Of a stretch of 64,000 nucleotides of DNA, positions 1-64,000 are shown piece after piece. The translations under genes were made by a program, and so were the position numbers. Origin of the DNA: Margaritispora aquatica. Lineage: Eukaryota > Ascomycota > Leotiomycetes > Helotiales > Discinellaceae. The notes beneath the pieces were generated by a model. That model ran no database searches. It worked only from the letters and a program-made list of their open reading frames with translations, and was not told the DNA's origin. The DNA lies in contig VJWN01000020.1 of NCBI GenBank assembly GCA_007644065.1, positions 487,874 through 551,873 of the forward strand. The letters are read 5' to 3'. How positions within the stretch are numbered: position 1 is the stretch's first letter; every line of letters begins with the position of its first letter.

Positions 1-356
1 CCTCCAATAGGCAACAGATATTAAAGTAGATCGGTAACAAATCAAAAGGTAGGTTGGTGGTAGATTTAAAGGCAGTAGATAGATTTGTGAAAGTAGTACA
101 TCATAATATAGATTTTCGTTATTTTTGAATTTACAGTAAGATTCGTTATTTTCCACAACGATGTTGCTTCCGTGCTTCCGTAGGGAGTGCAAGCTGACGC
201 ACGTGACCACATCTTACCTTTCCACGTCTTACCTCTTAAATTCCTCTCCGTGTCTTCGTATTTTTATTTACAACTTTGGGGTAAAGTTATAAGCATTCAC
301 AGGATTACCAAGTGCCATAATTCAACTCATTTACTCGCTCATCTTCGTCGCATGCC
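1..356. other. Upstream region of the F-box gene
   Basis: No coding signal is visible in this AT-rich stretch. It should hold the promoter and 5' leader of the F-box gene that starts at 357; an out-of-frame ATG at 352 lies just before that start. Nothing else stands out. Confidence 0.4.
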
Positions 357-1862
357 ATGTCATCCAAGCTAGAACAATTTCCAAATGAGGTCGTTGACAG
401 TATCTGTGGATATCTAAACCTGCCTGATATCTGCAGCCTTCGAATGAGTAGCTGCAGTCTCGCTACAAAGGCTACACAGACCCACTTCAAGTCTTACTTT
501 TTGGTGAAACATGTTGATATCACTATACACGACCTTCAAGAGTTTGTTGCGCTTACCCAACCCGGTCAGCTGGGTTGTCTCATCGAGCATTTGGTGTTGG
601 TTGGAGTGGTGAACAACACCAAGTTTTTGGAGAGAAAATTGGAAGACGACTCTTACAACGATGATGTTGAGATCGAATACGAAGATATAGGCAATAACGT
701 GGATGAAGATGAAAATGAGGATACGGACGAAGAGCAGGAAGTGCACAAGAAGAAAAATCTCACACAAATCCGACAGGAGTTGGAGATTCTTAGGCAGCGA
801 CAGGCTGATCACGACAGCATGAGGAGCTCCGCAGAGGATGTAGCTTTGCTCAGTGAAGCCTGCCGCAATATCGTGAAGAATACGAAGACTGGGGGGCTCA
901 AGTCTCTCACGCTCGAAGTTGTCATCTATCGCGAAAATTCATGGCAAAGACTGCCTCCTGTCGCTGGCGGCAGTTGGAAATATATCTGGAAGTCCGCTGC
1001 GGAAACTTTTCAAACCATGCTTCAATCTTTGGCGTCTGGTGAACTGCCAGTTGGGAAACTCAATATATTCAACGATCGCAATTTACAACGATGCAGCTTG
1101 TCTTGTTATGACCTTGGAACTACCAATTATACATACGAAGGGCTCGCCAAGTCACTTGCATCTGTGAAGGTACTCTCAATCAGCATTTCAGACAGATTTG
1201 TTGCTCGACATCCTGTTGAAATGGTAATATCTTACGACCAGGCTGAGGATTATGACTCCATGCTATACCATGAACATAGAAATAATGATGATATTCAGGC
1301 AGAAGCCAGGGATGAAGCCAATTTTAACGGACTTGCGAAATTTCTCTCACTTACCACTTCTCTGGAAGAACTCGAATTACATGAATACAAACTTCATCAG
1401 GGTCAAGGCGACTTTTCTAAAATTGTACGTTGTGCGTCAGAAGTACCATTAAGACTAAAGCGACTCGAACTTCGCGGTGTGAACATAAAGGCAGAAGAGT
1501 TGCTTCTGTTCATTCAGAAGTCAAATCTGCAGAGACTATTCATGTACGATTTATTTTTGCATACGGGATTTTATAAAGATGTGTTTGATTATTGCAACAG
1601 AGATGCCTCTTCAATTCAAGAACTGTATTGTCACATGCTCATAGAAAATCCCACAGCCGTATACTTCGAAGGCCCTAGAGATAGTTTGTTTTGGCCAATG
1701 GACGTTGATGGGAGCCTCGGTAGTGACACACTACACAGAGTAGGCGCAGAGGTCAAGCAAAAGATAACTTATGTTTCTGACCTAAGCCATCCATTAGCTA
1801 CCCCCAGACTCCACAGATACAGGCGACAGCAGTTTATAGAATATGGGCCCCCTGGGCGTTGA
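357..1862 (+). CDS. F-box domain protein
   Basis: Single-exon gene of 501 residues. The first 50 residues fit an F-box: a Phe-Pro-Asn-Glu-Val-Val start, then a Leu-Pro-Asp-Ile-Cys-Ser-Leu-Arg stretch and a conserved-looking Ser-Cys-Ser-Leu turn. F-box proteins dock substrates on SCF ubiquitin ligases through Skp1; the substrate here is unknown. Residues of about 95-125 form a strongly acidic Asp/Glu linker followed by basic residues and a short helical, charged stretch. The rest has scattered Leu-rich strands (for example around 320-380) that could be degenerate leucine-rich repeats. No transmembrane or signal segment is seen. The start at 357 is chosen because the F-box begins within ten residues of it. 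Assignment to the F-box superfamily is fairly secure; anything beyond that is inference. Confidence 0.8.
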   Translation: MSSKLEQFPNEVVDSICGYLNLPDICSLRMSSCSLATKATQTHFKSYFLVKHVDITIHDLQEFVALTQPGQLGCLIEHLVLVGVVNNTKFLERKLEDDSYNDDVEIEYEDIGNNVDEDENEDTDEEQEVHKKKNLTQIRQELEILRQRQADHDSMRSSAEDVALLSEACRNIVKNTKTGGLKSLTLEVVIYRENSWQRLPPVAGGSWKYIWKSAAETFQTMLQSLASGELPVGKLNIFNDRNLQRCSLSCYDLGTTNYTYEGLAKSLASVKVLSISISDRFVARHPVEMVISYDQAEDYDSMLYHEHRNNDDIQAEARDEANFNGLAKFLSLTTSLEELELHEYKLHQGQGDFSKIVRCASEVPLRLKRLELRGVNIKAEELLLFIQKSNLQRLFMYDLFLHTGFYKDVFDYCNRDASSIQELYCHMLIENPTAVYFEGPRDSLFWPMDVDGSLGSDTLHRVGAEVKQKITYVSDLSHPLATPRLHRYRRQQFIEYGPPGR

Positions 1863-2147
1863 TATGCGGTAATCGATGGGAACTGTTGTAGGGCTTCGAT
1901 TGAGATACTGCTACACGTTCATTCAATCAGAGTTCATTAAGTGAATGCAAAAATACCACGAGTATCATCAAATGCGGCCAATATGACAAACGCATGTGAC
2001 CACCTGGATGTTATTTTGTATTGAAAATCCTAAGAAATCTCGAGTAAATAAAACCTAACCGTGATGCAAACATCCAAATCACGAGCAGAAAGTTATGTCG
2101 AAAGAATAACGCTAACGCTAAACTCTAGGACCATATCAATGGTAATC
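1863..2147. other. Convergent intergenic spacer
   Basis: Short AT-rich stretch between the converging 3' ends of the F-box gene and the ankyrin gene. It presumably holds both polyadenylation regions; AATAAA-like sequence (for example near 2047) is present. No gene is visible. Confidence 0.4.
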
Positions 2148-3522
2148 TTACAAAGCCGGATTCGATTTCTGCGAATTATTTATCAGCGACCATCTTTTCC
2201 ACGGAGCATTACCTGAATCAACCACCCGCTCGACGACTCTAATTCCTCGTCCTTCTAGAATTTCCACCATAGAATCAAGTCCAAGGTCCTCTGCCATTTC
2301 AAGGGCAATTTGTCCTACCCAGCCCTCGCATCCATCCAGACATGCATCAAAAGTTGCGCCCTTGCTCAACAAGAATTCCAAGAGAGCCGTATGCTCCGTC
2401 GCAACCGCATACCAAAGTGCAGGCATTCTCATGCGTGTTTGCACCCGCTCATTAACCTCCGCTCCATGATCAAGAAGTTTCCTCACCATTGCCAGGCTGC
2501 CCACCGAAGCAGCCATAGGGAGTGCTGTAAGTCGATGATGTCGGCCAGCTTCAAAATTCGGGTCTGCACCTCTCGCGAGAAGGAAATCAACTACGTCATC
2601 ATGGCCTCTTTGACATGCGACACTCAAGGGAGTTTCGCCCCGCATCGTGTTGGCGGTAAAGCCATGAACGGGCACACCTAGATCCAGAAGGTATTGAACC
2701 ATGACCAGATTACCCCATGCGGCGTGGTTGATTGACTGACAGGCCATCTCATAGTCTGATGCTGGCTTATTGAAGAGTCCGTCGAGGTAGGCGTGGATAG
2801 CCGGTGCTGGAGTGCTCATCTGCGCTCTTGTGAGGGCTTTGCCGGTGTATGAATGTCTGTCAATCATGCCATACTTTTCACGGAGAACGTCAGTATTATC
2901 AGGCTGCGCTCGAGATTGTGGATAAAGCGCAAGTTTTAGGATCGCCAGATCTCCTCTAAGATCTGCTTCGGATATGACCCCAGAAGGAGTTTTGCCCATC
3001 CAGTCCCAGGAGACTGGAGGTTCTGTTTCATCAATATGTTCTTGGAACAGCTCTACCAACGTTGCATTTCCCTCCTTTGCAGCAACTTCCATTGCTGACG
3101 GGAAAAGGTAATTGTGACGAGTCGGGCTAACTCCTTTCTCAAGGAGTGTCTGCACGAGTGGACGAATTTTTGAAGCGTGTGGCTGCGGCAAGTAGATTGA
3201 GATTCCAATCCGGTTGCGAGCTTGCTACTCCATGTTCCTTCCAGAATTCCGACTTGGATTTAACGGGGAACACATACCTGTGTCCGAGCCAACATAGAGT
3301 CTCGATGGTAGAGAGCAAGAGACACCCAGTTTCTGCAGAGATCCACTGAGCGATCTGGCAAAGTTCAACAAAACGACCTACATTCTCGTCTCTTTCATTC
3401 CGTACACGGTAAACATAATACGAATGCCAGAATTTCTCAATGCCGTAGTGGTCTGTGTTGGTCCAGTTGTGGTCGTTGAAAGTACGCCATACCCTAGTAT
3501 GTACTAAGTTATAGTCATCCAT
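2148..3522 (-). pseudogene. Ankyrin-repeat protein gene with an apparent frameshift
   Basis: Two overlapping minus-strand frames together read as one ankyrin protein of about 455 residues. The upstream frame runs from the ATG at 3522 and ends in a helix of the form Asn-Leu-Leu-Ala-Ala-Ala-Thr-Arg. The downstream frame continues with Leu-Val-Gln-Thr-Leu-Leu-Glu-Lys-Gly, the second half of the same repeat. The switch falls in a run of five A on the coding strand (3167-3171), where loss of one base restores one frame. I tried the GTATGT donor near 3285 with each downstream AG; none gives the right phase without a stop, so an intron does not explain it. Clear ankyrin units lie further on (Thr-Pro-Leu-Ser-Val-Ala-Cys-Gln-Arg-Gly-His and Gly-Ala-Asp-Pro-Asn). 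Either this is a young pseudogene or there is a one-base sequence error. Confidence 0.6.
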
Positions 3523-4249
3523 AATGTGAGTGTCGAAATGTGCAGGCTGCACTGCATGTGCGAAACGCTCTGAGATAGTAGTTAGCAATGCGTAGCTCAA
3601 GTTGGGTGATTGGTTGCAGAATTACTGCAAACTAGTCTCAATCTCAAGCCCCTCTTCAATTAACGGACTAGAATCGCATGGTATAAAATCTTGTGAAGAA
3701 GCTCGGCCGGGAAGTCTAGAATATTCATCTCAAGGAGCAGAAGGAAGAACAATTGCGAATGTAGTAAATCCTAATCATGAATAATGAATAGATTTTTAGC
3801 AGGATTAGACTTGATCAGCAATTATTCCCAGACAAGGACAGAGATCAAGATCGTGATGAGAAGGATCAGGTGACGTAGTATTGCAGCCGTGTTGCTTTGT
3901 ACATGTCAGAAACAGGGATCAACGCCAATAGGGATACAGAGACTTACCAAGATCGAATTCTAGATCCTAAAAGAGGACATTGGAGAAAGGAACAATCAGG
4001 ATGTTATGTGCTTCATATACAAAGCATCTCAAGTTTCAAAATATTTAAGCGAGCCGACATCTACCATCCAGGATGATGTATGGTGACACAGACACGATTA
4101 GAAGAAGTCTATATGTCAAATAGTTCATTTAATTTCCAGCATTAATATGTACAAGGAAAATCATATGTACAAGAATCGCTCCTACAATCCTCATTGAGCC
4201 AACCATCTTCCACTAACTCCCCCCAAACCGCATCCATGTATGAGCGCGA
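3523..4249. other. Intergenic region
   Basis: No convincing gene. It holds the upstream region of the ankyrin gene and the 3' flank of the AA9 gene. Short open frames here lack domain-like sequence. Confidence 0.4.
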
Positions 4250-5329
4250 TTATTCGCAATCATCGTCGTACTCCTCGTCATCAACAGCAGCCGCACTGGT
4301 AACAGCTGGCGCAGCAGAGGAAGTAGTGGACCTGACGAGAGTCTGCAGAGTCGTTGGGACAGCAGCGACATTTGATGTAACTGCAATCGTAGGAGCAACG
4401 ACGCTGGTGGAAGTTGGCACCACCGAGGTCGTGGCAGGCACACTCGATGCAATAGCTGCTGGGGTTGAGGAAACAACAGCAGCAACGGAAGAGCTAGCTG
4501 GAGCAACAACAGCAGCTGTAGAGCTGGCTGTGGTAGCGGGCGAAGCACCAGTCGATGCACCACCAGCAACATAGACAGCTGGACCAGGGATAACGTATTC
4601 AGTGATAGTCTGGTAGATATTGATCAGGATACCTGGATCGGTAGCACTGTACGCGCCAGGGAACAGCACGCCCTCTGGGACAGCGGATCCGGTTCCAGAG
4701 ACATTGACCTGGAAGCAAGTCATGTACAGCTGGGCACCGCCAGCCGAGCCCGCAGCATGGAGGGCGATCGCCTCAGCGCGGACCAGATAGTTGCCGGGCG
4801 CGATGTCGGCAGGGACGGTGAAGGTCTGCTTGCCGCAGTTGGTGTTCAGGTTCATGGTTCCCCAGGTCTTGGTTGCAACGTCGTAGCCGTCCTCAGCGAC
4901 CTTGAACCAGGACGAGGAGCCGTCGGCGGTGGTGGCGTCCGCAACGGCGGACATGTAGACGAGAACGGGGCCGTAGTGGGCACCGCCGATGGCTTCGGTA
5001 GTGCATTCACGCTGGTTGGGCTGTTGGTGCATTTCGACGATCATTTCCTGACCGGCTGTGAAAAGAGTGTTAGTAGTCATCTAGGTTTTGGGATTGACCG
5101 TGAGAGGAGACATACCAGTGACTTCAACAATGCCAGCTACACCAGAGGTGCCAGCGTTACAACGGACGTCATTGGATGTGACATCTTGAACCGGGCTGTT
5201 GGAGAGAGGGAGACGAGCTCCGAGAGCGACTTGGTCGACACCGTTACTCCAGATCTCCTGGAAGGTGGCGTGGCCGGCAACAGCTGTGGCACAACACAGA
5301 AGACCGAAGGTAGAAGCGAAGTATTGCAT
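4250..5329 (-). CDS. AA9 lytic polysaccharide monooxygenase (secreted)
   Basis: Two exons, 5329-5116 and 5055-4250, joined over a 60-nt GTATGT...CACAG intron, give 339 residues. AA9 enzymes are secreted copper monooxygenases that cut cellulose or related glucans oxidatively. A 19-residue signal peptide ends Val-Ala-Gly just before His20, which becomes the N-terminal copper-binding histidine. The second histidine-brace residue is His98 (Gly-Gly-Ala-His-Tyr-Gly-Pro). His171, Gln180 and Tyr182 (Gln-Leu-Tyr-Met-Thr-Cys) match the usual secondary and axial positions. Cysteines at 89/145/185 fit AA9 disulfides. The catalytic domain ends near residue 240. It is followed by a Ser/Thr/Ala/Val linker and, in place of a CBM1, a very acidic tail ending Asp-Asp-Asp-Cys-Glu. 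A TATAAG element lies about 140 bp upstream. Family is secure; substrate is not determined by the sequence. Confidence 0.93.
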
Positions 5330-5464
5330 TTTGAATGAAGGAATGTACAGGCACAGCCAGATAAGGTTAAAACAAGCAAAAAAGAGCGGGAGTGAAGAAA
5401 AACCTTCTGAAATGAATGAATCAATCAAATATGTCGTTCCAAGAAATCGGGCGAAACTCTCCTG

Positions 5465-5472
5465 CTCTTATA
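5465..5472 (-). promoter_or_regulatory. Putative TATA box of the AA9 gene
   Basis: On the minus strand a GGTATAAGAG sequence lies about 140 bp upstream of the AA9 start codon, a normal TATA distance for a fungal gene with a leader of roughly 100 nt. Assigned by position and motif only. Confidence 0.4.
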
Positions 5473-6213
5473 CCAACACCTCTCCTTTCCCTGCATTCCT
5501 TTCCATCACCGCAAAATTACAGATGTTTCCAACAAACGATGGTTTCTATCCATCTTGTGGAGTAAGCTGCAGTGTTTCTCTTGGCGGATATGAGATAGAT
5601 GAATGCCAAGGCGTTTGTTCGCTTGCGAAACGGAAATTGACCAATTGGGATAATGTTCTCATTTAACCCTTCACCCTTCTCTCCTGTCAAGCGAGCAACC
5701 TTTACACATGATACACAATCCGTAGGATGTTTATAAAGTTCTAGGGCGTTTACGCCGCGGCTAGCAAACGTTGAAATCGCCGCATATTGGGTCCAATACC
5801 CACCCATGAAATAAGCTTATGCGCACGTGGTTTTGCTGCGAGATTTTGAACCACTGATGCCAAGTGGCGTCAAGTAGGAAGATGGTGTAATTGCCCTCAA
5901 TAAAGTAGTCCATGCTTATATGCGCAGACCTTGCTCAATTTGAAAAATATATAGCTTAAAGCAAAAGCACCAAATGCCACCAAAAATGTCGAATTGCCGC
6001 CTTGGACAAATTGAGCATCGGAAGGAAACTTCCTACAGGCTTGCACCCGCTCAAATTGATGTTAAGAAATGGCAGAACAAAACTCGCGACTTTCAAAAAC
6101 TTCCGTATTGTCTTCAACCAAGCTGCATCCTGGCGGCTTTTACTCACAACCATACTTTTGCCGTGTCCTGTCCATTAGCAAATTACTATATCATAAATCA
6201 TCACGTCTTCTCA
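5473..6213. other. Intergenic region
   Basis: Contains the AA9 promoter and the 3' flank of the next minus-strand gene. Several short frames are open on both strands, but none has a recognisable start, domain or splice pattern. No RNA gene or repeat was seen. Confidence 0.35.
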
Positions 6214-7004
6214 CTACAACCCTAGTTTCCCAAGCAATCCTTTCTTCTTCTTCTCACTCCTACTCTCGTCATCGCTCGCCCTCTCGCCAGCATCCATACC
6301 CATATCAACACCACTATCATTCGGAAACCTCTCCCTCCTCTTCTGCACATTTAGTCCTGGTATCAAGCCCGGCATTCCCCTACTACTCGGCCGATCCGCA
6401 CTGACCGCATCCTCCCTCTTCTGAGCCTCCTTCTCAATCTCCTGTTTCCCCTTCGTCTCGACAGACCCATCAGCATACTGTATATTGTCGTACATAGTGC
6501 TCAAATCGCTCCCAATACTCGTCGCTCCCGCACTGTGCTTATTCCTATTCAACGGATGCCGAAATGTATGGCTGTGATGTTGTTTGCCGCTACTGCTGCG
6601 GAACGATCCGCGAGAATGTGTTCGCGCAAGATTGAAGTCGGGGGCTTCGATCGTTGCGTTGGGGGATGTGTCGGCGTCTGGATGTGCCCAGGTTGTGTTC
6701 CTGTCTTTCGCAGAGATGTCAGTTAACAGTCTTGGGCAGATCAAGAATGGGCGGCATGCTAACCATTGCTGAAAGGCTCGTTGAATCCAGTATATCGATA
6801 TGCTTTTTGCCCTGCCGCGGGCGTCTGTACGTTGGTGTTCATGTCGTGTTGGCGTATGTGTCTTGAATTCTGACGTTCTATTCTTTGTTGTACCGCTTCG
6901 TGGTCTAGGGGATATGTGCAGAGCTCGTCGTCTGAGGTGTATGCGAGAGTGCTTTCTGGATCCAGAGTAAGCAGGCTTTCATTTCTTCGATGTAATTTGA
7001 ACAT
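6214..7004 (-). CDS. Uncharacterised conserved-looking protein with basic C-terminal tail
   Basis: Two exons, 7004-6764 and 6704-6214, with a 59-nt GTTAGC...AAAG intron, give 243 residues. I do not recognise the family. The N-terminus opens Met-Phe-Lys-Leu-His-Arg-Arg-Asn-Glu, followed by an acidic Ser-Asp-Asp-Glu-Leu stretch. The middle is hydrophilic and rich in Ser, Arg and His and is probably disordered. The C-terminus ends in a basic, amphipathic Lys-Lys-Lys-Lys-Gly-Leu-Leu-Gly-Lys-Leu-Gly-Leu peptide, which could contact membranes or a partner (inference). No signal peptide or membrane span is seen. The intron joins frames in phase and the ATG at 7004 is the only in-frame start before the first conserved-looking block. 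Gene existence is likely; function is unknown. Confidence 0.6.
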
Positions 7005-8122
7005 TGTGTTGACAAGGCTTCAGTAGTATAAAAGGGTGAAATTGAATGTCGATGGTTGAAATGTTCGCGAAATCTCGAGTGATTGGTGGCAGTGAAACTG
7101 CTCGTGTTTGATTGTTGCAGTTCCATACTTGCATCAACTCTGCTTGATTCTTGTATAAAGGAAAATGGATCCCAAAAAGGGCAAAGGGCAAATCATAAAA
7201 TAATGCAATTTCACAATAATCTCAAATAGGATGCTACTTACGATTTATTCTAATGTACTATTCGGGTTATCTTCGATTCAATGAACAGAAAGAAACTCAG
7301 AGTAATATTCCTGAAACTTGAAGCAAGAGGTAAGAGGGGCTCTAGAGGACAAAGTATAATATATGAGATGGCAAGCTCACCCCAGATATTTGAACTATTT
7401 CCATGACTGCTCTGGCGTCGCCTTGTGAGTGCCAAGATTGAGGGTCTGGAGGCCAAAATCTTACGTCACAATGAAGGCTGGGTGTGAGTGGGCCTCTGTT
7501 CTTTTATGCGACTGGCTCAAAGTGTTCGGAGAATGCCAGTAAGGATCACACTAGGCAAGCCCCCTGGTTGGAATCTGGGGAACGATCTTCTTGACACCTT
7601 GGCAAAACCGTTGGTGTTGTGTTGGTCGGCTGCCTTTGCCGACTGGGCAGCAGGTTTGTTTTTGCATCACAAGTTGGCATCAGAAGATTATGTTGTGCCT
7701 AGAGAGATAACTGCATTCAATACTTCAAGTAAGAATGAGAGATTTAACAGAGCGCAGTCTGTGTTCTAAGCTAAAATTCTTCAGTGCAACACCACTCGCG
7801 GCCGCAGTAAGATTACTGCATGCGCGGTTTTTATGTTAGTGTTGTCTTGCATCTGGTGCCTTAATGTATTCAGGCAAGACTGGATAATAATCTGTCATCA
7901 CAGAGAACCAACCACAATGGCTGCTATGTAGACGTGGAATTTCTTTCCGCGGAATATTGGTCAATAGACCAGCATCTCAGCCTCTTTGGGCTGTACATGA
8001 ACCAATCTACTCTCGGGGTTATAGTACTAGTGTCAACGTCGACCTGTACGAGTCGTGGTGTTGCCGCACTGATGCCTTGACATGCTGAATTCGACTACTC
8101 ATGTAAAAGCGTGTCTGGGACT
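7005..8122. other. Gene-free stretch
   Basis: About 1.1 kb with no supported gene. An open frame of 93 codons on the plus strand (7488-7769) begins at GTG and has no domain-like features, so it is not called. Nothing else recognisable was seen. Confidence 0.35.
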
Positions 8123-9214
8123 TCAATCCAAATCCATCGCCTCTCCATAAGGTTCCTCTCTTATCTGCCCCTCGGCCTCGGACGTAACTTCCTGGAGAGA
8201 GATGGCATTTGGGGTCCAGTCCATATCGTTCACGGGTTTCTCAGTGATCATTTGCAATGCAGTCTCCAACTGTTGTCTCGCTATATGAGGGTCGCTTCTG
8301 CTTCTTGCATCCCAATTATTGAGCTCCATCCAGAGATGATGCATTTTCTCGCTTCGAGAGTTGTCGGAGAACATGTACATAAGATCTTGAGCCTGCAGCG
8401 CCATTCTTTTGATCTGACTATTGTCGCACAGATGACGATGTACAGCCTTGTTTCGAGTCTGTACGGCATGTCCTAAAGCCTGATTGAGTGTATAGTTCGA
8501 TTGTGGTCTGATAGCATTCGATGGCAAATTGGCAGGAAGAAAGTCTCTCCACTTCGAGAGCTCGACTGCTTCTGGACAGTCCCAGCGACTGGCATGGAGA
8601 GCTTCAGGGATCCACCTCTGGGCAAAGTCAAAGCAGCCTTCTTCTAGAATTCTCTGCATCATGGCTAGTATGAAATGTTGAACCTGGTAGGGAAGTTCTT
8701 GGTCTGGAAATGCTGTAGTCGATGGATCGGAATATATATTTGGTATTGGCTGCGGGACAGTCTGACTAGATTAGAAGGCAGCTGCAGATTCCACAAACTG
8801 ACTCACCCGTGTCCAAAATATATTGTTCGTGTCTGCTGTTGTATTTCTACCGCCATTTCGTGGAGCCCAGCGACTAGTAGAGAGACCATTCGTGAGTATT
8901 GGATCTGCCTCGTGCAATGCTTTTGAGCTAGAATGGACATGCTTGAGTAGTTTGAGCAGACCTGTCTGCTTGACCTGTGGCGGGGAAGTCAAGATCTCAC
9001 TAGATTCATGGGTCGCGGATGTTGATGTTGGTTTATCCCAAGTCGTTCCAGACGGTTGAGAATTCTTCGGATTATGCGCGCATCGAAAGCATAGGTCCAC
9101 CTCCGAGAAATTAGAAAACCCGCAAGACTTGCATTTTCGATTTCTGTTGCGTGGCGACGACGTGCCATATGAGCTTGAAGCCCAGGTACTTTGTTGCAAT
9201 CCGAGGTCTCCCAT
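8123..9214 (-). CDS. RanBP2-type zinc-finger protein
   Basis: Two exons, 9214-8807 and 8749-8123, joined in phase 0 by a 57-nt GTGAGT...CGCAG intron, give 344 residues. Residues 28-45 hold Cys-x2-Cys-x10-Cys-x2-Cys with Asn35 between the pairs, the layout of a RanBP2/Zn-ribbon finger; such fingers bind single-stranded RNA or ubiquitin. A Ser/Thr-rich linker follows. The second exon encodes a helical domain of about 180 residues rich in Trp, His and Arg that I do not recognise; it ends in an acidic Asp-Leu-Asp tail. The spliced product reads through an otherwise untranslated 87 nt before the second large frame, which supports the junction. Role in RNA or ubiquitin handling is inference from the finger alone. 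Confidence 0.75.
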
Positions 9215-10028
9215 CGTACTTGGACGCAGTTCGTAGGTTCGTAGTTGTTTATCTATTGTTTTCGAGTATTGATTTATTAGTATCTTTATGCGATAAGCAA
9301 ACCACTTCGAATCTTGTAAAAAATACAGCTCTAATGGTGTTCGCAGATCGAGTGAATAGCAAAGTAAGGCAGCAATTAATGAATTGAGCTTCGGCGTAAC
9401 GCTGTTCAGTATTGATGGCCTTATGTTGGTGTTTTACTTTCAAGGGTTGGCCAAGGGAAGGAAGTGAAACCCTCGGATCCGGAACAACATTTCGGAGCAC
9501 TTCGGGTCTTTCGCTTAAATTCCTCCCCCTTAAAGATTTTGACTTCCAGAGCGCTCTAGCATGTGGCCTATGAAAAATAGCCTACTTGGATTTGTTTCTT
9601 CTTCAATCTTGTCTGCATCTGAAACCCGATTGTGTCCATTATTTAGATTAATTTAAAGATTCTCTAGACAAAAGACAATCGATGGAATTTTAGCAAAAGA
9701 GACATCGATCATCATGTAAGACAGCTTTATTGAACAAGTCTTATGAAACGTAGAAGTACGTTCGTTAAGATCTAGAAGAGGCTTTGTTATTCTCCTCTAT
9801 CCGTGTAAAACTTGTCTAATGTCGAAAATAATGGATTTCTTTGATGTTCAGAGGATCAGTCAATAATGTTTAAAGACCCACAAGTACGTTTGAGTACAAA
9901 TAAACTTAATCCTACATTCATCTAATCATTAACTTTTCTTAAAGCACTCGCCATCACAAGACACACAGCAGCAGCGACTGTCTCGATATCAACAACCAAC
10001 ATATTTAACACCACGAGATCACCTTTCC
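9215..10028. other. Intergenic region
   Basis: AT-rich spacer with no domain-bearing frame. It separates the zinc-finger gene (minus) from the decayed F-box-like gene (plus), so it may contain two divergent promoters. No repeat or RNA gene seen. Confidence 0.35.
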
Positions 10029-10828
10029 TTTTACTTCCCTCTGAGATTCGAGAGATGATCTTCTTATGCCTCCTCTCGTCATCAAAAAGGCCAGATACAA
10101 TTTGGTAACAACTTCAATTTATCCAGAAAACTACGACGGCGACTGTTTGCGTCAGACTGGCCAGCAGGGTGTATGAAAGGCCCCGTGATTTCCACGGACA
10201 TCCTAAGGACTTGCCGGAAACTTCGTGACCAAGGAATGCCTCTACTTTGGAAATTGAATACGCTGAAGCTCGGAGATTGGAAAGATATCATTGGAGCCAA
10301 GCCACGGGAATCTCACGTTCTCTTCCCAGCGACTCGGTCGTTTGGCAGGAGAGTCATTATCCCAGTTCTCATGATCCGCATGGCCCGGGATATGCTGGTG
10401 CCGATACAAGTGGCATTGAACTGGCGCGGTTACATGCCCTGGAGGTATTTGAGATATCGGTCGAGAGGATATGTCATGTTTTGGCCGAGACATATTATCA
10501 CAAGGCTGCTCGTTTGACCACACACCCGGAATACAAGAGAAGGTTCTTGCTGCTGGATGGAGGGGTTGTGGAAGATAAGCAAGTGGAAGATCTCTTCCAT
10601 TTCCCGCATCTGCAAAATCCGAAGAACGTTCGGATTCGGCTGCACCTCGAAAGCAATGTTGAAATGGATTGGGAGTGTAGCCTGCTGATTGATGGGCTGG
10701 ACCAAGTTCCGAGGGAAATCAGTCATGAGTGGTGTGCGGAATTGTGGCTCAACGTGAAGTTGGACTTTGATAGAGGAATAAAGATTGGAAGAGAAAAGGT
10801 ACAGCCCTCTAGTCGAGTCAAACTTTAG
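10029..10828 (+). pseudogene. Decayed F-box-like gene
   Basis: Three plus-strand frames in sequence look like parts of one fungal F-box-like protein. The first (around 10035-10104) reads Leu-Pro-Ser-Glu-Ile-Arg-Glu-Met-Ile-Phe-Leu, the standard opening of this class, and ends at a TAA. The second (about 10120-10300) carries Leu-Arg-Thr-Cys-Arg-Lys-Leu-Arg-Asp-Gln-Gly and Pro-Leu-Leu-Trp-Lys-Leu-Asn-Thr, the usual next block. The third (about 10400-10828) is a long open C-terminal half. No ATG precedes the first block in frame, and the joins need shifts that I could not explain with introns of acceptable length. The simplest reading is a degraded gene; a multi-exon gene with non-standard introns cannot be excluded. 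Confidence 0.4.
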
Positions 10829-10890
10829 TAGGATCTTGACAGCCTTTCATTCATGCAGTCATGCCTACAAGAAGAACTAATCTACTCCTC

Positions 10891-12175
10891 TTAAGCTTCA
10901 CCAGGCCAAACATCATCAGCAATCGCCCTGACCAAAGCCAATTTATTCTTCATGTCCTCCCACCCCAAGAGATTTCCCTCCTCGTGACTAGCAAATCCGC
11001 ACTGAGGACTAACACCCATTCTCTTCAGCGCTTCTTCCCTCGTCTGACCTGCACCTTTTGCAATCACATCAGCTGCTGCAAATAATCTTTCCTTCATCTT
11101 CTCCTTGTCCTCTAGCTCGGGGAACTTGGAAGTGATGACTCCCAAGATGACGTTCTTGTGGGCTGGGAGATGGAGAAGTGGCTCGAAACCTCCGGCGCGG
11201 GGAGTGTCGTATTCGAGGTAATATGTTTGCACGTTCAGATCTTGGAAGAGCTTGGTGGCGATGCGGTCATAACCTCCTTCGGAGAAGTGGCGGGATCCCA
11301 TGAAATTGCCTAATTTGTGTCAATTAAAATTCTTGCGAAGTGTGCTGACTGACCTCTGCAAATGTGAAGTCCGAAATGCATCTTGTCTTTGTGGTTTTCG
11401 ATACTGTCGTTATATGACTTGATATAAGCATCCAAAAGCTCATCAGGTGTTTTGTCATTAGATTTGTCTTCTGCCCATCCCTTCAACATCTTTTCAGAAC
11501 AGAAGTCTAGCTAGACTATTAGCAAGGAATCGAAATTTTGAAATCAAAAACCTCACAGGCGAAATTCGGATCATCAAACTGAACATTCCTGACACCTGCA
11601 GCATACAGAATATCCAGCTCAGTCCTGACAGCCATCGCAATATCCCAGAAATACTCATCATCACTAGCATACACCTCTTTCGGGAACGCCTGACCGCTCT
11701 TATAACGGAGATGATACCAAGGAGGAGCAATCATCGTGACCTTGATCTCACCCCATTTCTCTTCCGGGACCAGAGTCTTGAGATACTCAAACTGGTCGAT
11801 CAAGGTACTCTTCCCCTTATGGCGAATCTTTCCCGTACAAACACAAGACTGGCCTGGCTTATGGCCCTTCTCGATGAACCCAGCAATATCCGGAACGTAA
11901 GGACGAAAGATGTCCATTGAAGGATTGCGAATCTCCGTCATGCCCTCCAGCTCCTCGAAGAAAGTGCCCCAGAAAACCGAGCGCCGGTACTCGCCATCAG
12001 TGATGCCGTGGAAGTTCAAGTCGGTCTGGACTTTGACAACGGCTGTGACGGCTTCATTTTCAACGAGCGTTACTTTGTCCTTGGCGAGTTCGTTCTTCTC
12101 GAATGCCGAGTGTGCTTGCAGGAGCTCTTTGGGACGGAGGAGGGAACCAAGGTGTTCGGCTCTGAATGGAGCCAT
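10891..12175 (-). CDS. Cobalamin-independent methionine synthase-like protein (MetE C-terminal family)
   Basis: Three exons, 12175-11557, 11506-11354 and 11309-10891 (introns of 50 and 44 nt), give 396 residues. The protein is a stand-alone version of the MetE catalytic barrel: half the length of full methionine synthase and lacking its N-terminal domain. The zinc ligands are all present: His254-x-Cys256 (His-Ile-Cys-Arg-Gly), Glu290 (Tyr-Leu-Glu-Tyr-Asp) and Cys361 (Ser-Pro-Gln-Cys-Gly-Phe). The Gln-Phe-Asp-Asp-Pro strand seen in this barrel is also present. The family moves methyl groups onto thiols such as homocysteine; what this short fungal form methylates is not known to me. The ATG at 12175 opens with the Arg-Ala-Glu-His-Leu-Gly-Ser-Leu block expected at the first barrel strand. 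No targeting signal is seen, so a cytosolic place is likely. Confidence 0.88.
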
Positions 12176-12845
12176 TGTGAATTGAGTTTGATGGAATGAG
12201 GAGAGAGGAACTTTCTTCTCCTCTATAAAAGTTCAAGTAATGAATGATCCCCGCTTTTGAAAATTACCCCACCTTATTAACTTGAATCTGCACCGGCAGT
12301 TGCTTCATCTCGTTCGAGTCATGTTTTGAGAAGCTGTTAGATCTCTACCGCGACTGAGCTGTTTTCTTTCTTGGACGATTACCTGGCGAAGCGATGAGCT
12401 CTGACTGAGGTGGGCTAGAAATAAGGTGTCGACATTGCATAGAGTTTAGATCACGTGCAAAATAGTTCGCTTGCATCCGACAGGTATGCGCCTTTTGGAG
12501 GGTGAGCCCACAAGAGTAAGATATGCGTTGCATAATGGTCAAATGAATCGAGGATATCTTTCACTAGGCTATAGCACTTGCAATTTTCTTAAGGTGAAAC
12601 CAAGACTAAATGGTGATCATGTTCAAGCACGTGATTATGAGGGTTTCCTGATAATCAAACACTCTAACTAATCTGACAAGGATTTTATGGGTTTAACATA
12701 TTTATAAGGATAATTATGTTCTTGATTCTAAGCTTCGAATCCTACTCAGTTCAGATACTTGCTTTGCTATTTTGTTGAAGAAGACCCGACTTACTTACCA
12801 GTCGAAATACAAAAATATAGTACTGAACTTTTAACATATAGGCCC
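12176..12845. other. Intergenic region
   Basis: Upstream region of the methionine-synthase-like gene and 3' flank of the transporter gene. AT content rises towards 12850. No gene-like frame or repeat was seen. Confidence 0.35.
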
Positions 12846-15096
12846 TCACAATGACTCCTCGTCATCTTGCCTCTCCTCATGCTCCCTTTGTGCCTCCTTA
12901 TGTGCCAAATCCCTATTATGTAACTCACGCATAACCAACACGGTCACCACAGCCGCTGCCCCAAAGCCAGCAGTAATATAGTTACCGACGACGATGTACG
13001 GCTGCTTGTTTGCGGGGAAAGTGAAGATGGGCACCCAGGCAGTGAAGATGTACGCGAATGCGTTCATCTGTGAGGTATTAGCGATGCAGGAGTTTGGGGG
13101 TTGGATGTGGAGAGAGTGAGAGGAAGAGGGGAGGAAAGGGGAGGACCCACCAAAGCGGAGATATAAGCTCGCTTCTCGGGATCATGGCGATTCACCTCGT
13201 TTACCCACGTCCATGTGATTCCCGCTGCTGTTCCGCCCAGTGCCGTGAGATCTGTAAAAGTAAGATAGTTAGTTATCTTCAAAATTTACGACTCCACTTA
13301 GTTCATGGCTCAGGGAGAGACGTACAATAAAGCGTCCACCTTGTCGCGATATTCACGGGATGTACCGGCGTCGCCGCAAGCGCAATAGGGAAGATGATCG
13401 CCATCGTGCTCGCGAAGAGCATGCCTGGCCAACGTGCGGAGCCGGGCAGACTGTCGGAGATCCAGGAGTTGAGCAGGATGGTCACGATTGTGAGCACGTT
13501 AATCTGTTTTTGTGGGTTAGGTTGGTTCTGTTCAGAAGGAACGAGGAGAGGTACGCACGCCAAGCGGGATGATGTTGATGTCTGCGACTGAGAAGCGAGC
13601 CGGTTGACCTTTGACGTTATAGCTTTTCACCCAGAAGATCACTGTTCTCGTTAGCTTTGATTCGTTGCATATATTTGTACTCGAATTAATGAGCGAAAAA
13701 GGGGGCGGCTCGCTTACTAGATCCTCCGGACTGGCCGAACTGAGCTAGAAAGGCGAAGAATAGGGGAACTGATTGATTGGTCAGTTATTAGTTCATAACT
13801 TAGAGGATGAATGATCTGAGAGCGACGTACAGAGGTAAACATGCCAAGTTGTATGCCACCGTCTTATATCCTTCCACTTAAACAAGCCCGTGAGAGGTTT
13901 GACTTCAGTGGGCATTCTGGCACGCGCGAGGTCAACTTCTTTTTGAGTAAAGATCCTATTAGGGACCAGTTAGTCCCGGTGTACTATCATAGACAATGTC
14001 TAGAGATAGGAACTCACCAATTAGCCTTCGCTCTACTAGGGAGCTGCGGCATCGCGATCGCAGTCCAAATAGCGCATGGTAGAGAGACGCAACCACAGAT
14101 ACTATGATAGGATTTTCAGTCTCGCGCTCTCTACTTCGGTATACAGTAGCGAGTGAGTCTTACATGTACATCCAGCGCCACCCCGCTCGACCCAACACGC
14201 CATCCAGACCGGCAAACACAGCAGCCATCAGGAAACCAGAGAACAGTGGCCCCACGGACGTGAAGACTTGGATGATAGTATTGCGGCGCGCGAGCTCGTG
14301 GGGTTTGTAGTAGCTCGAGCAGACGTACATCACTGCTGGGAAGTGGCCTGCTTCGAAGAGCCCTACGCTGGAGGTGCGTTAGCGTATAGGTATTTGTAGA
14401 TTGGGGGAGGTTTTTTGGGGGGTGCACAAGAATCGGAAAATGTAGAGCTGTTGCACGTCCTTGACGCCTGCGGTGGCAAACGTGAAGACTGTCCATGCGA
14501 GTTCGAGGAAGGCTATGTATAGAGGAACGTTGACCTAGGAGCTTCGTTAGCCTGTTGGTTCTTCGTATCGAGATCAATCTCCTCGCTTACACGGGTGAGT
14601 AGTAGATTTGAAGGAATCTGCCCAAATACGTATGCGGCGCTCCAAATGGCGTTTGCATAGTTGAGCTCTTTTCCGTAAAGTGAGAGGTCCTCTTTCATGC
14701 CGCTATCTGATCGGTGTTTTAGCGAAGTGAACAATGCAATTATTAGAAGGGGTTTTCTTGGGTGACGCACTGAATGCATTGGTGATGTTGACTTGATCGA
14801 GATAGCGACACATGACACCCAGTGCTGAGGCTGAGATAAGCGTCAAGTCGAGCTTGGTGAGGAAGCGAGCTTCTTCCTTTGGGACGTCGAGCGCTGTGAT
14901 AGTCAGTGATTGGATGTATTTTTGTGTAGTTGCATGCATAAGGCAGCTTACTGGACCAAAAGAATGACTTCCATGTCTTCTCGGACTCTCTGTATACTTG
15001 CCTCTCTAGTTCCGGATCCGAGTTGCTCAGGACTGTGCTCTTGCTTTCATTGATGACGAAATCGTCCTTGAGACTCTTCTCTCGATACTGCGACAT
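12846..15096 (-). CDS. MFS permease, anion:cation symporter family
   Basis: Twelve exons on the minus strand: 15096-14952, 14893-14771, 14706-14591, 14534-14428, 14367-14164, 14101-14018, 13955-13831, 13768-13718, 13641-13559, 13503-13326, 13251-13151 and 13067-12846. All joins keep phase and use GT-AG introns of 45-83 nt; the product is 512 residues. A charged cytosolic N-terminus of about 65 residues is followed by twelve predicted membrane segments. The motif Lys-Leu-Asp-Leu near the first segment and Tyr-Leu-Asp-Gln-Val-Asn-Ile-Thr-Asn-Ala after it are typical of the fungal allantoate/nicotinate/pantothenate permease group. The block Gly-Leu-Phe-Glu-Ala-Gly-His-Phe-Pro after segment 4 supports this. 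The C-terminus is an Arg/Glu-rich cytosolic tail. Family is clear; the vitamin or organic anion carried is not readable. Confidence 0.9.
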
Positions 15097-15203
15097 CTTT
15101 GGCGACGTTGAAAGTTGTGTTGATGGTAACACTTTCGTTTCCCATCAGCATGTTTAAGTAGTCTCATCGCAAATTGCGGTATCTGCTCCCGTCCTCTCTG
15201 GTA

Positions 15204-15401
15204 TCAACAAGCCGGCACGGAATTTGTGTCGTCTTTAGCGGACCGCATGATGAAATCGAAAACTCCAGTTTCGATAAGATCTTTCGCACTATAAACATCC
15301 ATATCTTTTCCTGCTAGTGGGTCACTAATTGCCAAGAGATAGTGTATTGGTAAGAATTGAGATCCGTCGTTGTTCTGCTTCAGACGAGCCAAGTCGGACA
15401 T
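15204..15401 (-). CDS. Small open frame, possible gene remnant
   Basis: A 65-codon frame opening with ATG and reading as ordinary soluble protein (Leu-Leu-Ala-Ile-Ser-Asp-Pro-Leu-Ala-Gly near its middle). A CACTAG just before the ATG could be a splice acceptor, so an upstream exon is possible. I do not recognise it. It lies between the permease and amidase genes, where no other gene is visible. Confidence 0.25.
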   Translation of the reverse strand: MSDLARLKQNNDGSQFLPIHYLLAISDPLAGKDMDVYSAKDLIETGVFDFIMRSAKDDTNSVPAC

Positions 15402-16008
15402 CTAGTGATTGTGAGAGGTATTCGCGATATGATGGCGTTATGAGAGCAAAAGAGACACAATTGCGTGCTCCAACAACCTTCAATTGCATCCCACTTCTGC
15501 ATCCGCTTCTAGACGAGCTATAGAGAACTTGATTGCGGATTGCTTTTTTCGTTTTTTTGTTCTAAACGACTTGTTAATTGATAAGTACCGTTCCATCTAT
15601 TGTATGAGAAAGTACGATCTGATAACCGACAAAACTTAGCGGGGATATACGAAATCATTCTATGATTTTGTCGAACTAGATCCTTCACTGAAAACAAAAC
15701 AAAAGAAAACGCCAATCAGTAAGGGCCTATCAGGTTCCTGGACAGCGATAGGAAAGTGATGAAAAGGAGAGTGAGGTTTGTTGCATATCGCACGGCTATT
15801 CGGTTGTCGCATCTACGAACCGCGGTATTTTGAATTTCTCGGAAGATCGAGAGATTGTCAGATTCACCCGACATTGTGTGGAGTCACATGACTTCATAGA
15901 GTTACTAGATTCCATTTAGTCATATCTACATTGAAATTCCTGCGGCAAAATTCAGCTAGTCAATCGTTAAACCTCCGCTCCCATCAGGAATATTTGAGAT
16001 ACTTAATA
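15402..16008. other. Intergenic region
   Basis: Contains the 3' flank of the amidase gene and whatever precedes the small frame at 15401. Short scattered frames only; no repeats. Confidence 0.35.
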
Positions 16009-17899
16009 TCACACATTATTAACCGGTATATTCCTCGCCCTATACTCCAGCCACTTCGGCAACGTCCTTTGCAAGTGCGTTTCGCTCTTAAACTGCAAAT
16101 TTTCAATCGCACTCGCATACTTCACTAATGTACTCTCGCTCCACGCCGTCCCCATCAAGGCCAGCCCAAACGGCATACCTGTCTCGTTGCTCGTCCCCGC
16201 CGGGAGCGTAATCATTGGATACCCGGCTTGAGCGGCAATCTGATACGTCTGTCCCACATCCGGCGGGACGAGAAGAGCAGTAAGTTGACTTCCATTATTA
16301 TACAATGCTGCGTCAATCCCTTCTTCGCGGGTTGTGCGGTGGCAGAAGGCGAGGGCAGACCAGTATTCGTCGTCCATGACCCCACGCGTTAAGAGAGAGG
16401 CGTTAAACCCATCTTGGCCTGATTGAAACGCTGGAACAACGCCTGGGAGACCACCTTCTGAGCCAACGTTATCGATGTTGTATTGGAAGATGTCGTCGAG
16501 AGAGCGAACGTCGGTATTGTTGAGCTCGGAGAGGTACTTCGCTATGTCGTTGTAGAAATCAACTTTGATGTATGTGTACTCGGACTCATTAGGGTAGCCA
16601 CGTGCGGTGCCGTAATCCCAGTTCCAGCCCGTCGGACTGATGATAGTTTGCCAATGTGGTAACTCTGTGTTATTGATGATTGTTGCACCAGCTGATTCGA
16701 TGAGTGAGATTAGCGAGAGAAGATCTGCTTGTTGGCCAGGAGGAGCATATTGCCAAAATGATTTCCATGGTAGGCCGAAGGTAGCACCTCTCAACGCGCT
16801 GCTGTTTGCGAGGAATTGTGAATAGCCTCCAGATGGAGCTTGTTGAATGAGCGTGTAGTTGTCTCGTGGATCTGGGCCATAAATGGCATCGAGACAATAG
16901 GTTGCATCCCGAACTGTTCTCGCAAGACAGCCGACGCTGTCTTGGTTGTGTGACTCGGGAATCACACTTTGTATTGTCAGCCAAATATTTTGGATGAAAT
17001 ATTTCACTTACCCATCACGGGATGTCAATCCTACAGTAGGCTTGATTCCGACCAAGGCGTTTCTCTCCGCAGGATTGATAACGCTACCGTCCGTCTCCGT
17101 ACCCAATGCAAAAGTCACCAGGTTCGCGCCCACAGCAGCTGCACTACCAGAACTAGATCCACCTGGATTCGTCGTCAAATTGTATGGTGATCTGCATTGA
17201 CCTCCTCGAGGAGAGTAGCCTTCCGAATAGTAGTTTGATCTCATGTCTGCCCATTCACTTAGTGTTGCATGGCCCATCAAGATAGCGCCAGATTCTCTCA
17301 GTCGCTTCACAACATGCGCATCTCGTGGAATGACAGAGCCGAGTAGCATAAATGATCCGGCGGTCGTTTCCATCTTGTCTTTGGTTCCAATGTTATCTTT
17401 CACAAGGAATGGTATTCCATGCAGAGGCCCTCTGATATGTCCTTGAGCACGTTCCGCATCAAGCCCAGCTGCGATTTCAACGAGATCAGGGTTGATTTCC
17501 ATAACCGATCTAGAAATGTCAATTAAATCCCATAAATTAGATGTGCACATGCCTGATATATTCATCTGTTTGCCAGACTCGTTGCAAGTAGCATGTCACA
17601 ATCTGTACAGACGTCAACTTGCCACCCGAAAGAGCATCTTGAAGCTGATCGATAGTAGCCTCTTCCAACGTAAAACCATAACATGAAGGCATAGGAAATT
17701 GCCCGCTATTTGCATTGATTCCCGTTTGAAGGATTGGAAAATAGAACGGGTACGGATTCTCCAAAGTTTGATTCTCTATCAACTGCGTGGCATTATACAT
17801 CCCATTGCCATTGCCATTGCCATCGCCATGTTCATGAGCACAAGTAGTACTCAAGTAGCTGAGTAGTATTCCAAGCGGAACGAGCGAATGTAGCATCAT
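16009..17899 (-). CDS. Secreted amidase (amidase signature family)
   Basis: Three exons, 17899-17553, 17509-17012 and 16966-16009, give 600 residues. The amidase signature fold hydrolyses C-N bonds in amides with a Ser-cisSer-Lys triad. Here Lys153 (Phe-Leu-Val-Lys-Asp-Asn), cis-Ser234 in Gly-Gly-Ser-Ser-Ser-Gly-Ser and nucleophile Ser258 in Glu-Thr-Asp-Gly-Ser are all present. The start at 17899 gives a short hydrophobic signal peptide ending in Thr-Thr-Cys-Ala; an upstream in-frame ATG (18007) would add a longer hydrophobic stretch. Residues of about 27-35 are a Gly/Asn repeat (Asn-Gly-Asn-Gly-Asn-Gly). Many N-glycosylation sequons support secretion. The first intron (17552-17510, 43 nt) has a GC donor: only that choice joins Glu-Tyr-Ile-Arg to Ser-Val-Met-Glu-Ile-Asn-Pro in phase. 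Substrate is unknown. Confidence 0.9.
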
Positions 17900-18741
17900 T
17901 TCGAGAGTCCAGGACAAAGAACGTAGCAGGAGAGAGGGGAGAGAAAAGAATTGTGAAATTGCGAGGAAAACGAGAAATCCAAAAAGCGGGATCACCCCAT
18001 TCTCCATGGCTAAGCCCAAGATCTACCTCGCAGTAGAGCGATGTTGGCAGGATAGCTAGTGCTAGCATCTTACCTTTAACAGTGCGAATCGACAGCTATC
18101 TATTGCAAGCTTCATGGCTACCTTTCGCCTTGGGTACTATAAAAGAACTCCTCTTATTGGGAGGCGTGAGGCGTGAGAGGGAAAACAAAATGGTGAGCAG
18201 AAACAATTCATGTGCTTTTGATCCGGCCTGAATCAAACATCTCCATACATGTAGGCTGGAGGCTGTATGTAGCCATCCATATTGGGGGGCTCCCCAAGAC
18301 ATAGGGTGACAGCGAGTGAACACTGAGTGAACACTGAGTGAGATAGATGGCTTGTCCTGTTGAATGCGGGTGAATATATAAGAAGTGAAGATATACTATT
18401 TGGACATGAGTGGTTGACAGACGTTGGATCACATATTGTGATAGATTTGCACCAAGTGACAGATCGATCTCGTACAACTGGATTTTGTTTCAAACATTGA
18501 ACTTCCCGTCTATTGTTTGATGCACGCACCCGATGACCTCACACCCCATACCTCATGCCCAGCACCCAGCACCCAGCTCCGAGTTCAGGTCCGTGTCAGC
18601 AATATCAAGAATTTCTAGGTTGCCTACCCACCAAGATTGTTCCGAGCCATACGGGAGGACAGAACACGAAAGGTCTAGATATTATATATCTGCCTCGATT
18701 CAACCACAATTGATATCAGAAACCCCACCTATTGAGCCAAG
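17900..18741. other. Divergent promoter region
   Basis: Lies between the amidase gene (minus) and the TMEM19-like gene (plus), so it should hold both promoters. A TATATATC-like sequence near 18681 is about 60 bp from the TMEM19-like start. A tandem of GTGAACACTGA lies near 18315-18340. No gene seen. Confidence 0.4.
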
Positions 18742-20000
18742 ATGAAGGCCATTTTTGCTGTTCCGGCCACCGCGGCCTTGGTGTATCGTGCTTGGTCGCA
18801 TAAATCCTTAACACCAGCTGGAATAGTGGCTGCTGGCTTAACAGCTGTCGCACACGCTGTACATCCATGGAGTTTACCATTTATCCTTCTGATCGTGTTC
18901 TTCCTGGCTGGGACGCGAGCGACGAAGGCAAGCGAATTCTGCGGGTTTTTGGACATGATCTAACATGGAGCCATAGGTCAAACATGATATCAAGGCGAAA
19001 CTCACCATATCAGCTTCGGGCAGCTCGGGCGGAGAGGGAGCTAGAACACATGTGCAAGGTCCGCATACACTTCTCACTTATGACAATCTGCTAACATTGC
19101 CCGACAGTATTTGCAAACTCTGGCGTAGCTTCAATCCTGACCCTCCTTCACGCCTACCAACTCCATCAACGTGAACAGGGCCTCCTCGGCGGATCAAAAC
19201 AGTGTTATTCGTGGCCTGGGGACCTCCTCATCGTTGGAATCATAGCCAATTATGCGGCGGTGGCAGCAGATACCTTTAGTTCCGAACTGGGCATATTGTC
19301 AAAGTCCCAGCCACGACTCATCACATCTCTCAACTTTCGAAGGGTACCTCCAGGAACAAATGGTGGTGTTACAGGAAATGGGCTAGCTGCCGGACTTCTG
19401 GGATCTCTCATCATCGTCGCAACTTCTGTGGCCATTCTGCCATTCTGCGGGCCTAAGACTGCCTGGGGTGCGAGGAATCTGGATGGGTGGGGTCTGATGG
19501 CTCGAAATCGATTCGCGTTCGCAATGGCGCTATGGGGAGCTTTGGGGAGCGTACTTGATAGCTTGCTTGGCGGATGGTTTCAGCAAAGTGTTGTTGATAC
19601 AAGAACCGGTCGTGTCGTGGAAGGCGCTGGAGGGAAGAAAGTCCTGATATCCAAGAGTGGACCGAATAGCATGCACTACAAGAAGCGTGCAGAAGTCAAA
19701 GCCAAACTTCTTAGTGGAGAGGGCAAAGATGCTGTACCTATGCAGCAGAATTCCTCAGCTGTGGAGGACGAATTGGATGAGAGAATGGGAGGAGGGGACA
19801 AGTACGATGCGAAGAAGAAATTCCGACAGCCGAGCTTTGGAGATGAGAAGCCAAGTAGAGTGGTTGAGAGTGGCGCATTAGGACTGCTTGACAATAACGA
19901 GGTCAACTTCTTGATGGCCTTGACGATGAGTCTGGGGGCTATGGGCATAGCGAGTTGGTTTTGGGAAGTTCCTTTCAGCAGTATTTTACCAGCATACTGA
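18742..20000 (+). CDS. TMEM19/DUF92 integral membrane protein
   Basis: Three exons, 18742-18927, 18977-19058 and 19108-20000, give 386 residues. The family (DUF92) includes mammalian TMEM19 and plant phytyl-phosphate kinase VTE6; the fungal role is not established. The conserved block Val-Lys-His-Asp-Ile-Lys-Ala-Lys-Leu-Thr, then Gly-Ser-Ser-Gly-Gly-Glu-Gly-Ala-Arg, is split between exons 1 and 2. Further conserved parts are Ala-Asp-Thr-Phe-Ser-Ser-Glu-Leu-Gly, Pro-Arg-Leu-Ile-Thr and Pro-Gly-Thr-Asn-Gly-Gly-Val. At least five hydrophobic spans are visible. A hydrophilic insert of about 80 residues (around 270-350) precedes the last span. The first intron (18928-18976) starts with GC in an AAG-GCAAGC context, a good match to the GC-AG consensus; no GT donor is available nearby. 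Confidence 0.9.
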
Positions 20001-20142
20001 TTGTCATATGAGATACGAGTTATGATTATATTTCAATTACTAAACATTAATTCAGATTCAACTCCATGTCCAAAACTTCAACCTTTCTCCTGTGGTAGTT
20101 CCACCTAACGCCCAATATTCATAAGCAGAAATCTAGCTATGC

Positions 20143-23100
20143 TCATGGAGTAGTTGGCACTGAACTGTTGCCTGGGCTCGAAGACCCTCGCGCACCCGTA
20201 CTGAGCCAAGTTGGATGTACCCGAAAGTGTTGTCTATATCCCGGCTGTCTGGTGTTGACCTGAGTGCTAACACGACTTTGCGCCGACCACTCTATCATGG
20301 CATCTCTCAGTTCCAAATCCCGAACTTTTTCAACATTGTCATATGCATCTTCAAACGACTGCTCGGCCTTCTGATCATTGCCAGCGTACAACTGCACAAC
20401 CGCAAGCCAGAAGTTCGCTCGGGCAGACCAGTCTTCTTCTTTGAGCTCGTGAGCTAGAGCAACAGCGTTCATAGCTGCTGAGAGTGCGAACTCGGTATCG
20501 TCATCAGTCTTGCCATAGTGGGCGCGATTCTGTACCATGTCACTGAGCGCCAGCTCGACTCTCGTTAGCGCGAAGAGGATGGGCCCGCCTGAATTTGGAG
20601 CAGACGCTGGTTCAACTGCTGCAGTCAGCTTTTGTGGACGAAAGGAATCACAAACAAACTTACTAGGCTCAGGTTCACTCTGATCTGGGTGACCTCTTTT
20701 CCAGGCCGCCAGCTCATCTTGCAATTCCTCATATTTCTCTCGCAACTTTATGATCGTCTTCTGCTCTTCTGACTCCGACTTCTTCTTCATTCGATCAATC
20801 TTCGCCAACTGGTTCTCCGCAATGGCCAGTTCATCCTCCATCTTCTTTAAAGTCACTTTCCATTTCTTCCTATGCTCCACATGCTTCGCTTTCAAATCCG
20901 CAATCTGTTTCTTACACTTTGCTACATCAGCCTCATTCTTCTTAACTTGCTTCCTATAATCCTTAACCAGCCTGTTACAAGCATCAAGCTGGTCTTTATC
21001 GGTTTGCTGCAACGGGTTGCCAGTCTTCTTGCTAGCCAAGTATTTTATTCGCAAGTCTGTATAATTCTCCTTCAACTCGTTGTGCTTTTTCCGCCTGTCA
21101 GCGAGATCTTGTATCACTCTGTGAACCTCATCTTGCAGTTTCCGCCGATCCGCATCAGCAGCAGTGGCATTCTGCCTCTCAGCATTCCGCTCACGAGTTA
21201 GTCGCTGAACATCAGCATCGTATGCATCGAGCTGTTTCTCTAAATCATCGACTTTCTTCTGGTCCTCTCCCTCTGTTGACTTGCCCAGTGTCCTCTTGAA
21301 CTTCCTGAGCTCATCTCTCGCATTATCGCGGGCCTTCTCAAGGTTCTTTATTTTGTCCTTCACGTTGTCGTAATCGTCCTTATGATCTCTCGCCGCGTCC
21401 TCGAGATCATCAATCTTCACTTCCAGTGACACGATTTTGGCTCTCTCTGCTGAGCAGTCGGGAGCTTGATTAACGGCAGTGGCCAATATCTTTGCATCAT
21501 CCAGCTTCTGCTTGAGATCGTTGATCTTATCCTTCAGATTACTGACTTCCTGCTCCAACTCGGCAATCTTCGCTTTGTCCGCCTTGCCTTCTCCGGCCGC
21601 TTTCACCATGCCCTCCGCATCCTTTAGTTTCTTCTTCAAATCCACAATCTCAGCCTTCGCCTTGTCAAGCTGCTCCAGCGCCGTCTTCACCCCCAGCTTC
21701 ATTAAGTTAGCAAGCTGATCGTCCGTCTCGACGGACAGCCGCAGCGTCTCGCGAGCAGACACTAACACGAGATCGCTTACCGTCATGCCCTTTCCAAAAT
21801 CGGGGTCACCAATACTGCCGCCGTCGCTGGTTGAGCGCGCAATCCGTTCCGATATGCTTGCATCCTCGGGTAACACTGTTCTGCTGACCTGCGCGTCACT
21901 GCCGAATTGAGCTACATATCTAGCGAGTGCATCTTTGAGGGCTCGCTTCTCATCTTTACAGGAGAATGAGGTGCATGGATCATTTGGGTTTGCTTTTGAG
22001 GTTGGTTTTACATTGGAGACAGGGGTAGGTGGTAAGCTTGAAAGCGGTGGTCTAGTAGGGGGTGTGGTCGTTTGGAGCCGATAAACTTCATCTCGAAGGT
22101 CTTCGATCTTTGAATTGGCAGCGGCGAGATCAGCTTGACATTGGCCCTCATCTTTTGAAGTGGATGGGTTCTTCTTGAGCTGATTGATTTCATCTTTAAG
22201 GTCCTTGATCACTTTACGGGCAGCTGCGAGGTCGCTGTCGCATTTGGTTTCATTGTCCGTAGCGATCTCTGCCCGATTCTTGGCTGCGTCGTAATTACTC
22301 TCCATGTCCTTCAGCTCGCGCTCGAGTCTCTTGATCTCCTTATTTGCATCGTTGAGATCTTGTTGCGAGGCACCGTCAGAGGTTGCCCTCTTGCTGTTGT
22401 TCTTGTCGGCATCTCTTAGCTCCTGATTCTCTTTCTTCAGCTTGTCATTCTCTGCATTGCAGCTATCGAGCTCTTGCTGCGTCGGGCCCATGGCCGGAAC
22501 GGCACTTGGGACTGAGACGGCATTCTCGGATTCCTTAAGCCTTTGAGCCAGTGCATATTTGATAGCTTCTTCATCTTCCAGCTTTTTCCTCAGGTCAGCG
22601 ATCATCTGATCTCTTTTCTTCAGTGTCATTATATTGTCCTCCAGACACTCCTCTGCCATTTTGAGGTTTCTATCGCAATCCGTCTCGGCATCCTTGTAAC
22701 TCATGTTCACGTCGGCCCCCAGTTGCTGCTTGAAGTTCCTCATTTCCTGTTCGGCGTCCCCGCATTCTTTGATGGCGGCATCTCTCTCGACTCGCATGAT
22801 TTCTGCGTCATTTTCCGCTGTCTTGAGGTCTCGCAGGACTCGTTCCATGTACGTGTTGTTGTCAAAAAGGTCGTCTCTGGCTTGTTGGAGCTCCTCATAA
22901 GCCTTCTTGAGATCCTCCTCGGCCTTTTTGAGCGCCTTTTTCTCCTCCTCGCAACCACTTGCGCTGGGTGTGCCAGTGCTAGAACTATTGCCTTTGGTAG
23001 CAGCCAGATCATTCTTGACGTTTTGAAGCTTGTCCTTCGTCTTTTGAAGCTCGTTCTTGAGTGCCTTTTTCTCGTCCTTAATTGCCTGTTTCTCATCATC

Positions 23101-25616
23101 AAGTGCCTTTCTCTCGTCCTTGTCATCGACTGTGGTCTGAAAACCAGAGCGACTGCCCTTAGTGTTGACAACGGTAGCTTTAAGTCGAGCAATCTCATCT
23201 TGTAGGACCTTCAACTCCTCGTCACATTTCTTCTTCGAAATCATCACTCCATTATCAGACCCACTCAGACGAGCCTTATCCTCCAACTGCTTAATCTGCT
23301 CCCTCAACTTCTCCTCAACATCCGCATCTATTGTTCCCTCGCCCTCACCACCACCAGCAGCAGCAGCAGCAGCTTTGACCTTCCTATCTCGCTCATCCTG
23401 CAATTTGATCGCATGCTGCAAAGCCTTGATCGCCTTAGCCTGCTCGCTGGTCAGCGCCATTTGTGCCAGCGCCTCCTGCTTGAGCTTCACGAGCTCCGCC
23501 TCGTGTCGATCCTCCGTCTGCTTCCACACTTTCTCTCGCTGCTCCTGCACACCTAACAACCGACTGTGTGTCGCCCAGCCTTCGCTTGCTGAGTCTCGGT
23601 ACGCGAGCATGGCTTTGCGCGCGAGTTCGGTACAAGGCCTGTTCTTCTCCTCGTCCTTTTGGTTGCATTCTTCGTCCCATTTTTGGATGTCGGGGTGGAC
23701 CTGGACAGTATTAGTGAGCTTTTTCTTCTTTTTCATTTAAGTTATCAAAATGGGCGGATGTGAGAACTAGGTGAGGGGGGTAAGGTATGGGGTCGCTCGC
23801 TTACCCCTTTATTAGGCTCAACAACCATTTTCTTGCCTTTTCGCGAGACATACGGCTCGCCCTCATCATCATCATCACCGTCACCGTCACCGTCACCGCT
23901 ACCTGCTTTGCATTTGCCTTTCTTGTCTCCTCCTCCTGCTCCTCCCTGGCCACCTCGGTCGGAACCTCCGCCCGGAGGTGAGGACGGCCCACTATCGACC
24001 TCTCTCACAAATTCACCCACGAGATTACCTGGTAGCTGACTACCAGCTCCTTTACCACTTGAACCTCCCTGATCGCCACTCACACTTCCACTTCCGGACG
24101 CAGCTCCCCCCAATCCACCACCACGCAGACTCACGCTCGTACTCACGTGTCTCGCTTCTCTCACAATCCTTGCACTCTCCGTCTCCCTGACGCTGGTGAC
24201 GCCTCCATCCGGCGTCCCAGGCACAAGAACCTTCACCCTTTTATCGCTCTTCTTGCGCTTTGTGCGCTTGGAGCTTGGGATTGCGGGTTCGAAGTACTGC
24301 GCTTGGTTTTTCTGGATGCTTGGGCTCTTACTCGGACTCTGGCTCGGAGCGGGGGAAAGTTGGGGTTCGGTGTTATTGGTTTTGGTGTTGGTGTTTGTAC
24401 CAGCGCGAGGCGTTTTAGCAGGCGTGGCCGGAAAGATGGCAGTGTCGGGGAGGGTGGGAGATAAGTCCGCCATGCGCTCTAAGATCGTTTTCCCAAGTGG
24501 TGTGAGGACGGGTGGGTTTTGGAGGTTAGAGTGTGTGGGTGAAGGTGGTGCTTGCGCCGAGGTGGGTGAATTGGAAGGGCGAGGTGGGAGGGGTGGAGGC
24601 GTCGAGTCGGTGGACGGGTTCGTGGTAGTGTTTGTGTTTGCCATCATGACCGTCAGCGGAGATGAAGGGAGGAAGATACCGCCGCCTGGATAGCCTGGGA
24701 TTGGGATCGAGATATTTCCTGGTAATGAACTCGCATGGGATGTAAGTGTTGATTCTGAGGAGAGAGAGGCTAGTAGCGAGTGGATCTCTGCTTCTAGCGC
24801 GTTGAAACTCTTCTGTCCAGCCGGTGTTGAGGGAGCTTGTTCCTGCGGTTCCTTTGCCTGTGTCTGTGGTGAGATTGGGCTAGCGATGGATGACAACGCG
24901 AGAGGTGTGATGCTCGCTCCTCTAGGCGTGAGCGAGCCATCTATTCCTTCACTTCCAACACTTCCTTTTCCCTCTTCTCCCCCTTTGTTCTCGCCATCAC
25001 CATCATCCTCAACAGAATCAGAAACGCGAACACGCTCAATCTCTTCGAATTGTCCAACGAAACTCCCTGGGAGACCGGGACTACCACATCCGTGCCCGTC
25101 TTCATCGGTACTAGAGAAGACTTTAAGACGGATGGGAAGGAGTATTTGCGTCTTGCCAAAGGTTGTAGGTGAGGGTATGGGGGTGTTTGTGAGTGGAGAA
25201 GGGGAGGTTACGCTGAATTTCGGAAGAGAGGATAGCACCGATTTTTGTGCGTCGTTTGAGTCTGTTGTTTGCTGTCTTGGTGGTGTTTTGTTCTTCAGTC
25301 CAAGCGACAGTGGCTGGGGATGTAAACTCTCTCTCGAGCTCGAGGGGGCGCGAAGCCCTCGTGGTGGGGAGGAGGAGGAGAGTGCTTGTGAGAGTTCGGA
25401 ATTTGCGGTTGCTATGATTGCGAGGGGTGAAGTTACTGGTGTGAGTAGTGCTTGTGGTGATGGTGATGATTTGCTGCTTGAGGTTGTGTTCGGAGGACTG
25501 GTTTCCGGAGGAGTGGCTTTGTCACTGAGTGCGTTCATGGCGATGGCGAGGACCATTTCCTCACGCGGAGTGAGTGGTGTCATTGCTAGTGTGGGCAGGC
25601 AATATTGAGCAAGCAC
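20143..25616 (-). CDS. Giant coiled-coil protein with TPR-like C-terminus
   Basis: Two exons, 25616-23805 and 23700-20143, with a 104-nt GTAAGC...TCCAG intron in phase 0, give 1,789 residues; a second in-frame ATG at 25583 (Met-Thr-Pro-Leu-Thr-Pro-Arg) may be the real start. Residues 1-600 are Ser/Pro/Thr-rich and low in complexity. From about 620 to 1,600 the chain is almost unbroken charged coiled coil (Lys/Glu/Asp/Leu/Ala heptads). It is unusual in carrying single cysteines at intervals, in phrases such as Cys-Asp-Arg-Asn-Leu, Cys-Gln-Ala-Asp-Leu-Ala-Ala-Ala and Cys-Asn-Ala-Glu-Asn. The last 120 residues hold a TPR-like helix pair (Phe-Trp-Leu-Ala-Val-Val-Gln-Leu-Tyr-Ala-Gly-Asn-Asp near 1,700). 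I do not recognise a named homologue. A scaffold or tether role is inference. Confidence 0.75.
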
Positions 25617-26247
25617 CTTGCACTGGTATCTTCCAACCTCGACTCACTTTTTACGTTCTATTCTCCTTCTACCAAGATATCTAGGTGCGAAACTTCAATT
25701 CGAGTTTAAGATTGACGGAGCGCATGTGTTCAGGGGGCGAGTGATCAATCACTTATTCTCAATCATCTCAATCCATTACACTTCATCTCACCTCATAGAA
25801 AGTCGTCCATGAATTCCTGTGTAGGTAGACCAAAGAAGTCTTTGTTTTATTGTTGTGGTGGTTAAGCGAGGGTTGAATGAATATGAAAAGCGGCTTCCGC
25901 TTGCGGCGAAGCGAGTCGCGAGAAATTAAGCCGTGGAAATCTTTCACAAAGATCGAGAGAGATGGGACAAAGGAATTGAGGTGCTAAGAGACTGGTGCGG
26001 TGGATGAAAACGTGTTTTTCCGGTGCTTATGATGTTGTTGTTCTAGTTCAATAGATAGGGGATTGTGGATGTATTGTTCATTTGCTAAATGGTATGATGC
26101 TATGCTATACTGCCTGGCTAGCTCAGGTGTTATGTAAGGTATATACAAGAATTGGTATCAGCCCCGCTACTGGACGAAAATGAAAAGTGAACAGTCATGT
26201 ACACATCAAATGAATGATCCCTCCCTATAAACATCAACCCTCTCATA
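25617..26247. other. Intergenic region
   Basis: Promoter of the coiled-coil gene plus 3' flank of its neighbour. No coding signal; sequence is AT-rich towards 26100. Confidence 0.4.
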
Positions 26248-27141
26248 TCATATCATATCATCACCAGGCCAAACACCCCACAAGACATCCCTCTCCGTGA
26301 TCGTCCTTGGTCTTTTCTCCCCATCGAACAACATTCGCTCCGGTCCGTCCAATTCTCGAATCTCACCAAAATCCTCGTAGTCTTCCTCTTTCTCTCCTCT
26401 CACTGGAGTACTGCTAAGACCTCTTACACCCACTACTCCCTTCCACTCCTCTGACTCGTTCTTCGCTCTATCACCCTCAAATTCTTCATCGACATCTGCA
26501 TCCTGGGAAAGTACAGCTTCCCGCTCCAACTCAGCCTCCTCACACCGGCCCAATCTCGTAAGCGCAAGATAGCGATACCAACGTGCCTTCGACACCAAAG
26601 GCCCAAGCTCATCAATAGAGGCGTGTTGTAGCGCTATGTCTGCTGCTTGCAGCGCACGAACAGGCTGCGCGGAAGCGAGGAGTGCGCAGGAGCGGAGGAG
26701 GTGGAGGTTTGTCTTTTGAGATGGGGATAGGGAGTGAGGTGGGGAGGTGGGGGTCTCTGAGTTGAATGTGCTCGCATGGGTGGCTGGGGGCGTGGATGGG
26801 GAGGAGAGGAGTGAGAGAGGTGTTGTCGTTGTCGTTCTTGCTGGCGCTGACGAGAAGACCGAGGGGGAAGGGCGTGAGCTCTGCGTTGAGATTGAGATTG
26901 TGGAGTCGAAGGGAGTGTTCTTCGCGCGGGTGGAAATTGAAGGTCTTCTGTATGTTGATTTTAACGAAGATGATTGTGTGGTAGAGGACAGAGGGAGCGT
27001 CGGGATTGGACTCATGGCGAAGAGACCGGGCTGGTAAACGCCTGACGTGAACAGTATTTCAGGTGTGGCGGAATTCGAAGAACTTGTGCTCGATGCTGCT
27101 GATGGTGAGGTGTGAGAGATGTAAAGCCAAGCTTGTGACAT
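26248..27141 (-). CDS. TPR-like protein, relative of the coiled-coil neighbour's tail
   Basis: The ATG at 27141 opens 297 codons. Residues 15-150 are Ser/Thr/Pro-rich and low in complexity. Residues of about 155-220 form a TPR-like helix pair: Ala-Leu-Gln-Ala-Ala-Asp-Ile-Ala-Leu, then Ser-Lys-Ala-Arg-Trp-Tyr-Arg-Tyr-Leu-Ala-Leu, then Glu-Glu-Ala-Glu. The spacing resembles the C-terminal segment of the adjacent giant coiled-coil protein. The tail (Leu-Trp-Gly-Val-Trp-Pro-Gly-Asp-Asp-Met-Ile) is acidic and aromatic. Upstream on the same strand (27301-27600) there is further protein-like sequence, so the true 5' end may be longer. I could not find a splice combination that joins it cleanly, though an intron ending in CACAAG near 27129 would be in phase. 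Function unknown. Confidence 0.55.
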   Translation of the reverse strand: MSQAWLYISHTSPSAASSTSSSNSATPEILFTSGVYQPGLFAMSPIPTLPLSSTTQSSSLKSTYRRPSISTRAKNTPFDSTISISTQSSRPSPSVFSSAPARTTTTTPLSLLSSPSTPPATHASTFNSETPTSPPHSLSPSQKTNLHLLRSCALLASAQPVRALQAADIALQHASIDELGPLVSKARWYRYLALTRLGRCEEAELEREAVLSQDADVDEEFEGDRAKNESEEWKGVVGVRGLSSTPVRGEKEEDYEDFGEIRELDGPERMLFDGEKRPRTITERDVLWGVWPGDDMI

Positions 27142-27300
27142 AGTCCACCCACTGTCGCCGTGTTTGCGAGGTGTTTGCGAGATGATCGCTTACCTACTTC
27201 GAGCTTGGTTTCTTGGGAACACGTAGATCCGAGACGAAGGTCTTGATTTTCGCTACGGATGTAGAGGACTTTGACACCAGAGAGTGTGATTTTTTGAGTG

Positions 27301-27600
27301 CTAAAAATTGGAAGCGGCCCGTTGTTGAGACGAGAGCTCTACGATCTCGTCTGAGTTTTCTTCAGGATCAAGCTGGGATATGGAGTCGAGGCAATAGAGT
27401 AGTGGTTTGGTGAGTTTTGGATCGAAGATTGGAACTGGTCGGATTGTGCTGGACGTGCGCGGTGGGAATGGTGTAGTGTCGTTGAGCTCGAACTTCGCAA
27501 TCGCACTACCGCCTGTGGTGGTCTTCGAAAACAATTTTCTCTTTGATGCAACAAGGACTCCTGCTTGAATAGAAAACTCGAAGTCTCGGGATTGATCTCG
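27301..27600 (-). CDS. Probable upstream exon(s), unresolved
   Basis: On the minus strand a frame without ATG reads as natural protein: Asp-Phe-Glu-Phe-Ser-Ile-Gln-Ala-Gly-Val-Leu-Val-Ala, then Ile-Ala-Lys-Phe-Glu-Leu-Asn-Asp and Leu-Tyr-Cys-Leu-Asp-Ser-Ile. It ends at a TAG at 27301-27303, while a second frame overlapping its end (27190-27340) reads Val-Lys-Val-Leu-Tyr-Ile-Arg-Ser-Glu-Asn. These are probably exons of the gene downstream (26248-27141) or of a separate gene. An AAATTAG just before the first block could be its acceptor, and a well-placed ATG (ACCATGTC) lies further upstream near 27730. Confidence 0.35.
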   Translation of the reverse strand, partial: RDQSRDFEFSIQAGVLVASKRKLFSKTTTGGSAIAKFELNDTTPFPPRTSSTIRPVPIFDPKLTKPLLYCLDSISQLDPEENSDEIVELSSQQRAASNF

Positions 27601-29856
27601 TCCTAATTTGCTCTACTCTGCAATTCTGATAGCCCCTTTTTGGCGAACTCTAAACGTACTTCCTCTTATGTGACGTATTGCTTGAGTTCAGCTGTGATTC
27701 CTGGCGGGAAAATATTCTGTTTTGACATGGTTAGCGCTTTGAAGTTCTTGATGCCTTTTTCTAGGGAAGGGGTGTTCTCTGTGCTGTGGCGAGCCGATCT
27801 TAGACAGTTGGATGAGTGGTTTAGACTGCGCCAATAGAGAATTCGGGAGACATGTGTACGCAGACGAGAAGACTTACTGAGTGCACAAAAGGAGCAGATT
27901 TTATCGTTCAATTCTTTTCGGTTATTCAAGTACAGAGATGTAGATGCAGATCAAAGGCATCACCATCTCGAACCCGAAACTTCCCTCCTCTATAAGAAGA
28001 AGCATCTCCCCTTCCCTTCCAAACCCTTTCCAACCCAATAATCCAATACAAAACCCTCTTCCTACTTCCATTCCCAAAGAAGACACGCACTATTTGAGGC
28101 GATAGCGTGGACCTATATCTGTGGCGCAATCGATAAAGGCGATAATCACAGAACAAAGAAAACTATCACCAAGTGAGACCCATCATCTCATTGGTCAAGC
28201 TGCGTCGTCCACTGGCGAATGAGATGAAACCAGTCCCTCAGCAAAAGAATGCGGGGCGGGAATGCAAAACATATCGAGATCGATTCAGCTGTGTCTGGTT
28301 TTTCGGTGTGCGGTGTGTCGGATTTGGTCATGAGTGTGGTGGGGTCAGTCATCGTTTTGGTGTTTATTGGAAAAAAAGGTCTCTGAGGCATTGACTGGCT
28401 TTTGCTGAAGAAGGTATCGCGTGAGAGTGCTGATGACGTTTGGGAGGGCGAGATGGTGGATGAAGATATTTATATATACGGGAGGCTTGACGAGTGTGCT
28501 CCAGTCGGATACACTCCTGGGGCTTTCGCTTATTATCGCTTGACGAAAATAGGGGAGCAATTTAAAATAATGTCACATGATGTTCTAGAGCGAGTCTTGA
28601 CTGACACAACCGTTGGCACGAAGAAGTAATAGGTTGATATATCTTAAATCTCTATTCCATCGCTTTACTTATTATAGATCACACATTCAAGACTCGACAA
28701 TAGAGTTTCCACGTGATCATGATCACCAATCCACCACGCGCCGGCGTCAATTAAGTTTTTCCCCATTCTCGGCGGACTCAAGGACCTTAAATCCACGACC
28801 ACTTCACTAATTCAACCGCTTACCTTCATAAGATTATGAGTCTGTGAAAACCATTTAACCGGTCGACTTTAAGTGGTTCATTCTCGAAAAGCGGTGGAAT
28901 CATCGGCCGCCCTTACTCTGTAAGATGAAGTTCAATCCAGCCCCTGAGTAGATCATTGGAAAAGTGCTTATCAACCCTGTGACAGATGTTGACACGCACA
29001 ACCAACACGGGAATCACAGGAACTATTGTTCCTACAAACATTTCATCTTAAGATGTCTACTTCATGATGAGGATATCTTCGTGATTCGTGGATATGCTCA
29101 TCGTGTCCTCGAGTTGGCCACGAATCCTCCATCACGAAGCGCCAAGAATGGAAATTTCTCGAAGTCACTCTTTGGGATGATGCGGCATGCTATGGTGTTG
29201 ACTTTCCAAACCGGACACACCCTCCGTCTGTACCTGCATCCGCAAACGCTGTCAGCGCCACTGCGTTGCATATCCAGGATCAAAGCACGGAGATATGACC
29301 TAAACGAGAAACTCGGGCCTGTCAAAATCGAGGGGGTGCCTGAATGTCACTCCCTTTTGTGATTCTCTCCTCATCTCAGGCTTCTTTCCAACGGTCAGCC
29401 ACTCGAGATGACAGCCGCCCCACATATACACGGTGTAAGAGCCCCAACTTGGGCGATGCGACGAACTTTTCAATAGAGAGGTCCCAAACTCACGGGATCT
29501 GGATCCCCCCTCCCAAATTTCCAACACCCTCACAGGCTGATTTCTCGTGTTCAAACATTGCTATGCCTTTTTCGAGCTCTTCCCCTTCTCCTCGAGCCAG
29601 TCACAAACGGGTATCTAGCGATCCCTAACCCGGGACTCTATTTCAGCCCTTAAAAGTACATACGGCACAGTTATGAACAGTGCATCAAGGTGTGCACGCC
29701 GGATCTCCGTGTTAAAAGGGAAGAGATGCCCCCCATGATTTTCACAAGGCCAGAACATCCTCTCAACACACTCTTTTAGAGATTGCTTGTTTGCTTCCTT
29801 GACGTCTATACGTCTAGTCACTCTTTACTGTTTTTCTCGTCGTACACTTACTTAAT
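27601..29856. other. Gene-poor stretch
   Basis: About 2.2 kb. The first 330 bases may hold the start of the unresolved minus-strand gene. From 28000 to 29850 I see only short frames with no domains, no repeat family and no RNA gene. The last few hundred bases are the promoter and leader of the GH16 gene at 29857. Confidence 0.35.
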
Positions 29857-32163
29857 ATGGCTCGCTCAGCAATTCTCAAGGCGGGTGTTTTAGCCCTTGC
29901 CTGCACTTCAACTGTCTTCGCTAAGTACGTTTTGGAAGACGATTACTCTGGGGAGGATTTCTTCGATAACTTTGAGTTCATCACTGTGGGTAACATAGAC
30001 ACATACTAGTTGCCGAACTGACCGTGACAGGCTGATGACCCAACCGCGGGTTATGTCGACTATCAGTCGCAGTCCGCTGCCAAGGACGCTGGGTTGATCG
30101 CCTACACTAATGGAGTTAATATTATGGCTGTTGACTCGGAAGAGACTCCAGCACTGAGTGCTAGAGGCCGAAAATCCGTCCGTATCGAGTCCAAGGAGAC
30201 TTACCAACACGGTCTTTTCATTATTGATCTCGAGCACATGCCATCCAGCACCTGTGGTCTCTGGCCAGCGTTCTGGACCGCTTCTCACGTCGACTACCCA
30301 AAGCAGGGAGAGATCGACATCATCGAGAATATCCACAAGAGCACTGTCAGTGTTCACACTCTCCACACCTACCCTGGATGCAACATCACTGGAAACATGG
30401 TTGTCGACCAACAAACCGCCTCGCAAGTCTCATACAACTGTGATGATCAAGCACAGTACAGTCAATATGGCGCTCAATACCTCTACCAAGGATGCACAGC
30501 CACTTCCACTGACCCCAAGTCATACGGAAGCACCTTCAACGCTGCCGGTGGTGGAGTCTACGCCATGGAGTGGACCAGCGACGCCATTAGCATCTGGAAC
30601 TGGGAGTCAGGAAGCGTCCCTGCCGACATCAGTTCTGGCGCACCAGTCACCAGCAACTGGGGAAAGCCTGCCTTCACTTCCGCTCACAGCAGCTGTGACA
30701 TCGACAAGTACTTCAAGGACCACCACTTGATTATTAACACTGGCTTCTGTGGAAACTGGGCCGGTCAAGATTCTATCTGGAAGACTACAGGATGTTATGA
30801 TGCCGACAAATACCCCACTTGCTGGCAATATGTTAGAGCTAACCCAAGCGTCTTCGCCGATGCTTATTGGGCTATCAACAGCTTGAAGGTTTACAAGGAT
30901 GTGCCAGTTGTTAGCTCAAGCACATCATCCAGCGCAACCAGCACGAGCAGCTCCTCATCATCTTCCAGCGTTGTTAGCACAACAAGCTCATCCAGCTCTG
31001 CTGAGACCACCTCCTCATCTTCGTAAGTATTGTTGATATTTCCATTTCATCACTGAGCTAACAATTTCCAGGACATCAAGCTCCAGCTCCAGCGAATCCA
31101 GCAGTGTCTCATCCACCGAGTCTTCATCAGCTGCGTCAACCGATGCTTCGACTTCTAGCTCATCATCAGCTGAGCCAACAAGCTCAGAAATCGTGACTAG
31201 CTCCTCCACCAGCTCAGAGACAGCCACTCCTCTCCCAACAGGAACCAGCTCCTCAGCCACCGAGTCCAGCAGCTCTGTATCAGAGTCCACATCAACATCA
31301 TCCTCAGTCTCTGGCAGCGCTTCCGCTTCTGACAGCAGCTCCTCCGTTTCTATCTCCGGCACAGAAACCAGCTCAGCAGTCAGCACCCCCGCCTCCCCAA
31401 CCATCACGCCAACCCCCTCAACCTTCACTTCCATGCCATACCCCAACACAACCGGCATCGCGACCGGAGTTGGTGGCGGCATGGGTGGTGACGTGAGCTT
31501 GACCATCTCAACCGTGTACGCAACATCCACTTACACCGTCACCTCATGTGCGCCTACCGTGACAAACTGCCCTCTTGGCAAGGTCGTCACTGAGACCATT
31601 GCGCTGTACACCACTGTTTGCCCCGCTACTGTTACACCAAAGATGACCACTTCGACCGTGTACGGCACAACTGTTTACACGATTACCTCTTGCGCACCAA
31701 CTGTTACTAACTGCCCTGCCAAACTCGTACGTACCACTTTCCTCCCTACCCGTATCCCTAAGTTTCCACAAACACAACTAACATGACCCAGGGCTCCGTA
31801 ACAACCGAGACTATCTCGCTCTACACGACCGTCTGCCCAGTCGTACCATACCCAACCAAGAAATACATCACCTCAACCGTGATCAAGACCACCACCTACA
31901 CCATCACCAGCTGCAAGCCATCCGTGACCGACTGCCCAGCCAAGATCGGCCAGGTTACCACGGAGACCCTCACAAGCACCAAGCTAGTCGAGGTTCTGCC
32001 TACTGCTAGCGGCGTTGCAGGCACAGGCACCGGGGGTGTGAAGGCAACGAGCACCGCTGCGGGTGTGGTGCCCAGTGTGAGCCCCATTACCGGTGGTGCA
32101 AGCAAGATGGGTGGAAGTGCGGGTGCGTTGGTGATGGCGGGAGTTGTGGCTTGGTTGTTGTAG
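29857..32163 (+). CDS. GPI-anchored GH16 endo-beta-1,3(4)-glucanase
   Basis: Four exons, 29857-29985, 30031-31022, 31072-31726 and 31792-32163, give 715 residues. GH16 enzymes cleave beta-1,3 and mixed-linkage glucans by a retaining mechanism. A signal peptide (ending Val-Phe-Ala) precedes the catalytic domain. The active-site strand Gly-Glu-Ile-Asp-Ile-Ile-Glu-Asn places nucleophile Glu137, Asp139 and acid/base Glu142. The preceding Leu-Trp-Pro-Ala-Phe-Trp also fits. From residue 335 a long Ser/Thr linker, probably O-mannosylated, leads to three tandem modules. Each has Thr-Tyr/Val-Thr-Ile/Val-Thr-Ser-Cys, Thr-Asn/Asp-Cys-Pro and Leu-Tyr-Thr-Thr-Val-Cys elements; the third lacks the last. 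The C-terminus is a hydrophobic segment after a small-residue region, a GPI signal. The enzyme should act in the cell wall, probably on the fungus's own glucan. Confidence 0.93.
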
Positions 32164-33652
32164 TCCTCTTTTTTTGAGAGGCTTGGAGGAGTATATCTTA
32201 GTAGGAAGAAGAGTTTGGATTAATGTATAGGTAGTGGTTCTATGTAAAATGAATTACTTTATGAAATTGATTTCTGCTCCTGCTCATTCTATCTCCATCT
32301 CCGCTACCACCATTCACATATCAAGTAAGGGTCAAGTCAAAGATGTAGGTACATATGAACCTAAGATCATCATCATCGACATAGAGCCTATAACATGATT
32401 TCTTCTTTTGGCTTCAATTGCAGAAAACACTAAGCTCGACAATGCACCACAGCTTGAATGCTTATGCTACTTACGGTACCTTTCAAGGTAGCCCAAATTC
32501 GCCTCCGTCAAAGCGAAGTCTTGAACTCCCATCAATCAAATGAAATTAGGCTATAATTGCGTCACGTTTGTACGATATGTTCTTAACGTATGAGAAAAAT
32601 TCGATGATGGAGGGCTCGCTGCACATCTTGTTTATATCATCTGCTTCCCTCACTATCCACCTCTTGGGCCACTCTTACACAGCACACAGCACACTTCCTC
32701 AAAATACGCACCAAACACCAAGCATCAGCACACCAATGAACCTACCCTTCTCTCGATGAACAGTAGCAAGTCGTCGCCACAACTACTTACCTACCAGTTA
32801 AAGTCCCGCGCTCCTGCCCCGAGGTGTGGCGCTTTCAGTTCTTTAGGTGAGCCTAATATCTACTACCTTCCTACCACCCAACATACTCAACCCAACTATT
32901 ATCAAATCGCAATCAATATTGAAGGATACAAAAGCAACAACTAGCTAGATAAGTGGTTAGAGGTGAATGTGAGGTTTTCCTATGCCTGCTTGCCTACTTG
33001 TTTGTCTGTTTGCTCGTTGGGAAACTTCTCAAGTGCTAGAAGATCATAAATAGAACTGAAGACATAAACAGGAACTGAGTGGAAACGGACAGAGATAATC
33101 ATGAATAAATCAGCCATCGATGTGAAATTTACTTGAGATCATAATGCAAGACTTGTACATCTATTTGAGATACACCCCTTCTTAGCGCAACTTAACGCGA
33201 AGATCTTCAAGATAGAAACTGCCTCATCTATAATCAAAATAGGTAAAAGCAAACCACCTTGCAAACTTAGCTTGTACAACTCATCGACTTTCACGTCTCA
33301 CTGATACCCTAAGCGACCTCACTCACCTCGATCATAAGATCGCTTAGAGTAATGCTGAAAGCTGCGCCTCACAACCACAACCAACCACGGTCTCACAACA
33401 CCACACAGCACCAATCACCACAACAATAACACGAAGTAAGCGGTTTAGAAACGTTACTCGCTTGTCATACCACCTCACACCACATGACACCACAGCAGAG
33501 CATAGCATCAGCTCGCATTCAAGATGCCGAACCCAACAGGTCGGACATCGGGCATTGGGCATAAGCGTGACTGCAAGGCATCTCGTATTTCAGATGATGT
33601 GCCGATCCTACATGGACAGGAATAGAAATAGAAGCGTAACATGATGGATTTT
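32164..33652. other. Intergenic region
   Basis: About 1.5 kb with no supported gene. Contains the 3' flank of the GH16 gene and AT-rich sequence. Short frames near 32570-32940 and 33340-33560 are low-complexity and not called. Confidence 0.35.
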
Positions 33653-33668
33653 ACGTCACGTCACGTCA
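33653..33668. promoter_or_regulatory. Triple overlapping ACGTCA (CRE/ATF-like) array
   Basis: Three ACGTCA hexamers overlap by one base at 33653, 33658 and 33663. ACGTCA/TGACGT is the core bound by CREB/ATF-type bZIP factors, which in fungi serve stress and host-linked responses. The array lies about 315 bp before the start codon of the NIS1-like gene and 95 bp before its TATA box. Function is inferred from motif and position. Confidence 0.45.
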
Positions 33669-33761
33669 TTTGTTGGCTTACTTGTCGGTACGAAGGAGTG
33701 CGATGTTGAGTATTCAGACGATTGATCATACTTTTGACTGCGGGGGGCGTCGGTGGAATGA

Positions 33762-33767
33762 TATAAA
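33762..33767 (+). promoter_or_regulatory. TATA box of the NIS1-like gene
   Basis: A TATAAA sequence, the only good one in this promoter, lies 215 bp before the start codon. That would leave a leader of roughly 185 nt if transcription starts about 30 bp downstream. Confidence 0.4.
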
Positions 33768-33981
33768 GCTTATAGGTTCCCTCTGGTGGAGGAGTTTTGC
33801 ATCCATTCCAAATATCAACATCTTTTACTTTGAGTTTCTATACTATACAGAGTATCTTCGGCGAATACATACCACAGTTTTCAATATATATCATTCTTGA
33901 ATTCACTACACTACAATCCACTTTAACCTCAACTCCAACAACCTCGGTACCTTCACAAACCAACCAACCAATCTATCCAAA

Positions 33982-34389
33982 ATGCAATTTACACCCTTCG
34001 CCTTATTCGCTCTTAGCACCCTCCTCTCACCCACCCACGCGATCATAACCGGCGTCACCGCCCCATCCACAGTATACGCCTACAACCCCTTCACCGTCAC
34101 GCTCACGACGTCGAACTACATCCAATCGGTGTACGACGTTGCCGTGTCCTTCGGGCTCGCGCCAGGTCCCAATGGCTACCCGGGAGCCATAGGGAGCGTG
34201 ATGACGTCTGCGTTCCTAGGACCCGCGAAGAGCAACGTGCTGACGCCGTTGACATTCGAGATGAAGCTGCCGGCCGGAGTGGGAAATGGGGACTTTGTGC
34301 TGAACGCGGCGGTGTTTAGTCTGTTGGGTGCGAGTAGTGTGCCGAATGTGCAGGTGTGGAATACGACGGTTGCTGTTAGGGGGTTTTAG
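33982..34389 (+). CDS. NIS1-like small secreted protein (candidate effector)
   Basis: Single-exon gene of 135 residues. A signal peptide of about 19 residues ends Thr-His-Ala. The mature part is a beta-rich small domain whose most telling piece is Asn-Tyr-Ile-Gln-Ser-Val-Tyr-Asp-Val-Ala-Val-Ser-Phe-Gly, followed by Gly-Tyr-Pro-Gly and Leu-Gly-Pro. These match my recollection of the NIS1 (necrosis-inducing secreted protein 1) family, known from Colletotrichum and widespread in ascomycetes and basidiomycetes, where it blunts pattern-triggered plant immunity by binding receptor-associated kinases. There are no cysteines in the mature part. The gene stands alone between long non-coding flanks. 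Family call is by eye; activity in this organism is inference. Confidence 0.75.
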   Translation: MQFTPFALFALSTLLSPTHAIITGVTAPSTVYAYNPFTVTLTTSNYIQSVYDVAVSFGLAPGPNGYPGAIGSVMTSAFLGPAKSNVLTPLTFEMKLPAGVGNGDFVLNAAVFSLLGASSVPNVQVWNTTVAVRGF

Positions 34390-34882
34390 ATGGTGGTGGT
34401 GGGTTAAGGAAAGGGTGGGAGGGGGAAGCTAGAAGGGAGGGATGGATGGGAAAATAGGGTGGGCATGCATGGTTTTGGAACTTGGAGTTTAAGGTAGCTA
34501 TGATGATATACTATAGAGCAGAGATTAAGGGTATGAAATAGGAAGTGTTTTATTTTTATTTTTTAGAGGCAAGGCGGGATAACATCAAGCATCTTTTATG
34601 ACCGAGAAAATTGTGCCAGAAACGTACTGAAGATGGATTATTTCATCGATTTACTAGGAAGAATAAGATGATTGAAGCTTGATTCGAATTAATTCGAAAA
34701 AGAAAAAAGTACTTGACATTTTAAGCTTCTTGAATTCTAGTAATGCTGGTATACAGAAACCATGAAACTCACCTGCTAACAACATACTAAAGCAGTGGTA
34801 TCTTATATTAAAGTGATGGACTGCTGTTCTTCGGAAGTTGAACGTCGAAGATCGAAATGATATCCAACCCTCAATTCCTCAA
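34390..34882. other. Convergent intergenic spacer
   Basis: Between the 3' ends of the NIS1-like gene and the F-box-like gene. G-rich just after the stop codon, then AT-rich. No gene seen. Confidence 0.4.
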
Positions 34883-35880
34883 TCAGGGAACAATTCGGAT
34901 TTCGCCATTTCTAGGATCTAATTTCACCGCATTGGAGACATGCTGGCCGTCAGCAAATCGTAGTTGACCGTTCACGAACAATTTCCCGCCAAAGATATGA
35001 TGTAGTTCTGCTAGTAATGTGTCGACACCAGTCGAATCCAGGAGCATCTCTCTTAGCCATCGCTGTTTCCCCCAGTGTGCTGATGTTATTGTTAGTGATA
35101 AAACCAAGGTGTTGGGAGAACAGGCACAATTGCACTTGATTCGCAGAGAAGATGAATGTATCGTTAGGTCATACTGAGGACTTCAAACTTACTGCCTCGA
35201 ACGTTAGCATAGGTTTCTCGCGAGAAATACGAAAATTCGGATGATTCAAGGCATTCCAGCAGAGTGACCGCACGCAACTGGTACATGCATACTCTAAAAC
35301 TAAGACGACATGTGAAGCTAAAGCAAGGGAAGAATTCAACTCACCAAAATCGTGGCCAGCTAGTATTGATAGTCATCCTCCCCACATCATCCACCTGTTG
35401 CAAATATAACCTCCCATCCATGGGTTCCCCATCCCTCCTCAACGCCAGAATCTCCTTGAACTCAGGAACACTACACGGCTTCTCCCAATGCGCCAACAAC
35501 ACAATAGACCGCAACATGCCGAGGCGACACCACTCCTTCAGCGCAGGCAACGAGCGCGCCATCCACTGCAACTCATCGCGATCCAGCAGTTCCAGAGATA
35601 ACTTCAGCTCCTGTACCTTGCGGTAACGTACGACTCTGCCCATACTCTTGAGCTTATGGTGTAGTCTCGTGGACTCCTGGAGCCGCAGACCGCGATGGCG
35701 CCAGATGATGTCCTTGCATTCTCGTTTGATCTGCTTGCATGTTCGCAGGATCGATAGTGAGCGTGCGACTTCGACAGTCCATGGCGAGAGTGTCACTGCG
35801 CCTGAGGGAGATGCGAGAATGAATGTGTAGATGTGGTCGCGGATCTCTCGTGGAAAGACATCGAGAAATCGTTGTTTCAT
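34883..35880 (-). CDS. F-box-like protein of unknown function
   Basis: Three exons, 35880-35345, 35299-35193 and 35079-34883, give 279 residues. The N-terminus reads Phe-Leu-Asp-Val-Phe-Pro-Arg-Glu-Ile-Arg-Asp-His-Ile-Tyr, the usual opening of the large fungal class of F-box-like proteins. It is followed by the Ile-Leu-Arg-Thr-Cys-Lys-Gln-Ile block about 35 residues on. The rest is mixed helix and strand without a catalytic signature. The first intron (45 nt, GTGAGT...CTTAG) and the second (113 nt, GTAAGT...ATCAG) are chosen because they keep an open frame into the C-terminal exon. The nearer TTTTAG acceptor would create a stop at the junction. Gene structure is fairly sure; function is not. 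Confidence 0.6.
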
Positions 35881-36222
35881 TGTTGGATTAAGTGAGATTA
35901 ATGCTATTGGACTTTATTTCGGTGGTTGAGTAAGTATGGGGTGGCAAGGTTATGGTGTCTCGGGTGTCGGGTGTCGGGTGTCGGGTGAAAGATCCATCAC
36001 TTCCTGGCGCCGTCCCACAAGCGAGAATTTAGCACTTTACACGAGAAAGCGCGTTCTTTCACGCGCCGCGCGCCGCTGCTCCTCCAACCTCTTTCTTTCC
36101 CTCTCTGTTTACAAACTTCAACAACCATGAAAGTGGAAGTGAGCAACCACCAACCTCAACGCAATTGCTCCTTCCCATAATTACAGATCTCAAAATAGTA
36201 ATCGCATTCACAACTCGCAATT
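35881..36222. promoter_or_regulatory. Divergent promoter of F-box-like gene and CDT1
   Basis: This 342-bp stretch separates two diverging genes. A tandem GTGTCGG repeat lies at about 35963-35988. Two ACGCGC cores, in opposite orientation at 36049-36054 (minus) and 36061-36066 (plus), sit in a GC-rich patch about 160 bp before the CDT1 start. ACGCG is the core of the MBF/MluI cell-cycle box that drives G1/S genes in yeasts. MBF control of CDT1 is known in fission yeast; here it is inference. Confidence 0.45.
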
Positions 36223-37704
36223 ATGCCCGCAGCAACAAAAAAAAGGAAGGTGTCGACCACCAAAAATGTACCGGCGCAAACGCGAAGAATTGATGCTTTC
36301 ACCAAAGTCTCCAAAGCAGGACCGGTCTCCAAGACAATTTTCGAGAAGAACGACTCCATCGCCGTTGCCTTCACCAGCGCACGCACAGAACAACCTTCCA
36401 CCGTCAGCAGAAAGAGGAAAGTAGTCGATAGCGACGATGAGGAAAGCAGTCCTGAGATGTTGGTTGCCCGGACGATCAGATCTCTTCCTCGAAGTTCTCC
36501 CATACCACCACCCAAATCGCGAATACCGCAAACACCACATAAGCCAATCGCGACTGGGACATCTCCTGCATCAGCCAATACTCCGACGAAAGGCACACGA
36601 ACCCTACTTGACCGATTCTCTATCGCAAAGACACCCACTAAGACACCATTGACTACAAGTTTCGATAGTTCGAGCTCAGGCCTTATCGCATCCACACCAC
36701 AAGATGTCAAGGGCAACAAGAAATGTATCCAAGTCGATCTACCTACCGAACTAATCGACCTCATCAATCTACACGCTGCATTCCTCACAGCACTGTCAAT
36801 TCACTATGCGCATAACGGCACGCACTCGCCCTCTGACTTGCGAAACCTTTGTCCAGATGTCGCGCGAGCATGGGGAAAACGATCTGTCACTTTGGAAGAC
36901 ATCAGGCGCACACTAGGTGTGCTGAATGCCAACATCGACGAGAACGAGCGAGATCACAGCATTGCACGGCTCACGCTGTCAGATTATGGACACGGCAAGA
37001 TATGTATCGAGATACAGCAGGGTCGTGGGAAAGCAGGTAGCATTGCACGACCCATCAATGAAGACACCATGAACCTCTTTTTCGAGCGAGGGCTGGTGCG
37101 TGCATGGTCAGCTAGAAATCCCGACACTACGACAATGGAGACCTTCATAAAAGACCTGCCCATGGAACCAATAACGACCTGTCCCTCGCTCCTCAAAATC
37201 TCACCTCTGCTCGCCAAAGGCCAACGTCGCCTGGAAGACCTCAAATCCGGCATCCTACTTCATAAGGAAGCCAAAGCCCAACCAAAACCCACCGTCGTCC
37301 TCCCCTCTGGCAAAAAACCCACTCTCCTTGAACGACTCCGTCTCAAAGCCCTCGAGACCGCTTCTCTACCCCCACCACCCTCCAAACAAGCACTAGCACG
37401 CACGCAAGCACTGCAACGCATTGAAGAAGTGGTGGCTGTGCTCGCGATTCTCAGCACGTCAAGCTCGGTGGGCCAGCAGAGGATCTCGTTTACGATGCCG
37501 ACAGTGCTGGGGAAGTTGAAGGATAGCTTCAAGACGCCCATGTCGAAGGAGGAGGGAGAGACGTGTGTGAGGTTGTTGGCTGCGGAGATTGCGCCGAAGT
37601 GGGTCAAAATTGTGAGGATGGGAAGGGGTGAGGCGCTAGTTGTGGATCGGGAGGGGAGGGTTAGTGAGGAGGAAATCAGGAGGAGGGTTGCTGAAGCTTC
37701 TTGA
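36223..37704 (+). CDS. CDT1: DNA replication licensing factor CDT1
   Basis: Single-exon gene of 493 residues. CDT1 loads the MCM helicase onto origins with ORC and Cdc6 in G1. Residues 1-170 are basic and disordered, with a nuclear-signal-like Lys-Lys-Arg-Lys-Val at the start. A Gln-Thr-Arg-Arg-Ile-Asp-Ala-Phe-Thr motif at about 19-27 resembles a PIP degron (with Thr where a second aromatic is usual). The central domain (about 165-310) holds Leu-Pro-Thr-Glu-Leu-Ile-Asp-Leu and a winged-helix-like region with Leu-Cys-Pro-Asp-Val. The C-terminal 95 residues form the MCM-binding winged helix (Gly-Glu-Thr-Cys-Val-Arg-Leu-Leu through Trp-Val-Lys-Ile-Val). Several Ser/Thr-Pro sites could be CDK targets. 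The order of domains and the length fit fungal CDT1. Confidence 0.8.
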   Translation: MPAATKKRKVSTTKNVPAQTRRIDAFTKVSKAGPVSKTIFEKNDSIAVAFTSARTEQPSTVSRKRKVVDSDDEESSPEMLVARTIRSLPRSSPIPPPKSRIPQTPHKPIATGTSPASANTPTKGTRTLLDRFSIAKTPTKTPLTTSFDSSSSGLIASTPQDVKGNKKCIQVDLPTELIDLINLHAAFLTALSIHYAHNGTHSPSDLRNLCPDVARAWGKRSVTLEDIRRTLGVLNANIDENERDHSIARLTLSDYGHGKICIEIQQGRGKAGSIARPINEDTMNLFFERGLVRAWSARNPDTTTMETFIKDLPMEPITTCPSLLKISPLLAKGQRRLEDLKSGILLHKEAKAQPKPTVVLPSGKKPTLLERLRLKALETASLPPPPSKQALARTQALQRIEEVVAVLAILSTSSSVGQQRISFTMPTVLGKLKDSFKTPMSKEEGETCVRLLAAEIAPKWVKIVRMGRGEALVVDREGRVSEEEIRRRVAEAS

Positions 37705-38934
37705 TAGTAGATGAATGGTATTATGTGCTAAGATACGTACCTGGGGGTTTGGTTTGAAGTTTGGATGAGGAAGTTATGAGACATGCAGTCTATGGTGTAT
37801 AGAGGATTGGATACCCAGTACAGGGTAATACGGCTTCATTTGTCGGTGCCAGGAGTAGGAGCATGAGCGTGGATACCCACTTTTCTGAAATGGCGTTAGT
37901 GTTTATGTTTGTCTGGTATGATAATGCCATTTGAATAGACAAAGAGACAGTCGATGAGGCAAAGAGACAGCCAGGGAGACAGACGAAAGAAATAGATAAC
38001 CGCTAGTCGGACTGAACCAAATGCAAAGCAATTAATCATGAATCAAGGCAGAATATGAAAGTAATGGTGAAAATGAAGGTGGCGATGAAGATGTGATTTA
38101 AGAGGCCTAGTAAGGGGGTGGGAGAGATCAGTGTGGTGTTGCTCCTTATTAGGATGCTTTATGTGCAGTTTATGAGTTAAACTAGGTGGTTAATGTTTGG
38201 TAAGATAATCTACTCCATTCTATCTTGCTAGATGTATCATTTCAAATGATCCTCCAGTATCAGTGTAACCAGACAAGTCAGGTAAGATGGGAGAATTGGA
38301 TGATGTATGTGGTAAGGTAAGGTAGGTAGGAAAAAAGAGTTGCTTACCTACCTACCTCCTTACTCTGGTCTGGTGGACTGAGGTGATGCGAAGATATAGA
38401 GATGTAAGGGATAGAGAGAGGCATCTGCTTATGCCGGAAGGATGGAGGTAAGTAGGTAGGTACCTTATGCTGTGATGAGAGATTATATAGCTAGCTGGTG
38501 ATCTGGTCTACGTATATAGGTGGGCAGGTTAGTACGCGAGTAGGCAAGCGAGGAGGCAAGCAGGCAAGCAGCATGATTGAACGAACGAACGAACAAGGAT
38601 AACGATGACTTCATGGGTATGTTTCATTCCATTCGCTAGTTTTTTGGGTTTGAGATTTTCGATTCGTTACTGTGTGTCTGTCTGTCTATGAATTTTTTCG
38701 AAAAGCAGAAAATTGCTCAGAAAGTCGAGAGAACATGCCACTTGATACAGCCACATCCAAATCAATGACTTTTCGCATTGTAATGGATTGGAAACACCAA
38801 ACGCACACGAGCACGCACGCAAGCACGCATAACCAAGATCTTGAAAGTGCATCGCTTCTTTCATTCCGGCAATACCTCATCGAAGCACCACCATCACTCA
38901 TCTATATCCCCACCCTACAACATCTCACACCCCT
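37705..38934. other. Gene-free convergent spacer with short repeats
   Basis: About 1.2 kb between the 3' ends of CDT1 and MBF1. It contains tracts of AGGTAGGTAAG-type repeats (38310-38360, 38445-38470) and GAACGAAC tandem units (38578-38592). No gene seen. Confidence 0.4.
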
Positions 38935-39587
38935 CTACTTCTTCTTCGGACCAAACCGCGGCGCACCAATATCACTTCCCCGCAGCTTAATACCCAGTAC
39001 CCTCTCCATAGCCCCCAGAATCTTCTGATCTGGCGCCGCGGTGCCCCGCTCGAAATCGGCCACGATTGAAGCAGTAGTGTTGCACTTGGTGGCGAGGTCC
39101 TTCTGTGTCATCTTGGGTTCCATCTTGGCGCGCTGGGCTGAAATTACGGATCCCACGTCCTTGCCGATTGTAGTTGGCTTGACGATGTCGTCGCTGCGGT
39201 CGACTTTTGTGAGATGTTGGCCTTCGACTGCGGGCTTGGATGCCTGTAGAGTGTTAGTGGATTGTTATATAGTAGTGAAATTAGAGATGGATTGAAGGTG
39301 AGGTTGAGAGAGCTAAGGAAGGAATTTGGGCGATTTGAGGATGTTGGTGATTGAGCTTGATGGCAAGTTCTTTGTGGATGGAGGGGCGGTGGAGGGGTAA
39401 ATTGAGCTTTGAGAACAGGAATACCTACAGAGTTACCAGCACCAAACTTCTTCTCAGTCGCAATGACATTTCCACTTCGCTGAGCAGCATTCAGAGCAGC
39501 CTTTCCTCGCACAACAGTCTCGCGTGGTCCTCCTCCACTACCACGGGTCTTTGAGCCAATCTTTGTAACGGTGTCCCAGTCATCCAT
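38935..39587 (-). CDS. MBF1: Multiprotein-bridging factor 1
   Basis: Two exons, 39587-39429 and 39243-38935, with a 185-nt GTAGGT...TACAG intron in phase 0, give 155 residues. MBF1 is a small co-activator that links bZIP factors such as Gcn4 to TBP, and it also limits frameshifting on collided ribosomes. The N-terminus ([10 protein letters not shown]) and the [10 protein letters not shown] block are standard. The C-terminal helix-turn-helix covers about 85-145 (Met-Thr-Gln-Lys-Asp-Leu-Ala, Val-Ala-Asp-Phe-Glu-Arg-Gly). The tail ends in three lysines. Length and order match other fungal MBF1 proteins. Confidence 0.96.
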
Positions 39588-40089
39588 CTTGGCGGTTTAT
39601 ATGTATTTTCTCTTGTGTATTGAGGTATGAGATAGGTTGGCAGATGTTGTGAGGAATGTGATTGAGGTTGTAGATGTGTTGTGAGAGAAGTGTATTTGTA
39701 TGTTTTGGTGGTTGGAAGGGTGGAAGGTAGTGGAATGGTGGATTTGTGATTTGGCTCGGGGTTGACGACGGAATTATGATGAGGCTGTGGTGGCTTTGGA
39801 GTGGCACGAGATGCCGCTAAGGTGACTTGCCGGATGAATCATGAGCTAGTCCATTTTGGGATAGTCATCCTGGTACATCACGTTTGTGGGGTGTCTTTGA
39901 CATTTCGACTTCACTTGGACCTTTTGGTGAAGTTTCATATACAAATCATACGATTGTTGATGTTGATGTTGCTTGCTTGATGCTACAACAGATAATGTAT
40001 ACTTTATGATATCTATGAATCACGAGATAAAGTTCAATTGTCGATCAATTGTACTAGCTTACTAACCATCAAACACATACTTGGCACAA

Positions 40090-40126
<37 letters not shown>
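39588..40126. promoter_or_regulatory. Divergent promoter of MBF1 and the DUF1365 gene
   Basis: Non-coding stretch between two diverging genes. The last 36 bases (40091-40126) are six perfect copies of CACAGG directly before the DUF1365 start codon. No other gene-like feature. Confidence 0.5.
40091..40126 (+). repeat. (CACAGG)6 hexanucleotide repeat abutting a start codon
   Basis: Six perfect CACAGG units run into the ATG at 40127 with no spacer, so they form the last 36 nt of the leader of the DUF1365 gene. A related CACAAG unit precedes them. Such tracts change length readily, which could alter leader length. Confidence 0.9.
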
Positions 40127-42071
40127 ATGGATGTCAGCATCACCTCTGTTGTTGTTTGGGTGCTTATTGGCTTGCTCGCAACCTTTGGACGGGGATTGGA
40201 TATCTCACTTGTGCTGGCTTTTCGACTATATAACGACTGGGACATCCTTCGACAGCTATGGGATCTACATGGGAACACTGCATATCTCGTGTATAGTCTT
40301 CCAGCCGCTGTCTCAGCTTTTGTTTTTATCCAAGTCCTTCGATTTGTACTCAACCTTTCCTCGAAGAACTTGGTTGTGAGTGAAAATGAATTCCCGGTTG
40401 GACCATTACTCTTTCCATGTCGAACCGATCATTCCCGGCTGGTGCCGAAGAAGCACACTTTCTCATATTCGTACTTCCTGGTTGGAGTACCAATAGACTG
40501 GAAGGGAAATAATGGTGGAATGATATCAAGTGGATACACTAGAGAGTTGCAGCCATGGTATTTGAAAGTTTTGGATTCTTTGAGTTTTGGACTCGGAGGG
40601 ACAGGTGCGTGGTGGAGTGTGAATGCGGACGATTATCTTGGAAGAGGTCATGATAAAGATGGTTTGAGAGGAAAGCTGAGGACGTTCCTCGAAACTCAAG
40701 TATATTGCCTAACCCTAGATTCTTGGAGAGATCTAACATTTATAGGGCATCGATCCAGATCAATATGCTCATGCATACCTTCTCACAGCAGCTCGCTTCT
40801 TAGGCTACGCTAGCAACCCTGTTTCAATATGGCATCTCTACTCTTCTGACTATAAGCTCAAAGCACTGGTCTTGGAAGTCAACAACACCTTTGACGAGCG
40901 TCACAACTACTTCCTCGAGCCTGCTTCCACAAATACCGATGTCCATGCAAAACGCTATACTGGAACCTGGCCAAAGGACTTCTACGTCAGTGTCTTCAAC
41001 TCTCGAACAGGAGCTTACTCACTCAGTGCTATCGACCCCCTAGCACAACTCTTGCAACCCTCTAAAGAACCTAATAACTCCAAACAAGCACACATTGACT
41101 CAACAATAACGCTCTCCCTCCCCCTCCCATCCACAAAACCTATGCTCATCGCCCGCGTCTTCTCCTCCTCATCACCCCTCAACCCCTCAACTATGAGCCT
41201 CCTCCAAAAAATCCGCTTCCTATTCACCTACTCCTGGATCGGCTTCGCCACATTCCCACGGACCGTTCAACAAGCATGGATCATCTTGTTCAACGTCAAA
41301 ATGCCATGGGTCTTCACACCTCAGCCACGAGCAAACACGACCCCTGCCAAGGCTTCGTCTAGCCAGATTGTCATCGAGAAGCTGTTCAGAGAATATATCC
41401 GTCACGTGGTACAGCAATCACGCTCTGCTGTTTGTGTGAAGTATATCTCAGCTGGTATTATTGGGCTAGGCGCAGAAGCAGAGGATATTGTCGGCTTCGG
41501 TGATTCCAAGTGCCAGGAGCTCGAGATCAGAGTTTTAACTCCACTATTTTACTCTCGCATTACACAGTATAGCTCCATATACGACGGTATACTGTTAGAG
41601 AAAGAGTCAGGCACTATTTCATTAAGTCCTGACGAGCTCAGCTCCCTCGATTTCAAATTCTCCGACCCCGCTCCATCGAACATATTCAACAACGCCTTTT
41701 TCTCTCTCGTCTCATTCCTTAAACGAGACCCCTCGCCCATCGAACCACTAGCAGACGAGAAAGTCGCACTTGATCACGCAAATAGCACACACAAGGCAGA
41801 ATTTCATCGCAAGTCCGCTGCATCAGAAAGAAAAGCAGAATGGAGCGCAGGAGGACAGCGTCAAGAAAGGCTGTCAGGTTTGGATGCATTTGCATTAGCT
41901 TCAAAATCTGCTTCACTCGAGGCAAGCGAGGAGAGGAATAAATACGCAGCGATAGTTCTGAAGCTCATGCTCGCTGAACGACTGGGCTTTGGAGTGATGG
42001 AGCTTTTGGACTTGGAGATCTTGGTGTTAAGGGTCTTGGTTGCATGGGCGCTGGTTCGACTGGCTGCTTGA
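40127..42071 (+). CDS. DUF1365 family protein
   Basis: Two exons, 40127-40699 and 40746-42071, with a 46-nt intron, give 632 residues. DUF1365 proteins occur in bacteria and fungi, in bacteria often beside cyclopropane-fatty-acid synthases; the biochemical role is not known. The domain starts near residue 100 with Cys-Arg-Thr-Asp-His-Ser-Arg, then Phe-Ser-Tyr-Ser-Tyr-Phe-Leu-Val-Gly-Val-Pro. It continues across the intron with Gly-Tyr-Ala-Ser-Asn-Pro-Val-Ser-Ile-Trp and Val-Asn-Asn-Thr-Phe-Asp-Glu-Arg. Two or three hydrophobic spans near the N-terminus suggest membrane attachment. A His/Lys-Arg-rich segment near residue 540-580 precedes a hydrophobic C-terminus. The first ATG is used because it begins the first hydrophobic span. 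Confidence 0.85.
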
Positions 42072-43788
42072 TGCTTGAGTCGAGCTGATCGAAGCTGGAA
42101 GGTGTGTGCGTATTGTTTGCTTTGGATGAATGCATATCCAGTGACGATGTACGTGGATTTAGACGACATGAGCAGATCGATTTAGGGGGAATTATTCCCA
42201 CAGCAGAGACTATAGACATTATCATTAGACTATTTAGATGAATAGATCAGCCAAATAGAATATAAACTTAGTGGTTTTGACTACTCCAATATGTCTGAGA
42301 TTTTATTCTCCCCGATCAGAACTGATATCAGCTAGTTACCTACGAACTGAACCGAAGTGAACTTCAAAGTACTTCTTCCGCTGCAAAAAACCCACCTAGA
42401 AAGCGCAATGGAATTGGGTATCATGTCAAGGGCTAGCTTGAAAGGGTTGAGTGCGTTTTTCTCGGTTCGATTGAGCAGATGATTGGGGATGGAATGTGAT
42501 GGCAAGAAAGTTAAATAATCTAGTCCTTTCTCCTTTCTCTTCCCCTTCCTCGCACTATCTCGTCTCGCTTTTTCACACCCGTATAGCGTCGTCTTGTATC
42601 ATGTCATAACTCTCGCTTATGTGGGTTACATAGTTGCGCTACATTGTACAACACTTACTCACGCGCTCGTCACTTTCGATAATTAGGTATCAGTTCAATT
42701 GAAATTCATCTAATCACTGGTTCTATTGAGCTTCACTCTCACTCTCACCCCAAAAACACAGATTATCGATTATGCGATCCGCCAACCCTTCTCGCTACCA
42801 AGACAGCGCCCCCAACACACACACAACACGACAGGCGTATACTATATATAGACGCATGCTCTTCCCTCCATATATACACCTCACCTGGTCTCTACATCCA
42901 TACACATCCAAGCCAAACTAAACTCAGCTATTTCCATTTTGTCCCATTCCCCATTCACCCGCCAAGCGATGAATAATCCCCCCCCACCAGAAGCCCTCTC
43001 GCTTAGCATAGCAGCATAGCTTGGCTTGACTTAAACAGCACGCCTTTAACGCCCAAACTAGGTACGTACATACCTTACCACTGCACAAATTCATCGAAGT
43101 GCGGGGGTCGTTTTTGGCAAAACTAGAACCCGGATGGTTGGAGGTCTTTACGAAGCTCATGGCGTGGGGGCGTGGAGTACAAGTGGATGCACAGGCACAG
43201 GCACATACATCAGACGCCAATGCCTAAGCGTGAGAGTGTCAAGGGGGCTAAAACAGACACAGCCTTTCTCGTCGACGAAAATTTCGAGATGTCGATATTT
43301 TGGGCTTGATGTGATGTGATCAAGGTAAAGAGATGCATTGAACTGCATTGAACTGCATTGCATTGGGGTCGGAGACACAATCGAGAGATCGGCGATCACG
43401 GTAGAATATAGAGTAGAAGGGAGGTAGGTCGCCGAGAGGCATGTCGATGGATGAGATTAAAATCCGAATTGGAAATGAAGATTTTGATTGCTTGGTTCGG
43501 GATGGATAGTCGATGGTGGGTTGAGAGAAATCGATGAGTTGCGTTCATTGAGACGTAGGTTAGGTGAGGTATGGTGGATAGTGTGAAGAGAAAAGTATAA
43601 GAGTAGAGACGTCCTCGGTTGTAAGGTTAGTATCACTCTGTCTCATCCAGGGCAGTTCACTCTATCTTCACAATCAGTAGTTAGTTCAGTCAGCTTCACC
43701 TTTCAGACAAAAAACACTCATCAAACCATCCTCATCAACGTCAACATCAACTCGACTCAAATTTCCACACCACCACACCACAGCAACC
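42072..43788. other. Gene-free stretch
   Basis: About 1.7 kb without a supported gene. TATA-like runs near 42842-42875 and pyrimidine-rich sequence near 42525-42560 are visible. The last 150 bases are A/C-rich, as is usual for a fungal leader, and end at the ATG of the orphan exon at 43789. Confidence 0.35.
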
Positions 43789-43823
43789 ATGAAGTCCTCA
43801 ATCCTCATCGCATCATCCGTGCT
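43789..43823 (+). pseudogene. Orphan signal-peptide exon, sister to the CaaX precursor's exon 1
   Basis: ATG in a good context (AACCATG) opens 35 nt encoding Met-Lys-Ser-Ser-Ile-Leu-Ile-Ala-Ser-Ser-Val-Leu and is followed by a strong GTAAGT donor. The CaaX precursor gene at 62434 begins with an exon of the same length and phase encoding Met-Lys-Ser-Ser-Thr-Phe-Ile-Ala-Ser-Ser-Val-Leu. No second exon with Lys-Arg and a CaaX end can be found before the next gene. An acceptor near 43876 would give only about 40 further residues ending Ser-Val-Gln-Cys. The most likely reading is a broken family member; a short secreted peptide gene is possible. Confidence 0.4.
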
Positions 43824-44404
43824 GTAAGTCTACCGTTTACCATAGATTCCTCCTATCATCACGCCATTCATTCAGCAGCACCACTCCCTCTATTGCTTAC
43901 ATGCCTATTTCTTCCAAAAACCCCAAACCCAAGCCTATCCCCCATTCACGCCGCATCAAGATTCCCCCTCGAGATTTCCTTTCAGTTCAATGTTGACCCG
44001 TTCTTGACACTGTGTTCTTTGAAGCCGACTCTCTGTATCTTATCCATAGTTAGTCTGAGCACTTTCGTGTTAGACCCCACGAAATGCACAGAAAGAGATA
44101 GTGCTCGAGATTGTGTCTTATTGGTAATACCAGAATCCAAGAAAAGAGTAGTACTTCGAGATATTATTTAGTGCCGTAGGCACCGGATTTCGAATTGAGT
44201 TGTGTATTGAAATCAGGCTGAGTGCGGTGCAGCCTCCACCTGTCGAACAGTAACAGATGAGAAAAACGTCTCCGAGGTTCCTCTTGAATTCCCTACTTCT
44301 AGCCATCGATTTGCCCTCAGATCAACTAACTACGGAGTATTTCTTGGCCTAAGCTTATTGTTCTTGCGCTTTCTAGTGCCTTGAGACTGCCAGCCTTGTG
44401 TGCG
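43824..44404. other. Region after the orphan exon
   Basis: Possible intron or lost second exon of the orphan gene, then the upstream region of the STAND-N gene. No coding block with family-like features was found. Confidence 0.3.
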
Positions 44405-45510
44405 ATGGCGGTGCCTTTCGATTTCTCGGCTGGCGACTGTATTGCAGTATGTATTTTGGTCAAAGACGCCATTAAAGCCCTTGACAGTACTCGCGGTGCT
44501 TCTGCGGAGTATCAAGAGGTTGTCCGGGAGTTGTGGTCACTAGACAGAGCGCTCCTTGAAGTAGAAGTGCTGTCGCGCAGCTACGAGACAACGATTGAGA
44601 TGAATGCACTGGCTCATACGGTGAGAAGGACCGCGGATCAATGCAAGACATGTATTGAGGTTTTTCTGTCGAAGATCAAGACACAAGAGAGAGCATTGGG
44701 CTTAGGCGGATCTGGCAAGAGGTGGAAGGATACTAGGGAGAAGTTGAAGTGGTCGTTAACGTTGTTGCAAAAGGATGACCTGGCCAAGTTCAGAACCGAA
44801 ATTAACGGACATAGCTCCGCTATCAATATGTTGCTTATTACTGCCAGTGTGTACGTGGCTTAGACATTGGCATATTCCATGTTGATCTCATGCTAATTAT
44901 GCGAAGCTCTCTGACAAGACTGAGCGAAAAGAGACTAAGCAAACGTCTCGAGACTGACAGGAAAGAAGTGGACACGGCAAATCATCAACAATTGACCGCC
45001 CTCGAGAAGGTAGATGAAGAATTGAGTAGAAACACAAGAAGCCTGGAAGCTCAAGGAACAACTATAAATAGGCTAACAGAGAGGATGTAGGCAGTGGCCT
45101 GGCTAATGAACCGATCTCCCCAGCTGACTTCATCTGGGAGATACTTTGTCACGCTCAGTATCGAGCTGAAGACATTTATGTGCAAAATCTTGACGCTCGG
45201 TTTCCAGAGCTATAAAATTTTGGTGGAATTGCAACGGCAAGCGCCTCGGGAATTCGAACCATGCTGGATCCAGGAGCCCGCCATGTGGACTGACCCATTA
45301 GGTCGCGTTGCTCCACTGCACCTGGAATTGATCAGTTCCTGGGAAGTGTTCGAGTCCGTTCTGACCGCAAGATTTATAAATGCGCCGGGCGAGCTCAAGA
45401 TCAAGAACAAGGAGTATGCTATTCAAGATAGACACTCTCGACAAGAAATTGATATGAGTATTGTTTTTAACCAGGCCGATGCAGGCACAGCGTGTCCAGG
45501 GTGCAGATAG
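44405..45510 (+). CDS. STAND-type N-terminal domain plus ubiquitin-like domain protein
   Basis: Three exons, 44405-44850, 44907-45086 and 45159-45510, give 325 residues. The N-terminal 145 residues (Met-Ala-Val-Pro-Phe-Asp-Phe-Ser-Ala-Gly-Asp, then Glu-Val-Val-Arg-Glu-Leu-Trp-Ser-Leu-Asp-Arg-Ala-Leu) are the helical domain found at the start of many fungal STAND/NACHT and ankyrin proteins. A coiled-coil linker follows, then a C-terminal domain (Gln-Glu-Pro, Leu-Gly-Arg-Val-Ala-Pro-Leu-His-Leu-Glu, Ser-Trp-Glu-Val-Phe-Glu) of the ubiquitin-like type common in the same proteins. It ends with a Cys-Pro-x-Cys motif. Read unspliced, a TAG at 45088 breaks the frame; the 72-nt GTAGGC...CTCAG intron removes it in phase. 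No nucleotide-binding domain is present. Role in self/non-self recognition is inference from the family. Confidence 0.7.
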
Positions 45511-45840
45511 AAAGGAATAACATACCAGGCAATAACAATGCAAGTACGTGGTAAGTTACCTTTTCGCGGTTGAAAGTTCACTCACTAATTGAGCCCAGTG
45601 GAAGCTGTGGTATGTGGTATCAGTGCATTGACGAAATGCCTCCATAGAAGTCTACGCAACCATTTGGGGCTATGGCACCTAGGAATTCAAATCTCGGCAA
45701 CCCTCCTACTCCTAGCGTGGAGGACAACAGTCACCATCGATCATCCACGAAAAGAAACCCCGATCAATCTCGTGCCGAAGAGAACATGAGATTGTTCAAG
45801 AGGGTGAAAATCATAAACCAAAGGTCTACGTCTACTCACA
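45511..45840. other. Spacer
   Basis: No coding block is recognisable. Short frames may be further decayed ankyrin-gene sequence. Confidence 0.3.
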
Positions 45841-46339
45841 ATGGCGGGTAGCTGGGAGATCTTTCGAGCAGCTCTGCAAACGGGAGAAATCCATTCAGGG
45901 TTGCTGATGAGCTTCGAATTCAGCACCAACAACATGACCGGAACTCCACAAGGTTTCACAGCTCTTCCTTCACCTTGCCGCAAGCGTGGGACATGTAGGA
46001 GTTGTTTCCAGGCTCATCAGAAATGGAGCAGCAGACATTAACGCACCAGTATCTTTAGGCCTTACAAGGAAGACAGCACTTGAACTGGCTGCCGAATATG
46101 GCCAACTGACTGGACGTGGTTCAAGTGCATGCTGCTTCACGCCGCCGGCGCAGATGAGCACCTTCCACGTCGCCAGAGCCAGAACCAGAGATACAGAAGG
46201 GCTTCCTTCCAGGCTCGCCAAAAGCAACCGTCACCACGCCGTGGCGAATCTTTTGGAACTTAACTATATGACCCCGGAAGTGTGGCAAATATTAAGGCTT
46301 TTTGTTGGTAAAGTCGCCGGGTTACCTCAGACTGATTGA
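45841..46339 (+). pseudogene. Ankyrin-repeat gene remnant
   Basis: Pieces of ankyrin repeats occur in alternating frames. The clearest reads Leu-Phe-Leu-His-Leu-Ala-Ala-Ser-Val-Gly-His-Val-Gly-Val-Val-Ser-Arg-Leu-Ile and then Asp-Ile-Asn-Ala-Pro, with Thr-Ala-Leu-Glu-Leu-Ala-Ala-Glu-Tyr-Gly beginning the next repeat. After that the family pattern jumps frame (a Leu-Leu-His-Ala-Ala-Gly-Ala-Asp block in another frame) and back (Ala-Lys-Ser-Asn-Arg-His-His-Ala-Val-Ala-Asn-Leu-Leu-Glu). No start codon or intron set rescues the whole. It could be the detached ankyrin tail of the STAND-N gene just upstream or an independent relic. Confidence 0.5.
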
Positions 46340-47617
46340 TAGCAAATTCTATTTCAGTTTTATACACTATTGTTGTTTCTTTTGGTCTGAGATGTCGCGA
46401 TAATTGCGTGTCTTGATCCAAGTTTTACTCGCTAGTAGAGCGAGGTAGGTGAAGCTAGATTTTTTTTATTTAAATTCAGTTGCGCAGCTGGATTTACTAC
46501 GGAATACTCATATTATAAGGATGTTGAGTATTTTAAGACTCTAATGGATTGAGTAATGGATATATCCTTGGTGGACGTTTATCATATATATATATCTTTT
46601 CTTCGCTCTACCCATTTTTCACTTTCCTTCTTCTCTCTTTCCAAATAGTCCTTAAACCCTATTATATATACATAGACAAATCCTCGAATTGAAAAAAAAA
46701 AAAAAAAATCCTATTTACATTTATACCAAACCAACCCCCCCCCCCCAAAAAAACCAGAGATCAAGAAAGTAGATTCAAAACCGCAACTAGCTATTCAATA
46801 AACAAAGCAGGACTCTTTCAATTCCAAGCTAAATCCGTACAGTAACTACTTAAGTAGAAAAGGAAATAGATAACATAGATAAATAAATAAGTAGATAAGT
46901 AGATATAAGGTATATATACATACATACCTACCCATTTAACTGCCTACCTAACAATCACTTAATCCAACCGTATAATATATTGGTATTTTTGATATCTCTT
47001 CTCTTCGCTAGTTCCCCGTTTATGATTAATAGTTCAAATCCAAATCCAAATCCAAATCCATTCCAAAACCATCTCAATTTCAAATTTCAAATTTCAAATT
47101 CCATTTCCATTTCCATTTACTACTTGCTTACGTATGTTCAAATCTCTCTCCCCTCACCCCCTCACCCCCTCACCCTTCCCCTACATCTCCTCTCCCCGCT
47201 CTCCACTCTGCATATCTCATCGCTCTTTTAAGAATTTCCACATGAATGTGTATTGTAATTTCCAGATAATAGACAGACCAGTTAGCTAGCTAGCCAGCTA
47301 GACCCCCCCCAAAACGCCATACCCTGCCCTTACCCTAAGATGCCAGCCAGAAAGACCGGGGAAAAAAAAACACCCTCTCTTTCTCTCTCTCACACACACA
47401 CACACTCTCTCTCTCTCACAGACATACTCACACATATAATAGTGAGAACCTCCTGTCTAGCTACCCAAACACTAAGAAGTGAGTAGATAGGTAGGTGGTA
47501 GGTAGGTATTTCCCATTCCTCTTCTCCTCTCCGCTCTTTCAATCAGTTAAAAAAAAAAGGCATTATCATACACTCCCTTCGTCTTTCTCCAGACGCCAGC
47601 GTAACCGCATCACCTCA
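46340..47617. repeat. Gene-free region dense in simple repeats
   Basis: Contains a 17-A run (46692-46708), a 12-C run (46735-46746), TCCAAA and TTTCAAA tandem units (47037-47105), CTCACCC units (47150-47180) and mixed CT/CA dinucleotide tracts (47375-47430). It lies 3' of the ankyrin remnant and 3' of the GH76 gene. No gene seen. Confidence 0.7.
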
Positions 47618-49332
47618 CTACAAGCTCATCCATCCAAACATACCCGTCGCCGCCACCAGCACAAGCGTCGTCACAATCCCCGCACCCACGCGATCTCCCT
47701 GTGTCGCAGGCTTCAGCGCTGCTGGATCCTTCACACTCTGAGATCCAGCATTCGGGTTTCCCTGACTCGTGCCACCCGTCAAATTCGTGTACGGGGGCAC
47801 AATATTCGTCAGAGGCAGTAGATTCACAAACACAGCACTCATAGCCGCCATCTGCTGACCCACGCCTTGAGTGCCATCCCACACGTTGCCCTTCGACCAG
47901 GAGAGACCACACGTGCGACCGTTGGTACCACCGCTGCATTGTTGCGCTGCTGCTACAGCGGAAGCTTTGAGTTTGGGCATGATGAGATCGTACGTGTATG
48001 GTGCGACCAAGGTTGTGGCTGCGAGCCAGCGGGTAAGGTAAGATTTGAATGAGTACATGTCGGTTGTGCAAGTAAGCTTGGGCTCACATGCTACTTCGTA
48101 GGCGATGTTGTCGGGGAAGAATGTGTTGAACGTGCTGTTCAGTAGCATATCGGTTCGCTCCTTCCAGATGGTTGATCCGTTGGTCTGATATAATATGATC
48201 AGATATGGAGGATCGATATGAGGGAGGACGACTTACATAATTGTACATATTGGCAGCGCCCAGAAGCCAGACCGCCACGTTATATGAGAATTGAACTTTG
48301 TTGATATCCGTGCAATTTGTCCCGATATGTGCTCCATCATAGACATTGTAACTTGAGTCCATCAATCCAACAGCCTTGATCCAATTGTAGGCCTTTTCAG
48401 CATGCTCGGCATAAGTAGCATTGTTGGTGTATCTTGCAAGTCTAGCACCAATATTGAAGAAACATCCATTGGCAATGGAGTTCTTATAGTCATATCCAGT
48501 GAGATATGGGTAAACTTGCCATCTCAGTCTGTACAATATTAGCAACCAACCACCTTTGAGCCACCCTTCTATAACAAGACTCACCCTCCACCACACTCGG
48601 AATCTGGTCTCCACGCCTGGGTATTGAAAACGGCCTGTGCCAGAGAAAGCCACGACGGTTGGGTTGCGAGGGGATTATCGAAGTTCGTCTCGGCGGCCGA
48701 CATGGCAGTCATTCCCCAGAAACCCTGATCATCATTTCCCATGGACTGCGACCAATTCCTGGGCATCATATCGAGATCCTCACCGACCTGGGCCTGAATA
48801 CCGGCCTTGATGACCGGATTGTATGAACTATCGCCAGTGTAATGCCAATAATCAATCAGACTTCCCCACATTGCTCCAGATTCCCACCAGTAGTCTGTCC
48901 AAAGGGTACCCACCAGTTAGCTTAGCTTTTTAGCGGAGCGATTGATCTACCTCCAGGGGTTCAGAAGATTGAGGGGATTGAGATTAGGATTGCAAAGAGG
49001 AAGAACATAAAAAAACCTACATCCCCACGATGGATTGGGCGGTGGGCCAGGCAAGACGCCAATGATTCCTCCACTGATGTTGCCTTTGTAGTAGGTCATC
49101 ATGTCGTAGGCGATTGTCGCCGCGACATTTTTAATCGATGCTGTATATCGTGTCAGCGCTTGGCCTGGGAAATCCTTGCAAAGCTTGGAACTTTGCAGAA
49201 GGCTTCACTCATCCTCATCGGATGAAGGAAAAGCATACTGGTAGATGTGATGTCCAGATCAATAGCTGTGACCGTCGTACTCCCCAACAAGAGCGCCGTC
49301 GCGACGGCGCGCGCAAAGAGCCTCGTTAACAT
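47618..49332 (-). CDS. GPI-anchored GH76 mannosidase-like protein (DCW1/DFG5 type)
   Basis: Five exons, 49332-49239, 49140-49021, 48894-48585, 48528-48237 and 48184-47618, give 460 residues. Fungal Dfg5/Dcw1 proteins are thought to act on GPI-anchor mannose and so link glycoproteins to wall glucan. A signal peptide ends near Val-Thr-Ala. The catalytic pair is Asp126-Asp127 in Gly-Asn-Asp-Asp-Gln-Gly-Phe-Trp. Aromatic family blocks [11 protein letters not shown] and [10 protein letters not shown] are present. The second half keeps the cysteines and the Lys-Ser/Tyr-Leu-Thr-Arg-Trp block. The C-terminus is Gly/Ala-rich then hydrophobic, a GPI signal. All four introns are short GT-AG and in phase. 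The neighbouring GH17 gene on the same strand serves the same compartment. Confidence 0.93.
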
Positions 49333-50905
49333 ATTGCTGTTGCTGCTGGTGCTGCTGGTGCTGGTGTGGTTGTTGCCACGGTATGGGGTGCACGAGGGAA
49401 GGATTGTTTATCGTTCGAGGTAGGTATGTCCTGTATCGATCGGATGGTGACGGATGGAATGGTGTCGTGGTCGCAGATTTCAGATTCAAAGTGAACGAGT
49501 GGACGTCGCGGTAATCATGAATGACCGATAGACAGGAGCGAGAATGGATGTTGAGATGTCGGATGTGGTTGAAGACGGTCGGAATTAATGGATGGATGGA
49601 TGGATGAATGACAGTCGGTGGGAGATTCAATGTAGTGTAGTTAGTGTAGGTAATTAATTGAAGTTCCCTTCGTAAAAGAGGGACGACCTGGGGGGGGGGA
49701 AGGGAGGATTACTGTACCATACTGTACCATACTGTCCAGTCCTGTCCTGTAATCGCACCGTAATCTAGCTGAAAACCCTCAGCCTTAGATGGAACGCCAC
49801 CGTCTGATTGGATATGATGGAGGGAATCGATCCACTATGGGATTTTATGGTTCATTTACGCTTACCTCCATTACAGTACTGTGCAAAGTGGAGTGGGCGG
49901 GCTCAGGCTTCTCAGGCTTATCCCACCCCCCAAGACCTGCCCAAACTCTTGTTTTTTTTATTTTTATTTTAACGCCTTTGTTCCCCCCGATCTTGCACCA
50001 TCCACCATCCCATTGACCCTCGAGTACCCAAAAATAACCCACCTGCCCTGCACAGTGCAGTACAGTATAACAAATTTATCTAACCACCTCCACCGTCCGT
50101 TTTTGGTAATCTCACAAATTACCGTAAAATTCCTAAAAAGTCCAGAAATTTACCACCTCCACACATAAGGTAAGGTACACACACACACCAGTAGCACAGC
50201 CCCCCCTCCTGAATTCAAGTTTCTTACCTGGGTGGGCATCTCATATAATCGCCACTCTGCACCTTCCAACTCTACTTAATACGAGGACGCAAATCCATAC
50301 CGTGACCGTGACATAACAAAGTTGGGTGTGAACATGCCACCAAATAAACTAAAATAATCTGATCATTCGCTTACCTTTCTAGTCACTCCCTACTCATCGA
50401 TTCTTGGCTTCGTAGTTAGCCCCCGGACAACCGTTGCTTGATCGTCATCACCAAGACCAGGTGAGTCTTGGCTGGGAGATTAACGAGCTTTTATCATGCT
50501 GTCAAAAAGCTTGAGCGAACAAAGGCCAGGTCCGAGACCTGTGTACTCCCAGGCAGCTTGAGGCAGTAAAGGGCATTTGCTCACGAGGGAATCGAGGTCA
50601 ATAGGCACCAGAAGCAGAAGAGTAAATGTGTATCATAGAAGTGAATCGTTATTACTTTTGTACCCTGTCTATGTATGTACTTCACCGATTGACCAGCGTC
50701 ATGGAAAACTATTAGATGAACCGATCCAGCGATGCAATGCCATCCTGTCCAGCCAACTCAATAGTTCACTGATCCCAAAATTGTGCCGTTTTTCGACATT
50801 CCAAAAATTGTATACATGCCTAGTAGTGCAAGGTCCCCGATTATGCTCCCCCAATGCTAATAAAAACAACGCAAACCATGCTCCCAAATACACAAATCAG
50901 ACACT
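49333..50905. other. Gene-free stretch
   Basis: About 1.6 kb: GH76 promoter on the left, GH17 3' flank on the right. It holds a run of nine or ten G near 49690, ACTGTACCAT units (49710-49735) and CCAAA/T-rich tracts. No supported gene. Confidence 0.4.
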
Positions 50906-52297
50906 CTACAAGATGGCGAGAGCAGCAAAGACAACAGCCATCAAGCTAGCGGAGCCAGCAACGATGGATGCGCTGTTGCTGTTCACAGACGTCGCTGAAG
51001 GTGAAGATCCGGTTCCTGAGGATGAGCCAGTTGGCTTCAGGGTGGTGCTGAGACCAGTTGCGTTGCCTGAAGATCCGCTTCCGCTTCCCACGGAGGTGGT
51101 CACGGTTGCGTTGGATCCGCTTCCGGCACCAGCCTTGGATGGGGAAAGGTTTCCGCCTGAGGAGACAACGCTGGTTGCAGCGGAGGCAGCCGATGAAGCG
51201 CCGCTGGCACCTCCGGTGGTGGTAGCAGTGGAGGACTTTCCGCTGGTGGCAGAGGTGGCAGTGGATGAAGAGACCTTGCTCGAGCTGGATGAAGAAACAG
51301 CCTTGCAAGAGAGATCGTAGAGTGGGGTGGAGGTCAATGGGTTGCCTGAAGTAACACCGAAAGACTCGACGGGGGTAGCTCCACCGTCAGTGTCCTCCAT
51401 GGTGTACCAGAACATGTTGACCTTTCCGAATCTTGGGCAGCCGACAGCGTCCCAGTACTTCTTGGCGTTGGCGGTGTTGGCAACGGCCAAGTTGCGAGTG
51501 GCACCTGCAACAGGCCATCCAGTCTCGGTGATCCAGAGGGGCTTTCCTTGACCGGCAGCGGTGGTGGCATCGAGAGCAGCTTGGAAGAGAGTCTCTCCCG
51601 ACTCGACAGCGTTGGACTCGGTATCCTGGAAGTATGGGTAGGCGTCAACACCCAGGAAGTCGGATGCAGCAACAACGGCAGAGTTGGAGCCGTTCACCCA
51701 GGCAGTCCAGGTATCGACGTGTCCGACTGGGACACCGCTGAGGCCAGTGCCAGCAATCAGGGCACGGGTTTGCTTGATGTAGTCGACGATGGTGGCTGGC
51801 TCAGCACCAATGTTGGACTTGGCAGCTATTCCCATAGGGGAGGCTCTGTAGAGATCTTCACTTCCGACCGAGATACCCACGACCAAATCCGTGAACTTGG
51901 TTCCGTATTGTGCGATGGCAGCCTTGAGAGCAATCAATTCGTTTTCGATTGGTCCCGAGGCCCAGAGACCGAGGAGGAGCTTGGTGCCCTCAGCAATGGC
52001 AGCTGGGATAGCACCAGTGGGGTCCGATGTGGTTCCAGCTTGCTACATCATGGATTAGTTCTCGCCCAACCGGCAGACAGAGATGAAGCAACATACAATT
52101 GTGGTGTACAGACGAGCTGCGGTAAATTGACCATTGGTGCCTACGAGCTGCTTTGCAGTAGCAAAGAGGCTCTGGAATGAGGCTTGTGTACGGGCAGTAT
52201 ATCCATCCGAGTTGGTAGCACCGTAGTTGAAACCGGAGTACTGAGCTTGAGCTGCAGCCAGCGAGGCAACGAGTGCGAGAAGGGTTGAGGAACGCAT
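50906..52297 (-). CDS. GPI-anchored GH17 glucan endo-1,3-beta-glucosidase (EglC-like)
   Basis: Two exons, 52297-52097 and 52042-50906, with a 54-nt GTATGT...GTAG intron in phase 0, give 445 residues. GH17 enzymes hydrolyse or transfer beta-1,3-glucan in the fungal wall. A signal peptide ends Ala-Gln-Ala. The barrel starts with Gly-Phe-Asn-Tyr-Gly-Ala. Acid/base Glu129 lies in Val-Gly-Ser-Glu-Asp-Leu-Tyr-Arg and nucleophile Glu240 in Trp-Ile-Thr-Glu-Thr-Gly-Trp-Pro. After Leu-Ser-Cys-Lys (near 325) comes a Ser/Thr/Gly/Ala-rich linker of about 95 residues and a hydrophobic C-terminus fitting a GPI signal. The layout matches the EglC/Scw-type group rather than the shorter Bgl2 type. It lies on the same strand as the GH76 gene. 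Confidence 0.95.
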
Positions 52298-55200
52298 TTT
52301 GATGTTGATGTGATATTGGGTTTGAAGTCAATTAAGATGAAGTGATTTGTTGATTTGTTGATTTGTTTGTTGTAAAGAAACGAGAGTCAAGATCCCAGAG
52401 AGATCAGGAGATGTTGGTTGAGATGATTGAAAAATACCTAGAAAGAACGATAGGTCGAAAGTTTGAAATGGGAAGGAAGGAAGAGGGAAAGGGTGGCCCT
52501 TTTGTCGTGGACGTCCAAGGTCGAAGGTCGTATTGTGTATTGTGACGGAACGAACGAGTGGCGATGTGATGATTATTAAAGAACGAAGGTGGAATGAGAA
52601 AAATCAAGGACAGGGCAAACGTGTGTTCAAGTATGAGGAGAGAAGTTATTTATGGAAGGGTAGGTAATACTTTTGGTAGTCCATACTGTAGGTAGTTAAA
52701 CTTTGCACACTTTGCACACTTTGCACACGCACTACTTGCATGTCCCATGTCCCATGTCCCATGTTGTCTTGTGTGTGGTTTGTACCTGATCCAGATCCTA
52801 GGGTAGGTGGGTAGGTGGGTAGGTGGAGAGAGGAGAGGAGAGGAGAGGAGAGGGTCCATGGAAGGAAAAGAGTGGAGGTAAAACCTTTAGTTTGCTTTTT
52901 CGTCTCTTGTCTCTCGACTCTTGCTTGACTCTTGACCTGGTTGTCTTTGGTTGTCTTGTCCTGTCCTATCCTGTCCTGTCCTGTCCTGTCCTACCATATC
53001 CAACCATCCATCCATCCATCCATCCATTCATTCATTCATTCTTCTGCAAGGCAGGCAGGTAGTGTTTTTCTTGCTCGAACCCCCCGTCCGATAGGACATG
53101 CACTCTCCCCTCGCACATCCATAGAATCCATACCTCCATACCTTCATCCCATCCCATCCCTTATCCATACGAATAATCCACATGCATATCCACATTCATC
53201 CCATCCGTCGCTCACGCTTATCCTCTTGTGATCCAATTGCCAAGTGTGAAATATCCACAAACATCCACAAACATCCACAAACATCCACCGACAGCCACCA
53301 ACAGCCACCAACATCTTCAAGCGGAAACCCAAACAAATGGATCTCATGTCCTCTCCATCCAATGAATCTCTCTCATCTCTCATCTCTCTTCCCGCCCAGG
53401 GGTAAATCTGGGGGTGACGTCTTTTTCGTTGCTCTTTCCCTGCTCTTCCCCTGCACCATCCATCTGAAGTTCTTTCTTTCCAGCTTTCCAACTTTCCTTC
53501 TTTTTCGAAGGGTTTGGTTCCTGCATTAGAGGAAGACTTCTACTCCCTAAGGTATTGTCTATTGTCCAAGCGAGAAATCCAAAATATTGTTGAGTCTTTT
53601 TGCTTTGTCATCATCTTCGTTCGTGTTTGCTACCTTGTCCTTTCTAAGTTTGGTTTGCATTAATCAATTAATTGATTACTTACTTACTCTACTATTCGGA
53701 AATATCAACACATCCACTTGACTCTTCTATTTCGGTTCGTTGGCTTGGGTCGGGTCCGGTCTCATGATAATCTCGTATTGTGGATGTTGCCCCATCTTGC
53801 CCATCTTGTCCAAAATCATGCATGGATACGAGGCTTCTTTCTAGGGGGAGGGGGGGGCAACCCCCCCCGTCGGAACTACCGGTTGGTTGAGAGTGAGAAT
53901 GAGAAAGATGAGAGAAAGAAAATCAGGGTCTCGCACACCCACGGCCACGGCGACACTGCCACTGCTGCCACTGCCACTGCCACCGATCATGGTGTGTGCG
54001 TTGTGAACTGGTGCTGCCACCATCGATCAATTCAGGACGAGTGGTAAGTGGTGGGTGGTTCAGTCGTGGCCCACGAGAACTCAAAACAGACCAACGGCTC
54101 AGAGAAACTCAGGGGAAATGAATGAATGGGAGTGGAGTGCACGTGCAAAGAAACCTAGAAACCTAGAAACCTAGAAACCTGCCCAGCACCTAGACTAGAC
54201 ACTGGACACTAGGCAGTGGAGAGCCATCCATTCCATCCATTCCTTTGCATTGTGTTGCCGCGTGCCTTGGTAAAGATGTCACGGATGCCAAAGAACAGCC
54301 GTTGATTGTTCGACAAGTTCGAGACCTGCACCTGTTTGGCCCCTGTTCTGCCCTGCCTTGGCCTTGCTGCTCGGTCATTGTCAATTTCGAAATTCCATCA
54401 TCATTTGAACAATAAGGAAAGTAAACAATAAACAACACGCCCAAGACACAAGACACCACACACCATTCACAATTCACTTTTCACAATTCCGGCAATTCCA
54501 TCATTTTCTATCGTTGCACGAGTGATCGAGTTTGGTATGCGTTGCATTTGTTGTGTTATTTACATTACTACCTACTTTGCCCATTTTCTTGCTCATCCCT
54601 CACTTTTGCTTCTTCCACAGCATATTGCACATGAAACTCCGCTGATCCACGCCTTCCCCGTGTCCTTGGCATCTCGATCGTGGATTGGACAATCCTCAGG
54701 CGTCTGTTTGTCTGTTGGTCTGTTTGTGACGAGTTGTACAGGCAAACATAAGCTATGCTGGAATTGAAACACCAGGTCGAAATTCTAGTCGGTCTCTGCC
54801 TAGTCGGTCATGAACACAGCCATCTTTCTCCGTCACATCCTGCTGTTGGTTGACGACCTCTCAAGCAAATTCACATTCACATTCACATGTGTTTGGTAAC
54901 GGCTTGCCTCCGAATGTCTCTGAGTGAGATGATTCCTTTTCCCGTTCCTCAAATTCTTCGAGAGGAGAAAATATCGGGTGGCGCGAAGATCACCCGTGGG
55001 TTTCAAAGCCACCATTCCAGGGAGTGGTCAAGGACTTCCGATCTGATACATACAAGTAAACAATGTGATGAGCACCAAAGTCAGAGGCCAGGTTCTTGAT
55101 GAGCAGTCATTGGATATTAGTAACATGAGATGAGAAATAGTTGTTCTCCTATGTCTAATTCGATACAATTGTATTGTGCACCGTCTGGATGGTCATGTTC

Positions 55201-56065
55201 TCTTGCTTTTCTTTGTCACGATAAAGTCTTGTGTGCTTCTCCATGTCATCTTCTCCTTCTTTAAAATTCCAGTCCGTTGTCTTCAGGATTTCGGGCTATG
55301 GGATGACGACGCCTCCTCTTCTTCTTTGTCTTTCGAGTTCACGGTCATCGAGGAAGGTAGGTATGGAGACGATACATACGTGTTTGCTTGAACGTTCAAC
55401 CAGTCCTGTCAGCATCGAAGTCCAATAAACCTTGACATCTCTCAAAAGATATTCTGGAAGTATTTATTGGATTATTGCCACCTGCTCCAGCCTCTCAATG
55501 ATCAGCATCAACATGCCCATATTTTGGTGTGCTCGAATCATCACGTGATTCAAAACCTCGAACTGATTTTCGGATATATACATCCGTGACTTTTTGAAAG
55601 TTGGGTGACCAAGAGCATCAGATATCTATCTCATCATACATACTTTAAGGTAGCCTTGTTGAGAAATCTATCGGCAAATCCTGTTCTAAGTACTGCATCG
55701 GTGTTGGTTTTCAAAGCCTTTGCTTGAAAGTTGTGGTGCCAAGATCCAGCAAGCATCAAAAGCAATACGCCTCTCGGCTATTTCAATGGAATCGACCATG
55801 TTCATTGGTTCAAAACACCGTCTGGGCTGATTCTGAAGCCCAAATGGCATCAAAACTTCCACTTTCGTCCATGTGCCGCGGGTGACCGCTGTTTATAGGA
55901 TGCCCATTTTCAGCCGCACCCCAAATCTGCCACAAAGTCTGCCACCACCATGCCAAAGACAAAGTCCCGACCCGATGTCCGTGCTGTCAAAGACAGAGAC
56001 GACATCTACAACTTTATCCTCATCTTCTGCCGTTATTCATAGTGTCTCCCCCCCCATTTTGAATT
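52298..56065. other. 3.8-kb gene-free region with stacked microsatellites
   Basis: No supported gene on either strand. It lies between the diverging GH17 and Pro/Gln-rich genes. It contains tandem tracts of GGTAGGTG and GAGAG (52801-52853), CCTGT (52950-52992), CATC and CATT (53004-53042), ATCCACAAAC (53252-53288) and CTAGAAAC (54150-54182). Much of it could be long leader or promoter for the large gene at 56066. A C-rich run precedes that start directly. Confidence 0.5.
52801..53288. repeat. Cluster of tandem microsatellites
   Basis: At least five different short motifs (GGTAGGTG, GAGAG, CCTGT, CATC/CATT and ATCCACAAAC) are each tandemly repeated within 490 bp. Their motifs differ, so this is not one amplified unit. 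Confidence 0.8.
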
Positions 56066-59000
56066 ATGGCGTACACTTTACCACCGGGATGGGATTCGGA
56101 TTATGATGGCGCGACAGAAAAATGGTTTTTTGTACACCGACCGTCTGGTTTCACTCAGGCACAGTTTCCCAAGGCCGGGGATGAGTTGGTCAAATCGGGT
56201 CAACCGGTAGAGATGGCACAACCTCAACCCAAACCTCCTCTGGCGAAGGATGTGTTGTCTGGAAAGATAGATACAATGGCGATGAATTTAGAGCAGCAGC
56301 GAGCGACGCCCGCACCAGATCCCAATGCCGGACCCCACCAGTTTACGCCTCAATATCAGAGCTATCAACCTCCAGTGGTGTCACAGGCTGCATCATATCA
56401 GGCGCAACCGAGCTATCAAACAAATCAACAGGGATTTAACCCATCTCAGGCTAACTCATCACAACATTCAACGGGAGCTCCTCCTCCTCATCAGCAGCAG
56501 CAGCAGCAGCAATCTAGTTATACACAGTCACCAACTTTCCAGCAGCCTTCATCACATTATACAGCATATCAGTATCCGTCGACCCAACCACCTCAAGCCA
56601 ATACTGCACCACAGGTTCGTTCAGCTAGTGGTGGACAACAGTACTTACCATATTCCGCTAAGCCAACAGCCAACCAGGTTATTCGGCGCAAACCAACAGG
56701 ATCATCGCAAACTCAACGGAAAAGTGTATCAAGCCCGGTCACTTCCCCGGCTCCTCAAACGCCCATTTACCAAGTCCAACAGCAAGACTGGAAGCCACAA
56801 CCACTTGGAACTCCGTCATTGCAACAATCAGAGGGTAGACACGCTTCCACTCATGCACCACCATCGCAGTTCGCTGAGCAGCTTTATCCATCACAATCAG
56901 CAGTGTCTAATAATGGGCATCAATCTGAACAATTTCATCAAGCATCTCAACCTAACCAAAATTACCAGCCATATCAACCACCAACTGTGCAGGGAGGACC
57001 ACAAGCTGGTCAAACCACCCAGAATGCACATGAAAGAAAAGACTCGGTATCGAGTTCCTATCAGGCCTATCAGCCCCCAGGAAGTAATGATCCTCAAACA
57101 CTTACCCAGAACCAAAACATTGCATCATCACACGCGCCTGGGGTAGGGAACTCTGGGCCTAATACTCCTCAAGCTTATCCCATGGAACCGCTTCACGAAG
57201 AGCAAAGAATGCCTTCGGTAGAGCCCAGTCACTCAACACCAGAGACTAATGTTGGTTTATTGTCACAGGCAAGTCAGCAAGCTGGGCAACAAGATTCGCC
57301 TGCTGTGATGCCTTCGAGCCTGGCAACCTCGCAAAGCCCACCGCCACAACAACCGAACGGCTCATCTCAAGATACTCAAGAGGGCTTAAAGAAACCAGAG
57401 CCATATCAAGCTCACAGTGGCAGCGATAACAGCGAGCAGCATGCACAGCCTGTACTCACCCAATCAAGTCTGCCCTCAACCTCTGCTGCAAACGTAAGTC
57501 ACCTTCCGAGTCAGGTGTCAGGTCACGATGTTAGTTCGGTGCCTCAAGATCCTCGGACAACTACTGCACATCAAACTCCAGTTCAGACTTTACCAGAAAA
57601 CAGACGATTCTCTACTGTGTCAGCTACGTCTCGGCCAATGAGCACTTATTCTCCTGTCAATACTCCAAGTCCCATTCAAAACGCTCAATATCCACCACCA
57701 GCATATCCCAGTAGTAATCAACCTCAAAGCCAAACCCCTCAAGCTGCCGGCATTCAAAATCCAGCGAGTCCTCAAAACTCGCAGCCTCAATTTGTACCAC
57801 CACCTCCTCAGCAAGCCCAAGCATCAGCCAGTCCTCAGAATGTGCATCCTCCCTTCACACAACCACCTGCTCAGAATTATCAAGCGGCGCAAACTTCTCA
57901 AGGTTCCCTGCCTCAATCCATGTCACCCCATCAGAACATGCAACATAATCAAACTCAAGCTAGTCCTTCAAACCAACAGCCACAGTTCATGTCGTCACCG
58001 CCTCAAAACAACCAAGGCATCAATGCTTCAAGTCCTCAGAATATGCAACCACAGTATATACCACCTCCTACTCAATACGGCCAAGCTGGTGTTAGCATGG
58101 GTAACCCACAGACTATGCAGCCTCAATTCGCACAGCAACAGCAGCAGCACAATATTCAAGCGAATCAAGCGCAACAACCGAATGCCATGCCACCCCCGCA
58201 GCACATGCAGCCTCAAACCCAACCCCAATATCTCTCTCACCCAAGCACATCACAAGCCAGCCAAGGCTCTCATCTGTCCCGAGCTCAGTCTGGTCCCGCT
58301 TCGTCAACGTTCGCTCAGCTCATGGCGCAAGATCATGTTATTGTGAACTCAGGGCTGCCACAACATGGTCAGCAAGCAGGTAGTCAGAACCCACAACTGC
58401 AACAGACCCAGCAGGGTCAGTACAAACCTCAAGGGGCTCAACCAAATATGCAATTCCAGCAACCAGTTCAAGGCTACAATCCATCTGCTCTCGGTGCGAT
58501 GAAAGCCCCCGCTGCTCCAGATCCTAACCGAATTCAATCTTTTCAAGCACAATACGCCGGTCCTCCTCCCAACCCTTCATCCCTTCCACCCATAGGTTCC
58601 ACTCGCCCAGGACTCATCAATCGCTGGTCCATGACAGCACTGTCATCCTCCAAGAAGGGATTTGAAAAAAGTAAAGACTGGATGAAGAAGAATCCAATGG
58701 GCACTATGGCTATGGCTGGTGGTCTTGGCGTTGTCGCTGGTGCGTGTGGTGTACCTGTGAATAATGCTGCGATGGCGGGAAGAGCGTATAACCAACATCA
58801 AGCTAGCAAGGCAAGAATTGCACAAGGTCAAGCTGGTAGGGGAAGAGGTGCGCCGGCAGGGGGCATGAGTGAGGCTGCTATGCAAGCTGCTATCCAGAAG
58901 GGTATCCAGGCGGGAATTGCACAGGCTATGATGGCTCAGAATGGTGGGATGCAACAAGCTGGACGAGGTATGCCGATGCAAGCTGGACGGGGCATGCCCA

Positions 59001-61687
59001 TGCAAGCTGGGAGAGGTATGGTACCTGGGCAACAGATGAATGCTCAATTTCAGCAGCAGTTCGCTGGTCAACCAGGTGTCGTTCAACCTGGTCAGATGAA
59101 TGCTCAAGCATTTCAAGCGCAGCAGCAAAACATGCAATTTGCACAACAAGCACAAGTACAGGCACAAGGCGCAAATCCTGCATTACAAGCTCCAGGGCGT
59201 CCTCAGTCCCAGTACTTTGGTCAGCCGGGTCAAGTACCTGCTCAAGGCACCCAGCAATTTGTCCAGAACCAACAGGGACAGCCTGTATATCAACAAATTC
59301 CTGGAGCTCCAAGTCAAGTTGCACAAGGCGAGCAAAACCCTTCTCTGATCAGCCAGATTGGAGGCATGATTCCACCGCAAGGTACTGCGCAATCACCTCC
59401 AGCACAATACGCTCAGAATCCTCCACCAGCCCAAAGTGGCGAGCCCTCAATGGTTAGTCAAGTAGCGGGAACTGTCCTACAGCAGGGAATTCAGATGGCC
59501 CAAGGTCAAAACACACAATCCGCTCCTCCACCACCACAAGCATATCAAAACCCACCTCCTCAAAATATCCAAGGGCAGCAAAATCCCTCGCTAATCAGCC
59601 AACTTGGGGGGGTGATTCCACCGCAAGGTGCCGCTAGTGCGCAACCACCTCCAGCACAATATGCTCAGAATCCTCCACCAACTCAAAACAATGACCCAGC
59701 CTCTCTTAACCCACCACCAGGAAGCCTCCCACAACAAGGAAGTCAGCAGGTGTCGCAAGGTCAAAACATACAAACCCCTCCTCCTCCACCACAACCGCTG
59801 CAAACCCCACCGCCGCAAAATGCACCAGCACAACAGAACCCCTCACTGATAAGCCAGATTGGGGGAATGCTACCGCAAGGTAGTAACCAGCCTGCTCAAC
59901 CGCAGTATGCACAAGCACCGCCTCCTCAAAATGCACCAGCACAGCAAAATCCCTCGCTACTGAGCCAGGTTGGAGGAATGCTACCACAAGCCAGTACCCA
60001 ACCTGCTCAACCACAATACACACAAGCACCACCTCCTCAAAATGCACCAGCACAGCAAAATCCCTCACTACTAAGCCAGGTTGGAGGAATGCTACCACAA
60101 GGCAGTACCCAACCTGCTCAACCGCAATACGCACAAGCGCCACCTCCTCAAGCCCACGAACCGTCCAAGCTCGGGCAATTAGCTGGGAAGTTACTTCAAT
60201 CTCAACAACAGCGTCCACAAAGCCAATATATGAACCCTCCACCACAGCAAGCATCTTACCAAACCCATTCTGAACCCCAAGGACCATCAAAGATCACTCA
60301 AATAGCCGGGAAGTTACTCCAATCTCACCAACAACGGCCACAGAGTCAATATATGAACCCTCCACAACAACAAACATCATACCATACTCAACCTCAATCC
60401 CATGAACCGTCAATGATGAGTCAAATTTCAAATCTCATGCCTCACCAACAGCACGCAACGCAGCAGCCGCAAACGCAACACACCCAATCACAATACCCAC
60501 CACATGCCCAGCAGGACCAGGAACCATCACTGATAAGTCAGATGTCGGGTCTCATGTCCTCTCCACAAGGATCCCACCAGCAACAACAGCAGCAGACACA
60601 GTACACGCCACAAGCTCAACCAGCACAATATCAAAACCAGCCTCAGTCACAAGAGCCCTCACTCCTCACACAGCTGAATCAAATGTCGAGCATGATGCCA
60701 CCGCAACAATCTCAACACCAGACACAACATATGCCTGTGCAGCAGCAACAGCAGCAGCAGCAATCATTCGCTTCCGCGCCGGCAGAAGAACAACCTCGCG
60801 GTGCTGACCCCTCCCTTTTCGGAGGAGAGAATCAATCCACCGCTACCGGCTCAGGCGCTCCAGCTGATTATGGCGCGGGTGGAACCGGTGTCCCAGCCGA
60901 TTATGGTGCAGGTGGAACTGGTGGCCCAGTTGATTACGGCTACGCAGCAGAGAGCGGAGTAGGCGGCGGCGGAGGATACGTATATGATCCCACAGCCGGT
61001 TACACGGACCCAGCAACCACACTGGCTTCCATACAAGCCCAGCAGGAAGCGGCCGTACAAGCGGCGTTCCAGGCGCAGACGGATCAGAACGTGGTTGGGT
61101 TGTGGGACACCACGCCTGCGACCACCACGACGACAACGACGTATGATTACAGCGGGTGAGTCTTTGTTTTCTTTCTCGTGAGCGAGATGTTATGTATAAG
61201 GAAGCTAACGTTAAGCAGTGGAACGACGTATTATGACCCCAACGCTGGGTACGGCTATGATTATGGCGCTGGTGCTGGCGCGGGCGAATCGGAAGCCGCG
61301 ACGCAAGCGAGGCTCGATATGCAGGCCCAGGGCGAGGCGAACTCGATGAGCCTGATTGACGATACGCAGTATACCGTTGGATCAAACGGGTATGTCTCTC
61401 CTCCCTCTCTCTACCCGCCCTACCCTTGGCCCCTCTCCCTTTCCCCTTCGAAAACCCAACCCTATCCACCCTACAGGACACAAGCTAACAAAGAGAGCAG
61501 TGAAATCGTCTCCACAGGCGCAGGAGGGTGGCAGGCAGATTACGGCGGCGATCCTACCGCTGCCCAGTTCGATATGCAGGCCCAGGGTGAGGCGAATGCT
61601 ATGAGTCTTATTGATGATACCCAGTATGAGGTTACGTATGATGATGGGGGTGGTGGGTTTGAGGAGATTGGGTTTGGGTTAATTTGA
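56066..61687 (+). CDS. Very large Pro/Gln-rich protein with WW-like N-terminus
   Basis: Three exons, 56066-61155, 61219-61389 and 61501-61687, give 1,815 residues. Residues 4-37 (Leu-Pro-Pro-Gly-Trp-Asp, then Lys-Trp-Phe-Phe-Val-His) resemble a WW domain, which binds Pro-rich peptides; the usual second tryptophan is replaced by Gln-Ala-Gln-Phe-Pro. Residues 40-830 are Gln/Pro/Ser/Asn-rich and prion-like. A short non-repetitive island near 850-930 has Asn-Arg-Trp-Ser-Met-Thr, a Lys-Lys-Gly-Phe-Glu-Lys helix and a Gly/Ala/Met hydrophobic stretch. Residues 950-1,600 carry repeated Asn-Pro-Ser-Leu-Ile/Leu-Ser-Gln units, three of them in 111-bp tandem copies. The C-terminus is Gly/Tyr/Asp-rich. 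Exons 2 and 3 each encode Asp-Met-Gln-Ala-Gln-Gly-Glu-Ala-Asn, evidence of exon duplication. A scaffold or phase-separating role is inference. Confidence 0.8.
59810..60142 (+). repeat. Three tandem 111-bp coding repeats
   Basis: Units start at about 59810, 59921 and 60032. Each encodes 37 residues centred on Asn-Pro-Ser-Leu-Leu/Ile-Ser-Gln-Val/Ile-Gly-Gly-Met-Leu-Pro-Gln. The second and third are nearly identical at DNA level, which points to recent duplication. Confidence 0.9.
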
Positions 61688-61955
61688 TTTGATTTGATTT
61701 GACTTTTGACTTTGAGGAAGGGGTGGTGAGAGGAGAGGAGGGAAAGGGAGGGTAACTGGTAGAGTATTGGGTATAGCTCCCATTGTACATATATCATCTA
61801 TTGATTTAATACTGAAGACTATCATCTATCATCTGTCGTCTACCGTCTGCTGCATATCAAGTATTCCCCCTCCTTATCGATTCTTCCTCACCATGACGGA
61901 CGTCCTATCTTCGCTCTTTCTTACTTTCCCCATCTCCACCTCACTTCCCTCACGC

Positions 61956-62434
61956 TCACATAACGCTACAATAACTCTTGGACCCACTAGCGGTTTTCTC
62001 CCTCTTCCCTAGCATCTCCATATCTCTCTCATTCACTCCATCCTTTGCGCGGATGATGATGTCGTCTATTGCGTTTGGTGCTGCGTCTGCTTTTGCTTCT
62101 GCGACTGCGACTGGTGCGGCGAGGGGGACGCGAGCAACGAGTCCGATGGTGGGTTCTTGAGCGTTCGGAGTCGGAGTCGGGGCGCCGTGGATGGCGAGGG
62201 CCGAGGCGCTGGACGGCAAGGGGGCGTTAGTTGTGTGTTTTCATTTTGGGGGTGGGGAGGCGGAGGATGGGGAGGGGGAGGGAGAGAGGGATGGAGGGAG
62301 GGGGATGATGGGGTAGTTGGTGGATGATGGGATGGGATGGGATAAGATGAGATGAGATAAGATGAGATCGATAAGACAAGAAGGGAAGGGAAGACTAACA
62401 GGACAGAAGAAGCGATGAAAGTGGAAGACTTCAT
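61956..62434 (-). CDS. Hybrid (h-type)-like pheromone precursor with CaaX box
   Basis: Two exons, 62434-62400 and 62208-61956, flank a 191-nt intron with GTTAGT donor, ACTAAC branch site and GTCCAG acceptor; the product is 95 residues. The N-terminus (hydrophobic from residue 5 to 17, Ala-Ser-Ala-Leu-Ala) looks like a signal peptide. Residues 20-79 are Ala/Pro/Val- then Asp/Ile/Arg-rich. Lys80-Arg81 is a Kex2-type site, followed by Glu-Lys-Thr-Ala-Ser-Gly-Ser-Lys-Ser-Tyr and then Cys-Ser-Val-Met at the exact C-terminus, a farnesylation-type CaaX box; this is the only cysteine. Lipopeptide a-type fungal pheromones end in CaaX and alpha-type ones are cut by Kex2. Both together match the hybrid class reported in Trichoderma, with Cys-Thr/Ser-Val-Met ends. 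A second gene with the same ending begins 1.5 kb away. Alternative: an unrelated prenylated small protein. Confidence 0.65.
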
Positions 62435-63900
62435 GGTGTTGGTTGGGATAGGGAGGTATTGTTGGTGTTGGTGATGGTATTGATATTGATAAGCGTAAGA
62501 TACCCTAGGAATCGCAAGTGATGAAGCGGGTGGGGTGGTGAAATAATGGTGAAGTGATGATTTTGTCTTGGTATTTAGATGGCGGTTCCGTAATATGAGA
62601 GGGGAGTGGAATGTTCTTAAATACTCCCTTTCTACTCGTACTGTGCTGTGCCATTGATGCTGGTGGCTGACATATTCTTCGACCGAGATGGTGATAATCT
62701 GACCAGTTCTGTTGAGGTATTGACAATGGTTAAGCTGTATGCATGGGCGATCATGTCATTGATGCTAAATCTGGAAGTAGATAATCAATGGATGGATGGA
62801 TAGATGGATGAACGCTTGCGTGCCGAGGAAATGCTTTCTGGCCCCAATCAGTCGACAACATTCCTGTTTAGAGTACTGGGGTTCTGGACTTGCGGTGTTG
62901 TGTGGTATGGCACCATTGACCTATGAGGAAAGCACTTGAGAGGATTATTGAGGAGGGGGCCGTATCTCTACCCAAACCACACCATACAAATCACAAACAA
63001 ACCATCCTCCTTCCTTCCTCCCTTCCTTCCTGTTTTCGCTTTCGGATCTTCCTCCCACTTCCCACGGTCCGTTCCTAGCCTACCTACCTACCTACCCACC
63101 AATTCCAAAATCTCAAATCCCGTACCGCGTGCGCGAACCCTCATACCTACTAAGCCACATCAATATATCCCTCTAAATTAAGACACGCTAAGCGAACGTT
63201 GCCGAAATATAAGGGGGCGAGGTGATGATTCATCACTTGGCGTGTCGTGGTAACTAAGGTAAGCCCCTACGTGATTTTTCTCTCGTTGGGTGGGGCGTTT
63301 GAGTTTAGGTAATCGCACTTTCGTGTATAAGCGAGATTTCTGGGGTGCGTTGCATCGTTGTGATGGTGAGGGTGAGGGTGAGGGTGATAGTGGCTGTTGT
63401 GGAGCGTTGGTGGGATTTCATTGTTCCGTTCGTGGGTTTGCTTCAGTGGGTGTTGTCAGGTAGGTACTGTTGTGGTGTATCACTTGTTTGACGATCAAGG
63501 GAATACGGAGGGGTGGGTGTAGGTGGGTGTCGATCAAGAGGTGAGGTGGGTTTTGAGTAAATGATGCGTGGTGTGGATGTATGGTGAGAGGAAAGGGTCA
63601 AAAAGGGGAGGTGGTTTTGAGGTTGTAGGATTGTGCGTTTGGTTGACAGGTTGTGAGGGTTGGCTATAGAGTTGGATTGTGGTGAAAGAATTCTATGAGG
63701 GGACAAAACCGAGGCGCAAGAACTATTGTAAAGAGACTCAAGGGTAGAAATTGATGTACAGATTCAATGAGGTAGTTTTGAAACATTCCATTTACATCTT
63801 CTACACATGTCACTCCCTCTCCATCACCTACCCACAAACTACAAACTCCCCTCGCCAACTCTCAACGAAAAAACCTCCTCGCAATCAAACCCAGCCTACT
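62435..63900. other. Spacer between the two CaaX genes
   Basis: About 1.5 kb without a supported gene. It holds the upstream region of the 95-residue precursor and the 3' flank of the next one. GATGGATG units (62788-62806), CTACCTAC (63078-63096) and GGTGAG units (63364-63390) are present. Confidence 0.4.
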
Positions 63901-64000
63901 CTACATGACAGTACAATAATAGGTTCCTTTAGAAGCTTGATCTCTCTTCTGCACCTCCTTCGCCTCCTTCTTCTCCAACACCTCCACCTCGCTCTTCTTC
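63901..64000 (-). CDS. Second CaaX pheromone-precursor-like gene, 5' part beyond the window
   Basis: The last 100 bases on the minus strand are open to the window edge and encode the final 32 residues of a protein, stop at 63901-63903. The segment is Lys/Glu-rich, then Gln-Lys-Arg (a Kex2-type site), then Asp-Gln-Ala-Ser-Lys-Gly-Thr-Tyr-Tyr and a terminal Cys-Thr-Val-Met. The order of Lys-Arg, a spacer of nine or ten residues ending in Tyr, then Cys-Ser/Thr-Val-Met is the same as in the complete gene at 61956-62434. It is truncated by the window edge, so the N-terminus and intron content are not visible. Very probably a tandem paralogue. Confidence 0.6.
   Translation of the reverse strand, partial: KKSEVEVLEKKEAKEVQKRDQASKGTYYCTVM

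Follow-up and report, generated by a model that had tools for sequence, protein, structure and literature searches.

Four tandem genes for small precursors that pair an alpha-type leader and Kex2-type site with a Tyr-Cys-CaaX end: candidates for a-factor-like pheromones

Close to the end of the window, by which we mean the whole 64,000-nucleotide stretch of DNA analyzed here, lies a small gene, P1, that is one of four same-strand tandem paralogues, P1 to P4, found within 5.2 kb on contig C13 by a search of the fungus's own genome (42.36 Mb in 49 contigs). That these four form a real gene family is, in our judgment, nearly certain. Our best reading, to which we give an even chance, is that each of them encodes a precursor with an alpha-type leader, from which a different farnesylated a-factor-like peptide is released, most likely as a ligand of the receptor STE3. 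Taken separately, prenylation of the peptides appears probable, and on the identity of the STE3 ligand itself we are evenly balanced. What leads us to this reading is the Tyr-Cys-CaaX end, the length of the predicted peptide (10–11 residues), the combination of an alpha-type leader with Lys-Arg and the presence of both STE3 and STE2 in the genome.

P1 occupies positions 62434..61956 on the minus strand (contig C13: 550307-549829) and is predicted to yield a 95-residue product once spliced. Its first exon (62400..62434, minus), 35 nt long with the ATG at 62434, encodes MKSSTFIASSV plus two nucleotides of a Leu codon, and with it begins a signal-peptide-like leader, which is likely cleaved after residue 20, ahead of Ala21-Pro22. 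A predicted phase-2 intron of 191 nt follows (62209..62399, minus; GTTAGT...CTAAC...CAG), in which the branch-point-like CTAAC lies 22 nt from the 3' end and the donor, GTTAGT, is non-consensus and weaker than usual. The second exon (61956..62208, minus), closed by a TGA stop, carries the rest of the leader, the pro-region, Lys-Arg, the peptide and the CaaX box. Within it, the codons of Lys80-Arg81, a Kex2-type site, are at 62001..62006, those of the predicted mature peptide Glu82-Cys92 (EKTASGSKSYC, if processing runs as we suppose) at 61968..62000 and those of the farnesylation-type Cys-Ser-Val-Met with its stop at 61956..61970, all on the minus strand. The protein has a single cysteine and a single Lys-Arg pair, and it ends in SYCSVM. 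All of this agrees with a preliminary description of the locus, which had reported a spliced product of 95 residues with a secretion-type N-terminus, one cysteine, one Lys-Arg and a CSVM end; we reproduced these features and the residue numbering from the sequence, the splicing being predicted. As to the intron itself, it contains much simple CT-rich repeat, is about twice as long as the paralogues' introns and in part (within window 62209-62399) matches three other sites in the genome at 81–88%.

The paralogues lie on the same strand as P1. P2 runs from C13: 552134 to 551774; its ATG is 261 bases past the window end and the gene ends at window 63901, such that its last 100 nt (63901..64000, minus), encoding ...KKEAKEVQKRDQASKGTYYCTVM followed by a stop, are inside the window, where the preliminary description overlooked them. 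P3 (C13: 553568-553189) and P4 (C13: 555005-554640) are outside the window. Searching the genome with P1 retrieved P4 at E 1.4e-6 and P3 at E 3.5, and P2 was not retrieved by this query at E 10; it was found, as the fourth copy, by a frame scan of the contig. With P3 as the query, all four were recovered (E 9.7e-50, 1.2e-6, 0.21 and 0.59) and nothing else in the genome at E 10. The exon-intron models of all four genes are predictions, and they coincide closely: the first exon is exactly 35 nt long and a phase-2 intron interrupts the same codon in every copy. Intron lengths are 191, 100, 71 and 96 nt for P1 to P4; the donor is GTAAGT in the three paralogues of P1, and CTAAC or CTGAC is found 20–22 nt from the intron 3' end, with a second such site at 15 in P2. 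The precursors range from 86 to 102 aa, P3 being the 102-aa protein, and each contains one cysteine. Additional Lys-Arg pairs are located upstream in P3 and P4, and it is the last Lys-Arg that aligns in all four.

From this last Lys-Arg onward, the four proteins follow one plan: 10–11 residues ending in Tyr-Cys, then Ser or Thr, then Val-Met and the stop. The sequences after the final Lys-Arg are, in P1 to P4 order, EKTASGSKSYCSVM, DQASKGTYYCTVM, EKKSSSSTYYCTVM and DKLTSSGTYCSVM, with CaaX ends CSVM, CTVM, CTVM and CSVM preceded by SY, YY, YY and TY, so that Tyr stands directly ahead of Cys in each. The mature peptides predicted for them are EKTASGSKSYC, DQASKGTYYC, EKKSSSSTYYC and DKLTSSGTYC. 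In other words, the mixture of alpha-type and a-type traits that had been pointed out in P1 (secretion-type start, Kex2-type site and CaaX end) is present in all four paralogues. Loss of Lys-Arg or of the C-terminal Cys-x-x-Met in orthologues had been named in advance as evidence against the idea; both are kept in every copy here, the comparison being one among paralogues.

In the four-protein alignment, identity to P1 is 33, 37 and 51%, and 17 columns are invariant, clustered at the two ends: a start of the form MKS.T.I..S.L...L....AP and an end comprising Lys-Arg ... Ser ... Tyr-Cys-x-Val-Met. Between them lies an acidic-basic pro-region that varies in both length and sequence. We judged the leader to be signal-peptide-like from hydropathy and from the sequence itself, in which A21-P22 is invariant (4/4); the best hydrophobic 10-mers have means of 1.93–2.22 in P1 to P4, versus 1.55 in a separate 57-aa frame on contig C18 that is considered below. 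In four of the six pairs dN is smaller than dS, with ratios of about 0.26–0.49, as expected of constrained coding sequence; the other two pairs gave no dS. Since dS, at 1.5–2.4, is near saturation, the duplications are undatable. Family searches brought little: Pfam at E 0.1 gave no match for P1, P3 or P4 and one for P2 that lies under its own cut-off (E 0.02), a PDB search with the four-protein alignment gave no match at E 1 and Rfam gave none over window 55000-64000. The 700-nt upstream regions are heterogeneous. CAAAG, which the available text of PMC3068285 names as a pheromone response element, occurs there (as CAAAG or CTTTG) 0, 1, 2 and 3 times for P1, P2, P3 and P4; TATA-like boxes precede only P2, P3 and P4; the TGAAAC element is absent from all four regions, and no 8-mer is shared by all four.

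Could P1 be a chance reading frame or a mis-spliced fragment rather than a gene? Viewed by itself, P1 is a weak case: its donor is non-consensus, its intron is long and rich in simple repeat, and the tail that it carries is common. The preliminary description had held a CaaX end unlikely to arise by chance, and for a single C[ST]VM end this does not stand: the loose C[ST]VM-stop DNA pattern has 66 matches in the genome against 43 in the reversed control, and 36 of the 66 translate to CSVM- or CTVM-stop. All 36 frames were followed upstream as unspliced sequence until the first stop (35 of them by script and the one on C23 by eye), a procedure in which upstream exons could be missed, many of these frames being short. 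Tyr precedes Cys in five of the 36, namely those of P1 to P4 and one at C23:1783756, which has neither the leader pattern nor a Lys-Arg near its end; a spacing of 6–15 residues between Lys-Arg and Cys is found in four of the 36, all of them in the cluster. A search for Y-C-x-V-M-stop agrees, with seven matches (one in the reversed control), of which two are non-stops and the five true ones are again the cluster four and C23:1783756. At the other end of the gene, an exon-1 pattern has four matches in the 42.4-Mb genome, all of them cluster genes, and none in the reversed control. This pattern was derived from P1 to P4 and therefore must match those four; that it matches nowhere else in the genome, and that the leader match leads to a Y-C-[ST]-V-M stop in four of four cases, speaks against a chance frame. 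So do four paralogues that keep the intron position, the branch-point-like sites and both ends, and a dN below dS in every pair for which the comparison was computable. Judged on the sequences, a fourfold recurrence in which Tyr and Lys-Arg keep their positions excludes chance, and a spurious P1 is hardly credible.

A harder question is whether these proteins are ever farnesylated. The same 36 frames suggest that the host fungus ordinarily uses C[ST]VM as a prenylation tail: by eye, they include a frame ending in ..GGCSVM that resembles a Rho-type GTPase, as well as short or Cys-rich frames ending in ..CCTVM and ..CGCTVM. Farnesyltransferase is a cytosolic enzyme and Kex2 one of the Golgi lumen, and the former point, together with the leader, the Ala-Pro start, the acidic-basic pro-region and the Lys-Arg of all four proteins, would suit ordinary small secreted peptides that are processed by Kex2 and never farnesylated, their Tyr-Cys-x-Val-Met serving for a disulfide dimer, for receptor contact or in an effector. 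We consider this explanation unlikely, if worth real weight. It leaves unexplained why, in four of four proteins, the Cys stands precisely four residues ahead of the stop, with Met last and Tyr adjacent as in known a-factors; a disulfide or a role in receptor contact needs no fixed distance to the stop.

If the peptides are instead farnesylated ligands of STE3, how might one chain undergo both modifications? Each precursor would be completed in the cytosol before it enters the ER, which we infer because chains of 86–102 residues can enter after translation. The CxxM end would be modified on its Cys by farnesyltransferase, trimmed of its three final residues and methylated on the same Cys; the leader would bring the chain into the membrane system of ER and Golgi, and Kex2 would cut there after Lys-Arg. 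The products, farnesylated peptides of 10–11 residues, would exit by the secretory route or through a Ste6-type pump and then bind STE3 on the partner. Post-translational entry into the ER via Sec62/63 is open to short secretory proteins, as described for a metazoan system in the available text of PMC3793985, and would permit farnesylation to come first. Another possibility is that the precursors do not need the Lys-Arg, just as HPP1 does not need its Kex2 sites in what is accessible of PMC3068285. The weak joint of the scheme is that a luminal cut at Lys-Arg and a cytosolic farnesylation of the same chain are topologically awkward, and it is mainly the step at which the farnesylated tail would be presented to Kex2 that keeps the mechanism at no better than an even chance. 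The fuller proposal, that P1 to P4 represent a new architecture in which CaaX precursors with a secretory leader receive their farnesyl group ahead of, or in the course of, post-translational entry into the ER and are released by Kex2, with a tandem set giving four different peptides, we advance tentatively, as something short of an even prospect.

A pheromone requires a receptor, and the genome has both: STE3 is present as two adjacent exon matches without internal stops, and STE2 as a match that likewise lacks them. Both pheromone receptors are conserved across Ascomycota according to the accessible text of Wilson et al. (PMC10569646). Evidence from the mating-type genes themselves is thinner. 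A family search of the genome gave no match for the MAT1-1-1 alpha box, a weak negative, and the HMG family search gave six matches in five genes. Reading these by eye, we take them to be a SAM-HMG protein, a Ste11/fmf-1-like protein, a ROX1-like protein, an NHP6-like protein (in two exons) and an amine-oxidase/HMG protein; by this reading none of the five is clearly MAT1-2-1, again a weak negative. For the alpha-factor gene, the pattern CxxPGQxC has five scattered matches (six in the reversed control), all of which we read without finding any in a plausible precursor, and CxxxGQxCW has 12 scattered matches (two in the reversed control), none clustered. One of these 12, at C45:730495, was read and rejected as an alpha-factor, the match being out of frame within a longer open frame, which presumably encodes a REV1-like polymerase; the alpha-factor gene may lie among the remaining 11.

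STE3 may also have another ligand, because a frame elsewhere in the genome fits what has been described of a putative Leotiomycete a-factor. In the available text of Wilson et al., that candidate, comprising homologues of Botrytis cinerea BCIN_13g03330, is 45–64 aa long with a Ser/Thr-rich N-terminus, has a Gly-Tyr motif in 87 of at least 111 species and includes CTVM and CSVM among its listed ends (PMC10569646). At C18:259372 (minus) we find a separate 57-aa frame, MCTSS...CIECDGYECCCIPIPCTVM, ending ..CDGYECCCIPIPCTVM, which is Ser/Thr-rich at its start, contains a Gly-Tyr and closes with CTVM, and thus fits the text description of that family. Its seven cysteines may point to another kind of lipidated protein. 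A GYCxVM-stop occurs nowhere in the genome, all five true YCxVM-stop sites having been read.

Additionally, the signal may have nothing to do with mating: P1 to P4 could be prenylated peptides for hyphal fusion, self-recognition or competition, an explanation that we find improbable. That one genome is predicted to encode four distinct mature peptides would suit it, and our best reading would be simpler if the one STE3 gene had fewer ligands than four; the accessible text of two studies shows, to the contrary, that a-pheromone genes of ascomycetes may occur in several copies whose mature peptides differ (PMC10182648, PMC13037118). The Wilson candidate, whose description the 57-aa frame here fits, is not expressed in a mating-type-dependent manner in the species that those authors tested, and they themselves doubt, with reasons given, that it has a mating role (PMC10569646, available text). 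The neighborhood, read by eye, also offers something other than mating genes. Directly next to P4, frames on the minus strand (C13 about 556000-563300) resemble a highly reducing polyketide synthase, and near the peptide cluster, plus-strand frames (C13 about 566800-571000) resemble an ABC-B transporter. Ste6-type exporters are ABC-B proteins; this transporter more probably serves the polyketide cluster as its pump, a Ste6-type role being the less likely one. On the other side of P1, a long, Gln/Pro-rich and repeat-rich open frame (window 56066-61687, plus) with what looks by eye like a WW-like start converges on it; Pfam gave no match for the 1697-aa neighbor frame (56066-61159). Against a role outside mating stand the presence of STE3 and the fact that the C18 frame is the only other ligand candidate that we recognized.

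If P1 to P4 do encode STE3 ligands, what would follow? Before the work of Wilson et al., as its available text states, no a-factor gene was known from filamentous ascomycetes outside the Sordariomycetes (PMC10569646); provided that the host is not a Sordariomycete, the family would thus supply a better-founded a-factor where none was known before their candidate. Genes of this kind are easily missed because they are small and spliced, because a survey of a-factors in Ceratocystidaceae made the absence of a signal peptide a requirement (PMC13037118, accessible text) and because the list of Wilson et al. was drawn from annotated proteins of at most 100 aa (PMC10569646, accessible text), a filter that P3, at 102 aa, would fail. 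An alpha-type leader followed by a Kex2 site and a Tyr-Cys-CaaX end constitutes a concrete signature that can be searched for. The family would also pose a question for cell biology: how can the same chain be both farnesylated and cleaved by a luminal protease?

How do these precursors compare with known systems? Among titles and abstract openings of the open literature, a scope that most subscription journals lie outside, we found no pheromone precursor that combines leader, Kex2 site and CaaX box. The preliminary description had assigned P1 to the hybrid (h-type) class, and this label does not fit. With h-type precursors (Trichoderma reesei HPP1 and its Hypocreales relatives), P1 to P4 share the C[ST]VM end, and thereby the polar CaaX (CPAX) C-terminus that is one criterion of the class, as well as Kex2-type sites, which among h-type precursors occur only in T. 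reesei HPP1 and can be mutated there without loss of fertility (PMC3068285, available text). According to the same text, HPP1 is a 48-aa protein with three (L/I)GC(S/T)VM copies, one of them C-terminal, and with no predicted signal sequence, non-classical secretion being predicted instead. The defining three-copy repeat is absent from P1 to P4, each of which has one cysteine, one CaaX tail and, by hydropathy, a hydrophobic leader with an invariant A21-P22; that they are HPP1-like precursors is thus very unlikely. The BCIN_13g03330 family is likewise small with CTVM or CSVM ends, and it is set apart, by description, through its length of 45–64 aa and its usual Gly-Tyr, as against 86–102 aa and SY, YY, YY or TY in P1 to P4; in the accessible text of Wilson et al., the passages on signal peptides deal with the alpha-factor or with a MAT gene, while KEX2 goes unmentioned (PMC10569646). 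Alpha-factor precursors of the ppg1 type resemble P1 to P4 in their signal-peptide leader and Kex2-type Lys-Arg, and differ from them in having a repeated mature peptide with a C..GQ.C-type core and no CaaX end; Kex2-processed repeat proteins, so far as the available accounts go, share the same leader and site and again contain the repeated peptide that P1 to P4 lack.

A further likeness is to the a-factors of Pezizomycotina, of which the product of Neurospora mfa-1 is one precursor. P1 to P4 all have the C-terminal CaaX box and the Tyr directly ahead of its Cys, and, on the portions of the literature available, they have in common with these a-factors a Tyr-preceded CaaX, which in Cryphonectria (Mf2) and Magnaporthe takes the form of a conserved XYCY/IVM end (PMC3068285), a short mature peptide, predicted in P1 to P4 and of 7–10 aa in Ceratocystidaceae (PMC13037118), and the possibility of multiple copies, Huntiella having up to seven a-pheromone genes (PMC10182648). 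Tandem copies by themselves are thus not new. The difference is in how the peptide is presented: in the accessible texts, no signal peptide is predicted for Verticillium Ppg2 (PMC11077750), the a-factors of Ceratocystidaceae are without one (PMC13037118) and a signal peptide is mentioned in Huntiella for the alpha-factor alone (PMC10182648), whereas P1 to P4 are precursors of 86–102 aa with a leader, as judged by hydropathy, a phase-2 intron and a Lys-Arg immediately ahead of a peptide that closes like an a-factor.
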